From: Bradyrhizobium sp. URHD0069
GTDB taxonomy: Bacteria; Pseudomonadota; Alphaproteobacteria; Rhizobiales; Xanthobacteraceae
Assembly (NCBI RefSeq): GCF_000701345.1
Contig: NZ_KL370776.1
Span: 67,321 to 131,320 of the forward strand
Length of the DNA: 64,000 nucleotides
Direction: 5' to 3'
The position numbers and the translations under genes are program-made. The first letter of the stretch is position 1, and every line of letters begins with the position of its first letter. Shown piece by piece: positions 1 to 64,000 of this stretch. The notes under the pieces are model-generated. The model did not search any database and was not told the DNA's origin. It saw only the letters and a program-made list of their open reading frames with translations.

Positions 1-2
1 TC

Positions 3-1151
3 GGCTACGACGCCTATGTTGCCGGCGGCGGATATGCGCTGCTGAAGCGCCTTCGCTCCGGCGAATTGGCGAAGGAAAATCTCTTGAAGGCGCTCGACGA
101 TGCGTCCTTGCGCGGTCTTGGCGGCGCAGGCTTTCCGACGGGACGAAAGTGGCGGGCGGTGCTCGGCGAGCCCGGGCCGCGGATGATGGCTGTTAACGGC
201 GATGAGGGCGAGCCCGGAACCTTCAAGGATCGCTATTATCTCGAGACCGATCCGCACCGCTTTCTCGAGGGCATGCTGATCGGCGCCCATGTGGTGGATG
301 CGCCCGAAATCTACATCTACATCCGCGACGAATATCCAGCCTCACGGGAAATCCTCGAGCGCGAGATTGCAAAATTGCCGCCGGGCGGTCCGGTGCTGCA
401 TATGCGGCGCGGCGCCGGCGCCTACATCTGCGGCGAGGAATCCTCGTTGCTCGAAAGCATTGAAGGCAAACGCGGCTTGCCACGGCACAAGCCGCCGTAT
501 CCGTTCCAGGTCGGGCTGTTCGGATTGCCGACCTTGATCAACAACATCGAGACGCTGTGGTGGGTGCGCGACATCGTCGAAAAAGGCGCGGACTGGTGGA
601 AGAGCCATGGCCGCAATGACCGCCAGGGCCTGCGCAGCTATTCGGTGTCGGGGCGGGTGAAAAATCCCGGCATGAAGCTGGCGCCCGCCGGCCTGACGGT
701 ACGCGAGCTGATCGACGAGTACTGCGGCGGCATCGCCGATGGCCACAAATTCCACGCCTATTTGCCGGGCGGCGCGTCCGGGGGCATTCTGCCGGCCTCG
801 ATGGACAATATTCCGCTCGATTTCGGCACGCTGGAAAAATACGGCTGCTTCATCGGTTCGGCCGCGATCATCATCCTGTCCAAGCACGACAGCGTGAAGG
901 GCGCGGCGCTGAATCTGATGCGCTTCTTCGAAGACGAAAGCTGCGGCCAGTGCACGCCCTGCCGCGTCGGCACCCAGAAGGCGGCTCTGCTGATGGAAAA
1001 GCCGGTCTGGAACCGCGAATTGCTCGACGAATTGAGCCAGGCGATGCGCGATGCATCGATCTGCGGCCTCGGCCAGGCGGCCTCGAATCCGCTGACCTCA
1101 GTGATTAAATATTTCCCGGAAGAATTCATGCCGAAAGAAGCTGCGGAATGA
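3..1151 (+). CDS. fdsB: NAD-dependent formate dehydrogenase, beta (NuoF-like) subunit; 5' end outside window
   Basis: Diaphorase subunit of the soluble Fds formate dehydrogenase: it carries FMN and passes electrons from the alpha subunit to NAD+. The reading frame is open from the first bases, so the start lies upstream; 382 residues are visible and the family is about 500, so the N-terminal thioredoxin-like [2Fe-2S] part is missing. Visible are the glycine-rich FMN/NADH site (GLGGAGFPTGRKW, about 114-152), GDEGEPGTFKDRYYLE (about 199-246), and the SCGQCTPCR motif with a fourth Cys near 1062 for the N3-type [4Fe-4S] cluster. The stop overlaps the fdsA start as ATGA, indicating translational coupling. 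A NuoF of complex I is excluded by the partner gene. Confidence 0.93.
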   Translation, partial: GYDAYVAGGGYALLKRLRSGELAKENLLKALDDASLRGLGGAGFPTGRKWRAVLGEPGPRMMAVNGDEGEPGTFKDRYYLETDPHRFLEGMLIGAHVVDAPEIYIYIRDEYPASREILEREIAKLPPGGPVLHMRRGAGAYICGEESSLLESIEGKRGLPRHKPPYPFQVGLFGLPTLINNIETLWWVRDIVEKGADWWKSHGRNDRQGLRSYSVSGRVKNPGMKLAPAGLTVRELIDEYCGGIADGHKFHAYLPGGASGGILPASMDNIPLDFGTLEKYGCFIGSAAIIILSKHDSVKGAALNLMRFFEDESCGQCTPCRVGTQKAALLMEKPVWNRELLDELSQAMRDASICGLGQAASNPLTSVIKYFPEEFMPKEAAE

Positions 1152-3913
1152 GCAAGATTCAGTTCGAACTCGACGGCAAGCAGGTCGAGGCCGTCAACGG
1201 CGAAACCATCTGGCAGGTGGCAAAACGCCAGGGCCGCGAGATCCCGCATCTCTGTTACTCGCCGGAGCCGGACTACCGGCCGGACGGCAATTGCCGCGCC
1301 TGCATGGTCGAGGTCGAGGGCGAGCGCGTGCTGGCGGCGTCCTGTAAACGCACGCCCAGCGTCGGCATGAAGGTGAAGACCGCGAGCGCGCGTGCGGTGG
1401 CGGCGCAGAAGATGGTGATGGAGCTTTTGGTCGCCGACCAGCCGGCGCGAGAAACGTCACATGATCCCGATTCGAAGTTCTGGCACTGGGCCGAGAAAGT
1501 CGAGGTGACCGAGAGCCGTTTCCCGGCGGCCGAGCGCTGGCAAGGTGACGCCAGCCATCCGGCGATGCGCGTCAATCTCGATGCCTGCATCCAGTGCGGA
1601 TTGTGCGTGCGCGCCTGCCGCGAGGTCCAGGTCAATGATGTGATCGGCATGGCCTATCGCAATCATGGCTCCAAGGTCGTGTTCGACTTCGACGATCCGA
1701 TGGGGGAGTCGACCTGTGTTGCCTGCGGCGAATGCGTGCAGGCCTGTCCGACCGGCGCGCTGATGCCCTCAGTGATGCTCGATGAGAACCAGACCCGCGT
1801 CACCTATCCGGATAAGAAGGTGGATTCGCTTTGCCCGTTCTGCGGCGTCGGCTGCCAGGTCACCTATCAGGTCAAGGACGACAAGGTGATCTACGCCGAG
1901 GGCCGCGACGGCCCGGCCAACCACAACCGGCTGTGCGTCAAGGGCCGCTTCGGCTTCGACTACATCCATCATCCGCATCGCCTGACCAAGCCGCTGGTGC
2001 GGCTACCGAATGCGAAGAAGGATGCCAACGACCAGGTCGATCCGGCGAATCCCTTTACGCATTTCCGCGAAACATCGTGGGAAGAGGCACTCGACATCGC
2101 CGCCAGGGGCCTCGTCACAATCCGCGATGAAAAGGGCGTGAAAGCGCTCGCCGGCTTCGGCTCGGCCAAGGGCTCGAACGAGGAGGCCTATCTGTTCCAG
2201 AAGCTGGTACGCACCGGCTTCGGCTCCAACAACGTCGATCACTGCACGCGGCTGTGCCACGCGTCGTCGGTTGCGGCCTTGATGGAAGGCCTAAATTCGG
2301 GTGCGGTGTCGGCGCCGTTCGCAGCCGCGATGGACGCCGAAGTCATTGTCGTGATCGGCGCCAATCCGACCGTCAATCATCCGGTGGCCGCAACCTTCAT
2401 CAAGAACGCGGCGAAACGCGGCGCCAAGCTGATCGTGATGGACCCACGCGGGCAGTCGCTGTCGCGCTATGCCTACAAGCATCTGGCATTCAAGGCGGGC
2501 AGCGACGTCGCGATGTTGAACGCGATGATGAACACCATCATCACCGAGGGCCTCACCGACGAGCAATATATCGCCGGCTATACCGAAGGCTTTGATGAGT
2601 TGAAGGAGCGCATCAAGGATTTCACGCCGGAGAAAATGGAGCCGATCTGCGGCATCCCGGCGAAGACCTTGCGCGAAGTAGCGCGGATCTATGCCCGCTC
2701 GCGCGCCTCGATCATCTTCTGGGGCATGGGCATCAGCCAGCATGTGCACGGCACCGACAACGCGCGCTGCCTGATCGCGCTCGCCTTGATCACCGGCCAG
2801 GTCGGCCGGCCCGGCACCGGGCTGCATCCGCTGCGCGGGCAGAACAATGTGCAGGGCGCCTCCGACGCGGGACTGATCCCGATGTTCCTGCCGGACTATC
2901 AGCCGGTCGGGCGCACCGATTTGCGCGAGCCGTTCGAGCGTCTCTGGCACCAGGACCTCGATCCGGTTCGCGGCCTCACCGTGGTCGAGATCATGAACGC
3001 GATCCACGCCGGCGAGATCACCGGCATGTACATCGAGGGCGAGAATCCCGCGATGTCGGATCCCGACCTGCAGCATGCACGCGAGGCCCTGGCCAAGCTC
3101 GATCATCTGGTGGTGCAGGACCTGTTCGTCACCGAGACCGCATTTCATGCCGACGTGATCCTGCCCGCCTCGGCTTTTGCGGAGAAATCCGGTACCTTCA
3201 CCAATACCGACCGCCGCGTGCAGTTGGCGCGCGAAGTGATCAAACCGCCCGGCGACGCGCGGCAGGATCTGTGGATCATCCAGGAAATCGCCAGGCGTAT
3301 GGGACTGGATTGGCGCTACGAAGGTCCTGCGGACGTGTTCACCGAGATGACGCAGGTGATGCCTTCGCTGAAAAACATCACCTGGGAGCGGCTGGTGCGC
3401 GAGGGCGCGGTGACCTATCCGGTCGATGCCCCCGACAAGCCCGGCAACGAGATCATCTTCACGACCGGTTTTCCGACCGAGAGCGGCCGCGGCAAGATCG
3501 TGCCGGCGCGCGTCTCGCCGCCGGACGAATTGCCCGACAGCGAATATCCGATGGTGCTCTCCACCGGCCGCGTGCTCGAACATTGGCACACCGGCTCGAT
3601 GACGCGGCGCTCCAGCGTGCTCGATCAGATCGAACCGGAGGCAATGGCGTTCATGTCGCCGAAGGACATGCGGCGCATGAAAGTCTGGCCGGGCGATTTG
3701 ATCCGGCTGGAGACGCGGCGCGGCGCCGTCGAAGTGAAAGTGCGTTCCGATCGCGACGTTCCGGAGAACATGGTGTTCATGCCGTTCTGCTACGCCGAAG
3801 CCGCGGCGAACCTGTTGACCAATCCGGCGCTCGATCCGTTCGGAAAGATTCCCGAATTCAAGTTCTGCGCAGTGCGCGCCGCACCCGCCGAGACTCGCGC
3901 TGCGGCGGAGTAG
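1148..3913 (+). CDS. fdsA: NAD-dependent formate dehydrogenase, molybdenum alpha subunit
   Basis: Catalytic subunit oxidising formate to CO2 at a bis-molybdopterin guanine dinucleotide centre (921 residues, full length). In order: an N-terminal [2Fe-2S] domain (C36, C49, C52, C66), two [4Fe-4S] ferredoxin motifs (C147/150/153/157 and C190/193/196/200), the Mo-proximal [4Fe-4S] site (C229, C232, C236, C263), then the molybdopterin oxidoreductase core. The Mo ligand is Cys370 followed by His371 (CTRLCH), so this is a cysteine, not selenocysteine, enzyme. The start overlaps the fdsB stop by four bases. In many fds operons fdsC/fdhD and fdsD follow; here the next gene is unrelated, so those maturation functions must be encoded elsewhere. 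Confidence 0.96.
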   Translation: MSKIQFELDGKQVEAVNGETIWQVAKRQGREIPHLCYSPEPDYRPDGNCRACMVEVEGERVLAASCKRTPSVGMKVKTASARAVAAQKMVMELLVADQPARETSHDPDSKFWHWAEKVEVTESRFPAAERWQGDASHPAMRVNLDACIQCGLCVRACREVQVNDVIGMAYRNHGSKVVFDFDDPMGESTCVACGECVQACPTGALMPSVMLDENQTRVTYPDKKVDSLCPFCGVGCQVTYQVKDDKVIYAEGRDGPANHNRLCVKGRFGFDYIHHPHRLTKPLVRLPNAKKDANDQVDPANPFTHFRETSWEEALDIAARGLVTIRDEKGVKALAGFGSAKGSNEEAYLFQKLVRTGFGSNNVDHCTRLCHASSVAALMEGLNSGAVSAPFAAAMDAEVIVVIGANPTVNHPVAATFIKNAAKRGAKLIVMDPRGQSLSRYAYKHLAFKAGSDVAMLNAMMNTIITEGLTDEQYIAGYTEGFDELKERIKDFTPEKMEPICGIPAKTLREVARIYARSRASIIFWGMGISQHVHGTDNARCLIALALITGQVGRPGTGLHPLRGQNNVQGASDAGLIPMFLPDYQPVGRTDLREPFERLWHQDLDPVRGLTVVEIMNAIHAGEITGMYIEGENPAMSDPDLQHAREALAKLDHLVVQDLFVTETAFHADVILPASAFAEKSGTFTNTDRRVQLAREVIKPPGDARQDLWIIQEIARRMGLDWRYEGPADVFTEMTQVMPSLKNITWERLVREGAVTYPVDAPDKPGNEIIFTTGFPTESGRGKIVPARVSPPDELPDSEYPMVLSTGRVLEHWHTGSMTRRSSVLDQIEPEAMAFMSPKDMRRMKVWPGDLIRLETRRGAVEVKVRSDRDVPENMVFMPFCYAEAAANLLTNPALDPFGKIPEFKFCAVRAAPAETRAAAE

Positions 3914-3970
3914 GCTGCAGCTACGGACCGGGGCGCAGCGGCTGCAATGGAACTTTCGTGAGTCGTGAAG

Positions 3971-3998
3971 ATTATTTTCTCGTAACTGGGAGAATAAT
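3971..3998 (+). promoter_or_regulatory. 5'-leader hairpin that covers the Shine-Dalgarno of the DUF6496 gene
   Basis: Bases 3971-3981 can pair with 3988-3998 (ATTATT with AATAAT, then five more pairs including two G-U wobbles) around a six-base loop. The 3' arm contains the GGGAG ribosome-binding sequence of the gene starting at 4000, so the folded RNA would hide it. An AU-rich, wobble-containing stem over a Shine-Dalgarno resembles an RNA thermometer or a brake on read-through translation from fdsA. A degenerate stress-type promoter (GGAAC at 3949, GATT at 3970) would start transcription inside the hairpin and escape it. Seen by eye only. Confidence 0.35.
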
Positions 3999-3999
3999 C

Positions 4000-4236
4000 A
4001 TGGCACGGAAGTATTCGAAAAAAGCCTCCGCCAAGGTTGGACGCGCAATGAAAAAGCGCAAGTCCGGCACCCTGAAGAGCGGCCGATCGGGCAAGAAGGT
4101 CAAGAGCCGCAAACAGGCGATCGCGATCGGTCTTTCCGAGGCGCGGCGTGAGGGGAAGAAGGTCCCGCCGCCGAAGAAGAGCGCGAACAAGAGGAAGACC
4201 GCTAAGAAGAAGTCCGGGCGCAAGTCGAAAAGATAG
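4000..4236 (+). CDS. Small, extremely basic DUF6496-type protein
   Basis: 78 residues, about 40 percent Lys/Arg, with the conserved core GTLKSGRSGKKVKSRKQAIA and LSEAR that I recognise as DUF6496. The composition, resembling a histone tail, suggests nucleic-acid binding, but no function is established. The frame is open far upstream inside fdsA in a different phase; the ATG at 4000 is chosen because it is preceded by GGGAG and because the family starts MARKYSKKAS-like. It converges with ku (ends 4236 and 4296 face each other). In rhizobia such proteins often sit near ku/ligD, which may hint at a DNA-end or chromatin role (inference). Confidence 0.8.
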   Translation: MARKYSKKASAKVGRAMKKRKSGTLKSGRSGKKVKSRKQAIAIGLSEARREGKKVPPPKKSANKRKTAKKKSGRKSKR

Positions 4237-4295
4237 CCGCCGCCCAGTATTCCGTCATGGCCGGCTTGCCGACCGGTAGCGCCCTTGAGAGCGTC

Positions 4296-5189
4296 TCAGC
4301 TCGCCTTGCGATGTCGCGCCGGCGAGCGATGCGCTTTCTTTGCCGTGCGATGCGCCGATCGGCCTGCCGGGGAGTGAGTCCGGCGCTTTGCCGACGCCTT
4401 GTTTGCTGAACTCCTGCCTTTCAGGCTTTGCTGAAGCGCATCCATCAGGTTGATCACGTTGCTCGGCCGTTCCTCGGGCTCGACGATCTTCACCGGCTTG
4501 CCGGCGGCCTTGCGCCTGACCAGCGTCTTCAGCGCGTTCTCATATTCATCCTTGAATTTCGAGGGATCGAAATGTGCGGCCTTGGTGTCGAGGATATGGC
4601 CGGCGAGTTCGATCATGTCCTTTGATATCTTCGGATTCCTGATGTCGTCAAAATATTCGTGTTCGTCCCGCACCTCGTAAGGATATCGCAACGTGGTGCC
4701 GAGCAGGCCCTTGCCCAGCGGCTCGATTGCGATGATATGCTCGCGGTTGGTTAGAACGATGCGCGCCAGCGCGACGCGATCCTTGTCCTTCAGGGCGTCG
4801 CGGATCACAACGAAAGCGTCGACACCGGCCTTGCCGTCGGGCGCGATGTAATAGGGGCGATTCAGGTAGCGCTTGTCGATTTCGTCCTCCGGCACAAAGC
4901 TGTCGATGTCGATGGTATGGGTGCTTTCGATCTGGACGGCCTCCAGCTCTTCCTTTTCGACCTCGACGGCTTCGCCTTTCTTCAATTCATAGCCGCAGGC
5001 CTTCTGATCGCCCTCGACCACATCGCCGGTCTCAGAATCAACCATCTGCTGCTTCAGCCGGTTGCCGGTTTCCTTGTTGATCATGTGGAAGCGGGTCTTT
5101 TCGACGGATGTCGTGGCCGGATAAAGCAACACCGGGCAGGTGACGAGGGAAAGCTTCAGCGAGCCTTTCCAATAGGCGCGAGGGGCCAT
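4296..5189 (-). CDS. ku: Ku homodimeric DNA-end-binding protein (NHEJ)
   Basis: 297 residues, the usual size for bacterial Ku, which threads onto double-strand DNA ends and recruits LigD. It begins [16 protein letters not shown] and carries the beta-barrel core motifs ([40 protein letters not shown]). The C-terminal ~40 residues form a Lys/Arg/Ser-rich tail, typical of the DNA-binding extension of rhizobial Ku. The frame is open further upstream to 5339, but the ATG at 5189 has a GGAGAG ribosome-binding site and matches the family start. It is divergent from ligD and has a general-stress-type promoter at 5241-5265. Confidence 0.95.
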
Positions 5190-5232
5190 TACACTCTCCG
5201 GCTTGTTACGTGCTATACGGCAGGTGAATTCG

Positions 5233-5257
5233 GGAACTTCAACGACGGTTGAGGGTT
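5233..5257 (+). promoter_or_regulatory. EcfG/RpoE2-type general-stress promoter for ligD
   Basis: GGAAC at 5233-5237, a 16-base spacer, then GGTT at 5254-5257, matching the alphaproteobacterial general-stress sigma consensus GGAAC-N16-NGTT. Predicted transcription starts near 5264, giving a leader of about 50 bases to the GTG at 5317. It overlaps the opposing ku promoter. Confidence 0.65.
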
Positions 5258-5265
5258 TTGGTTCC
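5241..5265 (-). promoter_or_regulatory. EcfG/RpoE2-type general-stress promoter for ku
   Basis: On the minus strand GGAAC (plus 5265-5261), 16 bases, then CGTT (plus 5244-5241): an exact match to GGAAC-N16-CGTT. It would give a leader of about 45 bases to the ku ATG at 5189. It occupies almost the same DNA as the ligD promoter on the other strand. Confidence 0.7.
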
Positions 5266-5316
5266 GGGGTCGTTGCATGCGCGGCTCTCGGCCATTCGAC
5301 TCGTGTGGGATCGATC

Positions 5317-7974
5317 GTGTCTCTGAGAAACCTCTCCACCTATCGAAAAAAGCGCGACTTCGAGAAAACCGCAGAGCCGAGCGGCGACACGCCGGTGACG
5401 CCATCGAAACAGCGGCGTTTTGTGATCCAGAAGCACGATGCGAGCCGGCTGCACTACGATCTGCGGCTCGAGTTCGACGGCGTTTTCAAATCCTGGGCGG
5501 TGACGAAGGGGCCCTCGCTCGATCCGCACGACAAGCGGCTGGCGGTGGAGGTGGAGGATCATCCGCTCGACTACGGCGATTTCGAAGGCACTATTCCGGA
5601 GGGGCAGTATGGCGGCGGCACCGTGCAGCTTTGGGACCGCGGCTACTGGGAATCCGACGATCCGGAGCGAGGCTTCAAAAAGGGCGATCTGAAATTCACC
5701 CTGCATGGCGACAAATTGCACGGCAGCTGGGTGCTGGTCCGCATGCGCAACGACCGCACCGGGGGAAAACGAACCAACTGGCTTCTGATCAAGCATCGCG
5801 ATGAATTCGCCAAAGAGGGCAAGGCCAACAGCATCCTGGACGCCGATCAATCGGTCGCGTCGGGACGCACGATGCAGCAGATTGCCGAAGGCAAGGGAAG
5901 AGCGCCGAAACCTTTCATGACGGCGAAGTCGGGTCGCGGCAGGGCTGACGCGGTCTGGCATTCAAACCGCGGCGATGCCGCCGAAGCGCGCGCGGAACGC
6001 AACAAAGGCGCATCGCAGGCCGCACTGTCCAAGGGCAAGAAAGTCGGCGCGATGCCGGATTTCGTCGCGCCGCAGCTCTGCACCCCCGTCGATCGTCCGC
6101 CCGGCGGCGAGGGGTGGTGTCATGAGATCAAGTTCGACGGCTACCGGGTGCAATTGCGCGTCGAGGCCGGCGAGGCCGCGTTGAAAACCCGCAAAGGTCT
6201 CGACTGGACGGAAAAATTCGAAGCCATTGCGAAAGAGGGAAGTGCGCTCCCCGACGTGCTGATCGACGGCGAGATCGTCGCGCTCGACCACAACGGTGCG
6301 CCGGATTTTTCGACCCTGCAGGCCGCACTTTCCGACGGCAAGACTGACAACCTGATCTTCTTCGCGTTCGACTTGCTGTTCGCCGATGGAATGGATGTTC
6401 GGCGGGTGCCGCTTGGCGCGCGCAAGGCGCAATTGAAGGAATTGCTGGAGGGGCGGCCCAAGAGCAAAAGCAAATTGATCCGCTATGTCGAGCATTTCGA
6501 AAGTAGCGGCGACGCCGTTCTGCAGTCGGCATGCAAGCTGGCGCTGGAAGGGATCGTCTCGAAGAAGCTCAGCGCACCCTATCTTTCCGGTCGAACCGAA
6601 AGCTGGACCAAAGCCAAATGCCGCGTAGGACATGAGGTCGTGCTGGGAGGATGGAAAACCACCAGCGGCAAATTCCGCTCGCTGATGGCGGGCGTTTACC
6701 GCGGCGACCACCTGGCCTTTGTTGGCATGGTCGGCACCGGCTTCGGGCAAGATAAGGTCAAGCGCATCATGCCGGCGCTGAAAGCCGCGGCCTCGGACAA
6801 AAGCCCGTTCGGCGGCAAGAATGCGCCGCGCAAGACGCGAGACGTGCATTGGCTGAAGCCCGAGCTCGTGGCCGAGATCGAATTTGCCGGCTGGACCGAG
6901 GGCGGCAACATACGGCAGGCTGCATTCAAGGGGCTGCGCCAGGACAAGCCAGCCGCCGAGGTCGAAGCGGAAAACCCGGCCATGGCGAAAATTGCCAAAC
7001 CTGTCGAGAAGACCGCGGCCAAATCCGGCAAGTCGGCCAAGGGGCGCGCCAAGCCGGCGGACAGCAAATCCGCCGAGGTCATGGGCGTGATCCTCTCCAA
7101 GCCCGACAAGGAGCTATGGCCGGATGCCGGCGATGGCGAAGGCGTCACCAAGCTCGATCTCGCCCGATACTTCGAAGCGGTGGGGGGCTGGATGATCGGC
7201 CATTTGAAGGGCCGGCCCTGCTCGATCGTCCGTGCGCCTGATGGCATCGGCGGCGAGAGATTCTTTCAGCGCCACGCCATGCCGGGTACCTCGAACCTTC
7301 TGGAACTGGTCAGGGTCTCCGGCGACCGCAAGCCTTATTTGCAGATCGACCGTGTCGAAGGTCTCGCAGCGGTGGCGCAGATCGGCGGCGTAGAACTGCA
7401 TCCGTGGAATTGCGCGCCGTTTGCGCCGGATACGGCGGGGCGGCTGGTATTCGATCTCGATCCCGCGCCTAACGTCGAATTTGCCGATGTCATGGAAGCC
7501 GCCAAGGAAATGCGGCAGCGCCTGGCGGACGTTGGTCTGCAGAGTTTCTGCAAGACCACCGGCGGCAAAGGACTTCACGTGGTGACGCCGCTGGCGTACG
7601 GCGCAAAAGACAAGGTGACATGGCCGGAGGCAAAAGCTTTCGCGCGCGACATTTGCCAGTGGATGGCCAATGACGATCCTGAGCGCTATCTGCTCAACAT
7701 GTCGAAGAAGCTGCGCAAGGGAAAGATCTTCCTCGACTATCTTCGCAACGACCGCATGTCGACGGCGGTTGCGGTGCTGTCGCCCCGGGCTCGAGAAGGT
7801 GCAACTGTCTCAATGCCGCTGACCTGGGCGCAGGTGCGAGGCGATCTCGACCCGAAGCGCTATACGATCCGCACCGTGCCGGGGCTGCTCGCCAGGACGA
7901 AGGCGTGGCAAGACTATGATGAGGCGGCATCATCGATAAAGCCCGCGATCAAGAAGTTGGCCGCGCGGCAATGA
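5317..7974 (+). CDS. ligD: ATP-dependent DNA ligase LigD (phosphoesterase-ligase-polymerase)
   Basis: 885 residues; the multifunctional end-processing enzyme of bacterial NHEJ. Domain order is 3'-phosphoesterase (about 25-170, with [13 protein letters not shown] and [11 protein letters not shown]), ATP-dependent ligase (about 240-540, nucleotidyl-lysine K272 in KFDGYR), and primase-polymerase (about 600-885, HPWN at 695 and the metal-binding DLD at 713-715, then [11 protein letters not shown]). This PE-LIG-POL order is that of Pseudomonas, not Mycobacterium. The GTG at 5317 is chosen because conserved sequence starts there ([14 protein letters not shown]) and the stress-type promoter lies just upstream; the open frame back to 5203 would cross that promoter. 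A Lys-rich linker separates LIG from POL. Confidence 0.95.
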
Positions 7975-8076
7975 TGATGAGATCGAAAGGGTGGGCCAAG
8001 CGAACCGAGCCCACCAATGTCCTGGTTTCTACAGGTCAAAGGTAGGCACGGCGTCTTTGTCCCAATCTATGAAAGC

Positions 8077-8241
8077 TCAAAGCCGCCCCATCAATAACAG
8101 GATCAGCAAGATGATGATCACCAAGCCGAGGCCACCGCCGCCATAATATCCGGTGCCGTAGAACGGGCCGCCTCCGACGCCGCTGAAGCCGCCGAGCAAA
8201 GCGATAATAAGAATGATCAGGATAATGGTTCCAATAGACAT
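8077..8241 (-). CDS. 54-residue DUF3309-type glycine-rich membrane peptide
   Basis: A small gene easily missed. It encodes MSIGTIILIILIIALL, a Gly/Tyr-rich middle (GGPFYGTGYYGGGG), and a second hydrophobic stretch ending MGRL. Two short membrane segments joined by a glycine loop are the DUF3309 pattern. Function is unknown; relatives are common in rhizobia and often appear in stress-induced sets. GGAGG lies ten bases before the ATG, and a GGAAC-N16-TGTT promoter lies about 60 bases upstream. A different reading frame across the same region (8036-8290) is Arg-rich and is a shadow. Confidence 0.8.
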   Translation of the reverse strand: MSIGTIILIILIIALLGGFSGVGGGPFYGTGYYGGGGLGLVIIILLILLLMGRL

Positions 8242-8299
8242 TTAGCATTTCCTCCAGCCCGGCAGTGGGCATCTCTGTTGCTCCTGCCACCGACTAAAA

Positions 8300-8324
8300 A
8301 ACAAATGGGAACCTGCAAAGTTCC
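8300..8324 (-). promoter_or_regulatory. EcfG-type promoter for the DUF3309 peptide, inside an inverted repeat
   Basis: Minus-strand GGAAC (plus 8324-8320), 16 bases, TGTT (plus 8303-8300). The predicted leader is about 50 bases to the ATG at 8241. The promoter sits in an imperfect inverted repeat (8292-8335; GACTAAAAA and TTTTTAGTC as outer arms), which could also act on transcripts crossing the region. Confidence 0.55.
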
Positions 8325-8401
8325 ATTTTTTAGTCTGCTGTCCCCTTCATTTCGAACCACGTGGAATTACATACAGTCAAACAAGCCTTCGGAATCTGAG
8401 A

Positions 8402-8710
8402 ATGTCCGCTCCTCTCGTCGTTTCGATTCCGCACGGCCTTGGCCGCGATGAGGCGATCCGCCGCCTCAAGACGGGATTGACGCGCGCCGTCTCGAGCGTG
8501 CCGGTTTTGAATGTCGATGAGGAGAGGTGGGAGGACAACCGCATGATCTTTCGCGTTCGCGCGATGGGGCAGGCGGCGTCAGGCCATCTCGATGTGGCGG
8601 ACGATCATGTCCGGGTGGAAGTCACGCTGCCCTGGCTGTTGCAGCGGTTCGCTGAAGTGGCTCAGAGAGCGATCAAAAATCGCGGCAACCTGCTGCTTAC
8701 CAAGCGCTGA
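8402..8710 (+). CDS. Polyhydroxyalkanoic acid system (PHA_gran_rgn) family protein
   Basis: 102 residues starting MSAPLVVSIPHGLGRDEAIRR, recognisable as the small family annotated as putative polyhydroxyalkanoate granule or system protein, and recalling ribosome-associated and SRPBCC-like small folds. No catalytic motif is visible, and the link to PHA is by family name only. No PHA synthase is nearby. It converges with treY; a strong hairpin repeat separates them. Confidence 0.75.
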   Translation: MSAPLVVSIPHGLGRDEAIRRLKTGLTRAVSSVPVLNVDEERWEDNRMIFRVRAMGQAASGHLDVADDHVRVEVTLPWLLQRFAEVAQRAIKNRGNLLLTKR

Positions 8711-8815
8711 CTAGAGCCTTTCCGTTTCGATAGAATCGAAACGGGGCTCTAGATTCTTGATTTGACGTGTTTTCTTGATGCGAACCGCTTTCCACTTCGC
8801 TTGAAAACGCTCTAA
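8711..8815. repeat. Interspersed palindromic repeat, probable bidirectional terminator
   Basis: Begins with a strong hairpin at 8711-8752: CTAGAGCC pairs with GGCTCTAG and CCGTTTCGAT with ATCGAAACGG around AGA. It continues to a second CTCTA near 8815. I recognise this as a short repeat scattered in Bradyrhizobium-like genomes. It lies between the convergent PHA-family gene and treY. Confidence 0.65.
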
Positions 8816-8881
8816 TAGTCGTCGATATTGCGCTGCGACCAAGCTGTTGATCCCGGGCGGCCTTTGCGTTCCAGGCGCCGG

Positions 8882-11674
8882 TCAGGTGCGCTTTCGCGCC
8901 GGCTTCAAGGCACCTTCATATCTGGCCTTCAACACCACCGCCGGCAGATGCTGGAAAAGAGCAGAAAGCGGCACTTCCGTTGTGCCGGCCTTGCCGCTGA
9001 TGCCCTCCACCGAATAGCCGCTCAGATTCAGCGCGCCGTCAAAGAGCTCCGGGCGCGGCCATATCCGGCCACTTTCAGAAAACGCTGCGAATGATTTGGC
9101 AACGACAATGATCGCGGCCTCGCGGCCACGATGCCGCGCGAAAGCAATGACATGGTCGCGGTGCTGACCGCTTACCTCCAGCGGTTGATAATCGCCGTGC
9201 GCGAACACATCGGCGAGCTCAGTCCGAAATTTCAGGAGATGGTTGGTCCAGGCCAGCTTCAGATGACCATTGGACCAGTTTTGCGCGAGGTTTTCCCAAT
9301 CGGGTGTTTCGATCGACGTCAGCACGGAAGCGCGTTCGGCAAAATCCACCGGTCGCCGGTTATCGGGATCGACCAGCGACAGGTCCCAGAACTCCGTGCC
9401 CTGATAGAAGTCAGGCACGCCGGGTATCGTGGCCTTTAATGTAATCTGGCTCAGTGAATTCAATGCGCCCAGCAACGAGGCACGTTTGGCCAAGGTTTCA
9501 AGCGAACTCAGAAAATCGGCCGACAGCGAGCGATCCAGAATCCGTGTCAGGAACGTTTGCAATCCCGCCTCGTAGGCCTGGTGTGGATTGAGCCAACTGG
9601 TCTCCTGCTTGCCCTCGCGCGCCGCTTTCAACGCATAGGCCTGCATCCGCTCACGAAAGGCGTCGCCGGGTTGACCTGATGGCCACGCGCCGAGCAGCGC
9701 CTGATACAGCATGTATTCGAACCTCGCGGAGGGCGCGCGCATTTCACCCTCAAGGACGAGATGGGGTGCGTTAAGGATTTTCCATCGGGCAACGGCGCTG
9801 GTCCATTCGCCGGGAAATTCAGTCAGCGCTATCAGCCGCGCGCGCGCATCCTCGCCGCGCTTGGTGTCGTGCGTCGCGGTCGCCGTCATGCCGTGCGGCC
9901 ATTCTTCGGCGCGAATTGTCATCGCCCGGTGAAAGGCATCGGTGGAAAGTGCCTTGGCTGACGGATCGCCGCCGACTTCGTTGAAGGCGAGCAGGCGATG
10001 GTACCGGTAAAACGCGGTGTCCTCGAGCGACTTCGCCATCATCGGGCCGGTGAATTGCTGCACCTTCAACGCGAAACGGCGCGCGCGCGGCGCGCTGTGC
10101 GGAGGCCTGCCTGGCTTGGTCAGGTCCATCGTCAGGGCGTCGCGAAGAAAATCAAAAATACCTTCGTCGGCGGCGAACCACTCCGCTCGCGCCTTTTCGA
10201 TCGTCTCTGAAATCAGCGCGCGGTCGTGCGCCGCTGGACCTGTCGAAGTCAGATAAGTGCGATAGACCGGAAAGTTCAAGACGTAGAGTTCGAGCGCCTG
10301 CCGCAGGCTGTCGGCGGAATAGTCGCGGGTGGAATAATGTCCGCCGGCGATACGCGCGAGCAGGCGCGTCAGCACCGTGAACTCGCTGGTCAGCAAGGTC
10401 TCGAGCACCCTGCGCTTGGCGTCCTTCAACACCGGCGCGAGCCTGGGCGGCATATTGCTGATCTGCCGCCAAACCTCATCGAGCGGATCGAGGCCGTTGC
10501 CGTCGACCAATACTTGAGTGATGGCATTCAGCCACTCATAGCCTGTCGTGCCATGGACGCCGGTGAAGGCGTGCAGCCTCTCTTGTTCGCCGAGGATTTT
10601 TTCGATCACCATGTAGAACGGTCTGGCGTCTTTTCCCTGGGCGTCCCGGATCAGGCGGCGCAGGCGCTGAAAGTATTGCGTGGGATCGCGCAAACCATCG
10701 ATGTGATCAAGCCGCAGCCCCTGCAGTCTGTCTTCCGCGATCAGCCTTTTGACCAGGCGATGGACAGCATCGAAGGTGCCGGCGTCCTCGACACGCAATC
10801 CGGCGAGCGTATTGATGTCGAAAAAGCGTCGATAGTTGATATCGCTGGAGGCAAGCCGCCAATGGCCGAGCTTGTAGTGCTGACGTTCGAGCAGATGATG
10901 CAGCGTGAGGGTCTGGGCAGGCCGATCCTGCCCCGCCCGGTAGGCCTCTAACCCGCGCGCAATAATGTCGGCGCTCCCGGCGATGCCGGTTAGCTCTGCC
11001 TTGAACGCAGGTGCTTCGCCGCGATTGGGATGACGCAGTCCCCGATAACGCGAGGCGAGCTCGAGAATGCGTTGTCCCGCCGTGCTATCTTCAGCACCGG
11101 CTTCCTTGACGAGGTTGCGCAAAATCTCGCGGTAACGCTCAGGCGCGATCGGCAGCCGGTGCTCGAAGTACCAGGCCGAGAAGCTGCCTTCGTCGCCATC
11201 GTAACGAAGTTCGATCTCGCCCTTTTCCAGCGCCTCGCCGTAGGAGGAGCCGATGATCGGCAGCAGCACGCCGCCGCGGGCACGATAGGGCAGTTGATCC
11301 CAGTCGATATCGAACGATATCGCGTGCGGCGACGCCGGACCCCATTCCAGCACGTCGAGCCACCATGGATTGTCGGCGAAATGCACGCCGACGTGATTGG
11401 GAACGAAATCGAGAATCAAACCGAGGTCGTGCTGTCTAAGCGCCTGGCTTAATCGATCGAAACCGGCATCGCCGCCGAGCTCCGGATTGATCTTGGTATG
11501 ATCGACGACGTCATAGCCATGGGTGCTGCCCTTGCGCGCCTTCATGAACGGCGATGCATAGAGATGCGTGATGCCGAGCGCTTTCAGATAGGGAACGATC
11601 GCCGCAGCCGAGTCAAAATCGAAGTTCGCCGTCAGTTGCACCCGATAGGTTGCGATCGGAACGGCCGGCGGCAT
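8882..11674 (-). CDS. treY: Maltooligosyl trehalose synthase
   Basis: 930-residue GH13 enzyme that converts the reducing-end glucose pair of an alpha-1,4-glucan into a trehalosyl group. It opens IATYRVQLTANFDFD and HLYASPFMKARKGSTHGYDVVDH, the signature N-terminus of TreY, and has the catalytic-region motif LRLDHIDGL with the long insertion typical of the family. Its ATG shares one base with the treZ stop (TGATG), so TreZ and TreY are co-translated. It is the last gene of the minus-strand glucan operon, and its 3' end faces the palindromic repeat at 8711-8815. Confidence 0.96.
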   Translation of the reverse strand: MPPAVPIATYRVQLTANFDFDSAAAIVPYLKALGITHLYASPFMKARKGSTHGYDVVDHTKINPELGGDAGFDRLSQALRQHDLGLILDFVPNHVGVHFADNPWWLDVLEWGPASPHAISFDIDWDQLPYRARGGVLLPIIGSSYGEALEKGEIELRYDGDEGSFSAWYFEHRLPIAPERYREILRNLVKEAGAEDSTAGQRILELASRYRGLRHPNRGEAPAFKAELTGIAGSADIIARGLEAYRAGQDRPAQTLTLHHLLERQHYKLGHWRLASSDINYRRFFDINTLAGLRVEDAGTFDAVHRLVKRLIAEDRLQGLRLDHIDGLRDPTQYFQRLRRLIRDAQGKDARPFYMVIEKILGEQERLHAFTGVHGTTGYEWLNAITQVLVDGNGLDPLDEVWRQISNMPPRLAPVLKDAKRRVLETLLTSEFTVLTRLLARIAGGHYSTRDYSADSLRQALELYVLNFPVYRTYLTSTGPAAHDRALISETIEKARAEWFAADEGIFDFLRDALTMDLTKPGRPPHSAPRARRFALKVQQFTGPMMAKSLEDTAFYRYHRLLAFNEVGGDPSAKALSTDAFHRAMTIRAEEWPHGMTATATHDTKRGEDARARLIALTEFPGEWTSAVARWKILNAPHLVLEGEMRAPSARFEYMLYQALLGAWPSGQPGDAFRERMQAYALKAAREGKQETSWLNPHQAYEAGLQTFLTRILDRSLSADFLSSLETLAKRASLLGALNSLSQITLKATIPGVPDFYQGTEFWDLSLVDPDNRRPVDFAERASVLTSIETPDWENLAQNWSNGHLKLAWTNHLLKFRTELADVFAHGDYQPLEVSGQHRDHVIAFARHRGREAAIIVVAKSFAAFSESGRIWPRPELFDGALNLSGYSVEGISGKAGTTEVPLSALFQHLPAVVLKARYEGALKPARKRT

Positions 11675-13440
11675 CAGCGCGCTTCCAGGCGCCAGAACAC
11701 CGACCAGGGCGGGATCACGCCATTCGTCTCGCCGCCCCAGATTGGCGTGCCGGTCGCTTCACCTAATTTGTGGGCCATTTCGCTACTGGACAGGTTGGCC
11801 GCTAGCTGCAGCGTCGCGCCGTCGCCCATGCGCCAGGTCGCCGTCAGAAAACCGGTGTCCGCGACGTCCGCATTGCCGAAGGCAGCGCCTGCGAGCCGGG
11901 GAATGATCTCGCGCTGGCGTGTCGCGAGCAGTTCTTGCACCAGCGCCAGCCTCTGCTGTCCCGCCTGCCCGTTGCAAGATTCCCAATCCAGTACCGCGGA
12001 TTGAAAGGTCGACTTGGCAAGCGGATCGGGCACGTCATTGCCGTATTTCGCATAGGCCCAGGCATATTCCTGGTGCCGGCCTTTGCGCACGGCCTCGGCG
12101 AGATCGCCCTTGAAATCGCAAAAGAACGGAAACGGCGCTTTCGAACCCCACTCTTCACCCATGAACAGCATCGGGATCATGGGCGCCAGCAAGGTAACCG
12201 CCAGAGCGGCCTCGACAGCTTTCGGGTCGGCTATGCTTTCGAGCCGGTCGCCGAGCGGGCGGTTGCCGATCTGATCGTGGTTTTGCAGAAAGCTCACGAA
12301 GGCGGTGGGCGCGAGATTGCCGCTCGGCTCGCCGCGCAATTGCCCACCACGATGCGCGGAGGCCTCGCCCTGATAGACAAAGCCCGACCCCAGTGCGCAC
12401 GCGATGTCGTGAAGCGGTGAACGCTGATAGTCGCTGTAATAGCCCTGCGATTCTTTGGTCAACAGCACATGCCAGGCATGATGATAGTCGTCGTTCCACT
12501 GCGCGCGGTATTTGCCGCGCGGCGGGCCTTCTTCGGCATCGAGCGCGCTTGCGCGGTTGTCGTCATTTTCAAGCACGAGATGGATGTGACGGCCGCTTTC
12601 TGCGGCGAGATTACCTGCCGCGACGCTGAGATCGCGCAGCATCGCGATCTCGCCGGGCTCGGCGATGGCGTGCACGGCGTCCAGACGCAGCCCGTCGAAA
12701 CGATATTCGCGCAGCCAATACAGCGCATTCTCGATGGCGAAGGCGCGCACCTCAGGCACCCGATAGTCAATCGCGCTGCCCCAGGGCGTCTGCGCCTCCG
12801 TAAAGAATGCGGGCGCATAGCGGCCGAGATAATTTCCTTCGGGACCGAAGTGGTTGTAGACCACGTCGAGAAAAACCATCAGCCCGCGCAGATGCGCCTC
12901 GTCGATCAGGGTTTTGAGATCGTCGGGGCGCCCATAGGCGCTGTCGGACGCGTACCACAACACGCCGTCATAGCCCCAGTTGCGCTGGCCCGCGAAATCC
13001 GCAAGCGGCATCAATTCAACGGCGGTGATTCCCATCGCCACCAGATGATCGAGCTTGTCGATCATGGCGAGGTAGGTGCCTTCTCGCGTGAAGGTGCCGA
13101 CGTGGGTTTCGATCAGGACGGTGTCCTGCCACGGGCGTCCACGCCAGTTCGAAGCGCGCCATGGATAACTGGCGTGATCGATGACTTCGCTGGGACCGGA
13201 AATGTCATCGGGCTGAAACGCCGAGGCTGGATCGGGTACATCGACCTCATCGTCGATCCGGAATTTGTAACGCACGCCGGCCCTTGCGCCCGACACGTCG
13301 GCGGCAAACCAGCCGCCTTCGCTGCGCCGCATGGGCTGAGCTCTTTCCAGCAGCAGATCGACGCGTTTTGCCGCCGGCGCCCAAAGCCGAAATGACGCCC
13401 CGTCCGCTGTCAGTCTTGCGCCGAATTGCCGATCATTCAT
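11674..13440 (-). CDS. treZ: Malto-oligosyltrehalose trehalohydrolase
   Basis: 588-residue GH13 enzyme that releases trehalose from the product of TreY. An N-terminal carbohydrate-binding beta domain (about 1-100) is followed by the TIM barrel: ETHVGTFTREGTY, MPLADFAGQRNWGYDGV, the nucleophile region FDGLRLDAVHAI, the acid LVLENDDN, and SFLQNHDQIGN. Its start overlaps the glgX stop by ATGA. With TreY it makes trehalose from glycogen-type glucan trimmed by GlgX. Confidence 0.96.
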   Translation of the reverse strand: MNDRQFGARLTADGASFRLWAPAAKRVDLLLERAQPMRRSEGGWFAADVSGARAGVRYKFRIDDEVDVPDPASAFQPDDISGPSEVIDHASYPWRASNWRGRPWQDTVLIETHVGTFTREGTYLAMIDKLDHLVAMGITAVELMPLADFAGQRNWGYDGVLWYASDSAYGRPDDLKTLIDEAHLRGLMVFLDVVYNHFGPEGNYLGRYAPAFFTEAQTPWGSAIDYRVPEVRAFAIENALYWLREYRFDGLRLDAVHAIAEPGEIAMLRDLSVAAGNLAAESGRHIHLVLENDDNRASALDAEEGPPRGKYRAQWNDDYHHAWHVLLTKESQGYYSDYQRSPLHDIACALGSGFVYQGEASAHRGGQLRGEPSGNLAPTAFVSFLQNHDQIGNRPLGDRLESIADPKAVEAALAVTLLAPMIPMLFMGEEWGSKAPFPFFCDFKGDLAEAVRKGRHQEYAWAYAKYGNDVPDPLAKSTFQSAVLDWESCNGQAGQQRLALVQELLATRQREIIPRLAGAAFGNADVADTGFLTATWRMGDGATLQLAANLSSSEMAHKLGEATGTPIWGGETNGVIPPWSVFWRLEAR

Positions 13441-15512
13441 ACCGAACCCGCAAAGGCGAGGACCGAGCGGGGAGGTGCCTTAGTCTCGCTTCCCGACGCC
13501 AAGTCCGCGACCGTTTGTTTAACGTCGGCGGTGTTCAATAGTTGCTGCCAGTTCTTGTATTCCGGCATCTTTGGCAGTTTGAACGCGATCGCTTCAGGGG
13601 CGGCGTTCAGCACGATGAAGATCGGCGGCTGTCCGGGATCGATCGGTCCCAGAACATAAGCAAGAAACCGGCCTTCCGGAAAATTCCAGTCTTGCTCCTT
13701 CATCTCTTCGGCTGCCGGCGTCAGCCACAATACGCCGTAAGATCCATCGGTACGCCGTCCATCGAGCCAGTTACGCGCGCGGATTTGTGGAAAGCGCCTG
13801 CGCAGCGTGGTCATGTGGCTAATGAAATCGATCAGGTCCTCGCCTTCGCGGCCGAGGCCGTCCCAATTGGTCCAGCCTATTTCATTGTCCTGGCAATAGG
13901 CGTTGTTGTTGCCGTTCTGGCTGTTGCCGACCTCGTCGCCAGCTAGAATCAGCGGTACGCCCCGCGCCAGCAGCAGACATGCGAGCTGGTTTTTGCGGAG
14001 CCGACGACGAAGTGCGACAATCTCGGGATCGTCGGTCGGGCCTTCATGGCCGCAATTGGTGCTGTGGTTCTCGCTGGAACCGTCGCGATTGTCTTCGCCA
14101 TTGGCCTCGTTGTGCTTTTCGTTGTAGCTAAACAAATCCTGCAGCGTGAAGCCGTCATGCACGGTGATGTGATTGATGCTGGCGCGCGGTGCTCGGCCGT
14201 CATGGTTGAACAGGTCGGATGAGCCGGTCATGCGGCTGGATACTTCGCCGATCAGGCTGCCTTCGCCGCTCCAGTAGCGCCGCATCGCGCTGCGATAGCG
14301 GTCATTCCACTCCGACCATTGCGAAGGATATGCGCCGACCTGATAGCCGCCCATGCCGAGATCCCACGGCTCGGCGACCAGCTTTACCGAGGCGAGCACC
14401 GGATCTTGCCGGATAGCCATGAAGAACGAGCTATTGCGCTCGAAGCCGTTCGGCCCGCGCGCCAGCGTGGTGGCGAGGTCGAACCGGAAGCCATCGACAT
14501 GGCAGACCTCGACCCAGTAGCGCAGCGAGTCCATCACCATCTGCAGAACGCGCGGATGCTTGAGATTGACCGAGCTGCCGCACCCGGTGAAGTCATCGTA
14601 GAACCGCGGATTGTCCGGCTTCAGCCAATAGTAGGAGGCGTTGTCGATACCGCGGAACGAAAGCGTCGGGCCCATATGGTTGCCCTCGGCGGTGTGATTG
14701 TAGACGACGTCGAGCATCACCTCGATGCCGGCGTCGTGCAGCCGCGCTACCGTGGTGCGGAAGCCGTCGAGCGGGTTGTCCTGCGCGTAGCGCGGCTCCG
14801 GCGCGAAAAAAGCCAGCGTGTTGTAACCCCAGTAGTTCGACAGCTTCTTTTCGACCAATATCCGGTCGTCGACGAAGCCGTGGATCGGCAACAGTTCGAT
14901 GGTGGTGACGCCAAGGCGCTTGAGATGCTCGATTGTCGCCGGCGAGGACAGGCCGCCATAGGTGCCGCGCAGGTTTGGCGGCACATCGCCGCGTTTCTGC
15001 GTCAAGCCCTTGACGTGCGCTTCATAGATGATGGTGTCTTCCCAGGGGACGTTCGGGCTGGTTTCGCGGCGTCCCCAATTGAAGCTTTCGTCGACGACCA
15101 CGGCTTTGGGCATGCCGCGCGCATTGTCGCGCCGATCGTATGAGAGATCTTCGCGCGCACTCCCGGTGCGGTAGGCGAAATGTGCGTCGCTCCACACCAG
15201 CCGTCCTGCGAGGCGCCTGGCGTAAGGGTCGAGCAGCAGCTTGTTGGGGTTGAAGCGGTGGCCGTGCCAGGGCTCATAGGGTCCGTGAACGCGATAGCCA
15301 TAGAGCTGCCCGGGCGAAACGTCGTTCAGATAGCCATGCCAGACCTCTTCGGTACGCTCCGGCAATTCGATGCGTTCGAGCTCGCGGCGGCCCTGAGGGT
15401 CGAACAGGCAAAGCTCGACTTTTTGCGCGTTGGCGGAGAACAACGCAAAGTTGGTGCCCCGGCCGTCCCAGCTTGCACCGAGACGTGAGGACGTTCCAGC
15501 GGATAGTCGCAT
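13437..15512 (-). CDS. glgX: Glycogen debranching enzyme (isoamylase type)
   Basis: 691-residue GH13 isoamylase-like enzyme hydrolysing alpha-1,6 branch points of glycogen, giving linear chains for TreY. It has an N-terminal CBM48-like domain (GTNFALFSANAQKVELCLFD), then YEAHVKGLT, the nucleophile region VDGFRFDLATTLAR, the acid KLVAEPWDLG, and HDGFTLQDLFSYNEKHNEANGE split across the active site. The start is three bases after the glgB stop, the end overlaps treZ. The same family is sometimes labelled TreX when beside treYZ, as here. Confidence 0.95.
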   Translation of the reverse strand: MRLSAGTSSRLGASWDGRGTNFALFSANAQKVELCLFDPQGRRELERIELPERTEEVWHGYLNDVSPGQLYGYRVHGPYEPWHGHRFNPNKLLLDPYARRLAGRLVWSDAHFAYRTGSAREDLSYDRRDNARGMPKAVVVDESFNWGRRETSPNVPWEDTIIYEAHVKGLTQKRGDVPPNLRGTYGGLSSPATIEHLKRLGVTTIELLPIHGFVDDRILVEKKLSNYWGYNTLAFFAPEPRYAQDNPLDGFRTTVARLHDAGIEVMLDVVYNHTAEGNHMGPTLSFRGIDNASYYWLKPDNPRFYDDFTGCGSSVNLKHPRVLQMVMDSLRYWVEVCHVDGFRFDLATTLARGPNGFERNSSFFMAIRQDPVLASVKLVAEPWDLGMGGYQVGAYPSQWSEWNDRYRSAMRRYWSGEGSLIGEVSSRMTGSSDLFNHDGRAPRASINHITVHDGFTLQDLFSYNEKHNEANGEDNRDGSSENHSTNCGHEGPTDDPEIVALRRRLRKNQLACLLLARGVPLILAGDEVGNSQNGNNNAYCQDNEIGWTNWDGLGREGEDLIDFISHMTTLRRRFPQIRARNWLDGRRTDGSYGVLWLTPAAEEMKEQDWNFPEGRFLAYVLGPIDPGQPPIFIVLNAAPEAIAFKLPKMPEYKNWQQLLNTADVKQTVADLASGSETKAPPRSVLAFAGSV

Positions 15513-15515
15513 GCG

Positions 15516-17663
15516 TTAGCTTTCCGGTACGAGAAATATGGCAGCCAAAGGCGGAATGGTGAGACTGAGCTCGGGCACCAGGCCGTCAAGCGCCTGGACC
15601 TCGCCGACATTCCCGACATTGCTGCCGCCATAATGCGCGGAGTCCGAATTGAGAACTTCGTGCCACTTGCCGGTGAACGGCACCCGCACACGGTAGTTGT
15701 AATATACATTCGGCGAAAAATTGATAATGACAAGACAGCGCGCGCGGGCATCGTTGCCTTTGCGAATCCAGGCGAACACGTTGCGATTGGCATCGTCGGT
15801 GACGATCCATTCAAAGCCGGCTTGATCGCAATCCAACTCATGCAGCGCCGGGAGCGCCCGATACAGCCGGTTGAGATCGCGGATCAGCGACTGGATGCCG
15901 GCATGCTGCTTTTTCTCGAGCAGATACCAGTCGAGTGAGCGATCATGGCTCCACTCGCGCTCTTGGCCGAATTCGCAGCCCATGAACATCAGCTTCTTGC
16001 CGGGATGTCCGAACATGAAGCTATAATAGGTGCGCAAGTTCGCAAAGCGTTGCCAGTCGTCGCCGGGCATCCGCCCCAGGATCGAGCGCTTGCCGTGGAC
16101 GACTTCATCATGCGACAGCGGCAGGATGAAATTTTCCGAAAACGCGTAGTGCAGGCCGAACAGGATGTCGCCGTGATGATGCTTGCGGTGGATCGGATCC
16201 TTGCTGACGTAGTTCAGCGTGTCGTGCATCCAGCCCATATTCCATTTGTAGCCGAAGCCCAACCCGCCATATTCGACCGGCCGTGACACCTGCGGCCATG
16301 CAGTCGATTCTTCCGCGGCCGTGGTGGCTTGCGGAAAACGGGCGAACACTTCGGTGTTGAAGCGGCGCAGGAAATCGATCGCCTCGAGATTTTCCCGGCC
16401 GCCATATTTGTTCGGGATCCAGCCCCCGGGGGGCCGGCTATAGTCGAGATAGAGCATCGAAGCGACCGCATCGACGCGCAGGCCGTCGATGGCATAACGT
16501 TCCAGCCAGAACAGTGCGTTCGACACTAGGAAATTGACCACTTCCGTGCGGCCATAGTTGTAGATCAGCGTGCCCCAATCGAGGTGGCGGCCCTGCAGCG
16601 GATTGGCATGCTCGTAAAGCGCGGTGCCGTCGAAATTGGCGAGACCATGCGGATCGTCAGGAAAATGCCCGGGTACCCAGTCCAGCAACACACCGAGACC
16701 TTCGCGGTGGCAGGCGTCGACCAACGCGGCAAAATCCGCAGGCGTGCCGAAGCGGCTGGTCGGCGCGTACAAGCCGGTCGGCTGATAGCCCCATGAGCCG
16801 TCGAACGGATGTTCGTTGACGGGAAGAAATTCAACATGGGTAAAGCCGAGATCGCGGGCATAGGACGGCAGCTGCTCCGCCAGCTCGCGATAGGTCAGCC
16901 ATTCGTTGTTGGCCTTGCGTCGCCACGAGCCGAGATGAACCTCGTAGATCGACATCGGCGCGCTGAGCGCATTGACGCCCGCGGGTGCGGGGCGCGGGTG
17001 CGGCAGCTTTGTTTCGTCGAAAACGATGGATGCGGTGTTCGGGCGCATTTCCGTGGAGAACGCCAGCGGATCGGCTTTCAGCGGCAGGTGCTGGCCCTGC
17101 GGACCGATAATATCGAATTTATAGTGGTCGCCGGGTGTGGCATGGGGCACGAACAGCTCCCAATAGCCGACGCCGCGCACCCGCATCGGGTGCCGCCGCG
17201 CATCCCAGAAATTGAAGTCGCCGACGACGCTGACCCGCCGCGCGTTAGGCGCGAGCACCACGAATGCAACGCCCTCGACGCCATCCAGCGTCATCGGATG
17301 CGCGCCGAGCTTGTCGTAGATCCGCTGATGGGTGCCTTCGCCGAGGAGGTACAGATCGAAGTCGCTCAAGACAGGCGGAAAGCGGTAGGGATCGTCGAGA
17401 TCGACCACGGTGTCGCCGAAGCGGGCGCGCAGCTGGTAGCGCCTGGAACCGTTCGGCAACGCGCCGGCAAACAAGCCGGCGTCATGGATCCGCGCCAGCG
17501 CCGCCGCTTCGCCATGCTCGCCGATCGCCTCGACGTTCGACGCCTCCGGCAGGAACGCGCGCACTACGGTCTTGCCGCCCTCGGTATGAAGGCCAAGATA
17601 ATGAAATGGGTCGGAGTGGCGGCCCTCGACAATCGCATAGGCCTCCGCGGACAATTTGGTCAT
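15516..17663 (-). CDS. glgB: 1,4-alpha-glucan branching enzyme
   Basis: 715-residue branching enzyme. CBM48 domains occupy roughly the first 210 residues ([31 protein letters not shown]), followed by the GH13 barrel: [10 protein letters not shown], the nucleophile region [30 protein letters not shown], and [14 protein letters not shown]. The open frame extends to 17726, but the ATG at 17663 is chosen because it starts the conserved [14 protein letters not shown] and overlaps the treS stop by ATGA, as most genes in this operon do. It would branch the linear glucan made by GlgE. Confidence 0.96.
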
Positions 17664-20600
17664 GAGGTCTCGTTCGGTTGCTGAGATAGAATTCGAAGCA
17701 CCCCGGTCAGCGGCACGCGCAACCATTCAGGCCGGTAGGCAAGCTCGTATTCGATCTCGTAGAAGGCCTTTTCAAGCAGGAAGAAGTTCAGCACCTGTTG
17801 GGCGACCTGCGGATCGGCCGGCCACAGGGGTTGATTTGCCATCATCTCGCGATAGGCGCCGAGAAATGCGGCCGCCGAGCGTTCGCGCCAGTCCGCGAGC
17901 GCGGCGCCAAGTTTTCCTTGTTCGTCGGGCGCCACCTTCTGCGCCCGCTCCAGGGCCGCCGTCGCCGAGTAGTCGATCGAACGGATCAGGCCTGCGACAT
18001 CGCGCGCCGCGGGTGCCTTGCGCCGGCGCGCTTCCAGCGGTCGGCGGGGCTCGCCCTCGAAATCGATGATGAAGATATCGTCTTTGACGATCAGCATCTG
18101 CCCGAGATGGAAGTCGCCATGGTGGCGGATCTTCAGGAGGTCGATGTCTGCCGGCAGCAGCGCGCTCAGGCGCTCACGCAATGTCGCGCGGTGTGCAAGC
18201 AATTGGTCGGCAAGCGAACGATCGGCTTCCTTGATCGTGTCGCGCCGTTGCTTCAATGCCTCGAACACGCGTTCGGCGCGGACGATCACATCACCGATCC
18301 ATTGCTCCACGTCATTGGGTTGCGTCGGTTCCGGCACAAAATCGGCAAATTCATCGCTGCCGGCGAGCGCGAGGTGCATCTCGGCGACGCGCCTTCCGGT
18401 CTGCGCCATGTAGCGTAGATAGGGGACCTGCTCCTCGCTCCCGCTGGGATGATCGTTCGTCACCAGCAGGCGCTGCTCATCAACAAAGCGATCGAGATAG
18501 GCCGAGGTCACGATCCAGCCGTCGCCCTGATTGGCGACGAAGGCATGGACGACCGCTATTGCACTGCTCTTGTCGCCTTCGATCAGCTCGACGCTGCCGA
18601 GCAGCGCGGGCGTATTGGCAAAGCCCGCTACCTCGGTGAGGAACCGGCCGACCTCGATTTCGGGGTTGATGCCGGATTCGAGCTTGCGGTAGACCTTGAC
18701 TACATAGTCGCTATCGACCAGCGCCGTGCTGTTGGATTGTTCGGTCTCGACGGCGCGGATATGCTCGGGCTGTTTGATCGGCTTATCCGAAAGCCTGCTG
18801 GTCGGCCTGAATTCAAGCCGCAAGCCGTTGTCTTCAACGGTCAAGCTGTTGCGGAGATTGTGCAGCAGGAGTGCGATGAAGATCTCGTCCGACGCAACGT
18901 CCAGCAACGTGCCTTCCCGCGCGCCCTGACGTACCGCCGCAAACGCGCGGGGGTTATAGCGCTCGCGGTCGAATCGCACCCACTCGATACGCATCGGCAA
19001 CACGTAACGCCCCCTCTCGCCGCGCTGGGTCGCTTCAAAAAACGCAAGCCAGGGGCGGTTATCGCCGATATCGCAGAAGGGGATCGCCGAGGTCAGCGTG
19101 GGATGAATAGCCTTGGGCGAACGCTCAGGATACCAGCGGCTTCGCGCCAGGTATCCCGGCAATACATCGCGTTCGAATACGCTGCGGGTGCGAGCCAGTG
19201 ATACCCATGTCGCGCCGAGCGGCACCACGAGGGTCTCGAATTCGGGAACCACCGACGGCGCGGCGTGCTCCGATTTGTCGCGCTCCTTGAGCTGGAACCA
19301 GTAGAAGCCGTACGGCGCCAGTGTGATCATGTAAGGCAGTTCGCCGACCGCCGGAAAGAGGGTGCGGCCGAGCATTTCCAGTGGAATTCGGTCCTTCCAG
19401 GCCGAAAGGTCGAGTTCGGTGGCCTGCGCGGAGCGCGACAGGTTGGCGACGCAGAGGATGACCTCATCCTGATATTGGCGGACATAGGCGAGCACCGAAC
19501 GATTGACGGGACGAATGAACGTCATGGTGCCGCGGCCGAACGCCAGCGTCGACTTCCGCACCGAGATCAGCCGCTTGGTCCAGCTCAGCAGCGAAGACAG
19601 GCTGCGCGACTGCGCCTCGACGTTGAGTGCTTCATAGCCATAGACCGGGTCCATGATCGGCGGCGCGTAAAGCCGTGCCGGATCGGCGCGGGAGAACCCG
19701 CCATTGCGGTCCGGCGTCCATTGCATCGGCGTGCGAACGCCGTTGCGGTCGCCGAGATAGATATTGTCGCCCATGCCGATCTCGTCGCCATAATAGATGA
19801 TCGGTGTGCCGGGAAACGACAGCAACAGCGAGTTCATCAATTCGATCTTGCGCCGGTCGTTGTCCATCAGCGGCGCCAGCCGGCGGCGGATGCCGAGATT
19901 GATGCGCGCGCGCGGATCGTTGGCGTAGGTCGACCACAGGTAGTCGCGCTCGACGTCGGTGACCATTTCAAGCGTCAGTTCGTCGTGGTTGCGTAGAAAC
20001 AGCGCCCACTGGCAATTGCTCGGGATATCCGGTGTCTGGCGCAGGATGTCGGTGATCGGAAAGCGATCCTCCTGGGCGATCGCCATGTAGATTCGCGGCA
20101 TCAGCGGGAAATGATAGGCCATGTGGCATTCGTCGCCCTGGCCGAAATATTCCTGCACGTCCTCCGGCCATTGATTGGCTTCCGCCAGCAGCAATTTGCC
20201 CTTGGCATAAGTGTCGAGTTCGGCGCGCAATGACTTGATGATGGCGTGGGTCTCCGGCAGGTTCTCGTTGCTGGTGCCCTCGCGCTCGCAGAGATAGGGA
20301 ATGGCGTCGAGCCGGAATCCATCGACGCCGGCGTCGAGCCAGCGCTTCATGACTTGCACGATCGCGCTGACCACGCGCGGATTGTCGAAATTGAGATCCG
20401 GCTGGTGCGAGAAGAAGCGGTGCCAATAGAACTGCCCGGCCTCCGGGTCCCAGGTCCAGTTCGACTTCTCGGTATCGGTGAAGATGATCCGCGTTCCCGC
20501 ATATTTCTGGTCGGTGTCGCTCCACACATACCAGTTGCGCGCGCTTGATTTCGGATCGCTGCGGCGGGCGCGCTTGAACCATTGATGCTGATCGGAGGTG

Positions 20601-20962
20601 TGATTGACGACCAGTTCGGTGATCACCCGCAAACCGCGTCGCTTGGCTTCGACGATGAAGCGGCGGAATTCCTTCATGGTCCCGAAATCAGGATTGATCG
20701 CGCCGTAGTCGGCGATGTCATACCCGTCGTCCCGGCCGGGCGAGGGATAGAACGGCAACAGCCACAGCGTGGTGACGCCGAGCTCCTGCAGGTAGCCAAG
20801 CTTTTCCGTCAGTCCCACGAAATCGCCGATGCCATCATTGTTGCTGTCGGCAAAGGCTTTGACGTGCAGCTGATAGACGATGGCATCCTTGTACCAAAGC
20901 CCGTCGCCGTCCAGCGTGGTGGTCGGCAGCTCGGTTGCGTCGATGGATGACAGTAAATTCAT
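17660..20962 (-). CDS. treS: Trehalose synthase fused to maltokinase
   Basis: 1100 residues. Residues about 15-560 are a GH13 trehalose synthase (maltose-trehalose interconversion): [57 protein letters not shown] and [12 protein letters not shown]. The C-terminal ~450 residues are an aminoglycoside-phosphotransferase-like maltokinase with [11 protein letters not shown] and the metal site [11 protein letters not shown]. The fusion channels trehalose to maltose to maltose-1-phosphate, the substrate of GlgE encoded seven bases upstream. It is the second gene of the operon. Confidence 0.96.
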
Positions 20963-20969
20963 GGCGCCC

Positions 20970-22958
20970 TCACGCCAAACAGCGAAACAGCAGGGCGGGA
21001 TCGCGCACCGGATCGATGCGCAGGCGAATGCCGCCCCACTCGACGGCAGAGCGCTCGCCCGTGATCAGGTTCTCAACCGCGGCAACGTGACGGCGCTCGT
21101 CCCCGCGGCCGACCAGGACATCGCCAAGCGGAAGCCAGAATTCATGCACCTCGCGCGAGATCGCGATGGCCGCGATGACGGTGTTGGTTTGATCGACCGA
21201 TTCCTTGACGAAGCCAGTGACATTGCCGTCGTCGATCGGAATGAAACGCAGATTGCTGGTCTGCTGCAGCGCTGCGTTGGCGCGGCGGGCGCGGTTGAGA
21301 TCGCGGATGTAGGGCTTGATGTTGCCCGGCTTGTCCCAGTCCCGCACCTTGATCTCGTATTTTTCGGAATCGAGATATTCTTCCCGGCCCGGAATCGGAT
21401 CGTGTTCCAGAAGCTCCAACCCGTTATAGATGCCGTAGGTGCTCGACAGCGTGGCGGCAAGCGCGACGCGGGATTTGAACATCCAGGGCTCGCCGCTTTG
21501 CAAATGATAGGGCAGGATGTCCGGCGTATTGACGAAGAAATTCGGACGATAGAAGTCGCGCTCCGGATAGGCGGTCAGCTCGTTCAGATACTGCTCCAGC
21601 TCCCACTTCTGCGTTCGCCACGTGAAATAAGTGTAAGACTGCGTGAAGCCGAGCTTGGCGAGGCCCTTCATCAGTTTCGGCCGGGTAAAGGCTTCGGCGA
21701 GGAAGATGACGTCGGGATCGCGGAGCTGAATGTCGCGGATCAGCCATTCCCAGAACCTAAAGGGTTTTGTGTGGGGGTTGTCGACCCGGAAGATTTTGAC
21801 CCCCTGTTCGATCCAGAACAGCACCACATCGCGCAAGGCGTTCCACAGCGCGCCGGCGTCCTCGGATGAAAAGTCAGGGTTGACGATGTCCTCATATTTC
21901 TTCGGCGGGTTTTCCGCGTAGCGCATCGAGCCGTCCGGCCGGCGCCTGAACCATTGCGGATGCTCTTTAAGCCAGGGGTGGTCCGGCGAACACTGCACCG
22001 CGAAGTCGAGCGCGACTTCCATCTCGAGCCGCTTGCAGGCCGCAACAAAGCTGCGGAAATCCTCCAGCGTGCCCAATTCCGGATGCACCGCGTCGTGACC
22101 GCCCTCGGCGGCGCCGATGGCGTAGGGACTTCCGGGATCGCCTTCCGCGGCGGTCACCGCGTTGTTGCGGCCCTTACGATTGGTCCGGCCGATGGGATGA
22201 ATGGGCGTGAGGTAGACCACGTCGAAGCCCATCGCCGCGATATCCGGCAGGCGCGCGATAGAGTCCTTGAACGTGCCGTGCTGGCCGGGGATCTGGCCCT
22301 GACTCCGCGGCACCATCTCGTACCACGCGCCGGTTCGTGCCCGTGGACGGTCCGCAACAAACGGAAACAACTGCGATCGCGTCAGGTCGGGCCGCAACTG
22401 GCTCTCCGCCATGGCGTCCCTCAATTCGGCAGTCAGGAGCGGCGCGGCGTCGCCGGTCTGGAGATAGTCCTCGCATTGCTTCACGATCACGGCCGTCGCG
22501 GCCTGTCCGCCCGCCTGCGCCTTGGTCAGCATGCCGGCGCCCTCAATGGCGTCGAGGCTGACATCGGCGCCAGCCTTCTGCTTCAACTCGAATCCGTGAC
22601 GCCAGGTGGCGAATTCGTCGGTCCAGGCCTCGATCGCGTAGACGTAACGCCCGGGTCGCTCGGGGACGAACGAGCCGCGCCAGCGGTCGTTGCTGTGATG
22701 GGTCATCGGCTCGCGGTGCCATTCCCGGTCCCGCTCGCGACGCCAGACCAGCGCGGCGCTCATGACATCATGCCCGTCGCGATAGATATCTGCCCAGACC
22801 TCGACGCGCTCTCCGACGATCCGCTTCACAGGGAAGCGGCCACCGTCGATCAGCGGATAAACGTCTTCAATATGGAAAGCGCCGCCGGCCGCGGCGCTCT
22901 CGATAGTTTGAGTTGTTTTGTTCACGGTGATGCCATTGACATGGAAATGACGTTCCAT
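20970..22958 (-). CDS. glgE: Alpha-1,4-glucan:maltose-1-phosphate maltosyltransferase
   Basis: 662 residues with this start; GH13_3 enzyme elongating alpha-1,4-glucan with maltosyl units from maltose-1-phosphate. Visible are the N-terminal domain ([18 protein letters not shown], then [16 protein letters not shown]), the nucleophile region [16 protein letters not shown] and the acid [11 protein letters not shown]. The start is uncertain: ATG 22958 is used because it leaves a leader of about 40 bases below a weak stress-type promoter; GTG at 22925 is an alternative and the frame is open back to 23195. Neither has a clear Shine-Dalgarno. First gene of the operon, divergent from malQ. Confidence 0.93.
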
Positions 22959-22999
22959 TTCGATTTTGGCGGAAAAGGAGACGCCCCGGACATATAGAA

Positions 23000-23024
23000 A
23001 AGCCGTTCGCCGGGCTTTGGTTCC
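23000..23024 (-). promoter_or_regulatory. Weak EcfG-like promoter for glgE
   Basis: Minus-strand GGAAC (plus 23024-23020), 16 bases, then GCTT instead of NGTT. The -35 forms a back-to-back palindrome with the malQ -35 (GTTCC next to GGAAC at 23020-23032). One mismatch in the -10 makes this a lower-confidence call. Confidence 0.35.
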
Positions 23025-23027
23025 CGG

Positions 23028-23052
23028 GGAACGCCGCGGACACGAGAGAGTT
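23028..23052 (+). promoter_or_regulatory. EcfG-type general-stress promoter for malQ
   Basis: GGAAC at 23028-23032, 16 bases, AGTT at 23049-23052. The predicted leader is about 65 bases to the malQ ATG at 23124. The -35 abuts an inverted GGAAC facing glgE. Confidence 0.5.
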
Positions 23053-23123
23053 AGACACGGGCTATCCTCTTCCTGCATCAAGACAATTTCGCGACGCCCC
23101 CGGGCCTGCAAACAGCGTGCCGA

Positions 23124-25079
23124 ATGGACCTTTTCACCAAAGCCAAAAACCTGGGGCTCCAGACCGAATTTGTCGACGGTCAGGGCCGCCGGCATGTGAC
23201 GGATGCAGCTGCGCTGAAAATCATCCTCGACGCGCTGCCGATGCGCGCGCCGTATCGCTTTCTCGAGCAGGCGGTGGTGGTCCGGTCAGGACGGCCCTCG
23301 CGCACCGAACTCAAGCACGCCGCCACGTTTCCGCTGCGCTGGAAAATCGTTGCGGGGCTTAAGGTTATCGCGCAAGGCGAGACCCATGATCGCGTCATCG
23401 TCTGGCCGATGGATTTGCCTGAGGGTTCGTACCGGCTGCATCTGACCGACGCCTCCGCATTCAGCGAAGAAGCGCCGTTGATCGTCGCGCCGCCAAGGGC
23501 GTTCGGCGGCGATTTCGACCGGTGCTGGCTTTTGGCGGTCCAGCTCTATGGCATCCGGTCGTCGCGCAACTGGGGTATCGGGGACTTCACCGATCTCGAA
23601 GGCTTGATCCGGCTCGCGGGCCATTTGGGAGCTGATGGTGTCGGCCTCAATCCGCTGCATGCGCTCTTCGATGACCGACCCGGCGATCGCAGTCCCTACT
23701 CGCCGAACAGCCGGTTGTTTTTGAATCCGCTGTATGTTGACGTCGATTCAGTTCCGGAATTTCAACCGAGCGCCTGCGGGCGTAGCGATGCAATTGCCCG
23801 CCTCAGAGCAAGCGATATCGTCGACTATGCTGCCGTCGCTGAACTGAAATGGCGCGCGCTACGATCGGCATTCGATGCATTCAAGGCCAATTCAAGAAAC
23901 AAACGTCACGAGGAATTCGCGCAATTTCGCGCCGAGCGCGGGTCGCTGCTGTCGCGCTTCGCCTGCTTCGAAATGCTGCGGCACAAGTTCAAAAAGCCGT
24001 GGTGGGAATGGCCTGAGGAATGGCGGCAGCCCGATGAGGCCAGATGCGCCAACCTTCGGCAAGGGCCTGATAAGCCGGAAATCGAATTTGTCGAATTCGT
24101 GCAATGGGCCGCCGACCGACAGTTGCGGTCTTGCCGAAATTTAGCGAGCAGCCTCGGCATGAAGGTCGGCCTCTACCTTGATGTGGCCGTCGGCGTGCAA
24201 TCCGACGGGTTCGATGCCTGGAACGAGCAGGTCGCGATTTCCCGCCATCTTGCCGTCGGCGCGCCTCCGGACTCGCTGAATACCGCAGGGCAGGATTGGG
24301 GCCTTGCAGGATTCAACGCCGCCGGTCTCGAGATCAAGTCGTTCGAGCCGTATCGCGAGATGCTTCGGGCGTCGATGCGCTACGCCGGCGCGATCAGGCT
24401 TGATCATGTGCTTGGGCTGAAGCGGCTGTATCTCGTGCCGCACGGCTTTGGCCCCGACAACGGGGTTTATGTTCAGATGCCGTTCGAGGCGCTGCTGGCG
24501 GCAACCGCGTTGGAAAGCGTGGCGCATGGTTGCGTGGTGATCGGCGAGGATCTCGGCACCGTGCCGGAGGGCTTTCGCGAGCAAATGGCCGATTGGGGCA
24601 TCTGGTCGTATCAGGTGATGATGTTCGAGCGCGACGATCAAGGCAGGTTTCGCGACATCGACCATTACGCGCCGAATGCCCTGGTCACCTTCAATACCCA
24701 CGATCTCTCGACCTATGCGGGTTGGCGCTCGTTCAGCGATCTAAAGCTGAAGCGGTCGCTTGGGATCGATCCCGGCGAAAGCGACGATGCGCGATGGCAT
24801 GCCCTGACGATGCTGAGCGACATCTTGCGTCGCCATGGCATCGAACGTCATGATCTTACTGCGGTTATAGGCTTTCTGGCGCGGACCAGATCGCGCCTGC
24901 TTGCGGTCTCGCTCGAGGATTTATTGGGCGTCGTCGATCAGCCCAATATTCCCGGCACCGTGAACGAACATCCGAACTGGCGGCAGCGGCTGCCGCTTGC
25001 GATCGATAAGATTGCCGCGGCGATCGACGTTGCCGAACTCAGAAGCGCGACCGGAGAGCGGACGCGCGCGGCGATCTGA
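23124..25079 (+). CDS. malQ: 4-alpha-glucanotransferase (amylomaltase)
   Basis: 651-residue GH77 disproportionating enzyme that transfers maltooligosaccharide chains between acceptors. Conserved pieces: SPYSPNSRLFLNPLYVDV, the nucleophile region AIRLDHVLGLKRLYLVP, the acid VVIGEDLGTVPEGFRE, and TFNTHDLSTYAGW. It is divergent from the glgE operon and 30 bases ahead of the GH15 gene, with which it probably forms an operon. It would recycle short glucans released by GlgX and TreZ. Confidence 0.95.
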   Translation: MDLFTKAKNLGLQTEFVDGQGRRHVTDAAALKIILDALPMRAPYRFLEQAVVVRSGRPSRTELKHAATFPLRWKIVAGLKVIAQGETHDRVIVWPMDLPEGSYRLHLTDASAFSEEAPLIVAPPRAFGGDFDRCWLLAVQLYGIRSSRNWGIGDFTDLEGLIRLAGHLGADGVGLNPLHALFDDRPGDRSPYSPNSRLFLNPLYVDVDSVPEFQPSACGRSDAIARLRASDIVDYAAVAELKWRALRSAFDAFKANSRNKRHEEFAQFRAERGSLLSRFACFEMLRHKFKKPWWEWPEEWRQPDEARCANLRQGPDKPEIEFVEFVQWAADRQLRSCRNLASSLGMKVGLYLDVAVGVQSDGFDAWNEQVAISRHLAVGAPPDSLNTAGQDWGLAGFNAAGLEIKSFEPYREMLRASMRYAGAIRLDHVLGLKRLYLVPHGFGPDNGVYVQMPFEALLAATALESVAHGCVVIGEDLGTVPEGFREQMADWGIWSYQVMMFERDDQGRFRDIDHYAPNALVTFNTHDLSTYAGWRSFSDLKLKRSLGIDPGESDDARWHALTMLSDILRRHGIERHDLTAVIGFLARTRSRLLAVSLEDLLGVVDQPNIPGTVNEHPNWRQRLPLAIDKIAAAIDVAELRSATGERTRAAI

Positions 25080-25109
25080 CGCGCAGGTATCTTCAGCGGG
25101 GATAAAAGC

Positions 25110-26912
25110 TTGTCCTGCAGAATTGAAGATTATGGCCTGATCGGCGATTGCGAGACCGCAGCATTGGTCGGCCGCGACGGATCGATCGACTGGCTGTGCT
25201 GGCCCGCGTTCGATTCCGATGCCTGCTTTGCGGCGCTGCTCGGCACCCACAGGCATGGCCGATGGCTGATCGCGCCGGCGGAAGATGTCACAAAATGCTC
25301 TCGCCGCTATTGGGACAACACGCTGATCCTGGAAACCCTGTTTGAGACGGCAAATGGCGCCGTCGCGCTGATCGATTTCATGCCGCCGCGCGGCAAGGCT
25401 TCCGATGTCGTCAGGCTGGTGCGCGGCGTCAGCGGTAAGGTGAAGCTGCAGATGGAGCTGGTGATCCGCTTCGGGTTCGGCATCGATATCCCATGGGTCA
25501 AGCGAACCGAGGACGGCGCGCTGCTTGCGATTGGCGGGCAAGACATGACAGTGCTGCGAACCCCGATTGAGACCCGCGGCCGGGATCTGACCACGGTGGC
25601 CGACTTCGAAGTGAGCGCCAATGAGACCGTTCCCTTCGTGCTGACCTATGGCCCTTCGCATCTGCCGCTGCCCAAACCGATCGACCCGGCGCAGGCCCTG
25701 GAAGATACCAAGGACTTCTGGATCGACTGGTGCAGCCACTGCACCTACGAGGGCGGCTGCCGTGACCTGGTGATTCGATCGCTGATCACGTTGAAGGCGC
25801 TGACCTACGCGCCGACCGGCGGCATCGTCGCGGCGCCGACGACGTCGCTGCCGGAAAAGCTCGGTGGCAGCAGAAACTGGGACTATCGCTTCTGCTGGCT
25901 ACGCGACGCCACCTTTACACTGCTGGCACTGATGAACTCCGGCTATACCGAAGAGGCCTCCGCCTGGCACAACTGGTTGCTGCGCGCTGCGGCGGGTTCG
26001 CCGGCGGACATGCAGATCATGTACGGCATCATGGGCCACCGGCGCTTGCTGGAATGGGAGGCCACTTGGCTGCCCGGATACGAGGGCGCGCAACCGGTTC
26101 GGATCGGCAATGCCGCGCACGCCCAGCTGCAACTCGACGTCTACGGCGAACTGATCGACGCGTTTCATCAGGCGCGCGTGACTGAGCTGAAACTTGACGA
26201 AGGCTCGTGGGCGCTGGAGTGCAGGGTGCTTGAGCATCTGGCGGAAGAGTGGGACCAGCCGGATCACGGCATCTGGGAGCGTCGCGGCGAAGCCAGGCAT
26301 TATGTATTGTCGAAAGTGATGACCTGGGTCGCGTTCGATCGCGCCATCAAGAGCGCCGAAAAATTCAGGTTTGAGGCGCCGCTCGATCACTGGCGGCTGT
26401 TGCGCGACACCATCTGTCGCGATGTCTGCGAGAAGGGCTTTGACGCTAGGCAAAACGCGTTCGTCGAATCCTACGGCTCGCAATTGCTCGATGCCAGCAT
26501 CCTGCTGCTGCCGACGGTAGGTTTCCTGCCCGCCTCGGACCCGCGTGTTCTCGGCACCATTACAGCGATCGAAAAATATCTGATGCGGGATGGATTTGTG
26601 CTGCGGCACGACCCTCGCGAGGTCTCGGATGAACGGCAACCGATCGAGGGCGCATTTCTCGCCTGCAGCCTTTGGCTCGCCGATGCCTATGTGCTGGCCG
26701 GCGAGATCGGCAAGGCGCAGGCGCTGTTCGACCGCGTGGTGGCGGTCGCCAACGATCTTGGGCTGTTGGCGGAGGAATTCGACACCGGTGAGGGGCGTCA
26801 GACCGGAAATTTCCCGCAGGCGCTGACGCATATCGCGCTTATCAATACCGCGCATAACCTCAGCCTCGCCAGCAGGCCGGCCGAGAAGCCGGCGGTGCAG
26901 CGGTCGACGTAG
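25110..26912 (+). CDS. GH15 family glucoamylase/trehalase-like protein
   Basis: 600 residues starting RIEDYGLIGDCETAALVGRDGS, the hallmark of the bacterial GH15 family. GRDGSIDWLCWPAFDS and the (alpha/alpha)6 barrel motifs NWDYRFCWLRDATFTL, DHGIWERRGEARHYVLSKVM and NFPQALTHI are present; the Glu residues in the last part are candidate catalytic residues. Members hydrolyse alpha-glucans or trehalose, and sequence alone does not decide which. The start is TTG at 25110, chosen for the conserved RIEDY and a GGGG stretch about ten bases upstream. No signal peptide, so cytoplasmic, as fits its glucan-cycle neighbours. Confidence 0.9.
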   Translation: MSCRIEDYGLIGDCETAALVGRDGSIDWLCWPAFDSDACFAALLGTHRHGRWLIAPAEDVTKCSRRYWDNTLILETLFETANGAVALIDFMPPRGKASDVVRLVRGVSGKVKLQMELVIRFGFGIDIPWVKRTEDGALLAIGGQDMTVLRTPIETRGRDLTTVADFEVSANETVPFVLTYGPSHLPLPKPIDPAQALEDTKDFWIDWCSHCTYEGGCRDLVIRSLITLKALTYAPTGGIVAAPTTSLPEKLGGSRNWDYRFCWLRDATFTLLALMNSGYTEEASAWHNWLLRAAAGSPADMQIMYGIMGHRRLLEWEATWLPGYEGAQPVRIGNAAHAQLQLDVYGELIDAFHQARVTELKLDEGSWALECRVLEHLAEEWDQPDHGIWERRGEARHYVLSKVMTWVAFDRAIKSAEKFRFEAPLDHWRLLRDTICRDVCEKGFDARQNAFVESYGSQLLDASILLLPTVGFLPASDPRVLGTITAIEKYLMRDGFVLRHDPREVSDERQPIEGAFLACSLWLADAYVLAGEIGKAQALFDRVVAVANDLGLLAEEFDTGEGRQTGNFPQALTHIALINTAHNLSLASRPAEKPAVQRST

Positions 26913-27012
26913 TTGGCTCCGTCCTCCCGGCCAAGCCAACGGGTCCGGGCGGGCGGGGAACTCGCCGGCTCAAAATCGATTGTACTCAGAGATTTTGCTG
27001 GAGGGTTGCCGG

Positions 27013-28011
27013 ATGATCCGCTGGTTCCTCGCGGCCGTTGTTTCGGGCTGGCTGGTATTTCCGGCAGTGGCGGCGTCCCTTGATGCGGCGGCCATCAACA
27101 ACGCTGAATTTCGCTCAAGGCCTCCTGCTGAGGACAAACTTGATCCGGTCGTTGTAAAGGCCCAGGTCCTTCTGGACCGGGCTCACTTCGCTCCCGGGGA
27201 AATCGACGGCAAGCTCGGTGAAAACGCGCAAAAAGCCCTGAGAGCCTTCGCTGAGGCCAAAGGCCTGACCTCCGATAAAGCGCTCACGCCAGAGGTTTGG
27301 GCGATGCTGGTGAGGACGAGCCAAGACGCCGCCATCACCGAGTACACGATTTCCAAGGCCGATGTGAAAGGACCGTTTCTTAAAAAATTTCCCGCGAAAA
27401 TGGACGACATGAAACGTCTCAAGGCGCTCGGTTACACGAGCCCGCGCGAGGCCATCGCCGAGAAATTTCATATGAGCGAAGCGCTGCTGGTGGCGCTGAA
27501 TCCCGGCAAGAAATTCGATCGGGCCGGCGAAACTATTTTCGTTGCCAACGTGATCAACAGGCAAACCAAGCTAACGATCGGCCGAATCGAAGTCGACAAA
27601 TCACGTCAGACGGTGAAGGCCTTCGACCCATCGGGGGCGCTGATAGCGTTTTTTCCCGCGACCGTTGGCAGCGAGGAGAAACCAACCCCAAGCGGCAGCT
27701 TCACGGTCGTCTCTGCCGATGCCAGCCCGACCTACCGCTATAATCCCGACTATAAATTCGAGGGTGTGAAATCCAGAAAAGCCTTCAAGATCAAGCCGGG
27801 GCCGAACAATCCGGCGGGATCATACTGGATCGGACTGTCGGCGGAGGGATATGGCATCCACGGTACGCCCAACCCTTCGAAGGTCAGCAAATCCGAATCC
27901 CACGGTTGCGTTCGGCTGACAAACTGGGACGCCAGCTTGCTGGGTAGCAATATTAAAAAGGGAACGCCGGTGGTCTTCGTCGATGAGCCACAAGGCGGCC
28001 GAAGGAGCTGA
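27013..28011 (+). CDS. Periplasmic L,D-transpeptidase (YkuD/ErfK) with peptidoglycan-binding domain
   Basis: 332 residues. An N-terminal signal peptide (MIRWFLAAVVSGWLVFPAVAA) is followed by a PG_binding_1-like helix bundle (about 45-95, VLLDRAHFAPGEIDGKLGEN), a LysM-like middle, and a YkuD catalytic domain with His283, Ser296-His297-Gly298 and nucleophile Cys299 (SHGCVRLTNWD). It should crosslink peptidoglycan 3-3 or attach proteins to the wall. The ATG at 27013 is chosen over the frame start at 26980 because of the signal peptide and GGAGG eight bases upstream. GGAAC-N16-GATT at 26957-26981 resembles a degenerate stress promoter. Downstream is a palindromic repeat. Confidence 0.92.
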   Translation: MIRWFLAAVVSGWLVFPAVAASLDAAAINNAEFRSRPPAEDKLDPVVVKAQVLLDRAHFAPGEIDGKLGENAQKALRAFAEAKGLTSDKALTPEVWAMLVRTSQDAAITEYTISKADVKGPFLKKFPAKMDDMKRLKALGYTSPREAIAEKFHMSEALLVALNPGKKFDRAGETIFVANVINRQTKLTIGRIEVDKSRQTVKAFDPSGALIAFFPATVGSEEKPTPSGSFTVVSADASPTYRYNPDYKFEGVKSRKAFKIKPGPNNPAGSYWIGLSAEGYGIHGTPNPSKVSKSESHGCVRLTNWDASLLGSNIKKGTPVVFVDEPQGGRRS

Positions 28012-28049
28012 GCGGAGGATGTGGCCGAGGTCCGGGCGGCAATCATCCC

Positions 28050-28163
28050 TCGTCCCGGCGAACGCCGGGTCCGATAACCACCGATGTCGGTTGTTGTACA
28101 AGCCGTCTGCAGAATGCCTAAACGAGACGACACTGCGTATGGGTCCAGCGTTCGCCGCGACGA
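28050..28163. repeat. 114-bp palindromic (MITE-like) repeat with 23-bp terminal inverted repeats
   Basis: The left end (28050-28072) and right end (28141-28163) are inverted copies matching at 19 of 23 positions. The left end also contains its own hairpin, CCCGGCG-AA-CGCCGGG (28054-28069). It fills the gap between two convergent genes and has no coding capacity. It resembles a family common in Bradyrhizobium intergenic DNA (recognised, not searched). Confidence 0.7.
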
Positions 28164-28184
28164 CTCGCGCTAGTCTAGCTCCGA

Positions 28185-28997
28185 TCAATTCACGCCGTTG
28201 TTCTTCAATATGATATCAACCGCCCCCGCAAACCCTTCGTCCTCGTTGGAGGTCGTAACATGCGTCGCCAATTTCTTGATATTGGCGGTAGCATTGCCCA
28301 TTGCGATCGAGACGCCGCTCGTTTTGAACATCGCCAGATCGTTCTGCATGTCGCCGATGGTGGCGACCGCGTCGGTTGAAATGCCTTGGCGTTTCGCCAT
28401 CGCCCGCACGAAGGTGCCCTTGTCGTATCCCGGCGGGGTGACGTCGAGATAGTAGCTTTGCGAGCGGACCGCTGTGGCCTGCGCGCCCAATGCCTGCTGC
28501 ATCGTTACTTCACAGCGCTGCAACAGCGCGGCATCGGCGCTCGAGCCGACGATCTTGCAGGCGGCCGTCAGGTAAGGCGCGAAATCGTCGACGACGGTAG
28601 GATCGGCCCGGATGGCGCGTATTTCGTGCGGGACGTATTCGCCGTCGCCGTGGCGGGTGAGCCAGAGATCGCTAGTAAACAGCCAGATATCGATTCCAAA
28701 CTCGTTCAGCACATCGAGACTGCGTTGTGCCGCGGAGGCAGGGATCAGATGTTGCTCGATCGGCTTGAGTTGCGGATCGACAATGTAGCTTCCGTTGAAG
28801 GCCCCGACCGGCAGCGTGATCGCAAGCGGTTCGATCAGAAATCGCATGCCGATGGCCGGACGGCTGGAGGTGATAGTGAAACCGATGCCGGCTTCGTGCA
28901 GCCGCCGCACCGCGCCCTTCGCCCCCTCGGTCAGCGTCTTGTCCTTGGTCAGCAGCGTGCCGTCGACATCCGACACAACAAGCGCGATGCGGGTCAT
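28185..28997 (-). CDS. Cof-type HAD-IIB hydrolase, substrate unknown
   Basis: 270 residues. Motif I is DVDGTLL (nucleophile and acid Asp, residues about 10-12), motif II ITSSRP, and motif IV GDMQNDLAMF, with a C2-type cap, as in sugar-phosphate phosphatases of the Cof/YidA type. It is the last gene of the tal-pgi/gnd/zwf/pgl/gntK operon and overlaps gntK by four bases. The position suggests it dephosphorylates a sugar phosphate of that pathway, but this is inferred from context. Confidence 0.85.
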   Translation of the reverse strand: MTRIALVVSDVDGTLLTKDKTLTEGAKGAVRRLHEAGIGFTITSSRPAIGMRFLIEPLAITLPVGAFNGSYIVDPQLKPIEQHLIPASAAQRSLDVLNEFGIDIWLFTSDLWLTRHGDGEYVPHEIRAIRADPTVVDDFAPYLTAACKIVGSSADAALLQRCEVTMQQALGAQATAVRSQSYYLDVTPPGYDKGTFVRAMAKRQGISTDAVATIGDMQNDLAMFKTSGVSIAMGNATANIKKLATHVTTSNEDEGFAGAVDIILKNNGVN

Positions 28998-29548
28998 GCG
29001 TGGTTCCTGCTCTTCACGTCAGCGGGACCGAACCCGAGTTGCCGCACGATGTCGTCGACGATCGCGTCGACCGAAGCGTCAATCGATACCGTCACCGGAT
29101 TTTCGTTGGTGCCGGGTGGCTCGAGCGTTTTGAACTGGCTCGCCAACAGGTCGGGCGGCATGAAATGGCCTTTCCGTAAATTCAGACGGCTTGCGATCAA
29201 TTCCTGCGTACCCCTGAGAAAGATGATGCGGACATCGTGCCGTCCACGCACGAGGACGTCGCGATAGACGCGCTTCAGCGCGGAGCAGGCGATCACGGCG
29301 TGCTCGCCGGCCTTGCAGACCCGGTCGATTTCATCGGCGATCCCCTGCAGCCAGGGCCAGCGATCTTCATCGGTCAAAGGCTGGCCGGAATTCATCTTGG
29401 CGACATTGCTCGCGGGATGAAACTCGTCACCGTCCTCGTAGCTCCAGTTCAAGCGTTCGGCCAATTTGTCGGCGATGGTGCTCTTGCCCGAGCCGGACAC
29501 GCCCATCACGACCAGCGCGCAGGGTATTTCGTCGATCTTAGCGTTCAC
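28994..29548 (-). CDS. gntK: Gluconokinase
   Basis: 184-residue P-loop kinase: MGVSGSGKSTI (Walker A), then EDGDEFHPASNVAKM and PLTDEDRWPWL, the GntK signature. It phosphorylates D-gluconate to 6-phosphogluconate, substrate of the Gnd encoded in the same operon. The start is GTG at 29548, inside the last eleven bases of pgl. Gluconate could come from a periplasmic PQQ-dependent glucose oxidation pathway, whose candidates lie about 20 kb away. Confidence 0.93.
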   Translation of the reverse strand: MNAKIDEIPCALVVMGVSGSGKSTIADKLAERLNWSYEDGDEFHPASNVAKMNSGQPLTDEDRWPWLQGIADEIDRVCKAGEHAVIACSALKRVYRDVLVRGRHDVRIIFLRGTQELIASRLNLRKGHFMPPDLLASQFKTLEPPGTNENPVTVSIDASVDAIVDDIVRQLGFGPADVKSRNHA

Positions 29549-30284
29549 GAAAATTCTCCGGCAGCGCGGCCCTGTCGACCAGCCAGATCGTCTCGCCTAC
29601 GGAATGCGCGCGGGTCGCGGGCAGGCTCTCGCCTGCCAACACACGCGTCAAGATCGCGCGCTTGTCCAGGCCGGAGATCTCGAACAGCATTTCGCGGCAG
29701 GAATTGAGCGCCGGCAGGGTCAGCGTGACCCGCGGCACGAAGGGCTCGACATGCGCCTCGGGGACGCCGACGACCCAGCGCTCGGTCTCTGCGATGGCGG
29801 GGTAATCGGGAAATAGCGACGCGGTATGGCCGTCAGGCCCGACGCCCATTAGCACCACATCGAACAAGGGCCGGGTGGAATCCAAGCGGTCCGCGCCATA
29901 GAACGATTTCAATTGGCTCTCATAGCGACGCGCGGCTTGCTCGGGATCGGCAGTGTCCGTCGGAATCGGATGAATGTTGGAAGCCGGCGCGCAGCGATCG
30001 AGAAAGATCTGCCGAGCCGTCCCCATATTGTTAAGCGGATCGTTTGCCGGGACAAAACGCTCATCGCCGATGAACCAGTGCACGCGGTCCCACGGGATTT
30101 GGTTTCGATAGGTATCAGTCGCGAGCAATTGATAGAGCCGTTTCGGGCTCGATCCGCCGGTCAGGCAGATCGCCACGCGGCCAGCGTTCGAGGCAATCCT
30201 TGCCAAGACACGCTCCGCGGCGATTTTCGCGAGCGCTTCGGCATCCGAAACAGCGATCACATGGCGATTGTCGCTTCCATCCAT
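29538..30284 (-). CDS. pgl: 6-phosphogluconolactonase
   Basis: 248 residues; hydrolyses 6-phosphogluconolactone made by Zwf. Recognisable motifs are CLTGGSSPKRLYQLL, WFIGDERFVPANDPLNNMG and LMGVGPDGHTASLFP (DevB/SOL family). The frame is open to 30404, but the ATG at 30284 begins five bases after the zwf stop and fits the family length. The 3' end overlaps gntK by eleven bases. Confidence 0.93.
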   Translation of the reverse strand: MDGSDNRHVIAVSDAEALAKIAAERVLARIASNAGRVAICLTGGSSPKRLYQLLATDTYRNQIPWDRVHWFIGDERFVPANDPLNNMGTARQIFLDRCAPASNIHPIPTDTADPEQAARRYESQLKSFYGADRLDSTRPLFDVVLMGVGPDGHTASLFPDYPAIAETERWVVGVPEAHVEPFVPRVTLTLPALNSCREMLFEISGLDKRAILTRVLAGESLPATRAHSVGETIWLVDRAALPENFRER

Positions 30285-30289
30285 CAGGT

Positions 30290-31822
30290 CTAACCGAGAT
30301 TGCGCCAGCTGCGGCCGTCGCTCCCGAGCAGTTCCTCGGCGCCGGCCGGACCCTCGCTGCCGGCCTTGTAGAATTCCAGGCCCCTGGCGCCCGCCTTCTT
30401 CCACGCATCCAGGAAGGGCCGCACGGCTCGCCAGCCGGCTTCGACGCTATCGGCGCGCTGAAACAGGATGTTGTCGCCGATCATGCAGTCGTAGATCAAC
30501 GTCTCATAGCCGGTGCTCGGCTCCGCCTTGAAGTAGTCCTTATAGCGGAACTTCATCTCGACGCCGTCGATGGTGACCGTCGGCCCCGGCACTTTGGTGT
30601 TGAACTGCAGCGTGATTCCCTCGGTGGGTTCGACGCTGATGACCAGGTAATTCTGCGATAGGCGATCCACCGGGGTGCAGCGGAACATCGCGAACGGCGC
30701 CTGCTTGAACTTGATGGCGACTTCGGTGCGCTTGATCCCGAGCGCCTTGCCGGTGCGCAGATAAAAGGGAACGCCGGCCCAGCGCCAGTTGTCGATGTTG
30801 AGTTTCAGCGCGACGTAGGTTTCGGTGGTGCTGTCGGGCTTGACGTGCACGGTCTTGCGATAATCAGGAATCTCGATGCCGTCGACTATGCCGCCCAGAT
30901 ACTGGCCGCGCACGGAATTCCGCAGCGCCTCCTCCTCGCTCTGGCTCTGGATCGCCCCGAGCACGTCGGCCTTCTCGGTGCGTACCGAACGCGCATCGAA
31001 CCGGATCGGCGGCTCCATGGCGACCAGCGACAGCAACTGGAACAGGTGGTTGGGCACCATGTCGCGCAGCGCGCCGGTCGTGTCATAAAAATTGCCGCGG
31101 TGGCCGACGCCGAGCTTTTCGTCGACGGTGATCTGGACGTGATCGATGTGATTGCGATTCCAGATCGGCTCGAACATGCCGTTCGCGAAGCGCAACACCA
31201 AAATGTTCTGGACGGTTTCCTTGCCGAGGTAATGATCGATCCGATAGAGCTGGCGCTCGTCGACGATTTTGAGCAACTCGTCGTTCAGGGCTTTGGCTGA
31301 GGCGAGATCGGTGCCGAATGGCTTTTCGATCACCAGCCGCCGCCAGGCACCGCTTTTCTGCTGCAGCAGGCCGGTGCGACCGAGTTCGCGGCTGGTCGGC
31401 GCAAATGCATCCGGTGGCGTTGCCAGATAAAACAGCCGATTGCCGCCGGTCGATCGGTTGGCTTCCAGTTTCTCGAGCTTCTCCCGCAGCGCATCGAATG
31501 AGGCCGGGTCCTTCGGATTCGCTTCAATAGAGGTGACGCATTCCAACAGCCGCTTGGCGACCGCATCGTCCACCGGGCGCGTGGCGAATTGGCGCAGGCC
31601 CTTCATCAGGCTGTCACGAAGGGCGTCGTTCGACGTGCCCTTGCGGGCAACGCCGACCACGCAGAATTTGTCCGGCAGCAGGTCCGTCGCCGCAAGGTTA
31701 TAAAGCGAGGGAATGACCAGCCGATGCGTCAGGTCGCCAGTGACGCCGAAGATGACGAAAGAGCAGGGGTCGGGCTTCCGCTGAATTGCGGACCTGTCCT
31801 GATTTGGAGATACATGGTTCAC
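30290..31822 (-). CDS. zwf: Glucose-6-phosphate 1-dehydrogenase
   Basis: 510 residues, full length. The Rossmann motif [12 protein letters not shown] (about 23-34) and the active-site motif [14 protein letters not shown] are both present. It commits glucose-6-phosphate to the oxidative pentose phosphate or Entner-Doudoroff route and yields NADPH. The start is GTG at 31822, overlapping the gnd stop as GTGA. No edd or eda is visible in this window. Confidence 0.96.
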
Positions 31823-32856
31823 GAGTGGCCGGCCTTTGGTTTGACGATATCGGGTGCAGGCTGTCGCACGGGATCCAAATGCTGTTGCGGCTCCTTATGG
31901 CCGCCGAAGCCGTCGCGCATCGCCGAAAGAATCTTTTCAGCGAAGGTGTGTTCCTTGCGCGAGCGGAAACGCGCGAACAAAGCCGCGGTGAGCACTTCGG
32001 CCGGCACCGCCTCGTCGATCGCGGCGTTGATGGTCCAGCGGCCTTCGCCGGAATCTTCCACAAATCCCGAATAGCTTCCGAGCGAGGGATTTCTGGCCAG
32101 CGCCGAGGCCGTGAGGTCAAGCAGCCAGGACGGGATCACGCTGCCGCGCCGCCAGACCTCGGCGATATCGGCAATCTCCAAATCGAAACGATGCTCAGGC
32201 GGCAGGCTGTCGACATTGGCATTCTTCAGGATGTCGAAACCCTCGGCGTAGGCCTGCATCAGGCCATATTCGATGCCGTTGTGAACCATCTTGACGAAGT
32301 GGCCGGCGCCGACCGGGCCGGCGTGAATGTAGCCTTGCTCGATCCTGGCATCGCGTCCCTGCCGTCCCTCGGTGCGCGGAATATCGCCAATCCCCGGCGC
32401 CAAGCTTGCGAAGATCGGATCGAGACGATCGACCACCGCCTTGTCGCCGCCGATCATCATGCAGTAGCCGCGGTCGATACCCCAGACGCCGCCGCTGGTG
32501 CCGACGTCGATATAATGGATAGCGCGTTCCTTCAGCGCTTTGCCGCGGCGAATGTCGTCCTGCCAAAAGGTGTTGCCGCCATCGATGATGACATCGCCGG
32601 CCTGCATCAGCTTCGACAAGGCATCGATCATCGCCTCGGTGATCGGGCCCGCCGGCAACATGACCCAGGCGGTTCGCGGCCTCTCGAGCTTGCCGACAAA
32701 ATCTTCCAGGTCGCCTGAGCCAACCGCGCCGTCTGCCGCGATCGCCGCCACGGCTTTCGCGTCCTTGTCAAAGACGACCGTGGAGTGTCCGTGCTTCATC
32801 AGCCGGCGGACGATATTGCCGCCCATCCGGCCCAAGCCGATCATGCCGAGCTGCAT
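31819..32856 (-). CDS. gnd: 6-phosphogluconate dehydrogenase (decarboxylating), short NAD-type
   Basis: 345 residues, the short (about 300-350) rather than the long (about 470) form. It has the dinucleotide fold [48 protein letters not shown] and K/N residues around [10 protein letters not shown]. It converts 6-phosphogluconate to ribulose-5-phosphate. Short forms often use NAD+; cofactor is not decided by sequence alone. It lies 31 bases after the tal-pgi stop. Confidence 0.94.
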
Positions 32857-32887
32857 GTTGCATTCCCTTGGTTCAGAGCCCGGGGCT

Positions 32888-35734
32888 CTAGTTCAACGCT
32901 TCCTTGATCGCGGCATCCAGCGTCGCCAGGCCTGGCCCCAAGCTACCCTTGAGGTGCACGCGCAGCGCGCGACGGCCGCGCTCGGTTAGGACGTCGAAAT
33001 CGCCGCGCGCCTGCGCCGCCTTGATGATGCCGAAACTCGCCTTCTGGCCCGGCACTTTCAGATCCTTGGCGTCATCGGCAGTGATCTGCAGAAATACGCC
33101 GCTGTCGGGACCGCCCTTATAGGCCTGACCGGTGGAATGCAGGAAACGCGGTCCGAATTCGGCGCAAGTCGCGAGGTGTCGCTTGTCGCGGACCGCGAGC
33201 CGCATTTTTTGTAAAGCGTCGATATGGACCTTGTCGCGTTCGATATAGGCCAGCAGCGCGACATAATCGCCGTCGCCCGCCCGCCCGAGATGCGCTTTCA
33301 GCCACGAGCCGAGATCGCCGTCCGCGCCCGCCTTGCGCAGCGCCGCGGCATTTTGCTCGTCGGTGTAGATATCGACCTCCGCCGACGACATCACGGGCTG
33401 TTCCGCAGGCAGCGCGCCGGTCTTCTCGAAAGCCGCGGTCAACTCCCGAGTCTTGATCTTGGCGTCCTCGACGTCAGGCTGGTTGAACGGATTGATGCCG
33501 AGCACCGCACCGGCAACCGCGGTCGCCATCTCGAAGCGAAAGAATTCCTGGCCGACATGGTCGACCGATTTCATGACAATGCGGACCACGGGATGGCCGG
33601 CTTTCTCCAGCGCCGCCAATTTGTCGTCATACCCGGCGTCGTTTTCGCCTTCGGTGCTGATATCGATGAAAAAGCGATCGTTGCCGTAGAGCGTTTCGTC
33701 ACCGAGCGGCTCGCCGTCGATCGGGATCAGGCCCTTGCTGTCCTTGCCGGTCGACTCCGCGATCAGCTGTTCGGCCCAGGCGCCGAAATCGGCAATCTTC
33801 TTTGATGAGAGGATGGTGACTTTGTCGCGGCCTTCGAGACCGGCAAGACCCATCGCGAGGCCGAGCTGCACGCCGGGGTTTTCGTGCGGCGGCACGTCAG
33901 CTCCGCAGGAACGCACCATCGAAAGCGTGTGCTTCAGCAGCGTGCGAACATCGATTCCCGCCGCCGCGGCCGGCACCAGCCCGAACGGCGACAGCACGGA
34001 ATAGCGCCCGCCGATGCTGGGATCGCCGTGAAAGATGCGAGCAAAACCTTGTTTGGTCGCGACCTTCTCCAGTGATGAGCCGGGGTCGGTCACCGCGATG
34101 AAGCGGTGGCCCGCCTTGGCAGCGCCGATCGCCTTGGACACCTGCGCGAAGAAATAATCCTTCATCACGTTCGGTTCGGTGGTGCCGCCGGATTTGCTGG
34201 AGACGATGAACAGGGTTTTCGCAATGTCGATCGAAGCCTGCATGGTGCGGACCTGCGCGGGATCGGTTGAATCAAGCACATGCAATCTTGGGAAACCGGC
34301 TTTCTTCTCAAACGTCTCCGCCAGCACTTCCGGGCCCAGGCTCGATCCGCCCATGCCGAGCACCACGGCATCGGTGAAAGTCTGCCCTTTCACGCGTTGT
34401 GCAAAGTCCTCGTAGTCGGCGACATCGGCTGCTGCAGCACTGTTGAGCCAGCCCAGCCACTTATCCTCGTCGGTCCCGGTCCAGACCGATTTATCGTGCT
34501 GCCAGAGGCGGCGTATTTTCGCTGATGCGCGCCAGTCTTCGGTAGCCTTCTCGACGGCCTTGCCGATGCTGCTTCCGAGTGCCAGCTGCTGCCGGTCAAT
34601 ACCGGCGCCGAGCACCACTGCGCGCTTGTGCGCGACCGCGCCGTAAAGCTTGTCGGCGGAGTCGGCGAACAGCTTGACTCCGTCCTTGACCAGCTCGGCC
34701 GTGATCGCGTCGAGCGAGATGCCGGATTTTTCGAGCTCGCTGAGGACGCGCCGCGCATCCTCGATGTTTTCCTCAAGACTGTCGCGCAACTGGCCATGAT
34801 CGCGGAAGGCGTCGAGCGTCGCCGGCGGCATGGTGTTGACGGTATTGGGACCGATCAGCTCTTCGACGTAGAGTACGTCGCTATAGTCCTTGTTCTTGGT
34901 GCCGGTCGAAGCCCACAGCAACCGCTGCGGCTTGGCGCCCTTGGCCTTAAGCTTTTCCCAGCGCGGGCCGGAGAACAGGCGCTTGTATTCCTGGTAAGCG
35001 AGCTTGGCATTGGCGACCGCGATTTTGCCCTTCAATGCGGCAAGCCGCTCCTTCTCGGTCGGGTCGTTCGCGCGCGCGATCTTTTCGTCGAGCTGCTTGT
35101 CCGCCGCGCTGTCGATGCGGCTGACGAAGAAACTGGCGACACTGGCAACGTGAGAGGGATCGCCGCCGCCCGCGACATATTTTTCCAATCCGGCGAGATA
35201 GGCCTCGGCGACCTGCACATAGACCTTTTGCGAGAACAGCAGCGTGATGTTGATGCTGATGCCCTTGCCGATCAAATGCTCAATCGCGGGCAGGCCTTCC
35301 GGTGTCGCCGGGACCTTGATCATCAGGTTTTTGCGGCTCACGTCCTTCCACAGCCGCTTGGCCTCGGCGATCGTGGCTTTGGTGTCCATCGCCAGATAAG
35401 GCGACACCTCGAGGCTTACAAATCCGTCTTCTCCCTTGAGGTCATCGTAAACCGGGCGCAATACATCCGCCGCGTGCTGGATGTCCTCGACAGCGAGATG
35501 CTCGAACAGCTCGGCAACCGATAGATCGCCGCTTTTGAGCAGCTGGCCGATCGCGCCGTCATATTCGTCCGAACTGTCGATCGCCTTCTCGAAGATCGAC
35601 GGGTTCGAGGTGACGCCCTTGACGCCGTCGGTATCGATCAGCCTTTTCAGGTCGCCCCTTGCGACGAAGCCGCGGGCCAGGAAATCCAGCCAGACTGATT
35701 GGCCGTGCTTTTCGAGTGCTTTGACGGGATTCAT
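32888..35734 (-). CDS. tal-pgi: Bifunctional transaldolase / phosphoglucose isomerase
   Basis: 948 residues. Residues about 1-370 are a TalB/TalC-type transaldolase with the Schiff-base lysine in [17 protein letters not shown] and [14 protein letters not shown]. Residues about 390-948 are phosphoglucose isomerase with [37 protein letters not shown] and a C-terminal catalytic region. The two glycolytic/pentose-phosphate reactions share fructose-6-phosphate. The fusion is known in Bradyrhizobium relatives. It is the first gene of the minus-strand operon, and no clear promoter motif was found upstream. Confidence 0.95.
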
Positions 35735-35951
35735 GATGCCCTGTTCTGTTTGAGCTGGTTCGTGGTCGGTTCCAGCACCTGTTCTGGCGGGAGGCCGAAT
35801 TTTGTCAACAAGTCCCAGGGGGTGCCGACGAGCGGAATATGCGTAATCTCAGTATGCGTATCCCCAGGCGATAACGCCACTCACAACATATCGATCCCGG
35901 GGTTCGGCATACATCTCGGCGCGATTTTGTGACAGCAGTAAGGTGCCGGGC

Positions 35952-36225
35952 TCAGGGACGCACAGTTCCGCGATTCGGACCACGCCGCCCTTGTCGGCGC
36001 TGATGAGCCCGGCAGCAAATCCCCAAGCGTAACATTCTGCGATTTCATGGTGTTGCCGCAGGCGGCGAGTTCAAGGCCGGCCTTCGAAAATTGGCCGACA
36101 CGCTGGCTGACATCCGGGTTTGCTTTGGCTGCGTGAAATGCCCGTAGCGCCTGTCCGTGTACCACAAGCGCGATCGTGACGTTGTCCCGACCGCCGACGC
36201 CGTCGAGATGACTGCCGACGTTCAA
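35952..36225 (-). pseudogene. Decayed DsrE/DsrF-like gene with frameshift
   Basis: The minus-strand frame from 36225 reads NVTIALVVHGQALRAFH, then AACGNTMKSQNVTLGDLLPG, which is the DsrE-family core with its conserved CGNTMK. At about 36005 the frame is lost. Adding one T restores FISADKGGVVRIAEL, the expected continuation. After GAACTG the sequence jumps to TGCGTCCCTGA, which in another frame ends LRP-stop as intact relatives do, suggesting a second small deletion. No good start codon is visible (TTG at 36225, open frame back to about 36285). DsrE-like proteins act in sulfur transfer. Sequencing error is possible. Confidence 0.7.
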
Positions 36226-36314
36226 TCCTGGGCTCCCGTCCCCTGACGGATTCGCAGTTACCGTGGGGAATGCCGGCGGGTCCGCGGGGTTAATCTGGCA
36301 GGGAGGAACGCAAC

Positions 36315-37223
36315 ATGCACAACAGAATACTCATCACGCTTTTCATGGCTGCCGCTGCTACCGGTCTTTCTGGCATTTCGCTGGCTCAGACCCCGACACC
36401 GGCACCTGCGGCACCGCCGCTTTTCGCGACCACCAAGGTTGAGGGCACCGAGAACGTTTATGTCTTCCGCTATCAGAACCATCAGGCGATGTTCGTCGTC
36501 ACGCCCGCGGGCGTGATCGCCACCGACCCGATCAGCTACGGTCGGCCGCAGGCTGCGAAAACCTACCTTGAGGAAATCGCGAAGATCACCAAGGCGCCGG
36601 TCAAATACCTGATCTACAGCCACCATCACTATGATCACATTGCGGGCGGCAAACCGTTCAAGGACGCCGGCGCCATCGTGATCGCGCACCGGCGCGCCAA
36701 GGAGCGGCTGGCGGCGCTCAAGGGGCTCGACGTCGTCATTCCCGATCAGGTGGTGGACGGCAAGCGGACCATCAAGCTCGGCGGAACGACATTGGAGTTG
36801 ATCGACACCGGGCGAAACCATTCCGATTCCTCGCTGGTCATGCTGCTTCCCAAGGAGAAGATTATCTTCGCCGTCGACTTCAACGCGCTTGGCGCGGTGC
36901 CGTCGCGGCTCGCGGTCAACGATTCCTATCCCACCGAATGGGAAGCCTCACTCAAGCGCACCTTGGCATTGAAATGGGACCGCCAGATTCCCGGACATCC
37001 CGGGCCCGGCGGCCGGCTCGGCACCAGGGAGGACATGGAGAAGCAGCTCGCCTTCATGACCGACCTTTCGACCGATGTCAAAAAGGCCTCCGACGCCGGC
37101 AAATGCTTCGACCCGGCCGTGAAGGACGTGCGATTGCCGCAATACGCGACGCTGCAGGGCTACGAGCAGAATATCGAATGGAATATCCACCGCTGGTGCG
37201 GCTATTGGGGACGCGGCATCTGA
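36315..37223 (+). CDS. Secreted metallo-beta-lactamase-fold hydrolase
   Basis: 302 residues. A signal peptide (about 1-25, ending SLAQ) and a Pro/Ala-rich stretch precede an MBL domain with the zinc motif H103-x-H105-x-D107-H108 (SHHHYDHIAGG), a later metal ligand region GRNHSDSSLVM, and IPGHPGPGG. Substrate cannot be assigned; MBL proteins of this periplasmic type include quinoprotein relay and lactonase relatives. GGGAGG stands eight bases before the ATG. A strong hairpin terminator follows 29 bases after the stop. Confidence 0.88.
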   Translation: MHNRILITLFMAAAATGLSGISLAQTPTPAPAAPPLFATTKVEGTENVYVFRYQNHQAMFVVTPAGVIATDPISYGRPQAAKTYLEEIAKITKAPVKYLIYSHHHYDHIAGGKPFKDAGAIVIAHRRAKERLAALKGLDVVIPDQVVDGKRTIKLGGTTLELIDTGRNHSDSSLVMLLPKEKIIFAVDFNALGAVPSRLAVNDSYPTEWEASLKRTLALKWDRQIPGHPGPGGRLGTREDMEKQLAFMTDLSTDVKKASDAGKCFDPAVKDVRLPQYATLQGYEQNIEWNIHRWCGYWGRGI

Positions 37224-37251
37224 CCGAACAAGACTGCTGCCTGAAACATCC

Positions 37252-37279
37252 AAAGCCGGCGCATTTGCGCCGGCTTTTT
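37252..37279. terminator. Bidirectional rho-independent terminator
   Basis: Twelve-base perfect arms (AAAGCCGGCGCA at 37252-37263 and its complement at 37266-37277) followed by TT on the plus strand and flanked by A's that serve as the U-run in the other direction. It separates the convergent MBL and UPF0114 genes. Confidence 0.92.
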
Positions 37280-37322
37280 GCCGCGGCGGCTCGAAATGTT
37301 CTGCCGCGCGTCCATAGATCCT

Positions 37323-37901
37323 CTAGTGAGAATGGTTCGGCGCTATCGGGTGGTTCAGGCGTTCCACATAGGCAATGCCAATCGCCGACACGACAAACAA
37401 TCCGTGAATAATCGTCTGCCACATCACACCGGTCTCGGTATAAGGCGATACCTCTTTTCCAAGCGACCCAGCATAGATGAACGTGCGCAGCAGGTGGATC
37501 GACGAAATGCCAATGATCGCCATGGCCAGCTTGATCTTCAATACGCTGGCATTGACGTGACTGAGCCACTCTGGCTGGTCAGGGTGCTTCTCCAGCTCCA
37601 ACCGCGAAACGAACGTCTCGTAGCCGCCCACGATCACCATGATCAGCAGGTTGGAAATCATCACCACGTCGATCAGGCCGAGGACCACCAGCATGATCTC
37701 CTGCTCGGTAAATTTCATCGCGCCGAGGACCAGATGCCAGAGTTCCTTGAGGAACAGCACCACGTAGACGCCTTGCGCGACGATCAGACCGAGGTAGAGC
37801 GGAAGCTGCAGCCAGCGCGAACCAAAAATGAGTTGCGGCAGCGGGCGCAGTCTGCTCTTGAATTCCGGCGGAAGAACGGGCGTATCGGCACTCATCGACA
37901 T
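37323..37901 (-). CDS. UPF0114 / YqhA family inner-membrane protein
   Basis: 192 residues with three to four hydrophobic segments ([20 protein letters not shown], a second around 68-92, [20 protein letters not shown], and [19 protein letters not shown]). The pattern and motifs ([20 protein letters not shown]-like middle, SSIHLLRTF) are those of the TIGR00645/YqhA family, function unknown. Transcribed toward the terminator at 37252-37279. Confidence 0.88.
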
Positions 37902-38121
37902 CAGCGATTACCTTCGGGGCGTGTGGTTGCATACAGCGCCTCCAGTTAGTACGTAATTTGGAAGGCCGGAAGACAATGCGCTGGCGTGTGGCGCGCCAAA
38001 GCGTCGCGGGCCACACCAGCGCGGCGATTTGCAAGTGTACGACGGGCTCGTTATGACACGATCCGCCGTCAGTCCTCTGGAGAAGCCTCGGATCCCCGAA
38101 TTCGGGTGAAAGCTCGCGAGC

Positions 38122-39177
38122 CTAGCGCAGGCTGGCGTTGATCTTGTCCAGCGCGGCGGAGCCTGGACACAGCGCTTTCTCGTCCAGCCGGTTGAGCGGC
38201 GCGTCCACCGTGTCGAGATGAGCGTGCAGGTCTTCCGACTCCGGATCGACGTAGAGCAGCCCGGTGACGATCTGGCCCTTGGCGGCGTGCCGCTGCAGGA
38301 ATGTCATCGCCGCGACGCGATCGTGCGCGTCATAATCCGCATCGATCTTGCGCAGCGCTAGTCTGGTGCCATCGTGCTGCTCGACCACCTGCACCGTACC
38401 CGGGGCGTAGTCGACCGTGATCGGGTCGCGGACGGTGATCACGTCGAGCCGGTTCACCGCATCGTTGTGCTCGCGCACATAGTCGAAGCTCTTGGTCGAG
38501 CCGGCATGGTTGTTGAAGGCGACGCACGGGCTGATCACGTCGATGAAGGCGGCGCCCTTGTGCTGGATGGCGGCCGCGATCAGCGGCACTAGCTGGGTCT
38601 TGTCCCCGGAAAAGCTCCGCGCCACGAAACTTGCGCCGAGCTGAAGCGCCATTGCCACGAGGTCGATGGCGTTGTCGGTGTTCATCAGGCCGCGCTTGTT
38701 TTTGGAGCCGCGGTCGGCGGTGGCCGAGAACTGGCCCTTGGTGAGGCCGTAAACGCCGTTGTTCTCGACGACATAGGTCATGTTGACGCCGCGCCGGATC
38801 GAGTGCGCGAACTGGCCGAAGCCGATCGAGGCCGAATCGCCATCGCCGGAGACGCCGAGATAGATCAGATCGCGGTTGGCGAGATTGGCGCCGGTCAGCA
38901 CCGACGGCATCCGGCCATGAACCGAATTGAAGCCGTGTGAGTTGCCGAGAAAGTAATCCGGCGTCTTCGAGGAGCAGCCGATGCCCGAAATCTTGGCGAC
39001 GCGATGCGGCGCGATCGAAAGCTCGAAGCAGGCTTCGATGATCGATGCCGTGATCGAATCGTGGCCGCAGCCGGCGCACAGCGTCGAGATCTTGCCCTCG
39101 TAGTCGCGGCGGGTGAAGCCGAGATCGTTTTTGGGAAGGCCGGGGTGATGGAATTTCGGCTTGGCGATATAGGTCAT
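38122..39177 (-). CDS. korB: 2-oxoacid (probably 2-oxoglutarate):acceptor oxidoreductase, beta subunit
   Basis: 351 residues; the thiamine-diphosphate subunit. Evidence is LCAGCGHDSI at the start, GIGCSSKTPDYFLGN, the TPP/Mg motif GVSGDGDSASIG ending with VVENNGVYGLTKGQFSAT, and a C-terminal region FIDVISPCVAFNNHAGSTKS. It decarboxylates a 2-oxoacid to acyl-CoA with reduction of a low-potential acceptor. The start overlaps the korA stop by ATGA. KorB lies last in the operon. Confidence 0.92.
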   Translation of the reverse strand: MTYIAKPKFHHPGLPKNDLGFTRRDYEGKISTLCAGCGHDSITASIIEACFELSIAPHRVAKISGIGCSSKTPDYFLGNSHGFNSVHGRMPSVLTGANLANRDLIYLGVSGDGDSASIGFGQFAHSIRRGVNMTYVVENNGVYGLTKGQFSATADRGSKNKRGLMNTDNAIDLVAMALQLGASFVARSFSGDKTQLVPLIAAAIQHKGAAFIDVISPCVAFNNHAGSTKSFDYVREHNDAVNRLDVITVRDPITVDYAPGTVQVVEQHDGTRLALRKIDADYDAHDRVAAMTFLQRHAAKGQIVTGLLYVDPESEDLHAHLDTVDAPLNRLDEKALCPGSAALDKINASLR

Positions 39178-41021
39178 GACACAACCTTGCGGAGCGGGGT
39201 CACCTTGAGCTGATCCTGATGGTCGCCGATGGCGCCGGCGATGAAGCGCGCGGTAATCGGCGTGCCGTCATAGTGCAGGATCGGCACCAGCCGGACGGGA
39301 TCGATCCCGTTCTCGTTGACGATCAGCGAGCGAAGCTGCGCGTCGCGGTTCTGCTCGATGACGTAAACGAAGTCGTGGTCGGCGATGAAGCTCGCCACGC
39401 TGGAATGGAACGGGAAGGCGCGGATCCGGAGCCTGTCGAGTTCATACCCGCGGGCCTCCAGTAGCCCGATCGCCTCGTCCATGGCTGGCGCGGTCGAGCC
39501 GAAATAGATCACGCCGTATTTGGTGGGCTTGGCGGCGTTGGCCTGCAGCGGCCGCGGCACCATGTCCTGGGCGGTCTCGAATTTGCGCACCAGCCGCTGC
39601 ATGTTGTCGGCGTAAACCGCGCCTTCTTCCGAATAGACAGCGTAGCGGTCGCGCGACGTGCCGCGGGTAAAGAACGAGCCCTTGGTGGGGTGGGTGCCGG
39701 GATAGCTGCGGTAAGGAATCCCGTCGCCGTCAACGTCGAGGTAGCGGCCGAAGTCGCGTCCGTCGTCGAGCATCTCCGCCGTCATCACCTTGCCGCGGTC
39801 GTATTGCCGGGCGTCATCCCACTTCAGCGGACGGCACAGCCGATGGTTCATGCCGATATCAAGATCGAGCATGACGAAGATCGTGGTCTGCAGCCGTTCG
39901 GCGAGGTCGAAGGCCTGGGCGGCGAACTCAAAGGCTTCGGCGGGGTCTTCCGGAAACAGCAATATGTGCTTGGTGTCGCCATGCGAGGCATAGGCGCAGG
40001 CAATGATGTCGCATTGCTGGGTTCGCGTCGGCATGCCGGTCGACGGGCCGGCGCGCTGGACGTTCATGATGACCGCCGGAATCTCGGCAAAGTACGACAG
40101 GCCGATGAACTCCTGCATCAGCGAGATGCCGGGACCCGAGGTGGCGGTAAAAGCGCGGGCGCCGTTCCATGAGGCGCCAATGACGATACCGATCGAGGCC
40201 AGTTCGTCCTCGCCCTGCACGATGGCGTATTTTGCCTTGCCGGTCTCGGGATCATGCCGCAGCTTCTTGCAATGGCTGGCGAAGGCGTCGGCGAGCGAGG
40301 ACGACGGCGTGATCGGATACCAGGCGCACACGGTGGCGCCGCCATAGACCGCGCCGAGCGCCGCCGCGTTGTTGCCTTCGATGAAAATGCGGTCGCCGAC
40401 CTTGTCGGCTTTCTTGACCCGCAGGCCGATCGGACATTTGAGATTTTGCAACGCCCAGTCGCGGCCGAGATGCAGCGCGTGGACGTTCGACGACAGCAGC
40501 CTTTCCTTGCCCTTGTATTGTTCGCCGATCAGTTGCTCGATCAGCTTCGGGTCCATGTCGAACAGCGCGCACAGCGCGCCCAGGTAGATGATGTTCTTGA
40601 AAAGCTGGCGCTGGCGCGGGTCGGTATAGGTCGAGTTGGTGATGGCGGTTAGCGGCACCCCGATCACGGTGATGTCGCCGCGGAATTTCGACGACGGCAT
40701 CGGCTTGGTCGAGTCGTAGAACAGGTAGCCGCCGGGCTCGATCGAGGCGAAGTCCTTGTCCCAGGTCTGCGGATTCATCGCCACCATCATATCGACGCCG
40801 CCGCGCGCGCCGAGATGGCCGTCCTCGGTCACCCGCACCTCGTACCAGGTCGGCAGGCCCTGGATATTGGACGGGAAAATGTTGCGCGGCGAGACCGGCA
40901 CGCCGTGGCGCAGGATCGAGCGCGCGAACAGTTCGTTGGCGCTCGCCGAGCCCGAGCCGTTGACGTTGGCGAAGCGGACGACGAAGTCGTTTACGCTGCT
41001 GATCGGCTTTTGGACGGGCAT
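39174..41021 (-). CDS. korA: 2-oxoacid:acceptor oxidoreductase, fused gamma-alpha subunit
   Basis: 615 residues. Residues about 1-190 are the gamma (CoA-binding) domain (FVVRFANVNGSGSASANEL, ITVIGVPLT), and about 205-600 the alpha pyrimidine-binding part with AWYPITPSSSLADAF, ATSGPGISLMQEFIG and GPSTGMPTRTQQCD. The ATG at 41021 is chosen because the conserved region begins there; the open frame reaches 41096. It overlaps the 3' end of the upstream flavoprotein gene by 31 bases. No Fe-S cluster motif of its own, so electrons must pass through KorB and the flavoprotein. Confidence 0.93.
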   Translation of the reverse strand: MPVQKPISSVNDFVVRFANVNGSGSASANELFARSILRHGVPVSPRNIFPSNIQGLPTWYEVRVTEDGHLGARGGVDMMVAMNPQTWDKDFASIEPGGYLFYDSTKPMPSSKFRGDITVIGVPLTAITNSTYTDPRQRQLFKNIIYLGALCALFDMDPKLIEQLIGEQYKGKERLLSSNVHALHLGRDWALQNLKCPIGLRVKKADKVGDRIFIEGNNAAALGAVYGGATVCAWYPITPSSSLADAFASHCKKLRHDPETGKAKYAIVQGEDELASIGIVIGASWNGARAFTATSGPGISLMQEFIGLSYFAEIPAVIMNVQRAGPSTGMPTRTQQCDIIACAYASHGDTKHILLFPEDPAEAFEFAAQAFDLAERLQTTIFVMLDLDIGMNHRLCRPLKWDDARQYDRGKVMTAEMLDDGRDFGRYLDVDGDGIPYRSYPGTHPTKGSFFTRGTSRDRYAVYSEEGAVYADNMQRLVRKFETAQDMVPRPLQANAAKPTKYGVIYFGSTAPAMDEAIGLLEARGYELDRLRIRAFPFHSSVASFIADHDFVYVIEQNRDAQLRSLIVNENGIDPVRLVPILHYDGTPITARFIAGAIGDHQDQLKVTPLRKVVS

Positions 41022-42790
41022 GATGTACCTGCGTGGGTCATGTCGATAAGGTATTTTTGCATGTCCCAAGCTCCGGTGGGACAGCGTTCGGCGCACAGGC
41101 CGCAGTGCAAGCAGACGTCTTCATCCTTCACCATGACGCGCCCGGTCTTGAGGCCGTCGGCGACGTAGAGATCCTGATCGAGATGCGGCGAGGGCGCCTT
41201 CAGCCGCTGACGCAAATCGGCTTCCTCGCCGTTCGGTGTAAAGGTGATGCAGTCCATCGGGCAGATATCGACGCAGGCGTCGCACTCGATGCAGAGCGGC
41301 GCGGCGAACACGGTCTGAATGTCGCAGTTCAGGCAGCGGCGGGCCTCGCCGAGCGCGAGCTTGACGTCGTAGCCGAGTTCGACTTCCGCGCGGATGTCCT
41401 TCAGTGCGACCACCTTGTCGCGATGCGGCACCTTGTAGCGCTTGTCGGCGGAGATGTCGTTATCGTAGCTCCATTCGTGAATGCCCATCTTCTGCGAGGA
41501 GACCTGCACCTCGGGCAACGGACGCTCGGTGATGTCTTCGCCGGAGAGAAGCTTGTGGATCGAGAGCGCGGCGTCGTGGCCGTGCGCCACCGCCCAAATG
41601 ATATTTTTCGGGCCGAACGCGGCGTCGCCGCCGAAGAACACCTTCGGATTGGTCGAACCCATGGTCTTGGGATCGACCTTCGGCATATTCCACTTGTCAA
41701 ACTCGACGCCGCAGTCGCGCTCGATCCAGGGGAACGCGTTCTCCTGGCCGACCGCCACCAGCACGTCGTCGCAGGCGATGGTCTGGTCCGGCTCGCCTGA
41801 CGGCACGAGGTTGCGCCGGCCGTTGGAATCGTATTCGGCCTTCACCTTCTGGAAGGTGACGCCGGTGAGCCTGCCATTTTCGTGGGTGAAGGCGACAGGC
41901 ACCATGAAGTTGAGGATCGGAATGTCCTCGTGGATGGCGTCCTCTTTCTCCCAGGGAGACGCCTTCATCTCCTCGAAGCCGGAACGCACGATCACCTTGA
42001 CATCCTTGCCGCCGAGGCGGCGCGCGGTGCGGCAGCAATCCATCGCGGTGTTGCCGCCGCCGAGCACGATCACGCGCTTGCCAATCTTGTCGATGTGGCC
42101 GAACGAGATCGAGGCGAGCCATTCGATGCCGATGTGAATATTGGCGGCCGCTTCCTGGCGGCCGGGAATTTCGAGCTCGCGGCCGCGCGGAGCACCGGAG
42201 CCGACGAAGATCGCATCGTAGTTTTCGCCGAGCAGCTTCTTCAGGCTGTCGATGCGCTGGCCGGCTTTGAACTCGATGCCGAGGTTGAGGATGTAGTCGG
42301 TTTCCTCATCGATCACGGAATCCGGCAACCGGAATTTCGGAATTTGCGTGCGCATCATCCCGCCCGCCTTCGGGTCGGAATCGAACACTGTGCAGTGATA
42401 GCCAAGCGGCGCGAGATCGCGGGCAACCGTGAGCGAGGCGGGGCCACCGCCGACGATTGCAATACGCTTGCCGTTTTTCGCTGACGGCCGCGGCATGCGA
42501 TGTTTGACGTCGTCCTTGAAGTCGGCGGCGACGCGCTTCAACCGGCAGATCGCGACCGGAGTTTCTTCGACTCGGCCGCGGCGGCACGCGGGTTCGCATG
42601 GACGATCGCAGGTGCGTCCCAAAATTCCGGGAAACACGTTCGATCTCCAATTGATCATGTAGGCGTCGCTATAGCGACCCTCAGCTATCAAGCGGATGTA
42701 TTCTGGAACTGGCGTGTGTGCGGGACAAGCCCACTGGCAGTCGACTACTTTGTGAAAGTAGTCAGGCGCCGAAATATCAGTCGGTTTCAT
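40991..42790 (-). CDS. korC: GltD-like FAD/NAD(P) oxidoreductase with C-terminal 2x[4Fe-4S] ferredoxin domain
   Basis: 599 residues. The N-terminal Fe-S domain (CQWACPAHTPVPEY, CDRPCEPACRRG) matches that of glutamate synthase small subunit. FAD site IAIVGGGPASLTVARDLAPL (about 108) and NAD(P)H site RVIVLGGGNTAMDCCRTARR (about 245) follow, and the C-terminus carries CIECDACVDICP and CLHCGLCAERCP. It lies first in an operon with korA and korB, which fits the NAD(P)+-reducing subunit of a three-part 2-oxoglutarate oxidoreductase as described for Azoarcus (from memory). ATG 42790 chosen, with GGTGGGA just before it. Confidence 0.88.
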   Translation of the reverse strand: MKPTDISAPDYFHKVVDCQWACPAHTPVPEYIRLIAEGRYSDAYMINWRSNVFPGILGRTCDRPCEPACRRGRVEETPVAICRLKRVAADFKDDVKHRMPRPSAKNGKRIAIVGGGPASLTVARDLAPLGYHCTVFDSDPKAGGMMRTQIPKFRLPDSVIDEETDYILNLGIEFKAGQRIDSLKKLLGENYDAIFVGSGAPRGRELEIPGRQEAAANIHIGIEWLASISFGHIDKIGKRVIVLGGGNTAMDCCRTARRLGGKDVKVIVRSGFEEMKASPWEKEDAIHEDIPILNFMVPVAFTHENGRLTGVTFQKVKAEYDSNGRRNLVPSGEPDQTIACDDVLVAVGQENAFPWIERDCGVEFDKWNMPKVDPKTMGSTNPKVFFGGDAAFGPKNIIWAVAHGHDAALSIHKLLSGEDITERPLPEVQVSSQKMGIHEWSYDNDISADKRYKVPHRDKVVALKDIRAEVELGYDVKLALGEARRCLNCDIQTVFAAPLCIECDACVDICPMDCITFTPNGEEADLRQRLKAPSPHLDQDLYVADGLKTGRVMVKDEDVCLHCGLCAERCPTGAWDMQKYLIDMTHAGTSCPSKSRSAA

Positions 42791-43047
42791 TCCCACCCTG
42801 TCCGCGCGGTAGGTAGCTAGACGTCGCGCGGCCTTTAACTTCTGTTGCGAACGCTCAGCAGGCGTTCTTGTGGTTTTCTTGCCAAATCATGGACTTGGTG
42901 AATCAAGCTATTCAATATGATCGCCGCTACACTGAAAAGCCATTTTTGCTTGTTCGCTATTCCCTATTGGTCTGGCCCCCCAGCTTTAATGCTGTCCGAT
43001 GCATGCGGCACTGCAGCAAAATATCATCCCGCGAGTTCAGCGTTTCT

Positions 43048-43722
43048 TCAGGTCGACACAATGTCGCTCCTCGCCAGGTCCCACATCAAATTATAATGCC
43101 CCGCTGAAACTAGCGTTCCCCCCTCGATCGCCGCAGGCGTGAAGTGCGCTGCGACAAGCGCCGAGACCGCGTTCACATGCGTTCCGTCAATCAGGACAAA
43201 CCAGTCGCCGGCGCCGGGGGCGGAGACGGAAGGGTTATCGGTAATCGGCTTGGAAAGCCTCGGATCGCTCTCGATCAGATGCATGGAGATGATTCCGTCT
43301 GACATCTCCGGATCGAGTTTTTCCCGCAGCGCGCCGCGCAACTTCTCCTCGCTGCCGGCGGCGGGCCGAAGGCGGATAATGCCGAGCGCAGCGCCACGGC
43401 CTTGTCCGCGGCTGATCGTGATGCGTGCCACCGCGCGGATCATGTTCTTGAAGCGCCCGATATTCGCCTTTGACCAATCGGTCTGGTTTGCAAGCGCGGC
43501 GCGATAGGCCGGGCTGTCGAGCACATCGAAAGTAGCGGTGGAATACAGGCTCAGATATTTCGGGGAGCCCTGATGCGCGACGTAGCGCCGGGCTTCGAGG
43601 AAGCCGTCGATAGCGACGCGCTCCTCGAGATGCTCGCGGTCGTACCATCGATTGAAATCGGCTTCGTCAGCGGGATCGATATCCATCGAGGTCAGCAGCA
43701 TTCCTTTTCCGGCCAAGGGCAT
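43048..43722 (-). CDS. DUF4286-like conserved protein, function unknown
   Basis: 224 residues, no signal peptide. The start GKGMLLTSMDIDPADEADFN, followed by RWYDREHLEERVAIDGF, and a second half of similar pattern (GDWFVLIDGTHVNAVSAL) suggest two ferredoxin-like alpha/beta repeats, as in dimeric alpha/beta-barrel proteins. I recognise this as a DUF4286-type family but no catalytic residues can be named. It follows the aminopeptidase by 13 bases, with AAAGGA ahead of the ATG, so it is the last gene of the pqq transcription unit. Confidence 0.7.
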   Translation of the reverse strand: MPLAGKGMLLTSMDIDPADEADFNRWYDREHLEERVAIDGFLEARRYVAHQGSPKYLSLYSTATFDVLDSPAYRAALANQTDWSKANIGRFKNMIRAVARITISRGQGRGAALGIIRLRPAAGSEEKLRGALREKLDPEMSDGIISMHLIESDPRLSKPITDNPSVSAPGAGDWFVLIDGTHVNAVSALVAAHFTPAAIEGGTLVSAGHYNLMWDLARSDIVST

Positions 43723-43735
43723 TTTCGATGGTCCT

Positions 43736-44725
43736 TTATTTGGTGATCTTGGAGGCTAGATCCGCGATCGCTTTCATCACGGCGTCCCGGACGCCGGGAT
43801 CGTACAGCGAATGGCCGGCGCCCTCGACCAAGCGAATCTCGGACTCCGGCCACAGTGCGGCAAGCGCATGCGACGTCGCCGGCGGACACAAGAGATCGTA
43901 GCGGCCTTGCACCATGATGCCGGGAATCCCTTTGAGCTTGCCGGCTTCGGTAAGAAGCTGATTTGGCTTCATGAAACAATTGTTCTGAAAGTAATGGGCT
44001 TCCATGAATGGCGTGGCCGGCAGGGCCTTTGATGAGTTCAGCGAATTGAGATCGAGCCGGACACGCGCCGGGGTATGTTCGGAAAGAATTCGCTCTGTGT
44101 CATGCCATGCGCGGGCGGTCGGGCCATGCACCGCGGGATCGGCATCGAGGATGCGGCGCCAATATGCGTCGAGCGGCTGCTCGCGTTCTTCCTTTGGTAA
44201 AATGCTGAGGAACTCGGCGCTCAGATCAGGGTAGAAGCGCGGAAGCACGTCAAGGAAGGCACCCTCAAGTTCGGCGCGGGTGCCAAGGAAGGTCGCGCGC
44301 AAAACGATGCCTGTGACCCGATGCGGATGCGCCTGCGCATAGGCCAGCGCAAGCGTCGCGCCCCAGGAGCCGCCGACGATGATCCAGCGTTCGAAACCGA
44401 ATTTCTCGCGGATCGTCTCCATGTCCGCGATCAGATGCGGCAGTGTGTTGTCCTCGCGGCGGCCTTTCGGGCGGCTTCGGCCGGCGCCGCGCTGATCGAA
44501 CAAGATTGTGTGAAAGCGCTCGGGATCGAACAGCCGCCGGTGATCGGGCTGGCAGCCACTGCCGGGACCACCGTGCAGATAGATCGCCGGGATACCGTCG
44601 GCGCGGCCGACGCTTTCGACGCAGATCTCGTGGCCGTCGCCGACCGGGAGCAGTTGCGAGGTCAGCGGCGCGAATGGGTCGGAGCGTTGGCTGAAGGATT
44701 TTCCCGCCTCGGCGTCAGGCGCCAT
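43736..44725 (-). CDS. pip: Prolyl aminopeptidase (S33 alpha/beta hydrolase)
   Basis: 329 residues. Oxyanion motif HGGPGSGC (51-58), nucleophile Ser120 in GGSWGATLALAYAQAHP, late Asp in LLCPPATSHALA region and His in EGAGHSLYDPG. FDQRGAGRSRP (about 76-86) is the proline iminopeptidase signature. It removes N-terminal proline from peptides in the cytoplasm. Its ATG lies inside the last eleven bases of pqqE, so it is translationally coupled to PQQ synthesis, an arrangement that makes a role in trimming the PqqA peptide worth testing. Confidence 0.92.
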   Translation of the reverse strand: MAPDAEAGKSFSQRSDPFAPLTSQLLPVGDGHEICVESVGRADGIPAIYLHGGPGSGCQPDHRRLFDPERFHTILFDQRGAGRSRPKGRREDNTLPHLIADMETIREKFGFERWIIVGGSWGATLALAYAQAHPHRVTGIVLRATFLGTRAELEGAFLDVLPRFYPDLSAEFLSILPKEEREQPLDAYWRRILDADPAVHGPTARAWHDTERILSEHTPARVRLDLNSLNSSKALPATPFMEAHYFQNNCFMKPNQLLTEAGKLKGIPGIMVQGRYDLLCPPATSHALAALWPESEIRLVEGAGHSLYDPGVRDAVMKAIADLASKITK

Positions 44726-45923
44726 GGTCGCCGTCCGTTTCCGGCGTGCCCCCGGCAAAATTGCGATAGATAAAGCGCTTGTGGTCGGCCGCCGCCTCGG
44801 CCGCCGCTAGCTTGAAAATCTGCTCGTGCATCGGCGACAGCGTGCAGGCCGGATCGGTGTTGCCGGCATTGCCGGTCAGCGCGAAGGCCTGGCAGCGGCA
44901 TCCGCCGAAGTCGACTTCCTTGAATTCGCAGCTTTTGCACGGCTCCGGCATCCATCCGGTGCCGCGATAGCGGTTGAAGGCCTCAGAATGCCGCCAGATC
45001 CAGGCGATCGAATGATTTGATCGCACGGATTCGAATTCGAGCCCGGTAATCGATTCGGCGGCATGGCAGGGCAAGATCTTGCCGGCCGGTGAGATGTTGA
45101 AAAACTGCCGGCCCCAGCCGCCCATGCATTTTTTCGGCCGCAGCGCATAATAGTCCGGCACCACATAGTCGATGGCGAGAATGCCTTTCAGCCGCGCTTG
45201 CGCTTCCTCGACGATACGGCTGGTCTCCTCGATCTGCTCGATGGTCGGCATCAGCGCCGCCCGATTTTTCAGCGCCCACCCGTAATACTGCACATTGGCG
45301 ACCTCCAGCCGATCGGCATCGACGTCGACCGCCATCTGGATGATGTCGGGCAACTGAAAAAGGTTCTGCCGGTGCATGACCGCATTGACCGTCAGTGGCA
45401 GGTCCACTTCGCGCGTCCATTTCGCGGCTTCGATTTTCTTCTGATGCGCGCCTTTGAAGCCGGCGACGCGGTCGGCAACGACCGGCTCGTTGCCCTGAAA
45501 GCTGATCTGTACGTGACATAGTCCGGCATCGGCCAGCGCGCCAAGTCTCTCTTTGCTCAACAGCACCGCGGACGTGATGAGGTTGGAATACAGCCCGACA
45601 TCGCTGGCATGCTGAACAAGTTCGACCAGATCCTTGCGCGCGGTCGGTTCGCCGCCGGAGAAATGGATTTGCAGCACGCCGATCTCGGCGAGCTCGGTTA
45701 GGACCTTCTTCCATTCCTCGGTCGTTAGCTCGCTGCCGCCACGCTCCAGCTCAACCGGATTGGAGCAATAGGGGCATTGCAGGGGACAGCGATGCGTCAG
45801 CTCCGCGAGCACTGCGAGCGGTATGCCGAAGGTCTCCGCGGTCGACCCGCGCTGCTCCAGCACCGCAAGCCCGTCAGAGGGATCGCTGGCCGCTACGCCG
45901 GCATCGGTAAGCGTCGGACTCAT
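44715..45923 (-). CDS. pqqE: PqqA peptide cyclase (radical SAM)
   Basis: 402 residues. The radical-SAM cluster is C46-x3-C50-x2-C53 (HRCPLQCPYCSN), followed by HFSGGEPTARKDL. The C-terminal SPASM region has CKSCEFKEVDFGGCRCQAF and a later Cys for auxiliary clusters. It links Glu and Tyr side chains of PqqA, bound to PqqD, in the first PQQ step. The ATG at 45923 overlaps the pqqD stop as ATGA, and the conserved sequence begins about 30 residues later. The frame is open to 46073. Confidence 0.97.
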   Translation of the reverse strand: MSPTLTDAGVAASDPSDGLAVLEQRGSTAETFGIPLAVLAELTHRCPLQCPYCSNPVELERGGSELTTEEWKKVLTELAEIGVLQIHFSGGEPTARKDLVELVQHASDVGLYSNLITSAVLLSKERLGALADAGLCHVQISFQGNEPVVADRVAGFKGAHQKKIEAAKWTREVDLPLTVNAVMHRQNLFQLPDIIQMAVDVDADRLEVANVQYYGWALKNRAALMPTIEQIEETSRIVEEAQARLKGILAIDYVVPDYYALRPKKCMGGWGRQFFNISPAGKILPCHAAESITGLEFESVRSNHSIAWIWRHSEAFNRYRGTGWMPEPCKSCEFKEVDFGGCRCQAFALTGNAGNTDPACTLSPMHEQIFKLAAAEAAADHKRFIYRNFAGGTPETDGDHGA

Positions 45924-46237
45924 GGCGTTTTCTCGCGCGCTTCGGTGAGAAATCCCTTGTCGGCAAGGTCCTGCAGCATAGCGATAACATCGGTTGAGAT
46001 CGCGCCGCGGCCGGCGGCGTATTTTTCCGCAAGCTGGTCGATCATCGTTTCGACGCTGCGAACGCCGTCGCAAAGCTGAAGCACTTCCACCGCAATCTCG
46101 TCCGGCGCGAGTACGCGCTCCGGCGCCAGAATGACCCAGCGCTGCCGGGTCTCATCGAACTTCAGCCTGGCATGCCGCGGCAGAACCGGCCGGCTCGCCT
46201 CGCTGACACTGATGTTGCGGCTGCGTAAGCCTGCCAT
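45920..46237 (-). CDS. pqqD: PQQ biosynthesis peptide chaperone
   Basis: 105 residues; the RRE-type chaperone that binds PqqA and presents it to PqqE. Diagnostic pieces are RPVLPRHARLKFDETRQRWV, LAPERVLAPDEIAVEVLQL and a winged-helix C-terminus ending GFLTEAR. The ATG at 46237 fits the usual length; longer upstream translation would run into pqqC. It overlaps pqqE by four bases and follows pqqC by ten. Confidence 0.95.
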   Translation of the reverse strand: MAGLRSRNISVSEASRPVLPRHARLKFDETRQRWVILAPERVLAPDEIAVEVLQLCDGVRSVETMIDQLAEKYAAGRGAISTDVIAMLQDLADKGFLTEAREKTP

Positions 46238-46247
46238 CGGTTCGCCT

Positions 46248-47003
46248 CTACTTCTCCTCGGGAACAAACGCCCCCGGTGGCACGTGGCCGTCGACATAGG
46301 CATGATACAGCGCGTCGAGCTGAACCCATAGTACATTGGTCTTGAAGATCAGCGCGTTGCAAACCGCCTCGCGTTCCGCAGGCGTCTTCGCATGGGCCTT
46401 GACGTAGTCGAGCGCGAAATTGGCATCGCGGGGCGCCTGCTGCAAGCGCCGGCTGAAATAGCTCATGATGTCGGGGTTGACGAAATCGTAATGCGCCAGC
46501 ATCCCCGAGATGCGCTCTTCATGCAGGTTCGGCGCGAAAAGTTCCGTCAGCGACGAGGCGATGGCTTCGAGCGGCGTCTTGTCGCGGACGAAATGCACAT
46601 AGGCGTCGACCGCAAAGCGTGTAGCGGGAAGGATGCCTTCGGTGGATTCCACGTACGCGCTGTCAAGCCCGAGCCCTTCGGTCAGCTTCAGCCAGCGCTC
46701 GATGCCGCCTTCGGTGCCGCGATCGCCGTCATGGTCCTCGATCCGATGCCGCCATTCGAGCCGGATGCCGCGGTCGCGGAAGCGCGAGATCACCACGGCA
46801 TCCTTGATCGGAATCGTGCTCTGGTAATAGTAGCGATTCAGCGCCCAGGCCTGCACCTGTCCCTTGTTCAGCTTGCCGCCGTGCAGCAGCCGGTGAAACG
46901 GGTGCAGATTGTGATAGCGCGTCGCGCCGACATGGCGCAGCGCCGCTTCCAATTGTTCGGCGCTTTCCAGGGGCGCGCTGCCACCGAGCGAGAAGGCTGT
47001 CAT
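46248..47003 (-). CDS. pqqC: Pyrroloquinoline-quinone synthase
   Basis: 251 residues; oxidises and closes the final ring without a metal or redox cofactor. Conserved motifs: YHNLHPFHRLLHGGKL, QVQAWALNRYYYQS, IPIKDAVVISR, RHRIEDHDGD and a C-terminal half of the heme-oxygenase-like bundle. ATG 47003 lies five bases after the pqqB stop. The frame is open to 47048 but this start matches the family length. Confidence 0.97.
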   Translation of the reverse strand: MTAFSLGGSAPLESAEQLEAALRHVGATRYHNLHPFHRLLHGGKLNKGQVQAWALNRYYYQSTIPIKDAVVISRFRDRGIRLEWRHRIEDHDGDRGTEGGIERWLKLTEGLGLDSAYVESTEGILPATRFAVDAYVHFVRDKTPLEAIASSLTELFAPNLHEERISGMLAHYDFVNPDIMSYFSRRLQQAPRDANFALDYVKAHAKTPAEREAVCNALIFKTNVLWVQLDALYHAYVDGHVPPGAFVPEEK

Positions 47004-47008
47004 GACAT

Positions 47009-47938
47009 TCACAGCGTAATCTCCATTCCATCGGCGGGAATTTGCCACCCGGCGCGCTCGGCTATCTTGCGCTCGGGCGAAGCGCGCAGCAGCGCCGGGT
47101 TGGAGTTGTTGACATGCAGAAATATCTTCCGGCCAATATTGAGGCCGGCCAAGGCTTCGATAGCGCCGGTATCGCCTGACATCGCGATATGTCCCATCCC
47201 TTGTCCCGTCTTGTTCCCAAGGCCGGCCGCGATCAACTCGTCATCGCGCCACACCGTGCCATCGAAGAAGACCAAGGGGGCGCCGGCAAGCCGCGACCTG
47301 AGATCGTCGGTCACTTCAGCGCAAGCCGCGAGAAAGTAAAAATATTTCCCGGTGGCCTTCTCAAGAATCCGAAGCCCCAGCGTGTCGCCGGCGCCGTTAT
47401 CCCCTGCCGGGTGAACCTGTCCTTCCAAATACCAGGCGCTTTTGCCGGGAACTGCGAATGGCAAAATCTCAATGCCGGACGGTGAGCCATCGGGCAGTGC
47501 CGGCACAAACGTCTTGTCCGCATCGATCGGGGCGCGCCGCACGTTCTTCTCGCTCAGCACGTTGAAGATGCTGTTGGCCTTCAGGATCGCAAGCACTTTT
47601 CTGTGCGCGTAGATCGTGAATGGCCAGCCCTCGCGCATCGACAAAAGCCCGGCGACCGCATCGATTTCGCCGTTGGTCAGGATGACGCCCGATATCGGAC
47701 TGTGACGAAGCTTACCGGCTTTGGGATGAAGCTGCGGTGTTGCTATCAATTGCTGGCGCAGATCGGGAGACGCATTGATCAGGAACCAGTGCTCGCCGTC
47801 GGCGCTGATCGCAATCGAAGCCTGGGTGCTTTGAAGCTCCGGATGCTCGGTTCGCGCTGCCAGGCAAACTGCACATCCACAATTCCACTGCGGAACGCCA
47901 CCACCTGCCGCCGCGCCCAGGACGACGACGCGAAGCAT
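47009..47938 (-). CDS. pqqB: PQQ biosynthesis protein B, MBL fold
   Basis: 309 residues. VVLGAAAGGGVPQWNCGCAV at the N-terminus and the metallo-beta-lactamase-like core are typical. The canonical HxHxDH is altered to TNGEIDAVAGLLS, as usual in PqqB, where Cys and His residues (CGCAVC near 20) bind metal. It acts as a hydroxylase on the crosslinked Glu-Tyr product. GGAGA lies in front of the ATG. The 121-base leader after pqqA contains a strong potential stem. Confidence 0.97.
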   Translation of the reverse strand: MLRVVVLGAAAGGGVPQWNCGCAVCLAARTEHPELQSTQASIAISADGEHWFLINASPDLRQQLIATPQLHPKAGKLRHSPISGVILTNGEIDAVAGLLSMREGWPFTIYAHRKVLAILKANSIFNVLSEKNVRRAPIDADKTFVPALPDGSPSGIEILPFAVPGKSAWYLEGQVHPAGDNGAGDTLGLRILEKATGKYFYFLAACAEVTDDLRSRLAGAPLVFFDGTVWRDDELIAAGLGNKTGQGMGHIAMSGDTGAIEALAGLNIGRKIFLHVNNSNPALLRASPERKIAERAGWQIPADGMEITL

Positions 47939-47960
47939 GATCCGTCTCCTGGAGTACCCA

Positions 47961-48041
47961 CGTTTCGAAGGTGGACGCCGGCAATAGGCACGATCCCGTC
48001 ATCAGGAACGTGTCATGCCTGATCCACCTTACGTCGAAACG
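47961..48041 (-). promoter_or_regulatory. Intercistronic stem-loops between pqqA and pqqB
   Basis: Bases 47961-47975 (CGTTTCGAAGGTGGA) are the exact inverse complement of 48023-48041 apart from four inserted bases in the latter. A second stem inside it pairs 48001-48006 (ATCAGG) with 48018-48023 (CCTGAT). Such structures between pqqA and pqqB would stabilise a short pqqA transcript or partly terminate transcription, matching the known excess of pqqA message in other bacteria. Confidence 0.5.
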
Positions 48042-48059
48042 GAAAGCTGTCGCAGCCGC

Positions 48060-48140
48060 TTACTTGCGGGCGGCGCACGCATACATGTTGATTTCCATGC
48101 CGACCGGCACTTCGACGATTTTTGGGGTTTTCCAGGCCAT
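48060..48140 (-). CDS. pqqA: PQQ precursor peptide
   Basis: 26 residues beginning MAWKTPKIVEVPVGMEINMY. The conserved Glu16 and Tyr20 (E-x3-Y) supply the atoms of PQQ, joined by PqqE. GAGGAGAG precedes the ATG. The upstream proline residues 6 and 12 are of interest in view of the prolyl aminopeptidase encoded in the same operon. The gene is first in pqqABCDE; a promoter must lie in 48141-48250 but none could be named. Confidence 0.97.
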   Translation of the reverse strand: MAWKTPKIVEVPVGMEINMYACAARK

Positions 48141-48442
48141 TTTGGCTCTCTCCTCGGTTAGCGGATTAAATCCACCCTCACGAACAAGTTAGTTCGGAAT
48201 GAAAAGTTCGCCAGCGAAATCTTTGGTCATGTATCCCAATATTTTTATGCTGCAGCGCAAAGGGAACTCACATATTTGTGCGATCTGGCGTCAAAACAAA
48301 GACGGATCAATCGCTTCAAAGTCACTTCCCTCAATCCGGATGCTGGCGAGGGCTCGACATCATCAGATGAATTCGGAACAGAGAACTTGTGAGATGTCAT
48401 CAGCTCCCGACTGGAGCCCCCAACCTAAGTGGATTTCGACCT
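48141..48442. other. Divergent intergenic region, 302 bp
   Basis: Separates pqqA (minus) from the DUF6894 gene (plus) and is richer in A/T than its surroundings. GGAAC occurs at 48263-48267 and 48375-48379, but neither has NGTT at the right distance. No ORF or hairpin of note was seen. Confidence 0.5.
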
Positions 48443-48700
48443 ATGCCGAGGTATTTTTTCAACACACGTATCGGCGAGGACTTGATTTCCGATCCCGAAG
48501 GCGAAGAGCTGCGCAATCCCGACCGCGCATGGCAGGTTGCGCGCGCCATGATCCGGGAGTTGCTGAAAACCGAGGGCGCGGATCGCAGCCTCTTAAATGC
48601 GACCATCGAAGTGACCGACGATGAAGGCGAGATCGTGCTGGAATTTCCCTTTGCCGAAGCGATCCTCGACCTCTCTGACATTCCCATCACAAAACACTGA
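48443..48700 (+). CDS. DUF6894-type small protein
   Basis: 85 residues starting MPRYFFNTRIGEDLISDPEGEE, the recognisable start of a small family (DUF6894) abundant in Bradyrhizobium and Methylobacterium. Pattern: beta strand, acidic loop with DPEGEEL, and an amphipathic helix rich in Ala/Arg (AWQVARAMIRELL). Function unknown. The frame is open to 48389, but the ATG at 48443 matches the family. A TGGTCC-GAA-GGACCA hairpin lies downstream. Confidence 0.8.
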   Translation: MPRYFFNTRIGEDLISDPEGEELRNPDRAWQVARAMIRELLKTEGADRSLLNATIEVTDDEGEIVLEFPFAEAILDLSDIPITKH

Positions 48701-48723
48701 CAGTACGAGCAAGCATTCCGGGA

Positions 48724-48738
48724 TGGTCCGAAGGACCA
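48724..48738. other. Short perfect hairpin after the DUF6894 gene
   Basis: TGGTCC-GAA-GGACCA, six base pairs, 23 bases after the stop codon. There is no following T-run, so it is at best a weak or factor-assisted terminator, or an RNA-end stabiliser. Confidence 0.4.
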
Positions 48739-48765
48739 GATATCAAATGTGCCAGTGCACGTCGG

Positions 48766-48790
48766 GGAACTTCGATATGAACCCTGCGTT
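48766..48790 (+). promoter_or_regulatory. EcfG/RpoE2-type general-stress promoter
   Basis: GGAAC at 48766-48770, 16 bases, CGTT at 48787-48790: exact match to GGAAC-N16-CGTT. The nearest supported gene is the PQQ-type sugar dehydrogenase at 48954, giving a long leader of about 155 bases. Confidence 0.55.
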
Positions 48791-48953
48791 ACTCGCATAG
48801 CCAAGATGTTTCCGACTGCGCCGCAACTGGAAGGTGTTTTGTTATTGCGCAGCAACCGGAAAGTGTTGGAGACTGCCGCTCAGGAAGGCCACCGGCGCGG
48901 GCATCGTAGTTGCCCGCGCAACGATAAGGGCTTCCACTCAGGGGAGGACTTCC

Positions 48954-50228
48954 ATGATGATCTGCTCGTGCGCGCCGCGCAGCCTCTTGCTCGCTGGCGC
49001 TTTTTTTGGCGCATTTACGTTGGGCGCGGCCGCGCAGCAACCGGCCAACCCGCCAACTGCTCCGGCGCCCGCCGCCGCGCCGGCGCTTCCGCCGGGCTCA
49101 CCGCTGATCGGGCGGCCCGCGGGCAATGAAGCGGCAGCCAAGCTCGCCCCGGTGGCGCCGCCGCCGATCGCGGCGGCTCCGGACAAGGTGCCGGTCGCCA
49201 AGCTCAAGGTGCCGCCGGGCTTCAACATTGAAGTTTACGCCGCCGGCATGGCCAACGCGCGTTCGCTGGCCGAAGGCAACAAGGGCACGGTTTTTGTCGG
49301 CAGCCGCTTGGTTGGCAACGTCTATGCCGTCTCCAACAAGGATGGCAAGCGATCGGTCAAGACGATTGCGTCAGGTCTCCATCGGCCCAATGGCATCGCG
49401 TTCAAGAACGGCACGCTCTACATCGCCGAACTCTCGAAGGTCTCCAAGGTCGACAAGATTGAGGATAATCTCGACAGCCCGAAGCTGACGATGATCTACG
49501 ACGATCTGCCGAAGGACGAAGCCCATGGCTGGAAGTTCATCGCCATCGGGCCCGACAACAAGCTGTATGTTCCGGTCGGGCAGCCCGGCAACAACGTCCT
49601 GCATGGCGATGCACACGGTCAGATCAGGCGGATGAATCTCGACGGCAGCGGCGCCGAGGTAATCGCGCGCGGCGTACGACAGACCGTCGGCTTCGACTGG
49701 CACCCGGAAACCAAGCAGCTCTACTTCACCGACAACGGCCGCGACTGGATGTCGGAAGACGTTCCCGAGGACGAGCTCAATCGCATCACCCAGGTCGGCG
49801 AGCATTTCGGCGCGCCTTTTTGCCTGCAGGGCAATATCGTCGATCCTGAATTCGGGTGGGGAAAATCCTGCAGCGACTACACCGCACCGGTTGGCTTGCT
49901 GGGCCCGCATTCTGCCGCGCTCGGCATGCGGTTCTACACCGGCAACATGTTCCCGAAGGCCTACAAGAACGCCATCATCGCGGCCCGTCACGGTTCGTGG
50001 AACCGGACCAAGAAAGTTGGCGGCGACGTCGTGCTGATCAAGTTGAACAAGGACGGCACGATGAAATCCATGGAGCCGTTCATTACCGGCTTTCTGGAAA
50101 ACAACAGCTACATCGGCCGGCCCGTCGATGTGATGCAGATGAAGGACGGCTCGCTGCTGGTTTCCGACGACTATAACGGCGCGGTCTATCGGGTGACCTA
50201 CGGCAAGCCGAAGGTCGCCGCGAAGTAA
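48954..50228 (+). CDS. PQQ-dependent sugar dehydrogenase / sorbosone dehydrogenase-like, periplasmic
   Basis: 424 residues. Signal sequence about 1-28 (SLLLAGAFFGAFTLGAAAQ), then a Pro/Ala-rich low-complexity linker to about residue 70, then a six-bladed beta-propeller with SGLHRPNGIAF, HGWKFIAIGPDNKLYVPVGQ, FDWHPETKQLYFTDNGRDW and GSWNRTKKVGGDVVL, typical of the soluble GDH-B/sorbosone dehydrogenase family. PQQ dependence is inferred from family and the pqq operon just upstream; substrate is unknown. GGGGAGGA precedes the first of two ATGs. A cytochrome c gene follows, a likely electron acceptor. Confidence 0.85.
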   Translation: MMICSCAPRSLLLAGAFFGAFTLGAAAQQPANPPTAPAPAAAPALPPGSPLIGRPAGNEAAAKLAPVAPPPIAAAPDKVPVAKLKVPPGFNIEVYAAGMANARSLAEGNKGTVFVGSRLVGNVYAVSNKDGKRSVKTIASGLHRPNGIAFKNGTLYIAELSKVSKVDKIEDNLDSPKLTMIYDDLPKDEAHGWKFIAIGPDNKLYVPVGQPGNNVLHGDAHGQIRRMNLDGSGAEVIARGVRQTVGFDWHPETKQLYFTDNGRDWMSEDVPEDELNRITQVGEHFGAPFCLQGNIVDPEFGWGKSCSDYTAPVGLLGPHSAALGMRFYTGNMFPKAYKNAIIAARHGSWNRTKKVGGDVVLIKLNKDGTMKSMEPFITGFLENNSYIGRPVDVMQMKDGSLLVSDDYNGAVYRVTYGKPKVAAK

Positions 50229-50241
50229 GTAACAAAGAACA

Positions 50242-50360
50242 CGTCATTGCGAGCCAACGGGTCGCGCGAATGCGCGCCCGATGACAGGCTCCGCGAAGCA
50301 ATCCATGCCTGTCCGAGCAAGCTCATGGATTGCTTCGTCGCTTCGCTCCTCGCAATGACG
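50242..50360. repeat. Nested-palindrome repeat, copy 1
   Basis: Outer arms CGTCATTGCGAG and CTCGCAATGACG, inner arms CGAAGCAATCCA and TGGATTGCTTCG. This copy carries an extra block at 50254-50292 shared with 56028-56066. It ends nine bases before the cytochrome start, and GGGAGAG at its edge forms the ribosome-binding site. Confidence 0.85.
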
Positions 50361-50369
50361 GGAGAGCCA

Positions 50370-50936
50370 ATGATTAAGATAATTGCCGCTTTGGCGCTTG
50401 CCGTCACCGCTTCATCCGCAACTGCCGAGACGATCGAACAGCGCATTGCGCCGTGCCTCGCCTGCCACGGCGAGAAGGGGCAGTCCGAAACTGAAAGTAC
50501 GCCGTCGCTCGGCGCGCAGCCGGCGCCTTACACGCTGATCCAGCTTTTCATGTTTCGCGAAAAGCTGCGTGCCTCCGAGCCGATGAACGAGATAGCGAAG
50601 GCGTTGACCGACGACGATCTGAGGACCTTCTCCGACTTCATCGCCAAATTGCCCAAGCCCCCGCCGCCGGCCGACGCTGGCGATCCCGTGCGGATGCAGC
50701 GCGGCGACGCGCTGGCGCGGCAACACCGCTGCGATGCCTGCCACAATCCAGACTTCTCCGGCAAAGACAACGTCCCGCGCATCGCCAACCAGCGCGAGGA
50801 TTATCTGGCCAGGACGCTTTCCGAGTACAAGGACAACAGCCGCCAAGGCTACGATGGCTCGATGGCGGACGTGATGGCGCAGGTCACGGCAGAACAGATC
50901 GCCGACCTCGCTTATTTCCTCGCCCGCGTGCGCTAG
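50370..50936 (+). CDS. Dihaem cytochrome c, periplasmic
   Basis: 188 residues. Signal peptide about 1-19 ([19 protein letters not shown]). Two covalent haem sites CLACH (29-33) and CDACH (121-125), arranged as in c4-type tandem cytochromes. Probably carries electrons from the adjacent sugar dehydrogenase to the terminal oxidase (inference from position). The frame extends back through the repeat to 50247, but the signal peptide fixes the start at 50370. Confidence 0.92.
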
Positions 50937-51014
50937 ACCGGAGCCAGCAGGCGCTTTTCCCGGTGGCCTTGCCCTCCGCGCGGCGCTACAAGCGGCAATC
51001 AAACGGAGCTATCC

Positions 51015-52415
51015 ATGGAAGATCTCTGGCGTCTGTCGGCTACCGATATCGCTGCTTTGGTAAGGTCGAAGAGAATCTCGGCGAAAGAGGCGGCGTCAGC
51101 GGCGCTGGCCCGGCTGGATGCGGTCAACCCGTTGATCAACGCCGTCGTCGATCATCGGCCGGCCGATGTGCTGGCACAGGCCGGCGCCATCGATGCGGCG
51201 ATCGCGCGAAACGAAGATTTGGGACCACTGGCGGGCGTGCCGGTGACCATCAAGGTCAATATCGACCAGGAAGGGTTCGCCACCACCAACGGCCTTAAAT
51301 TGCAGCGCGACGTCATTGCGCGCAGCAACAGCCCCGTCGTGGACAACCTGCGCAAGGCTGGTGCCGTCATTCTCGGCCGCACCAATTGCCCGGCGTTTTC
51401 CTATCGCTGGTTCACCACCAACCTGATCCATGGCGACACCAAAAATCCGCGCGATCCGGGCATTACGCCGGGAGGCTCCTCCGGCGGTGCAGGCGCGGCG
51501 GTGGCCGCGGGCATCGGGCATATCGCGCATGGCACCGATATCGCGGGATCGATCCGCTATCCCGCCTATGCCTGTGGCGTTCATGGCCTGCGGCCGACCG
51601 TTGGCCGCATCGCGGCTTTCAATGCCTCGCTGCCCGAACGCCCGATCGGCCCTCAGATCTCTGCGGTATCCGGTCCGCTGGCGCGCACCATCGGCGATCT
51701 CCGGATCGCGCTTGCGGCGATGAGCGGCAAGGACGCGCGTGATCCCTGGTGGGTGCCGGCGCCGCTTGAAGGGCCTGTCACGCCGAAGCGGGCCGCGATC
51801 TGTCTTCGTCCCGACGGTCTCGAGACGGTTACTGAGGTGAAAGCGGCGGTCGCGGATGCCGGCAAGCGTCTGGAGCGCGCCGGATGGGTGGTCGAAGAGA
51901 TCGAAACGACGCCGCCGCTGCGCGAGGCCGCCGACCTTCAGACCAAGCTATGGCTTGGCGATGGCTATGAAGCGCAGCTCGCTGCCGCCGAGCGCGAGGG
52001 CGATCCCGGCGCACTCGCCTGCCTGCGCGGCAATCGAGCCAAGGTCCATCCGTTTGACGCGGATGCGCTCTCAAAGGCGCTGACGCGGCGTGCAACATTG
52101 ACGCGCGAATGGCTGCAGTTCTTTGAGACGTATTCGGTGGTGCTGATGCCGGTGTCCGCTGAACTGCCGTTCGCCGACGGCCTCGATCTGCGCGATGACG
52201 CCTCGTTTGCCAGGGTATGGCGGGCGCAACTGCCGCAGATCGCCATTCCCTTTATGGGTCTTCCGGGATTGACCGTCTCCACCGGATTGGTGGGAAGGGT
52301 TCCCGTCGGCGTTCAGGTCGTGTCCGGCCGCTACCGTGAGGATCTGTGTCTGTTGGCGGGCGAGGCGATCGAAGCCGGGGGGATGCCATCGGCACCGGTC
52401 GATCCCGCGCGCTAG
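51015..52415 (+). CDS. Amidase (amidase-signature family)
   Basis: 466 residues, cytoplasmic. The Ser-cisSer-Lys triad is visible: Lys80 in PVTIKVNID, Ser155 in TPGGSSGGAGAA, and Ser179 in GTDIAGSIRYP. The GSDTGGS-type motif is altered to GTDIAGS. The substrate is unknown; members hydrolyse amides from indoleacetamide to peptides or form the GatA subunit, but no GatB/GatC partner is near. It ends 30 bases before the glutathione peroxidase gene, so probably shares its transcript. Confidence 0.92.
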   Translation: MEDLWRLSATDIAALVRSKRISAKEAASAALARLDAVNPLINAVVDHRPADVLAQAGAIDAAIARNEDLGPLAGVPVTIKVNIDQEGFATTNGLKLQRDVIARSNSPVVDNLRKAGAVILGRTNCPAFSYRWFTTNLIHGDTKNPRDPGITPGGSSGGAGAAVAAGIGHIAHGTDIAGSIRYPAYACGVHGLRPTVGRIAAFNASLPERPIGPQISAVSGPLARTIGDLRIALAAMSGKDARDPWWVPAPLEGPVTPKRAAICLRPDGLETVTEVKAAVADAGKRLERAGWVVEEIETTPPLREAADLQTKLWLGDGYEAQLAAAEREGDPGALACLRGNRAKVHPFDADALSKALTRRATLTREWLQFFETYSVVLMPVSAELPFADGLDLRDDASFARVWRAQLPQIAIPFMGLPGLTVSTGLVGRVPVGVQVVSGRYREDLCLLAGEAIEAGGMPSAPVDPAR

Positions 52416-52445
52416 GTGAATTCCTGATCAGGCTGAAAGAACACG

Positions 52446-52922
52446 ATGGCTGGCGTTTACGATTTCACGGCAAAGTCGCTTGCCGGCGAGGACATGGCAC
52501 TGAAGCGGTTCGAGGGTCAGGTCTTGCTGATCGCCAACACCGCGAGCGCTTGCGGGTTCACCCCGCAATATCGGGGTCTCGAAGCGCTGCATCAGGCGCT
52601 TGGTCCCCGCGGCTTTTCGGTTCTTGGATTTCCGTGCAACCAGTTCGGCGGTCAGGAACCGGGCGACGCCAAACAAATCGAAGAGTTCTGCGCCAGCAAC
52701 TACGCCATCACCTTTCCGATGTTTGCCAAAATCGACGTCAATGGAAATAACGCGCACCCGCTGTTCAACTATCTGACCAACCAGAAATACGGCTTGCTTG
52801 GGCGCTCGATCAAATGGAATTTTACCAAGTTCCTGGTCGATCGCTCGGGCAAGGTCGTTGCGCGACACGCGCCAACCGCGAAACCGGAAGCACTCTTTCG
52901 AGAAATCGAGGCACTGCTGTGA
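52446..52922 (+). CDS. Glutathione/thioredoxin peroxidase (GPx family)
   Basis: 158 residues. The catalytic tetrad is Cys36 (NTASACGFTPQY), Gln70 (NQFGGQEPG), Trp124 and Asn125 (KWNFTKFLVD). It is a cysteine, not selenocysteine, type, and Cys64/Cys82 could be resolving residues. It reduces hydroperoxides using thiols. The next gene starts within 18 bases, so they are likely co-transcribed. Confidence 0.94.
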   Translation: MAGVYDFTAKSLAGEDMALKRFEGQVLLIANTASACGFTPQYRGLEALHQALGPRGFSVLGFPCNQFGGQEPGDAKQIEEFCASNYAITFPMFAKIDVNGNNAHPLFNYLTNQKYGLLGRSIKWNFTKFLVDRSGKVVARHAPTAKPEALFREIEALL

Positions 52923-52939
52923 ACGAGAAAAGCGACACC

Positions 52940-53188
52940 ATGACCGACCAACTGCCCGACCGCCTCTCGACCGATCCGAAAAGCCCCTACTACAATGCTG
53001 AGGTGCTCGCGCGCGACGTCGGGATTCGCTTCAAGGGCATCGAGAAAACCAACGTCGAGGAATATTGCGTCAGCGAGGGCTGGGTACGCGTTACCGCCGG
53101 CAACGCCAAGGATCGCTACGGCAATCCGCTCACTATCAAGGTTCACGGCCCGGTCGAGCCGTATTTCCGCGACAAGGGTGTGTCCTGA
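52940..53188 (+). CDS. DUF3297 family protein
   Basis: 82 residues starting MTDQLPDRLSTDPKSPYY, with the family's VGIRFKGIEKTNVEEYCVSEGW and IKVHGPVEPYF. A short conserved cytoplasmic protein of unknown role. The ATG at 52940 is used; a GTG at 52919 overlapping the gpx stop is possible but adds residues absent from the family. Confidence 0.85.
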   Translation: MTDQLPDRLSTDPKSPYYNAEVLARDVGIRFKGIEKTNVEEYCVSEGWVRVTAGNAKDRYGNPLTIKVHGPVEPYFRDKGVS

Positions 53189-53198
53189 GGCGTTCCGT

Positions 53199-53288
53199 CG
53201 TCATTGCGAGGAGCACTTGCGACGAAGCAATCCATCTTTTTTTGTGACGCTGTCACTTATGGATTGCTTCGCTGCGCTCGCAATGACG
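53199..53288. repeat. Nested-palindrome repeat, copy 2
   Basis: Same outer CGTCATTGCGAG/CTCGCAATGACG and inner GAAGCAATCCA/TGGATTGCTTC arms as copy 1, with a different loop. It ends 39 bases before the D-tartrate dehydratase start. Confidence 0.85.
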
Positions 53289-53327
53289 GCGTAAGTAATC
53301 CGAGCCATCTACCGAAAGCCATCCCCC

Positions 53328-54497
53328 ATGTCCGCCCGCATTATCGACGTCCGCGAAATCACAAAACCGATCTCGTCGCCCATCCGCAACGCCTATATCG
53401 ACTTCACCAAAATGACGACGAGCCTGGTTGCCGTCGTCACCGATGTCGTGCGCGACGGCAAGCGGGTGGTCGGTTACGGCTTCAATTCCAATGGTCGTTA
53501 CGGGCAGGGCGGACTGATCCGCGAGCGCTTCGCGCCGCGGCTGATGGAGGCCGATCCGAAGAAATTGCTCGACGAGGCCGCCGATAATCTCGACCCGGAC
53601 AAAATCTGGGCGACGCTGATGTCGAACGAAAAGCCCGGCGGTCATGGCGAACGCTCGGTGGCGGTCGGCACCATCGACATGGCGGTGTGGGATGCGGTGG
53701 CGAAGATCGCAGGCAAACCGCTGTTTCGATTGCTCGCCGAGCGTCACGGACGCACGGCCAATCCACGCGTGTTCGTCTATGCCGCCGGCGGTTACTATTA
53801 TCCCGGCAAGGACCTGTCGATGCTGCGCGGCGAGATGCGCGGCTATCTCGATCGCGGCTACAACGTGGTGAAGATGAAGATCGGCGGCGCGCCGATATCG
53901 GAAGATCGCGCGCGCATCGAGGCCGTTCTCGAAGAAATCGGCAGCCAGGCGCAGCTCGCGGTGGATGCCAACGGCCGGTTCGATCTGGAGACAGCGATCG
54001 CCTACGCCAAGATGCTGCGCGACTATCCGCTGTTCTGGTACGAGGAGGCCGGCGATCCCCTGGATTTCCAGCTCCAGGCTGCGCTGGCGGAATTCTATTC
54101 CGGACCGATGGCCACCGGCGAAAACCTGTTCAGCCATCAGGACGCGCGCAATCTCATCCGCTACGGCGGCATGCGGCCCGACCGCGACTGGCTGCAGTTC
54201 GATTGCGCGCTGTCATACGGGCTTTGCGAATATCAGCGTACGCTGGCGATGCTGCAAACCCATGGCTGGTCGCCGAGCCGATGCGTCCCGCATGGCGGGC
54301 ATCAGATGTCGCTGAACATCGCGGCCGGTCTGGGCCTTGGCGGCAATGAGAGCTATCCCGATCTGTTTCAGCCCTATGGCGGTTTCCCCGATGGCGTTCG
54401 CGTCGAGAACGGTCACATCACCATGCCGGATTTGCCGGGCATCGGGTTTGAGGGAAAATCCGATCTCTACGCGGAGATGAAGGCGCTGGCGTCGTAA
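53328..54497 (+). CDS. tarD: D-tartrate dehydratase (enolase superfamily)
   Basis: 389 residues. It agrees in length and in catalytic numbering with the structurally characterised Bradyrhizobium D-tartrate dehydratase: Lys184 of KMK (182-184), Asp213, Glu239, Glu265 and His322. It dehydrates D-tartrate to oxaloacetate with Mg2+. No tartrate transporter is next to it; the MFS gene at 56925 is a distant candidate. Codon use resembles the neighbours, so no recent transfer is indicated. Confidence 0.94.
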   Translation: MSARIIDVREITKPISSPIRNAYIDFTKMTTSLVAVVTDVVRDGKRVVGYGFNSNGRYGQGGLIRERFAPRLMEADPKKLLDEAADNLDPDKIWATLMSNEKPGGHGERSVAVGTIDMAVWDAVAKIAGKPLFRLLAERHGRTANPRVFVYAAGGYYYPGKDLSMLRGEMRGYLDRGYNVVKMKIGGAPISEDRARIEAVLEEIGSQAQLAVDANGRFDLETAIAYAKMLRDYPLFWYEEAGDPLDFQLQAALAEFYSGPMATGENLFSHQDARNLIRYGGMRPDRDWLQFDCALSYGLCEYQRTLAMLQTHGWSPSRCVPHGGHQMSLNIAAGLGLGGNESYPDLFQPYGGFPDGVRVENGHITMPDLPGIGFEGKSDLYAEMKALAS

Positions 54498-54549
54498 GGT
54501 GTGGCAGTCAACAAATGTGAATTTGGTCCGTCCTTGCCAGACAAAGGCG

Positions 54550-55902
54550 CTACGACAGCCGCATGTCCAGTAGTCGCCGGCCTTCGTTCTTCAGCAATTT
54601 CTTCACGGAACTGGAAGCCGCGATCTCGCCCTGGTTGGCGTAGGCCTCGTGGTTCTTCTCAATGTCCTCGAGACGATAGAGATAGTTCACCATGATGCCT
54701 GCGGATTCGCGCAGGCCCTTCGGCGAGAGATCGCCCACCCAGTCGATCCGCTCCAGCCGCGCGCCATTGCCGAGATGGAATCGCGCCACCGAATCGATCA
54801 GGCGGCCTTTCGGGGTACGCGCCTTGAGAAAATAATAGGCCGCGAGAGGCTCAAGCAGCGAACGCAGTTGCGCCGTCAGCTCCGCATTCTCTGACCATTT
54901 GGGATTGTCGAGATGATCGAGCAGCGCCCGGTCTTCGTCCGAGAGCGGAACATCCGGAGCCTGCTTCAGCCATCGCATGAAGCCCGGCACTGGCGACAGC
55001 GTCACGAAATTGTCCAGCTTCGGCAATTCGCGGCGCAATTCCTCGACCACTTGCTTGATCAGGAAGCTGCCGAAGGAAATTCCGCCGAGACCGCGCTGGG
55101 TGTTGGAGATCGAATAAAATACCGCAGTGCGGGCGCGCTCGATCGGCACCGTCTGGCGGTCCTCGGCAAGCAGCGGCGCGATCGCGCCGGGGATGGCTTC
55201 GGTCAGCGCCACCTCGACAAAGATCAGGGGCTCATCGACCAGAGCGGGATGGAAGAAGGCGTAACAGCGCCGGTCAACGGGATCGATGCGGCGGCGCAGA
55301 TCGTCCCAGTCGCGGATCTCATGCACCGCCTCATAGCGGATGATTTTTTCCAGAATGTTCGCGGGCGTCGACCAGTCGATCCTGCGCAACACGAGAAACC
55401 CCCTGTTAAACCACGAGCCCAGCAGATGCGCGACGTCGCGGTCGAGCGTGGCGAGGTCCTTGTGGCTGTTCATGGCGCGAAGCAAATCGGCGCGCATCGA
55501 CACCAATTCGCCGGTACCGCCCGGCGCGCGGTTGAGCCGACGGAACAATTCTTGCCGCCGCGGTTCGGAAGCAAAGTGCAGGTCGCTGGCGTCATCGTCG
55601 CTCGGCTGCGCCCGCCAGGTCTCGATCGCCTGCGAAAGCTTTTCCCGGTCCGGACCAAAGTTGCAGACCAGGGCGTTGAAGAACGAGAGCCGGCTAGCCT
55701 CGTCGAGATGATGGTAGCGATCGAGAAGGTCGCGCGCCATCGCGGTGCCGGAGGCTTCACCCCGGCCTGACAGCAGCGCTTCGCATAATTCGATCAGGCC
55801 GGACGCATCCTGTTTTGCGTTGGATGACCCCGCGCGGCGAAGCAGCGTCCGGCCGCGCTCGGAAATCGAGGTCATCAGGTCCGAGAAAAAGGCGTTGTTC
55901 AT
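54550..55902 (-). CDS. Malonyl-CoA decarboxylase
   Basis: 450 residues. The catalytic domain shows GLGGISFGSFLIKQVVEEL, VTLSPVPGFMRWL and the later FHLGNGARLERIDW, all typical of MCD (GNAT-like fold); the N-terminal half is helical. It converts malonyl-CoA to acetyl-CoA. The ATG at 55902 is used; an in-frame TTG lies at 55911. No matB (malonyl-CoA synthetase) or matC transporter is beside it, unlike the usual mat operon, so this copy seems a stand-alone. Confidence 0.92.
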   Translation of the reverse strand: MNNAFFSDLMTSISERGRTLLRRAGSSNAKQDASGLIELCEALLSGRGEASGTAMARDLLDRYHHLDEASRLSFFNALVCNFGPDREKLSQAIETWRAQPSDDDASDLHFASEPRRQELFRRLNRAPGGTGELVSMRADLLRAMNSHKDLATLDRDVAHLLGSWFNRGFLVLRRIDWSTPANILEKIIRYEAVHEIRDWDDLRRRIDPVDRRCYAFFHPALVDEPLIFVEVALTEAIPGAIAPLLAEDRQTVPIERARTAVFYSISNTQRGLGGISFGSFLIKQVVEELRRELPKLDNFVTLSPVPGFMRWLKQAPDVPLSDEDRALLDHLDNPKWSENAELTAQLRSLLEPLAAYYFLKARTPKGRLIDSVARFHLGNGARLERIDWVGDLSPKGLRESAGIMVNYLYRLEDIEKNHEAYANQGEIAASSSVKKLLKNEGRRLLDMRLS

Positions 55903-55995
55903 GGCGGGCAAATCGAATCCAGAACGGACCTAATTGTTACATGAATTTAAGGCGGGGCGGATCACAATCAAGCGGGCAAGCAGCGCAAAAAATCG

Positions 55996-56865
55996 TCAGG
56001 CTCCCCCGGAAAAACCATCATGCACCGCCAACGGGTCGGCGCGAGCGCCGCCCGATGACAAGCTCCAGCGGGGATCTGCAAACTCCGTCGGCGTCTTGCC
56101 GGTGACCTGCCGGAACGCATGCGAAAACGCCGGCACGCTGGCATAGCCGAGATCGGCGGCGAGCTGCTTGATCGAGACATCGGCCTCCATCGACAGTCTC
56201 TCGATCGCAGCCGCAATGCGGGCGCGCTGGCGCCAGCTCCTGAAGCTCAATTGCGTCTGCGACGCGAACAGCCGCGACAGCGTGCGCGCCGTGGTCCCAA
56301 CCTCGCGTGCCAGCATCTCGATCTCGTGCGAAGCCGTGGGGTCGCCGAGCACAATGTCGGCCGCGCGCCGGCAACGCGGCTCATGCGGCAGCGGAATGAA
56401 GGTCGCGGAATCCCCAACCTGATGCAGTTCGAGCATGGCCAATCCAATCAGAAGCCCGGTGCGTTCAGGATTGTTGCGGCCGTCGAACAGCGCAAGGACC
56501 GCCTCATGCAACAACCGCGACACCCGCACCACGAATTCCGCTTCCAGGCTGGCGCTGCGCGCTTCTCGTGCCAGCCACGCCAGATCGAAATACAGCGTGC
56601 GCATTTCGATATCGGCCAGCACGTCGATGGAATGCTCGAGCCGAGCTGGCACCCATACCGCGCGGTCGGGCGGCACCAGCCAGCGGCCCTTCGGTGTGGT
56701 GACCTGCATCGTGCCCTTGGCGGCATACACCAGTTGCGCCTCGCGATGCATGTGGGTGTCGAGCCGGACGCCTTTCCTGTAATGCCGCGCGACCAGATGG
56801 ACACCATCGCCAGAGGTGCGGTGGCCCCCTCTGATGGCCGCGATTGGCGTTTCGGCGATACTCAT
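55996..56865 (-). CDS. AraC-family transcriptional regulator
   Basis: 289 residues. N-terminal cupin-like sensor (GGHRTSGDGVHLVARHYRKG, REAQLVYAAKGTMQVTT, WLVPPDRAVWVP) and C-terminal AraC HTH pair (EIEMLAREVGTTARTLSRLF, IKQLAADLGYASVPAFSHAF, TGKTPTEF). Divergent from the MFS gene with about 60 bases between starts, suggesting it controls that transporter. ATG 56865 is used; ATG 56874 is also possible. The last ~23 residues are encoded by a piece of an interspersed repeat, so the tail is probably newly acquired and not functional. Confidence 0.9.
   Translation of the reverse strand: MSIAETPIAAIRGGHRTSGDGVHLVARHYRKGVRLDTHMHREAQLVYAAKGTMQVTTPKGRWLVPPDRAVWVPARLEHSIDVLADIEMRTLYFDLAWLAREARSASLEAEFVVRVSRLLHEAVLALFDGRNNPERTGLLIGLAMLELHQVGDSATFIPLPHEPRCRRAADIVLGDPTASHEIEMLAREVGTTARTLSRLFASQTQLSFRSWRQRARIAAAIERLSMEADVSIKQLAADLGYASVPAFSHAFRQVTGKTPTEFADPRWSLSSGGARADPLAVHDGFSGGA
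56028..56066. repeat. 39-bp repeat fragment inside the araC 3' end
   Basis: Closely resembles 50254-50292 of repeat copy 1 (both start CCAACGGGTC and end in GCTCC, with about 80 percent identity by eye). It lies within the coding sequence of the AraC regulator, near its stop. Confidence 0.7.
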
Positions 56866-56924
56866 TGGCCACATCCCGTCAGGACAAGCATCTATAACCC
56901 ATCCGCGCAATTACGGGAATCGCC

Positions 56925-58103
56925 ATGAACAACCCCACCCGGGTGATCGGTTTCGTCAACGCCGCCCACTTTATCGACCATTATTCGATGCTGATCTTCG
57001 CCGCCGCCGTTATCGTCATGGGGCCCGCGCTCGGCATGGCCTATTCGGAGTTATTGCCTTACACCACGCCAGGTTTTGTCGCGTTCGGCGCCGGGTCGCT
57101 ATTGACGGGATGGCTCGGCGATCGCTGGAGCCGCCGCCATATGATGGTGATCTTCTTTACAGGGATCGGCGCCTCGATGATCGCAGTCGGGCTTGTGCAG
57201 ACGCCGCTGCAGCTCGGGGCGGCCTTGCTGTCGGTCGGCCTGTTTGCGTCGATCTATCATCCGGTCGGCACCGCGATGATCGTGTCCTACGCCGACCGTC
57301 TCGGCCGCGAGATGGGCCTCAATGGCGTCTGGGGCAATCTCGGCGTGGCCTCCTCGGCGCTGGCCACCGGCGTGATCGGCCAATACCTCGGCTGGCGCTG
57401 GGCTTTTGTCATTCCCGGCATCGTCACGGTTCTGATCGGAGTGGCCTTTGCGCGCACCGTGGTTCACGAAGATCGCTCGGGCCACAAGCAGGCGGCAGCG
57501 CAGGCGCGGGTGGCGAAAGACGACATGTGGCGGGTGATCGTGGCGCTCTTGATCGTGGTGATCGCGGTATCCACCACCTTCAACGCGGTCACGGTCGCGC
57601 TGCCGAAACTGTTCGCGGAGCGGCTGGTCGACCTCACCCAAAGCCCGGCGCTGCTCGGCGTGATCGCGGCTTGTGTTTATGTATTCGGCGCGATGACGCA
57701 ATACACCATCGGCAAGCTGATCGACCGCTATTCGCTGAAGACCGTGTCTTTGCCGTTGTCCTTCATGCTGGCGCCATTCTTATACTTGGCTGCAACCTTG
57801 TCGAACCTGCCGCTGATTTTGGCCGCGATCGGCATCGTGATGGGCGTGTTCGGTCAGGTGACGGTGAACGACGCCATGGTCGGCAAATACACCAGCGAGG
57901 AATGGCGCAGCCGCGCCTATGCCGTGCGCTATTTCGTCGGCTTCACCGCGGCCGGCGCCTCGGTGGGCCTGGTGGCATGGCTGTACGAGCAGGGCGGCTT
58001 CGTCACCATGCTGCATGCCTTCGCGGGATTGTGTCTTCTGGTGATCGCCGCGGCGATCATCCTGCCACAGGAGATCAAGGTGCCCGCGGCGCAGGCGAAC
58101 TGA
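56925..58103 (+). CDS. MFS transporter
   Basis: 392 residues, about 12 hydrophobic segments. Helix 1 AHFIDHYSMLIFAAAVIV, the loop 2-3 signature GWLGDRWSRRHMM (MFS motif A), YHPVGTAMIVSYADRLGREMG in loop 4-5, and a central cytoplasmic loop near 185-200. The substrate cannot be told; the divergent AraC regulator implies inducible expression. The FIDHYSM and YHPVG features recall fosmidomycin-resistance-type (Fsr) transporters. Confidence 0.9.
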   Translation: MNNPTRVIGFVNAAHFIDHYSMLIFAAAVIVMGPALGMAYSELLPYTTPGFVAFGAGSLLTGWLGDRWSRRHMMVIFFTGIGASMIAVGLVQTPLQLGAALLSVGLFASIYHPVGTAMIVSYADRLGREMGLNGVWGNLGVASSALATGVIGQYLGWRWAFVIPGIVTVLIGVAFARTVVHEDRSGHKQAAAQARVAKDDMWRVIVALLIVVIAVSTTFNAVTVALPKLFAERLVDLTQSPALLGVIAACVYVFGAMTQYTIGKLIDRYSLKTVSLPLSFMLAPFLYLAATLSNLPLILAAIGIVMGVFGQVTVNDAMVGKYTSEEWRSRAYAVRYFVGFTAAGASVGLVAWLYEQGGFVTMLHAFAGLCLLVIAAAIILPQEIKVPAAQAN

Positions 58104-58233
58104 TTCAATGAGTTGCCGCGTCCGCCAAGGCGGGCGCGGAGTCTTTGCGGAATCAAAACTCCACTTCTCAGATCGACCAGCAAGCTGGAGTTTCGACCCC
58201 GGCTTCGGAATCCGCGTGCAACGGGTCACGCCC

Positions 58234-58255
58234 AAGTGATTCGAAAGTGATTCGA
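58234..58255. repeat. Tandem 11-bp direct repeat upstream of the DoxX-flavoprotein gene
   Basis: AAGTGATTCGA occurs twice back to back, one helical turn apart, about 120 bases before the start at 58375. Each unit plus its next base contains TTCGAA. It could be a regulator-binding site. Confidence 0.35.
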
Positions 58256-58374
58256 AGCCCGTAACGTAACCGTCTTCTCAGCGAAATTCCCAGGGTGTCT
58301 CGATGACGCTTTCGGCTTGATCCGAAGCAACAGCACGGCCGCACCTTCGCAATTTCTTCGAAGACGGAGTCGAT

Positions 58375-60555
58375 ATGAGTTTCAAGACAAGCGCGATAAT
58401 GCTGCTAATGGGACGATGGGATGCCGCGGCACGCTGGGCTCCCATTCCGCTGCGCCTCATTGTCGGGTACGGCTTCATGGAACATGGCTTTGCCAAACTC
58501 GCCAGGGGTCCGGAGGCGTTCGCGACGATCCTGCATGCCATAGGCGTGCCCGGACAACATTTCATCGCATGGATCACCGTGTTGACCGAAATACTCGGAG
58601 GTTTGGCAGTCACCCTGGGTGCTTTCGTCACGCTGGTGAGTGTACCGATGGCTGCGATTTTGCTGGTCGCCATATTCACTGTGCATCTGCCTTACGGTTT
58701 CAGCTCGATCAAGCTGATGGCGGTGACGGCTGCGGGTGCAACGTTCGGGCAGCCCGGATATGAAACCAACGTCCTGTATCTCGCCTGTCTTGCGGCCCTT
58801 GTGCTGGGTGGTTCCGGACCTTTAGCGGTGGATGGTCTGATCCGAAGGCGTTTCGGAGATGCGAGTTCAGAAACCGGAGGCTGGAACGCACTCAAATCCC
58901 CAGCGGAATTCATCGCCGCATGGCGCCGGAGGGCAATGAGGTTCATCTCGCCGGCGCGAGCTGCCGGGGGTCAGCGCGGGAGAGTGGATGAATCCGCGGC
59001 ACGAGGCGAACAGGCGGCAACGCCTGCCCCGGCGCCGGCGCCGCGCGCGGCGGATCAGGCCATGCATGTTCTGATCGCGGGAGGGGGGATCGGGGGACTC
59101 ACGCTGGCGTTGTCCCTGCACCAATTCGGCATTCCCTGCACTGTCTTTGAGGCGGCTGCGGAAATGAAAGAGCTCGGCGTTGGCATCAACGTCTTGCCGC
59201 ATGGCGTTCGCGGGCTGGCCCAGCTCGGCCTGCTGCCGGAGCTCGACCGTGTGGGCATCCGCACGCATGAGCTACGTTATCTGAGCCACCGCGGACAGAC
59301 AATTTGGGCCGGCAAGCGCGGCCTCTGGGCCGGCCACGACACGCCCCAAGTTTCGATCCATCGCGGCAGATTGCACAGTATCCTGTGGCGCGCCGTGAAG
59401 GCACGCTTGCCGGACGGCGCCCTGCGCAACGATCACCGTCTGCTTGGCACCGCGCAGGACGCCGACGGAGTCACGGCACGCTTTGCCCTGTCCGGCGGCA
59501 CGGTCACGGAGGTGCGCGGCGCGGTACTGGTGGGCGCCGATGGCATCCATTCCGTCCTGCGCAGCCAGTTGCATCCTGATGATGGCGGCATCCGCTGGCA
59601 AGGCGTCCAGATGTGGCGCGGCGCAGTGGAATGGCCGGCCTTCGAAGGTGGCGATGTCATGATCATGACTGCTGACCTCCTCGCCAAGCTGGTTATCTAC
59701 CCGATTGCCGAAGGAAGGACGCCGGCGACGCGGCTGACGAACTGGGTGATGCACGGCAAGGTAGCCACCGGCGAATTGCCGCCGCCTCGGCGCGAAGACT
59801 GGTCCCGGCCCGGCCGGTTGGAAGAAGTGCTGCAATTCGCCACGCGCTTGCAGCTGCCCTTCCTTGATGTCGAGGCGCTGATCCGAGCCACGCCGCAATA
59901 TTTCGAATACCCGCAGTGCGACCGCGATCCGCTGCCGTGGTGGAGCCGGGGACGGATCACGCTGCTGGGTGATGCGGCACATCCGATGTATCCGGTCGGC
60001 TCCAACGGCGCTTCCCAGGCCATCCTCGATGCGCGTTGTCTGGCGAGGCTGCTGTTCGAATTGACGCCCGAAGCGGCACTCAAGGCCTATGAAGCCGAGA
60101 GGTTGCCGATGACGGCCGAGATCGTCCGCAGCAATCGCAGCAGTGGGCCCGAGCGCGTGATGGATGTCGTGGCGGAACGAGCCCCGGACGGCTTTGCCCG
60201 TTTGGAGGATGTAATCGCACCGGAAGAACTTGCGGCCATTGTTCACGGCTATGCGCGGACGGCGGGATTCGCCGACCCTCGCCAAGTGCGCTGTTGCGCC
60301 GGAACCTGGCAGAGGGCCAATTGGATGCATTTTTTCCGGGGGGCGCCTGACAAATTTCGGCTCGCCCCTAGAATTTCGGGTTCCAACGCTTCCCGCAATC
60401 GAGCACAATGGTCGGTGAAGGTTTCGATAACAAAAAGCGAGCAGGTGGGGGATGTATCCAATGTCCAATCAATCTTTGCTGCGCTTCGCCGGCGTCGTTT
60501 TAGGTGTCTTTGTCATGATGGCTGTGCCTGCAAGCGCCGATGCACTGAAAGATGA
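58375..60555 (+). CDS. DoxX-like membrane domain fused to FAD-dependent monooxygenase; abnormal C-terminus
   Basis: 726 residues in one frame. Residues about 20-160 are a four-helix DoxX domain (RLIVGYGFMEHGFAKLARG, ITVLTEILGGLAVTLGAFVT). A linker with a Pro/Ala run (ATPAPAPAPRA) leads to a UbiH/PhzS-type flavoprotein from Met230 (HVLIAGGGIGGLTLALSL) with the second FAD motif LLGDAAHPMYPVGSNGASQA near 535. The family's usual end is near residue 636 (GYARTAGFA). The following ~90 residues are unlike the family, end in a Cys/Arg-rich stretch, and overlap the next gene by 95 bases, so a frameshift near 60285 is suspected. Met230 (nt 59062) could also act as an internal start. GGAG precedes 58375. 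Confidence 0.75.
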   Translation: MSFKTSAIMLLMGRWDAAARWAPIPLRLIVGYGFMEHGFAKLARGPEAFATILHAIGVPGQHFIAWITVLTEILGGLAVTLGAFVTLVSVPMAAILLVAIFTVHLPYGFSSIKLMAVTAAGATFGQPGYETNVLYLACLAALVLGGSGPLAVDGLIRRRFGDASSETGGWNALKSPAEFIAAWRRRAMRFISPARAAGGQRGRVDESAARGEQAATPAPAPAPRAADQAMHVLIAGGGIGGLTLALSLHQFGIPCTVFEAAAEMKELGVGINVLPHGVRGLAQLGLLPELDRVGIRTHELRYLSHRGQTIWAGKRGLWAGHDTPQVSIHRGRLHSILWRAVKARLPDGALRNDHRLLGTAQDADGVTARFALSGGTVTEVRGAVLVGADGIHSVLRSQLHPDDGGIRWQGVQMWRGAVEWPAFEGGDVMIMTADLLAKLVIYPIAEGRTPATRLTNWVMHGKVATGELPPPRREDWSRPGRLEEVLQFATRLQLPFLDVEALIRATPQYFEYPQCDRDPLPWWSRGRITLLGDAAHPMYPVGSNGASQAILDARCLARLLFELTPEAALKAYEAERLPMTAEIVRSNRSSGPERVMDVVAERAPDGFARLEDVIAPEELAAIVHGYARTAGFADPRQVRCCAGTWQRANWMHFFRGAPDKFRLAPRISGSNASRNRAQWSVKVSITKSEQVGDVSNVQSIFAALRRRRFRCLCHDGCACKRRCTER

Positions 60556-61261
60556 AATCGCACCTTCCGGCAAGTTGCGGGTGGCGATCGCGATCAGCCC
60601 GGCCGGCGGCGCGTTCTGGTCGACGAAAAACGACGCGGGCGGTTACGCCGGGGTGCCGGTCGATCTCGGCAAGGAGATGGCGGCGCAACTCGGTTTGCCG
60701 GTCGAATATGTCGTTTATCAGAACTCCGGGCAGATCGTCGACGCCGCGTCGAAGGGCGCCTGGGACGTCAGCTTCCTGCCAAAAGACCCTGAACGTGAAG
60801 CGAAGATGTCGTTCGGCCCGATCTACGAGGTTGCCGACGCGACCTATATCGTAAGAGCGGGCTCGTCGGCCACGAATTTCCAAACGCTCGATCAGCCCGG
60901 TGTCAAAGTCGCGGCGGTGAATAACACCACGACGATGCGCGGCGCGATCGCGCATCTGAAGAATGCCAAGGTCACGGGCTATCAGACCTATGATGAAATC
61001 TTCGGGTTGTTGAAGAACGGCGAAATCGATGCCTTCGCGCTGTCGCGCGACCAGCTCAACGCGATGGCGAAAAAGATTCCGGGCACCCGCGTGCTGGATG
61101 AAACTTTCAAGCAGACCGTCACCGCGGTGGCGGTGCCCCTCAATCATCCATTGGCGCTGGCGTTCGTGACCAAATTTATGACGGATGCCACATCAAACGG
61201 CGTGCTGCGGAAGGCCTATGACAACAACGGACTGAAGGACGCGCCGATCCGCTCGAAATAG
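60461..61261 (+). CDS. Periplasmic amino-acid-type ABC transporter solute-binding protein
   Basis: 266 residues. A signal peptide (about 1-25, LRFAGVVLGVFVMMAVPASA) precedes a SBP_bac_3 fold: GKLRVAIAISPAGGAFWS, GYAGVPVDLGKEMAAQLGLP, AAVNNTTTMRGAIAHLK and a C-terminal lobe. No ABC permease or ATPase gene is in view, so it is an orphan binding protein. ATG 60461 has GGTGGGGG in the right place; the in-frame ATG at 60452 is too close to it. Confidence 0.87.
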   Translation: MSNQSLLRFAGVVLGVFVMMAVPASADALKDEIAPSGKLRVAIAISPAGGAFWSTKNDAGGYAGVPVDLGKEMAAQLGLPVEYVVYQNSGQIVDAASKGAWDVSFLPKDPEREAKMSFGPIYEVADATYIVRAGSSATNFQTLDQPGVKVAAVNNTTTMRGAIAHLKNAKVTGYQTYDEIFGLLKNGEIDAFALSRDQLNAMAKKIPGTRVLDETFKQTVTAVAVPLNHPLALAFVTKFMTDATSNGVLRKAYDNNGLKDAPIRSK

Positions 61262-61651
61262 CACAAGATCTGGAGAGCGCGCTTCCTCTCCATCTCCGCT
61301 GCTTCGTCGGACGGTCCGCGACGCGGACCGATCCGGAAGCTCGAAGTGACGGGCGAATTTGTTTCGCGAGATTCCTGCTTCGGCATCGCGGCCGCGCGGC
61401 CAGTGAGGTTCCCGCCGGTGACGCTCTGGAAGTAGTGAGGTGTCGTCACCGGAGGAATTAACGTTTTTCGTCGGCCGCTTGCTGCGGTGCGCTTCAACTG
61501 TGCTGGATGTGGTGCGCGGTATCGGACTGAGGCCGACATCTAGCGGTGAACAGCGGAGTACAGGCCCTAACAGCTGATTCGGACGCGGTTCGTTCTGTCC
61601 GCGTTCCGAACCTTAACATACGGTCGACTTCCGTCGCATTTTGACACAGCG
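61262..61651. other. 390-bp intergenic region
   Basis: No supported gene. It contains a perfect palindrome CGGTCCGCG-A-CGCGGACCG at 61312-61330, 51 bases after the binding-protein stop, without a T-run. Nothing else recognisable was seen. Confidence 0.5.
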
Positions 61652-61879
61652 CTAGGGGCGCGCCTTTGAATCGGAAACGGTGCGCAGGCGCCAGCCGACC
61701 ACTGTCGCCTCAACGGTGCCGCCGGACTCGTTATTGCGCCAGGCGCCATCCACCCAGCGGCACGCGAACGGCAGTTGATAGGTTCCGCTGTGATCCTCGC
61801 ATAGCACCTGCACCGGTAGATTCGGGGGTGGCTCTCCTTCTCCATTGAATTCGGCCAGACGTCGTTCGCGCGTTGCCAT
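61652..61879 (-). CDS. Small conserved hypothetical protein
   Basis: 75 residues starting MATRERRLAEFNGEGEPPPN, then VQVLCEDHSGTYQLPFACRW and VEATVVGWRL. I do not know a family name, but the pattern recalls short proteins seen in Bradyrhizobium. ATG 61879 fits; the frame is open to 61978. No signal peptide or membrane segment. Confidence 0.6.
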   Translation of the reverse strand: MATRERRLAEFNGEGEPPPNLPVQVLCEDHSGTYQLPFACRWVDGAWRNNESGGTVEATVVGWRLRTVSDSKARP

Positions 61880-62071
61880 TTTTTTGTTTCTCCGTAACAG
61901 AAGCGGGTGACGCGGTGCGTTCCTCACCCTTGCATCCCCATCCCTTGCTTTGGCTCGGGTGTTATCGCAAAACCTCAACGCGCGAATGAGGTTTCAATGT
62001 GGTAACTTTGGCCTCCCGCGCCGGCTCTTCGCAAATTGATGTGATGAAAAATACTTGAATTGAGGATTTCC

Positions 62072-62416
62072 ATGATTCACCGGATCGCTCTCATGGTGTC
62101 GGCTGTTTTGGCCCCTTCAACATTGCCAACCGCCGACGCGCGAGCCCAGGATGTTCCCGGCATCGAAATCTGCACCGCCGAAAAGACCATGGAGCGGCGG
62201 ACCAGTTGCCTGCAGAGCAATGTCGATTTCCTGCACAAGACGATTACCAAGCTCAGCGGCGATCATCAACAGAAGCTCGATGCCGCCAACCGGCAGATCG
62301 AGGCATTGAAAAGCACGGTCGCCGCCCTGCAGAAGGCGGCTGAGGATCAAAAGAGGAAGGCCGACGCACCGCCGGCCAAGGATAATCCGGCGCCGGCAAA
62401 GGAAGGCGCTAAATGA
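62072..62416 (+). CDS. Small periplasmic protein with coiled coil, function unknown
   Basis: 114 residues. Signal peptide to about residue 25 (ALMVSAVLAPSTLPTADARA). Two Cys (ICTAEKTMERRTSCLQSN) could form a disulfide. A heptad-like helix follows (LDAANRQIEALKSTVAALQ), then a Lys/Pro/Ala-rich tail. GAGG sits seven bases before ATG 62072. Not recognised as a named family. Confidence 0.65.
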   Translation: MIHRIALMVSAVLAPSTLPTADARAQDVPGIEICTAEKTMERRTSCLQSNVDFLHKTITKLSGDHQQKLDAANRQIEALKSTVAALQKAAEDQKRKADAPPAKDNPAPAKEGAK

Positions 62417-62492
62417 ATTTGCGATAGAATCCACTTGCGTGGTTCCTGGCGCGTGATTGCTTGGCAAGCGATATCGACTTTGCCATAACATC

Positions 62493-62512
62493 GCGCAACG
62501 AAATCGTTGCGC
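62493..62512. promoter_or_regulatory. Perfect 9-bp palindrome upstream of the SMP-30 gene
   Basis: GCGCAACGA-AA-TCGTTGCGC. It lies 76 bases after the preceding stop and 54 bases before the SMP-30 ATG. Symmetry and place suggest a repressor operator; an RNA hairpin is the alternative, but there is no T-run. Confidence 0.4.
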
Positions 62513-62565
62513 GTGGGCGATCGACACTGAAATCCGCCTGCAAACAAATAGCCCGGGAGGATTTC

Positions 62566-63495
62566 ATGTCGAATGTTCGCGTACTCGCCACCGATCTTCA
62601 ATTTCCGGAAGGGCCGGTGGTCATGCCGGACGGATCGGTGGTGCTGGTCGAAATCCGCGGCCGGCGCCTGACGCGGGTTTGGCCCGACGGGCGCAAGGAG
62701 GTGGTCGCGGAAATTCCGGGCGGTCCCAATGGCGCGGCGATCGGACCCGACGGCAAATGCTATATCTGCAACAACGGCGGCTTCGGCTGGATCCCGTCAC
62801 GCGGCGCCATAATGCCGGGCGCGCCGGAGCCGCATGAATATATCGGCGGCTCGATCCAGCGCGTCGATCTCGCAACCGGCAAGATCGAAACCCTGTTCGA
62901 CAAGTGCGACGAGCATCCGCTGAAGGGGCCGAACGATCTGGTGTTCGACAGGCATGGCGGGCTGTGGTTCACCGATCTCGGCAAGCGCCGCGCGCGCGAT
63001 ATGGATGTCGGCGCGTTTTACTACATCAAGCCCGGGATGAAGGAAATCGTCGAAGGCGCATTCGGTATGCTGTCTCCGAACGGCATCGGACTGTCGCCGG
63101 ACGAAAACACCGTCTACGTCGCGGAGACGCCGACGGCGCGGCTGTGGGCGTTCGATCTGTCCGCGCCGGGCCAGGTCAAACCGCGCGAGGTGATCTATCG
63201 CGGCGAACGCGGCAAGCCGATCGCAGGGCTCGGCGGCTACCAGATGTTCGATTCGCTTGCAGTGGAAGCATCCGGCAATGTCTGCGTGGCGACGCTGATC
63301 TCGGGCTGCATTTCGGTGATCGCGCCTGACGGCACGATCGTCGAGCAGGTGCCGACCGGCGACCGCCTCACCACCAACATCGCCTTCGGCGGCCCCGAAC
63401 TGAAGACCGCCTACATCACGCTATCGGGCAAGGGCGAACTCATTGCGATGGACTGGGCGCGCCCCGGCCTGCCGCTGAATTTCCTGAATAAGTGA
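62566..63495 (+). CDS. SMP-30/gluconolactonase/LRE family protein
   Basis: 309 residues, no signal peptide. A six-bladed propeller with LQFPEGPVVMPDGSVVLVEI, GGPNGAAIGPDGKCYICNN, the metal-binding KGPNDLVFDRHGGLWFTDLG and LSPNGIGLSPDENTVYVAET. The Glu (in FPEGP), Asn (in PND) and Asp residues are the expected divalent-metal ligands. Probably a sugar-lactone hydrolase; substrate unknown. GGGAGG precedes the ATG; the frame opens at 62461, but this start matches the family. Confidence 0.9.
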   Translation: MSNVRVLATDLQFPEGPVVMPDGSVVLVEIRGRRLTRVWPDGRKEVVAEIPGGPNGAAIGPDGKCYICNNGGFGWIPSRGAIMPGAPEPHEYIGGSIQRVDLATGKIETLFDKCDEHPLKGPNDLVFDRHGGLWFTDLGKRRARDMDVGAFYYIKPGMKEIVEGAFGMLSPNGIGLSPDENTVYVAETPTARLWAFDLSAPGQVKPREVIYRGERGKPIAGLGGYQMFDSLAVEASGNVCVATLISGCISVIAPDGTIVEQVPTGDRLTTNIAFGGPELKTAYITLSGKGELIAMDWARPGLPLNFLNK

Positions 63496-63519
63496 CCTGC
63501 GACAACAAATGCCAATTTT

Positions 63520-63600
63520 CGTCATTGCGAGCAAGGCGAAGCAATCCAAAGCCGCGAAGCAAGGCTGGATTGCTTCGTCGCTACGCTCCTCGCAATGACG
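63520..63600. repeat. Nested-palindrome repeat, copy 3
   Basis: Outer arms CGTCATTGCGAG and CTCGCAATGACG, inner arms GCGAAGCAATCCA and TGGATTGCTTCG, the shortest of the three copies. It ends 21 bases before the acetyltransferase start. Confidence 0.85.
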
Positions 63601-63621
63601 ACCTGAGGAGCGGAGTGCATA

Positions 63622-64000
63622 ATGGCCTGGCTTGAACCGGTTTCACTGCGTGGCGCGCACGCGCGGCTTGAGCCTCTGTCGCAGGAGCATTGCGAGGGGT
63701 TGATCGAGGCGGTGAAGGATGGCGAGCTGTGGAAGCTCTGGTACACCTTCATTCCGCGCGCCGAAGACATGCGGAAAGAGATCGATCGCCGACTTGGGCT
63801 GCAGGCGGCTGGATCCATGCTGCCATGGACGGTTTTCGATGCTGACGGCACGATCGCGGGCATGACGACCTATATGAACGTCGATGCGCCAAATCGGCGC
63901 GTCGAGATCGGGTCGACCTGGTATGCCAAACGCGTGCAGCGCAGCGCCCTCAATACCCAGTGCAAATTGCTGTTGCTCACCCATGCATTCGAAAAGCTCG
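63622..64000 (+). CDS. GNAT family N-acetyltransferase, 3' end outside window
   Basis: 126 residues visible, no stop before the window end. Start ATG 63622 has GAGGAGCGGAG upstream. The sequence VSLRGAHARLEPLSQEHCEG and WTVFDADGTIAGMTTYM followed by RVEIGSTWYAKRVQRSALNT and QCKLLLLTHAFEKL is the RimJ/RimL-like acetyltransferase pattern. Substrate unknown; these acetylate protein N-termini or small molecules. Confidence 0.9.
   Translation, partial: MAWLEPVSLRGAHARLEPLSQEHCEGLIEAVKDGELWKLWYTFIPRAEDMRKEIDRRLGLQAAGSMLPWTVFDADGTIAGMTTYMNVDAPNRRVEIGSTWYAKRVQRSALNTQCKLLLLTHAFEKL

Follow-up and report, generated by a model that had tools for sequence, protein, structure and literature searches.

The 33 bp at positions 5233-5265 of the window, the 64,000-nucleotide stretch of DNA analyzed here, very probably constitute a bidirectional general-stress promoter that would be used in two orientations by RNA polymerase carrying the sigma factor EcfG, as judged by comparative sequence analysis. 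The element lies between ku, encoded on the minus strand at 4296..5189, and ligD, encoded on the plus strand at 5317..7974. Ku (297 amino acids, ATG start) matches Pfam PF02735 with an E value of 5.1e-46, and LigD (885 amino acids, GTG start) contains phosphoesterase, ligase, and Prim-Pol domains (Pfam PF13298, PF01068, PF04679, and PF21686). These domains uphold the original prediction that the sites lie between two NHEJ genes. A ku ribosome-binding site, GGAGA, is predicted at 5199-5195 on the minus strand, where the TCTCC columns (5195-5199) are conserved at 0.90-0.98. The ku reading frame is open through the promoter to a GTG codon at 5339 and the ligD frame is open back to a TTG codon at 5203 (window 5203-5339), and automated annotation could therefore call genes that overlap here and mask the element.

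The element, GGAAC TTC AAC GACGGTTGAGG GTT TTG GTTCC, has the form GGAAC-N3-AAC-N11-GTT-N3-GTTCC and contains two opposed GGAAC-N16-[C/G]GTT sites, one on each strand, exactly where they had been predicted to lie. The plus-strand site at 5233-5257, GGAACTTCAACGACGGTTGAGGGTT, is the putative EcfG-type promoter of ligD, with a -35 box GGAAC at 5233-5237 and, after a spacer of 16 nt, a -10 box GGTT at 5254-5257. The minus-strand site at 5265-5241, GGAACCAAAACCCTCAACCGTCGTT, is the putative EcfG-type promoter of ku, with GGAAC at 5265-5261 and, again after 16 nt, a -10 box CGTT at 5244-5241; the sequence confirms the earlier description of this site as an exact CGTT match. Both promoters are assigned from the motif and its conservation, and the 33-bp element, which belongs to neither strand, from its exact pattern and conserved core. 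Bases 5241-5257 are common to the two opposed core promoters. The originally predicted distance of 45-55 bases to each gene holds only as an approximate length of the 5'-UTR, the gap between the end of the -10 box and the start codon being 51 nt for ku (ATG 5189) and 59 nt for ligD (GTG 5317).

Motif counts were no higher than controls, and motif counting was discarded as proof of promoters. The window contains seven GGAAC-N15-17-GTT matches against 3.9 expected, and at least seven were found in 11 of 100 shuffles. A genome-wide scan against a background, which had been proposed along with the original prediction, showed no enrichment: GGAAC-N17-GTT occurs 239 times in the 6.79-Mb genome, against 290 times for the reversed control pattern. 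One of the window matches, at 8324-8300, was rejected as a false-positive promoter, the GGAAC-N17-GTT belonging to a hairpin that resembles a terminator, with TTTTTT after it. Such counts are those expected of chance motif matches; however, conservation across genomes and the genomes with separate sites (below) refute chance in our reading and leave it a negligible probability. It is this conservation, not the number of motifs, by which the two sites exceed chance.

Of 265 Bradyrhizobium genomes, 221 carry the exact 33-bp pattern, which fixes 16 bases, in a single copy, and none carries the reversed control. The pattern lies 24-54 nt upstream of a strictly defined ku-type start in 172 of the 265; among the other 49 pattern-bearing genomes are some with a longer gap or a different first codon (L003, L018, and L019). 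Half of the 44 genomes lacking the exact pattern have ku at an E value of 1e-120 or better and the remaining 22 do not. The 22 with ku comprise three in which ligD is not on the same contig, ten with separate sites, eight whose shared element is altered by an indel or substitution, and one whose distant ku has no site. In six of the eight loci with an indel or substitution, both spacers stay at 17-18. A reading of L007, L064, and L065 as cases of ligD loss proved wrong, since ligD is on another contig in each genome and the ku contigs break off ∼525-610 bp before ku on its upstream side. In G025 (L267 3159-3418), ku is reduced to its first 46 residues and the element and ligD are intact. Across the order, 15 of 397 genomes carry the exact pattern: 12 of Bradyrhizobium, two that represent two further genera in the family and have it at the ku-ligD locus, and one that has it at an unrelated site. 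This last occurrence, in G368 (L146), was taken as unrelated because its contig differs from those of the listed ku matches of that genome.

A sample independent of the motif gave the same picture. By protein similarity, 123 ku loci were collected (L001-L030, L063-L143, and L161-L172), L144 and L145 (27-31% identity) having been dropped before counting. Two of the 123 were dropped at <70% identity (L081 and L143), 18 had ligD farther away or beyond the contig end, and 103 had ligD within 250 bp. The 103 loci yielded 89 distinct intergenic sequences, with only exact duplicates merged and with some genomes present in both collections. A ku-facing site was present in 87 of these 89 regions, a ligD-facing site in 88, and both in 86, counts that are not independent events because the sequences are related to one another. 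The column majority over the 89 sequences averaged 98.8% for the 16 core bases, 54% for the 11 middle bases, and 47% for the flanks, the flank columns being alignment-dependent. The other well conserved stretch outside the core was the ku ribosome-binding site. Exceptions were L010, in which the ku -35 box is lost (CGAAC) yet ku is kept, L025, with N16 on the ligD side, and L137, with ATT as the ku -10 box. Bradyrhizobium-type ku-ligD loci with the exact element also occur in records titled as a Mucilaginibacter MAG (L125) and Frankia sp. RB7 (L134), which are probably mislabelled or contaminated.

The outer and inner boxes of the 33-bp element are exactly symmetric, and the opposed sites are offset by 8 in 83 of the 86 regions that contain the two and by 9 in the other three. 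Both features would be expected if the element were a dyad-symmetric operator at which a dimeric regulator controls both genes, its likeness to promoters being secondary. However, the symmetry does not extend to the bases between the boxes, and the indels noted above alter the symmetry but mostly preserve the promoter spacers. Genomes in which the two genes do not share a single element are still more telling. There are 14 of these, and they form two clades and hence are not 14 independent events; the ku-facing site is at ku in 14/14 and the ligD-facing site is at ligD in 14/14. In the first clade, of ten genomes (L068, L071, and L073-L080), ku has GGAAC-N17/18-GTT with no overlapping partner and ligD has its own GGAAC-N17-GTT in all ten, eight of these lying 374-822 bp from ku and those of G129 and G251 being found at their ligD loci. 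In G129, ku and ligD are megabases apart. In the second clade (G012, G196, G197, and strain SZCCT0158, locus L085), the element is doubled, with one copy by ku and one by ligD, and the flanking sequence common to both copies points to duplication. The ku copies of G012, G196, and G197 have the ligD-facing GGAAC replaced by GGAGC or GGAGT, and their ligD copies have kept the ligD-facing GGAAC and lost the ku-facing GTTCC. SZCCT0158 retains both -35 boxes in the ku copy, and its ligD copy is without the ku-facing parts.

Over the 14 genomes, the -35 box directed toward the other gene is thus lost or absent in 13 of 14 ku copies and in all 14 ligD copies. The half-sites of a dimer operator should be kept together at fixed spacing, and these losses contradict that expectation. 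Each site persists beside its own gene where ku and ligD share no element, and it is the half facing away from a gene that is lost, as fits two promoters and not a palindromic operator. With the one-way sites of other ku genes (below), this makes the operator very unlikely and favors two promoters. That 14 genomes have separate sites for the two genes also shows that sharing one element is not needed for co-regulation. The doubled element (L085, L260, L261, and L266), with opposite -35 boxes lost in three of four genomes, is a small case of complementary promoter degeneration. The ligD contigs of G196 and G012 end ∼500 and ∼290 bp before ligD, respectively, and in these genomes ku and ligD may adjoin each other with an insert between them, like the pair in L085, 1046 bp apart; in G197, ligD lies ∼60 kb inside its contig. 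No ligD-facing site was found at a second ligD of G012 (L265, 68%).

In a quick Ku tree of 79 rows, both separate-site clades sit among rows with the overlapping element, including those of other genera. This placement suggests that the overlap was the original state of this ku group and has been undone at least twice; the tree has many weak forks, places the overlapping L168 within the ten-genome clade, and requires six label changes with four distant rows excluded.

Sites of the same type precede many other ku genes. Of a further 58 ku loci (L173-L230), 53 belong to other genera in the order, one is a Bradyrhizobium paralogue, and four are on plasmid records (one of them also Bradyrhizobium). 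Starts were placed approximately by alignment, none being obtained for L196, and 63 ku upstream regions resulted. A ku-facing GGAAC-N17/18-GTT was present in 41 of the 63, always ≤110 nt from the start, and was absent from 22; because several come from the same genus, the regions do not count as independent. Shuffled controls (500 sets) gave a mean of 0.23 ku-facing sites and a maximum of 3. Sites pointing away from ku were found in 10 of the 63 regions, the sites of other ku genes being mostly one-way, which argues against the operator. When spacers of 12-24 were scanned, N17 occurred 18 times, N18 23 times, and any other length 0-2 times. This concentration at 17-18, together with the retention of both spacers in six of the eight genus variants, indicates that the spacer is held by selection. 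The fully overlapping arrangement GGAAC-N-GTTCC was seen in four of the 63 regions (L184, L188, L210, and L226), for which we make no claim, ∼2.6 (41/16) being expected were CC to come after GTT by chance. The B. japonicum plasmid locus L190 (4001-4849) contains another ku-ligD pair, its ku being 67% identical, that adjoins rpoH and has a ku-facing site only in its 72-bp intergenic region. Three other ku genes read in the present genome (50-52% identical) have no site near their starts, and so of the four read there only the ku at 4296..5189 looks stress-controlled.

EcfG is the sigma factor that best fits the motif. The accessible part of a study of Rhizobium etli gives its EcfG motif as GGAAC-N16-CGTT (PMC3892343), and excerpts of a study of Sphingomonas melonis give GGAAC-N17-20-GTT and place Ku among the EcfG-dependent genes (PMC6599016). 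With GGAAC as the -35 box, (c)GTT as the -10 box, and 16-17 nt between them as the EcfG pattern, the present sites read N16-CGTT for ku and N16-GGTT for ligD; the latter -10 box, being GGTT and not CGTT, counts against the EcfG reading. The genome encodes NepR (57.1 bits against a cut-off of 25.7), and an ECF sigma gene and phyR, recognized by reading the sequence, adjoin nepR. The phyR-nepR locus served as a control, in which GTA was permitted as a -10 box since the genus loci have CGTA or AGTA rather than GTT. In the phyR direction, GGAACTTTT...GTA (GGAAC-N16, then CGTA or AGTA) was found in 15 of 18 genus loci, and the same GGAACTTTT site ends in CGTT in three of five loci of other genera. 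In the direction of nepR, the genus loci showed no conserved site. Both results of this control weigh against the EcfG reading. The promoters could be genuine and used by another ECF sigma factor that recognizes a GGAAC -35 box. We consider this improbable given the agreement of spacing and -10 boxes with the published EcfG motifs and the EcfG dependence of Ku in S. melonis; moreover, the one other B. japonicum ECF motif of similar layout that we found, that of EcfF, reads GTAAC(g,a)-N14-15-(t,c)CG(t,a) in the available text of PMC3420878. We infer that both promoters depend on EcfG. The original assignment of one general-stress promoter to each gene is in this way borne out by comparison, through the gene-linked sites in separate-site genomes, the sites in 41/63 other ku upstream regions, and the S. 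melonis Ku gene.

The proposed mechanism of the bidirectional EcfG promoter is as follows. Under stress, PhyR would free EcfG from NepR, and RNA polymerase with EcfG would bind the element in either orientation. Rightward, GGAAC at 5233-5237 and GGTT at 5254-5257 would start the ligD transcript at about 5263-5266; leftward, GGAAC at 5265-5261 and CGTT at 5244-5241 would start the ku transcript at about 5232-5235, these putative start points being placed 5-8 nt past each -10 box. As one sigma factor would feed both orientations, ku and ligD should rise together. The melted region and start of each promoter would cover the -35 box of the other. As the ligD transcript would begin at the ku -35 box and the ku transcript at that of ligD, two open complexes should not coexist, and from this geometry we infer mutual exclusion of polymerases at the overlapping promoters, with one open complex at a time.

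Whether the two orientations limit each other would depend on promoter strength. In E. coli, according to the accessible text of PMC12825309, the two sides of bidirectional sigma-70 promoters do not compete when activity is basal, and strong activity of one side represses the opposing transcript and lowers its noise. Full general-stress induction might reach the competitive regime. Tentatively, then, the element may act in Bradyrhizobium and its sister genera as a shared polymerase port at which competition under full stress ties Ku to LigD output and lowers cell-to-cell variation in their ratio, a possibility, close to the balance of Ku and LigD synthesis first suggested, about which we are doubtful. 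The same two EcfG promoters might instead overlap merely through the shortness of the intergenic space, with no regulatory effect, an explanation that differs from the preferred one only on what the overlap does and that has nearly an even chance of being right. The absence of competition at basal activity in E. coli is in keeping with it, as is the existence of two clades that have separate sites and have retained both. An indel in the shared part would shift both spacers, so that the overlap could persist by inertia. However, the overlap is kept in most genomes even though intergenic regions of 95 to 156 bp, at the named loci, allow separate sites.

The ku-ligD pair adjoins a long run of apparent trehalose, glycogen, and pentose-phosphate genes at 8882-35734, named from their translations as treY, treZ, glgX, glgB, a treS fusion, glgE, malQ, zwf, gnd, and tal-pgi. 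Some genes of these types are in the S. melonis EcfG table, as excerpted from PMC6599016. Within the run, a GGAAC-N17-GTT at 23028-23052 ends 71 nt before the probable malQ (23124, plus strand), with a GTTCC in the opposite direction just upstream; this site may be a further stress promoter, within the trehalose/glycogen cluster.

Through a bidirectional EcfG promoter, a complete NHEJ pair would come under general stress control throughout most of a large soil and symbiotic genus, and ku would fall under the same control in numerous further genera of the order. The element would also exemplify a bidirectional promoter of the ECF type that selection has apparently preserved. The genomes contain natural controls in which ku and ligD have shared, doubled and degenerated, or fully separate promoters. 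These variants allow the question of whether overlapping promoters set protein ratios to be addressed in living strains.

Control of NHEJ by RpoE2 in Sinorhizobium meliloti is reportedly the subject of a primary paper, Dupuy 2019. The review PMC12844678, in its available part, states that the S. meliloti Ku2-LigD2 and Ku3/Ku4-LigD4 systems are under RpoE2, in agreement with what the original prediction had stated for some of these genes. The resemblance is that the general stress sigma factor of alphaproteobacteria governs both Ku and LigD in S. meliloti; the same part of that review does not mention promoters that overlap and face opposite ways. Two Sinorhizobium plasmid loci that we read differ, the ku of S. 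medicae (L187) having no site upstream and NGR234 (L188) having two ku genes that are preceded by sites. For S. melonis Fr1, the table of EcfG-dependent genes has a GGAAC-type EcfG site 30 nt before ku (#1102); unlike the present element, it is listed in the available text as a single site, with ATT as the -10 box and no divergent ligD promoter (PMC6599016). Against the R. etli motif, the ku-facing site is an exact match and the ligD-facing site has G for C, and the accessible portion of PMC3892343 describes no bidirectional element. Among the titles, abstracts, and passages retrieved by searches of the open-licence literature, we found no report of overlapping EcfG/RpoE2 promoters or of ku-ligD in a Bradyrhizobium EcfG regulon; specifically, the accessible parts of PMC3616915 and PMC8125078 name neither ligD nor NHEJ, and those of PMC4842269, PMC8092242, and PMC7719229 contain nothing on a ku-ligD promoter.

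A parallel in architecture is provided by the E. coli sigma-70 bidirectional promoters of Warman, Grainger, and colleagues, in which pseudo-symmetric DNA likewise accommodates two mutually exclusive polymerase orientations, with usual distances between start points of 18, 10, and 23 bp in the accessible text (PMC12825309). In contrast, the Bradyrhizobium element would use an ECF-type sigma factor, its boxes are interleaved at an offset of 8, and its start points would be about 30 bp apart. Stress-controlled NHEJ, in S. meliloti and for Ku in Sphingomonas, and EcfG-type promoters are already known; what seems new is the arrangement of EcfG-type promoters as a conserved bidirectional element.
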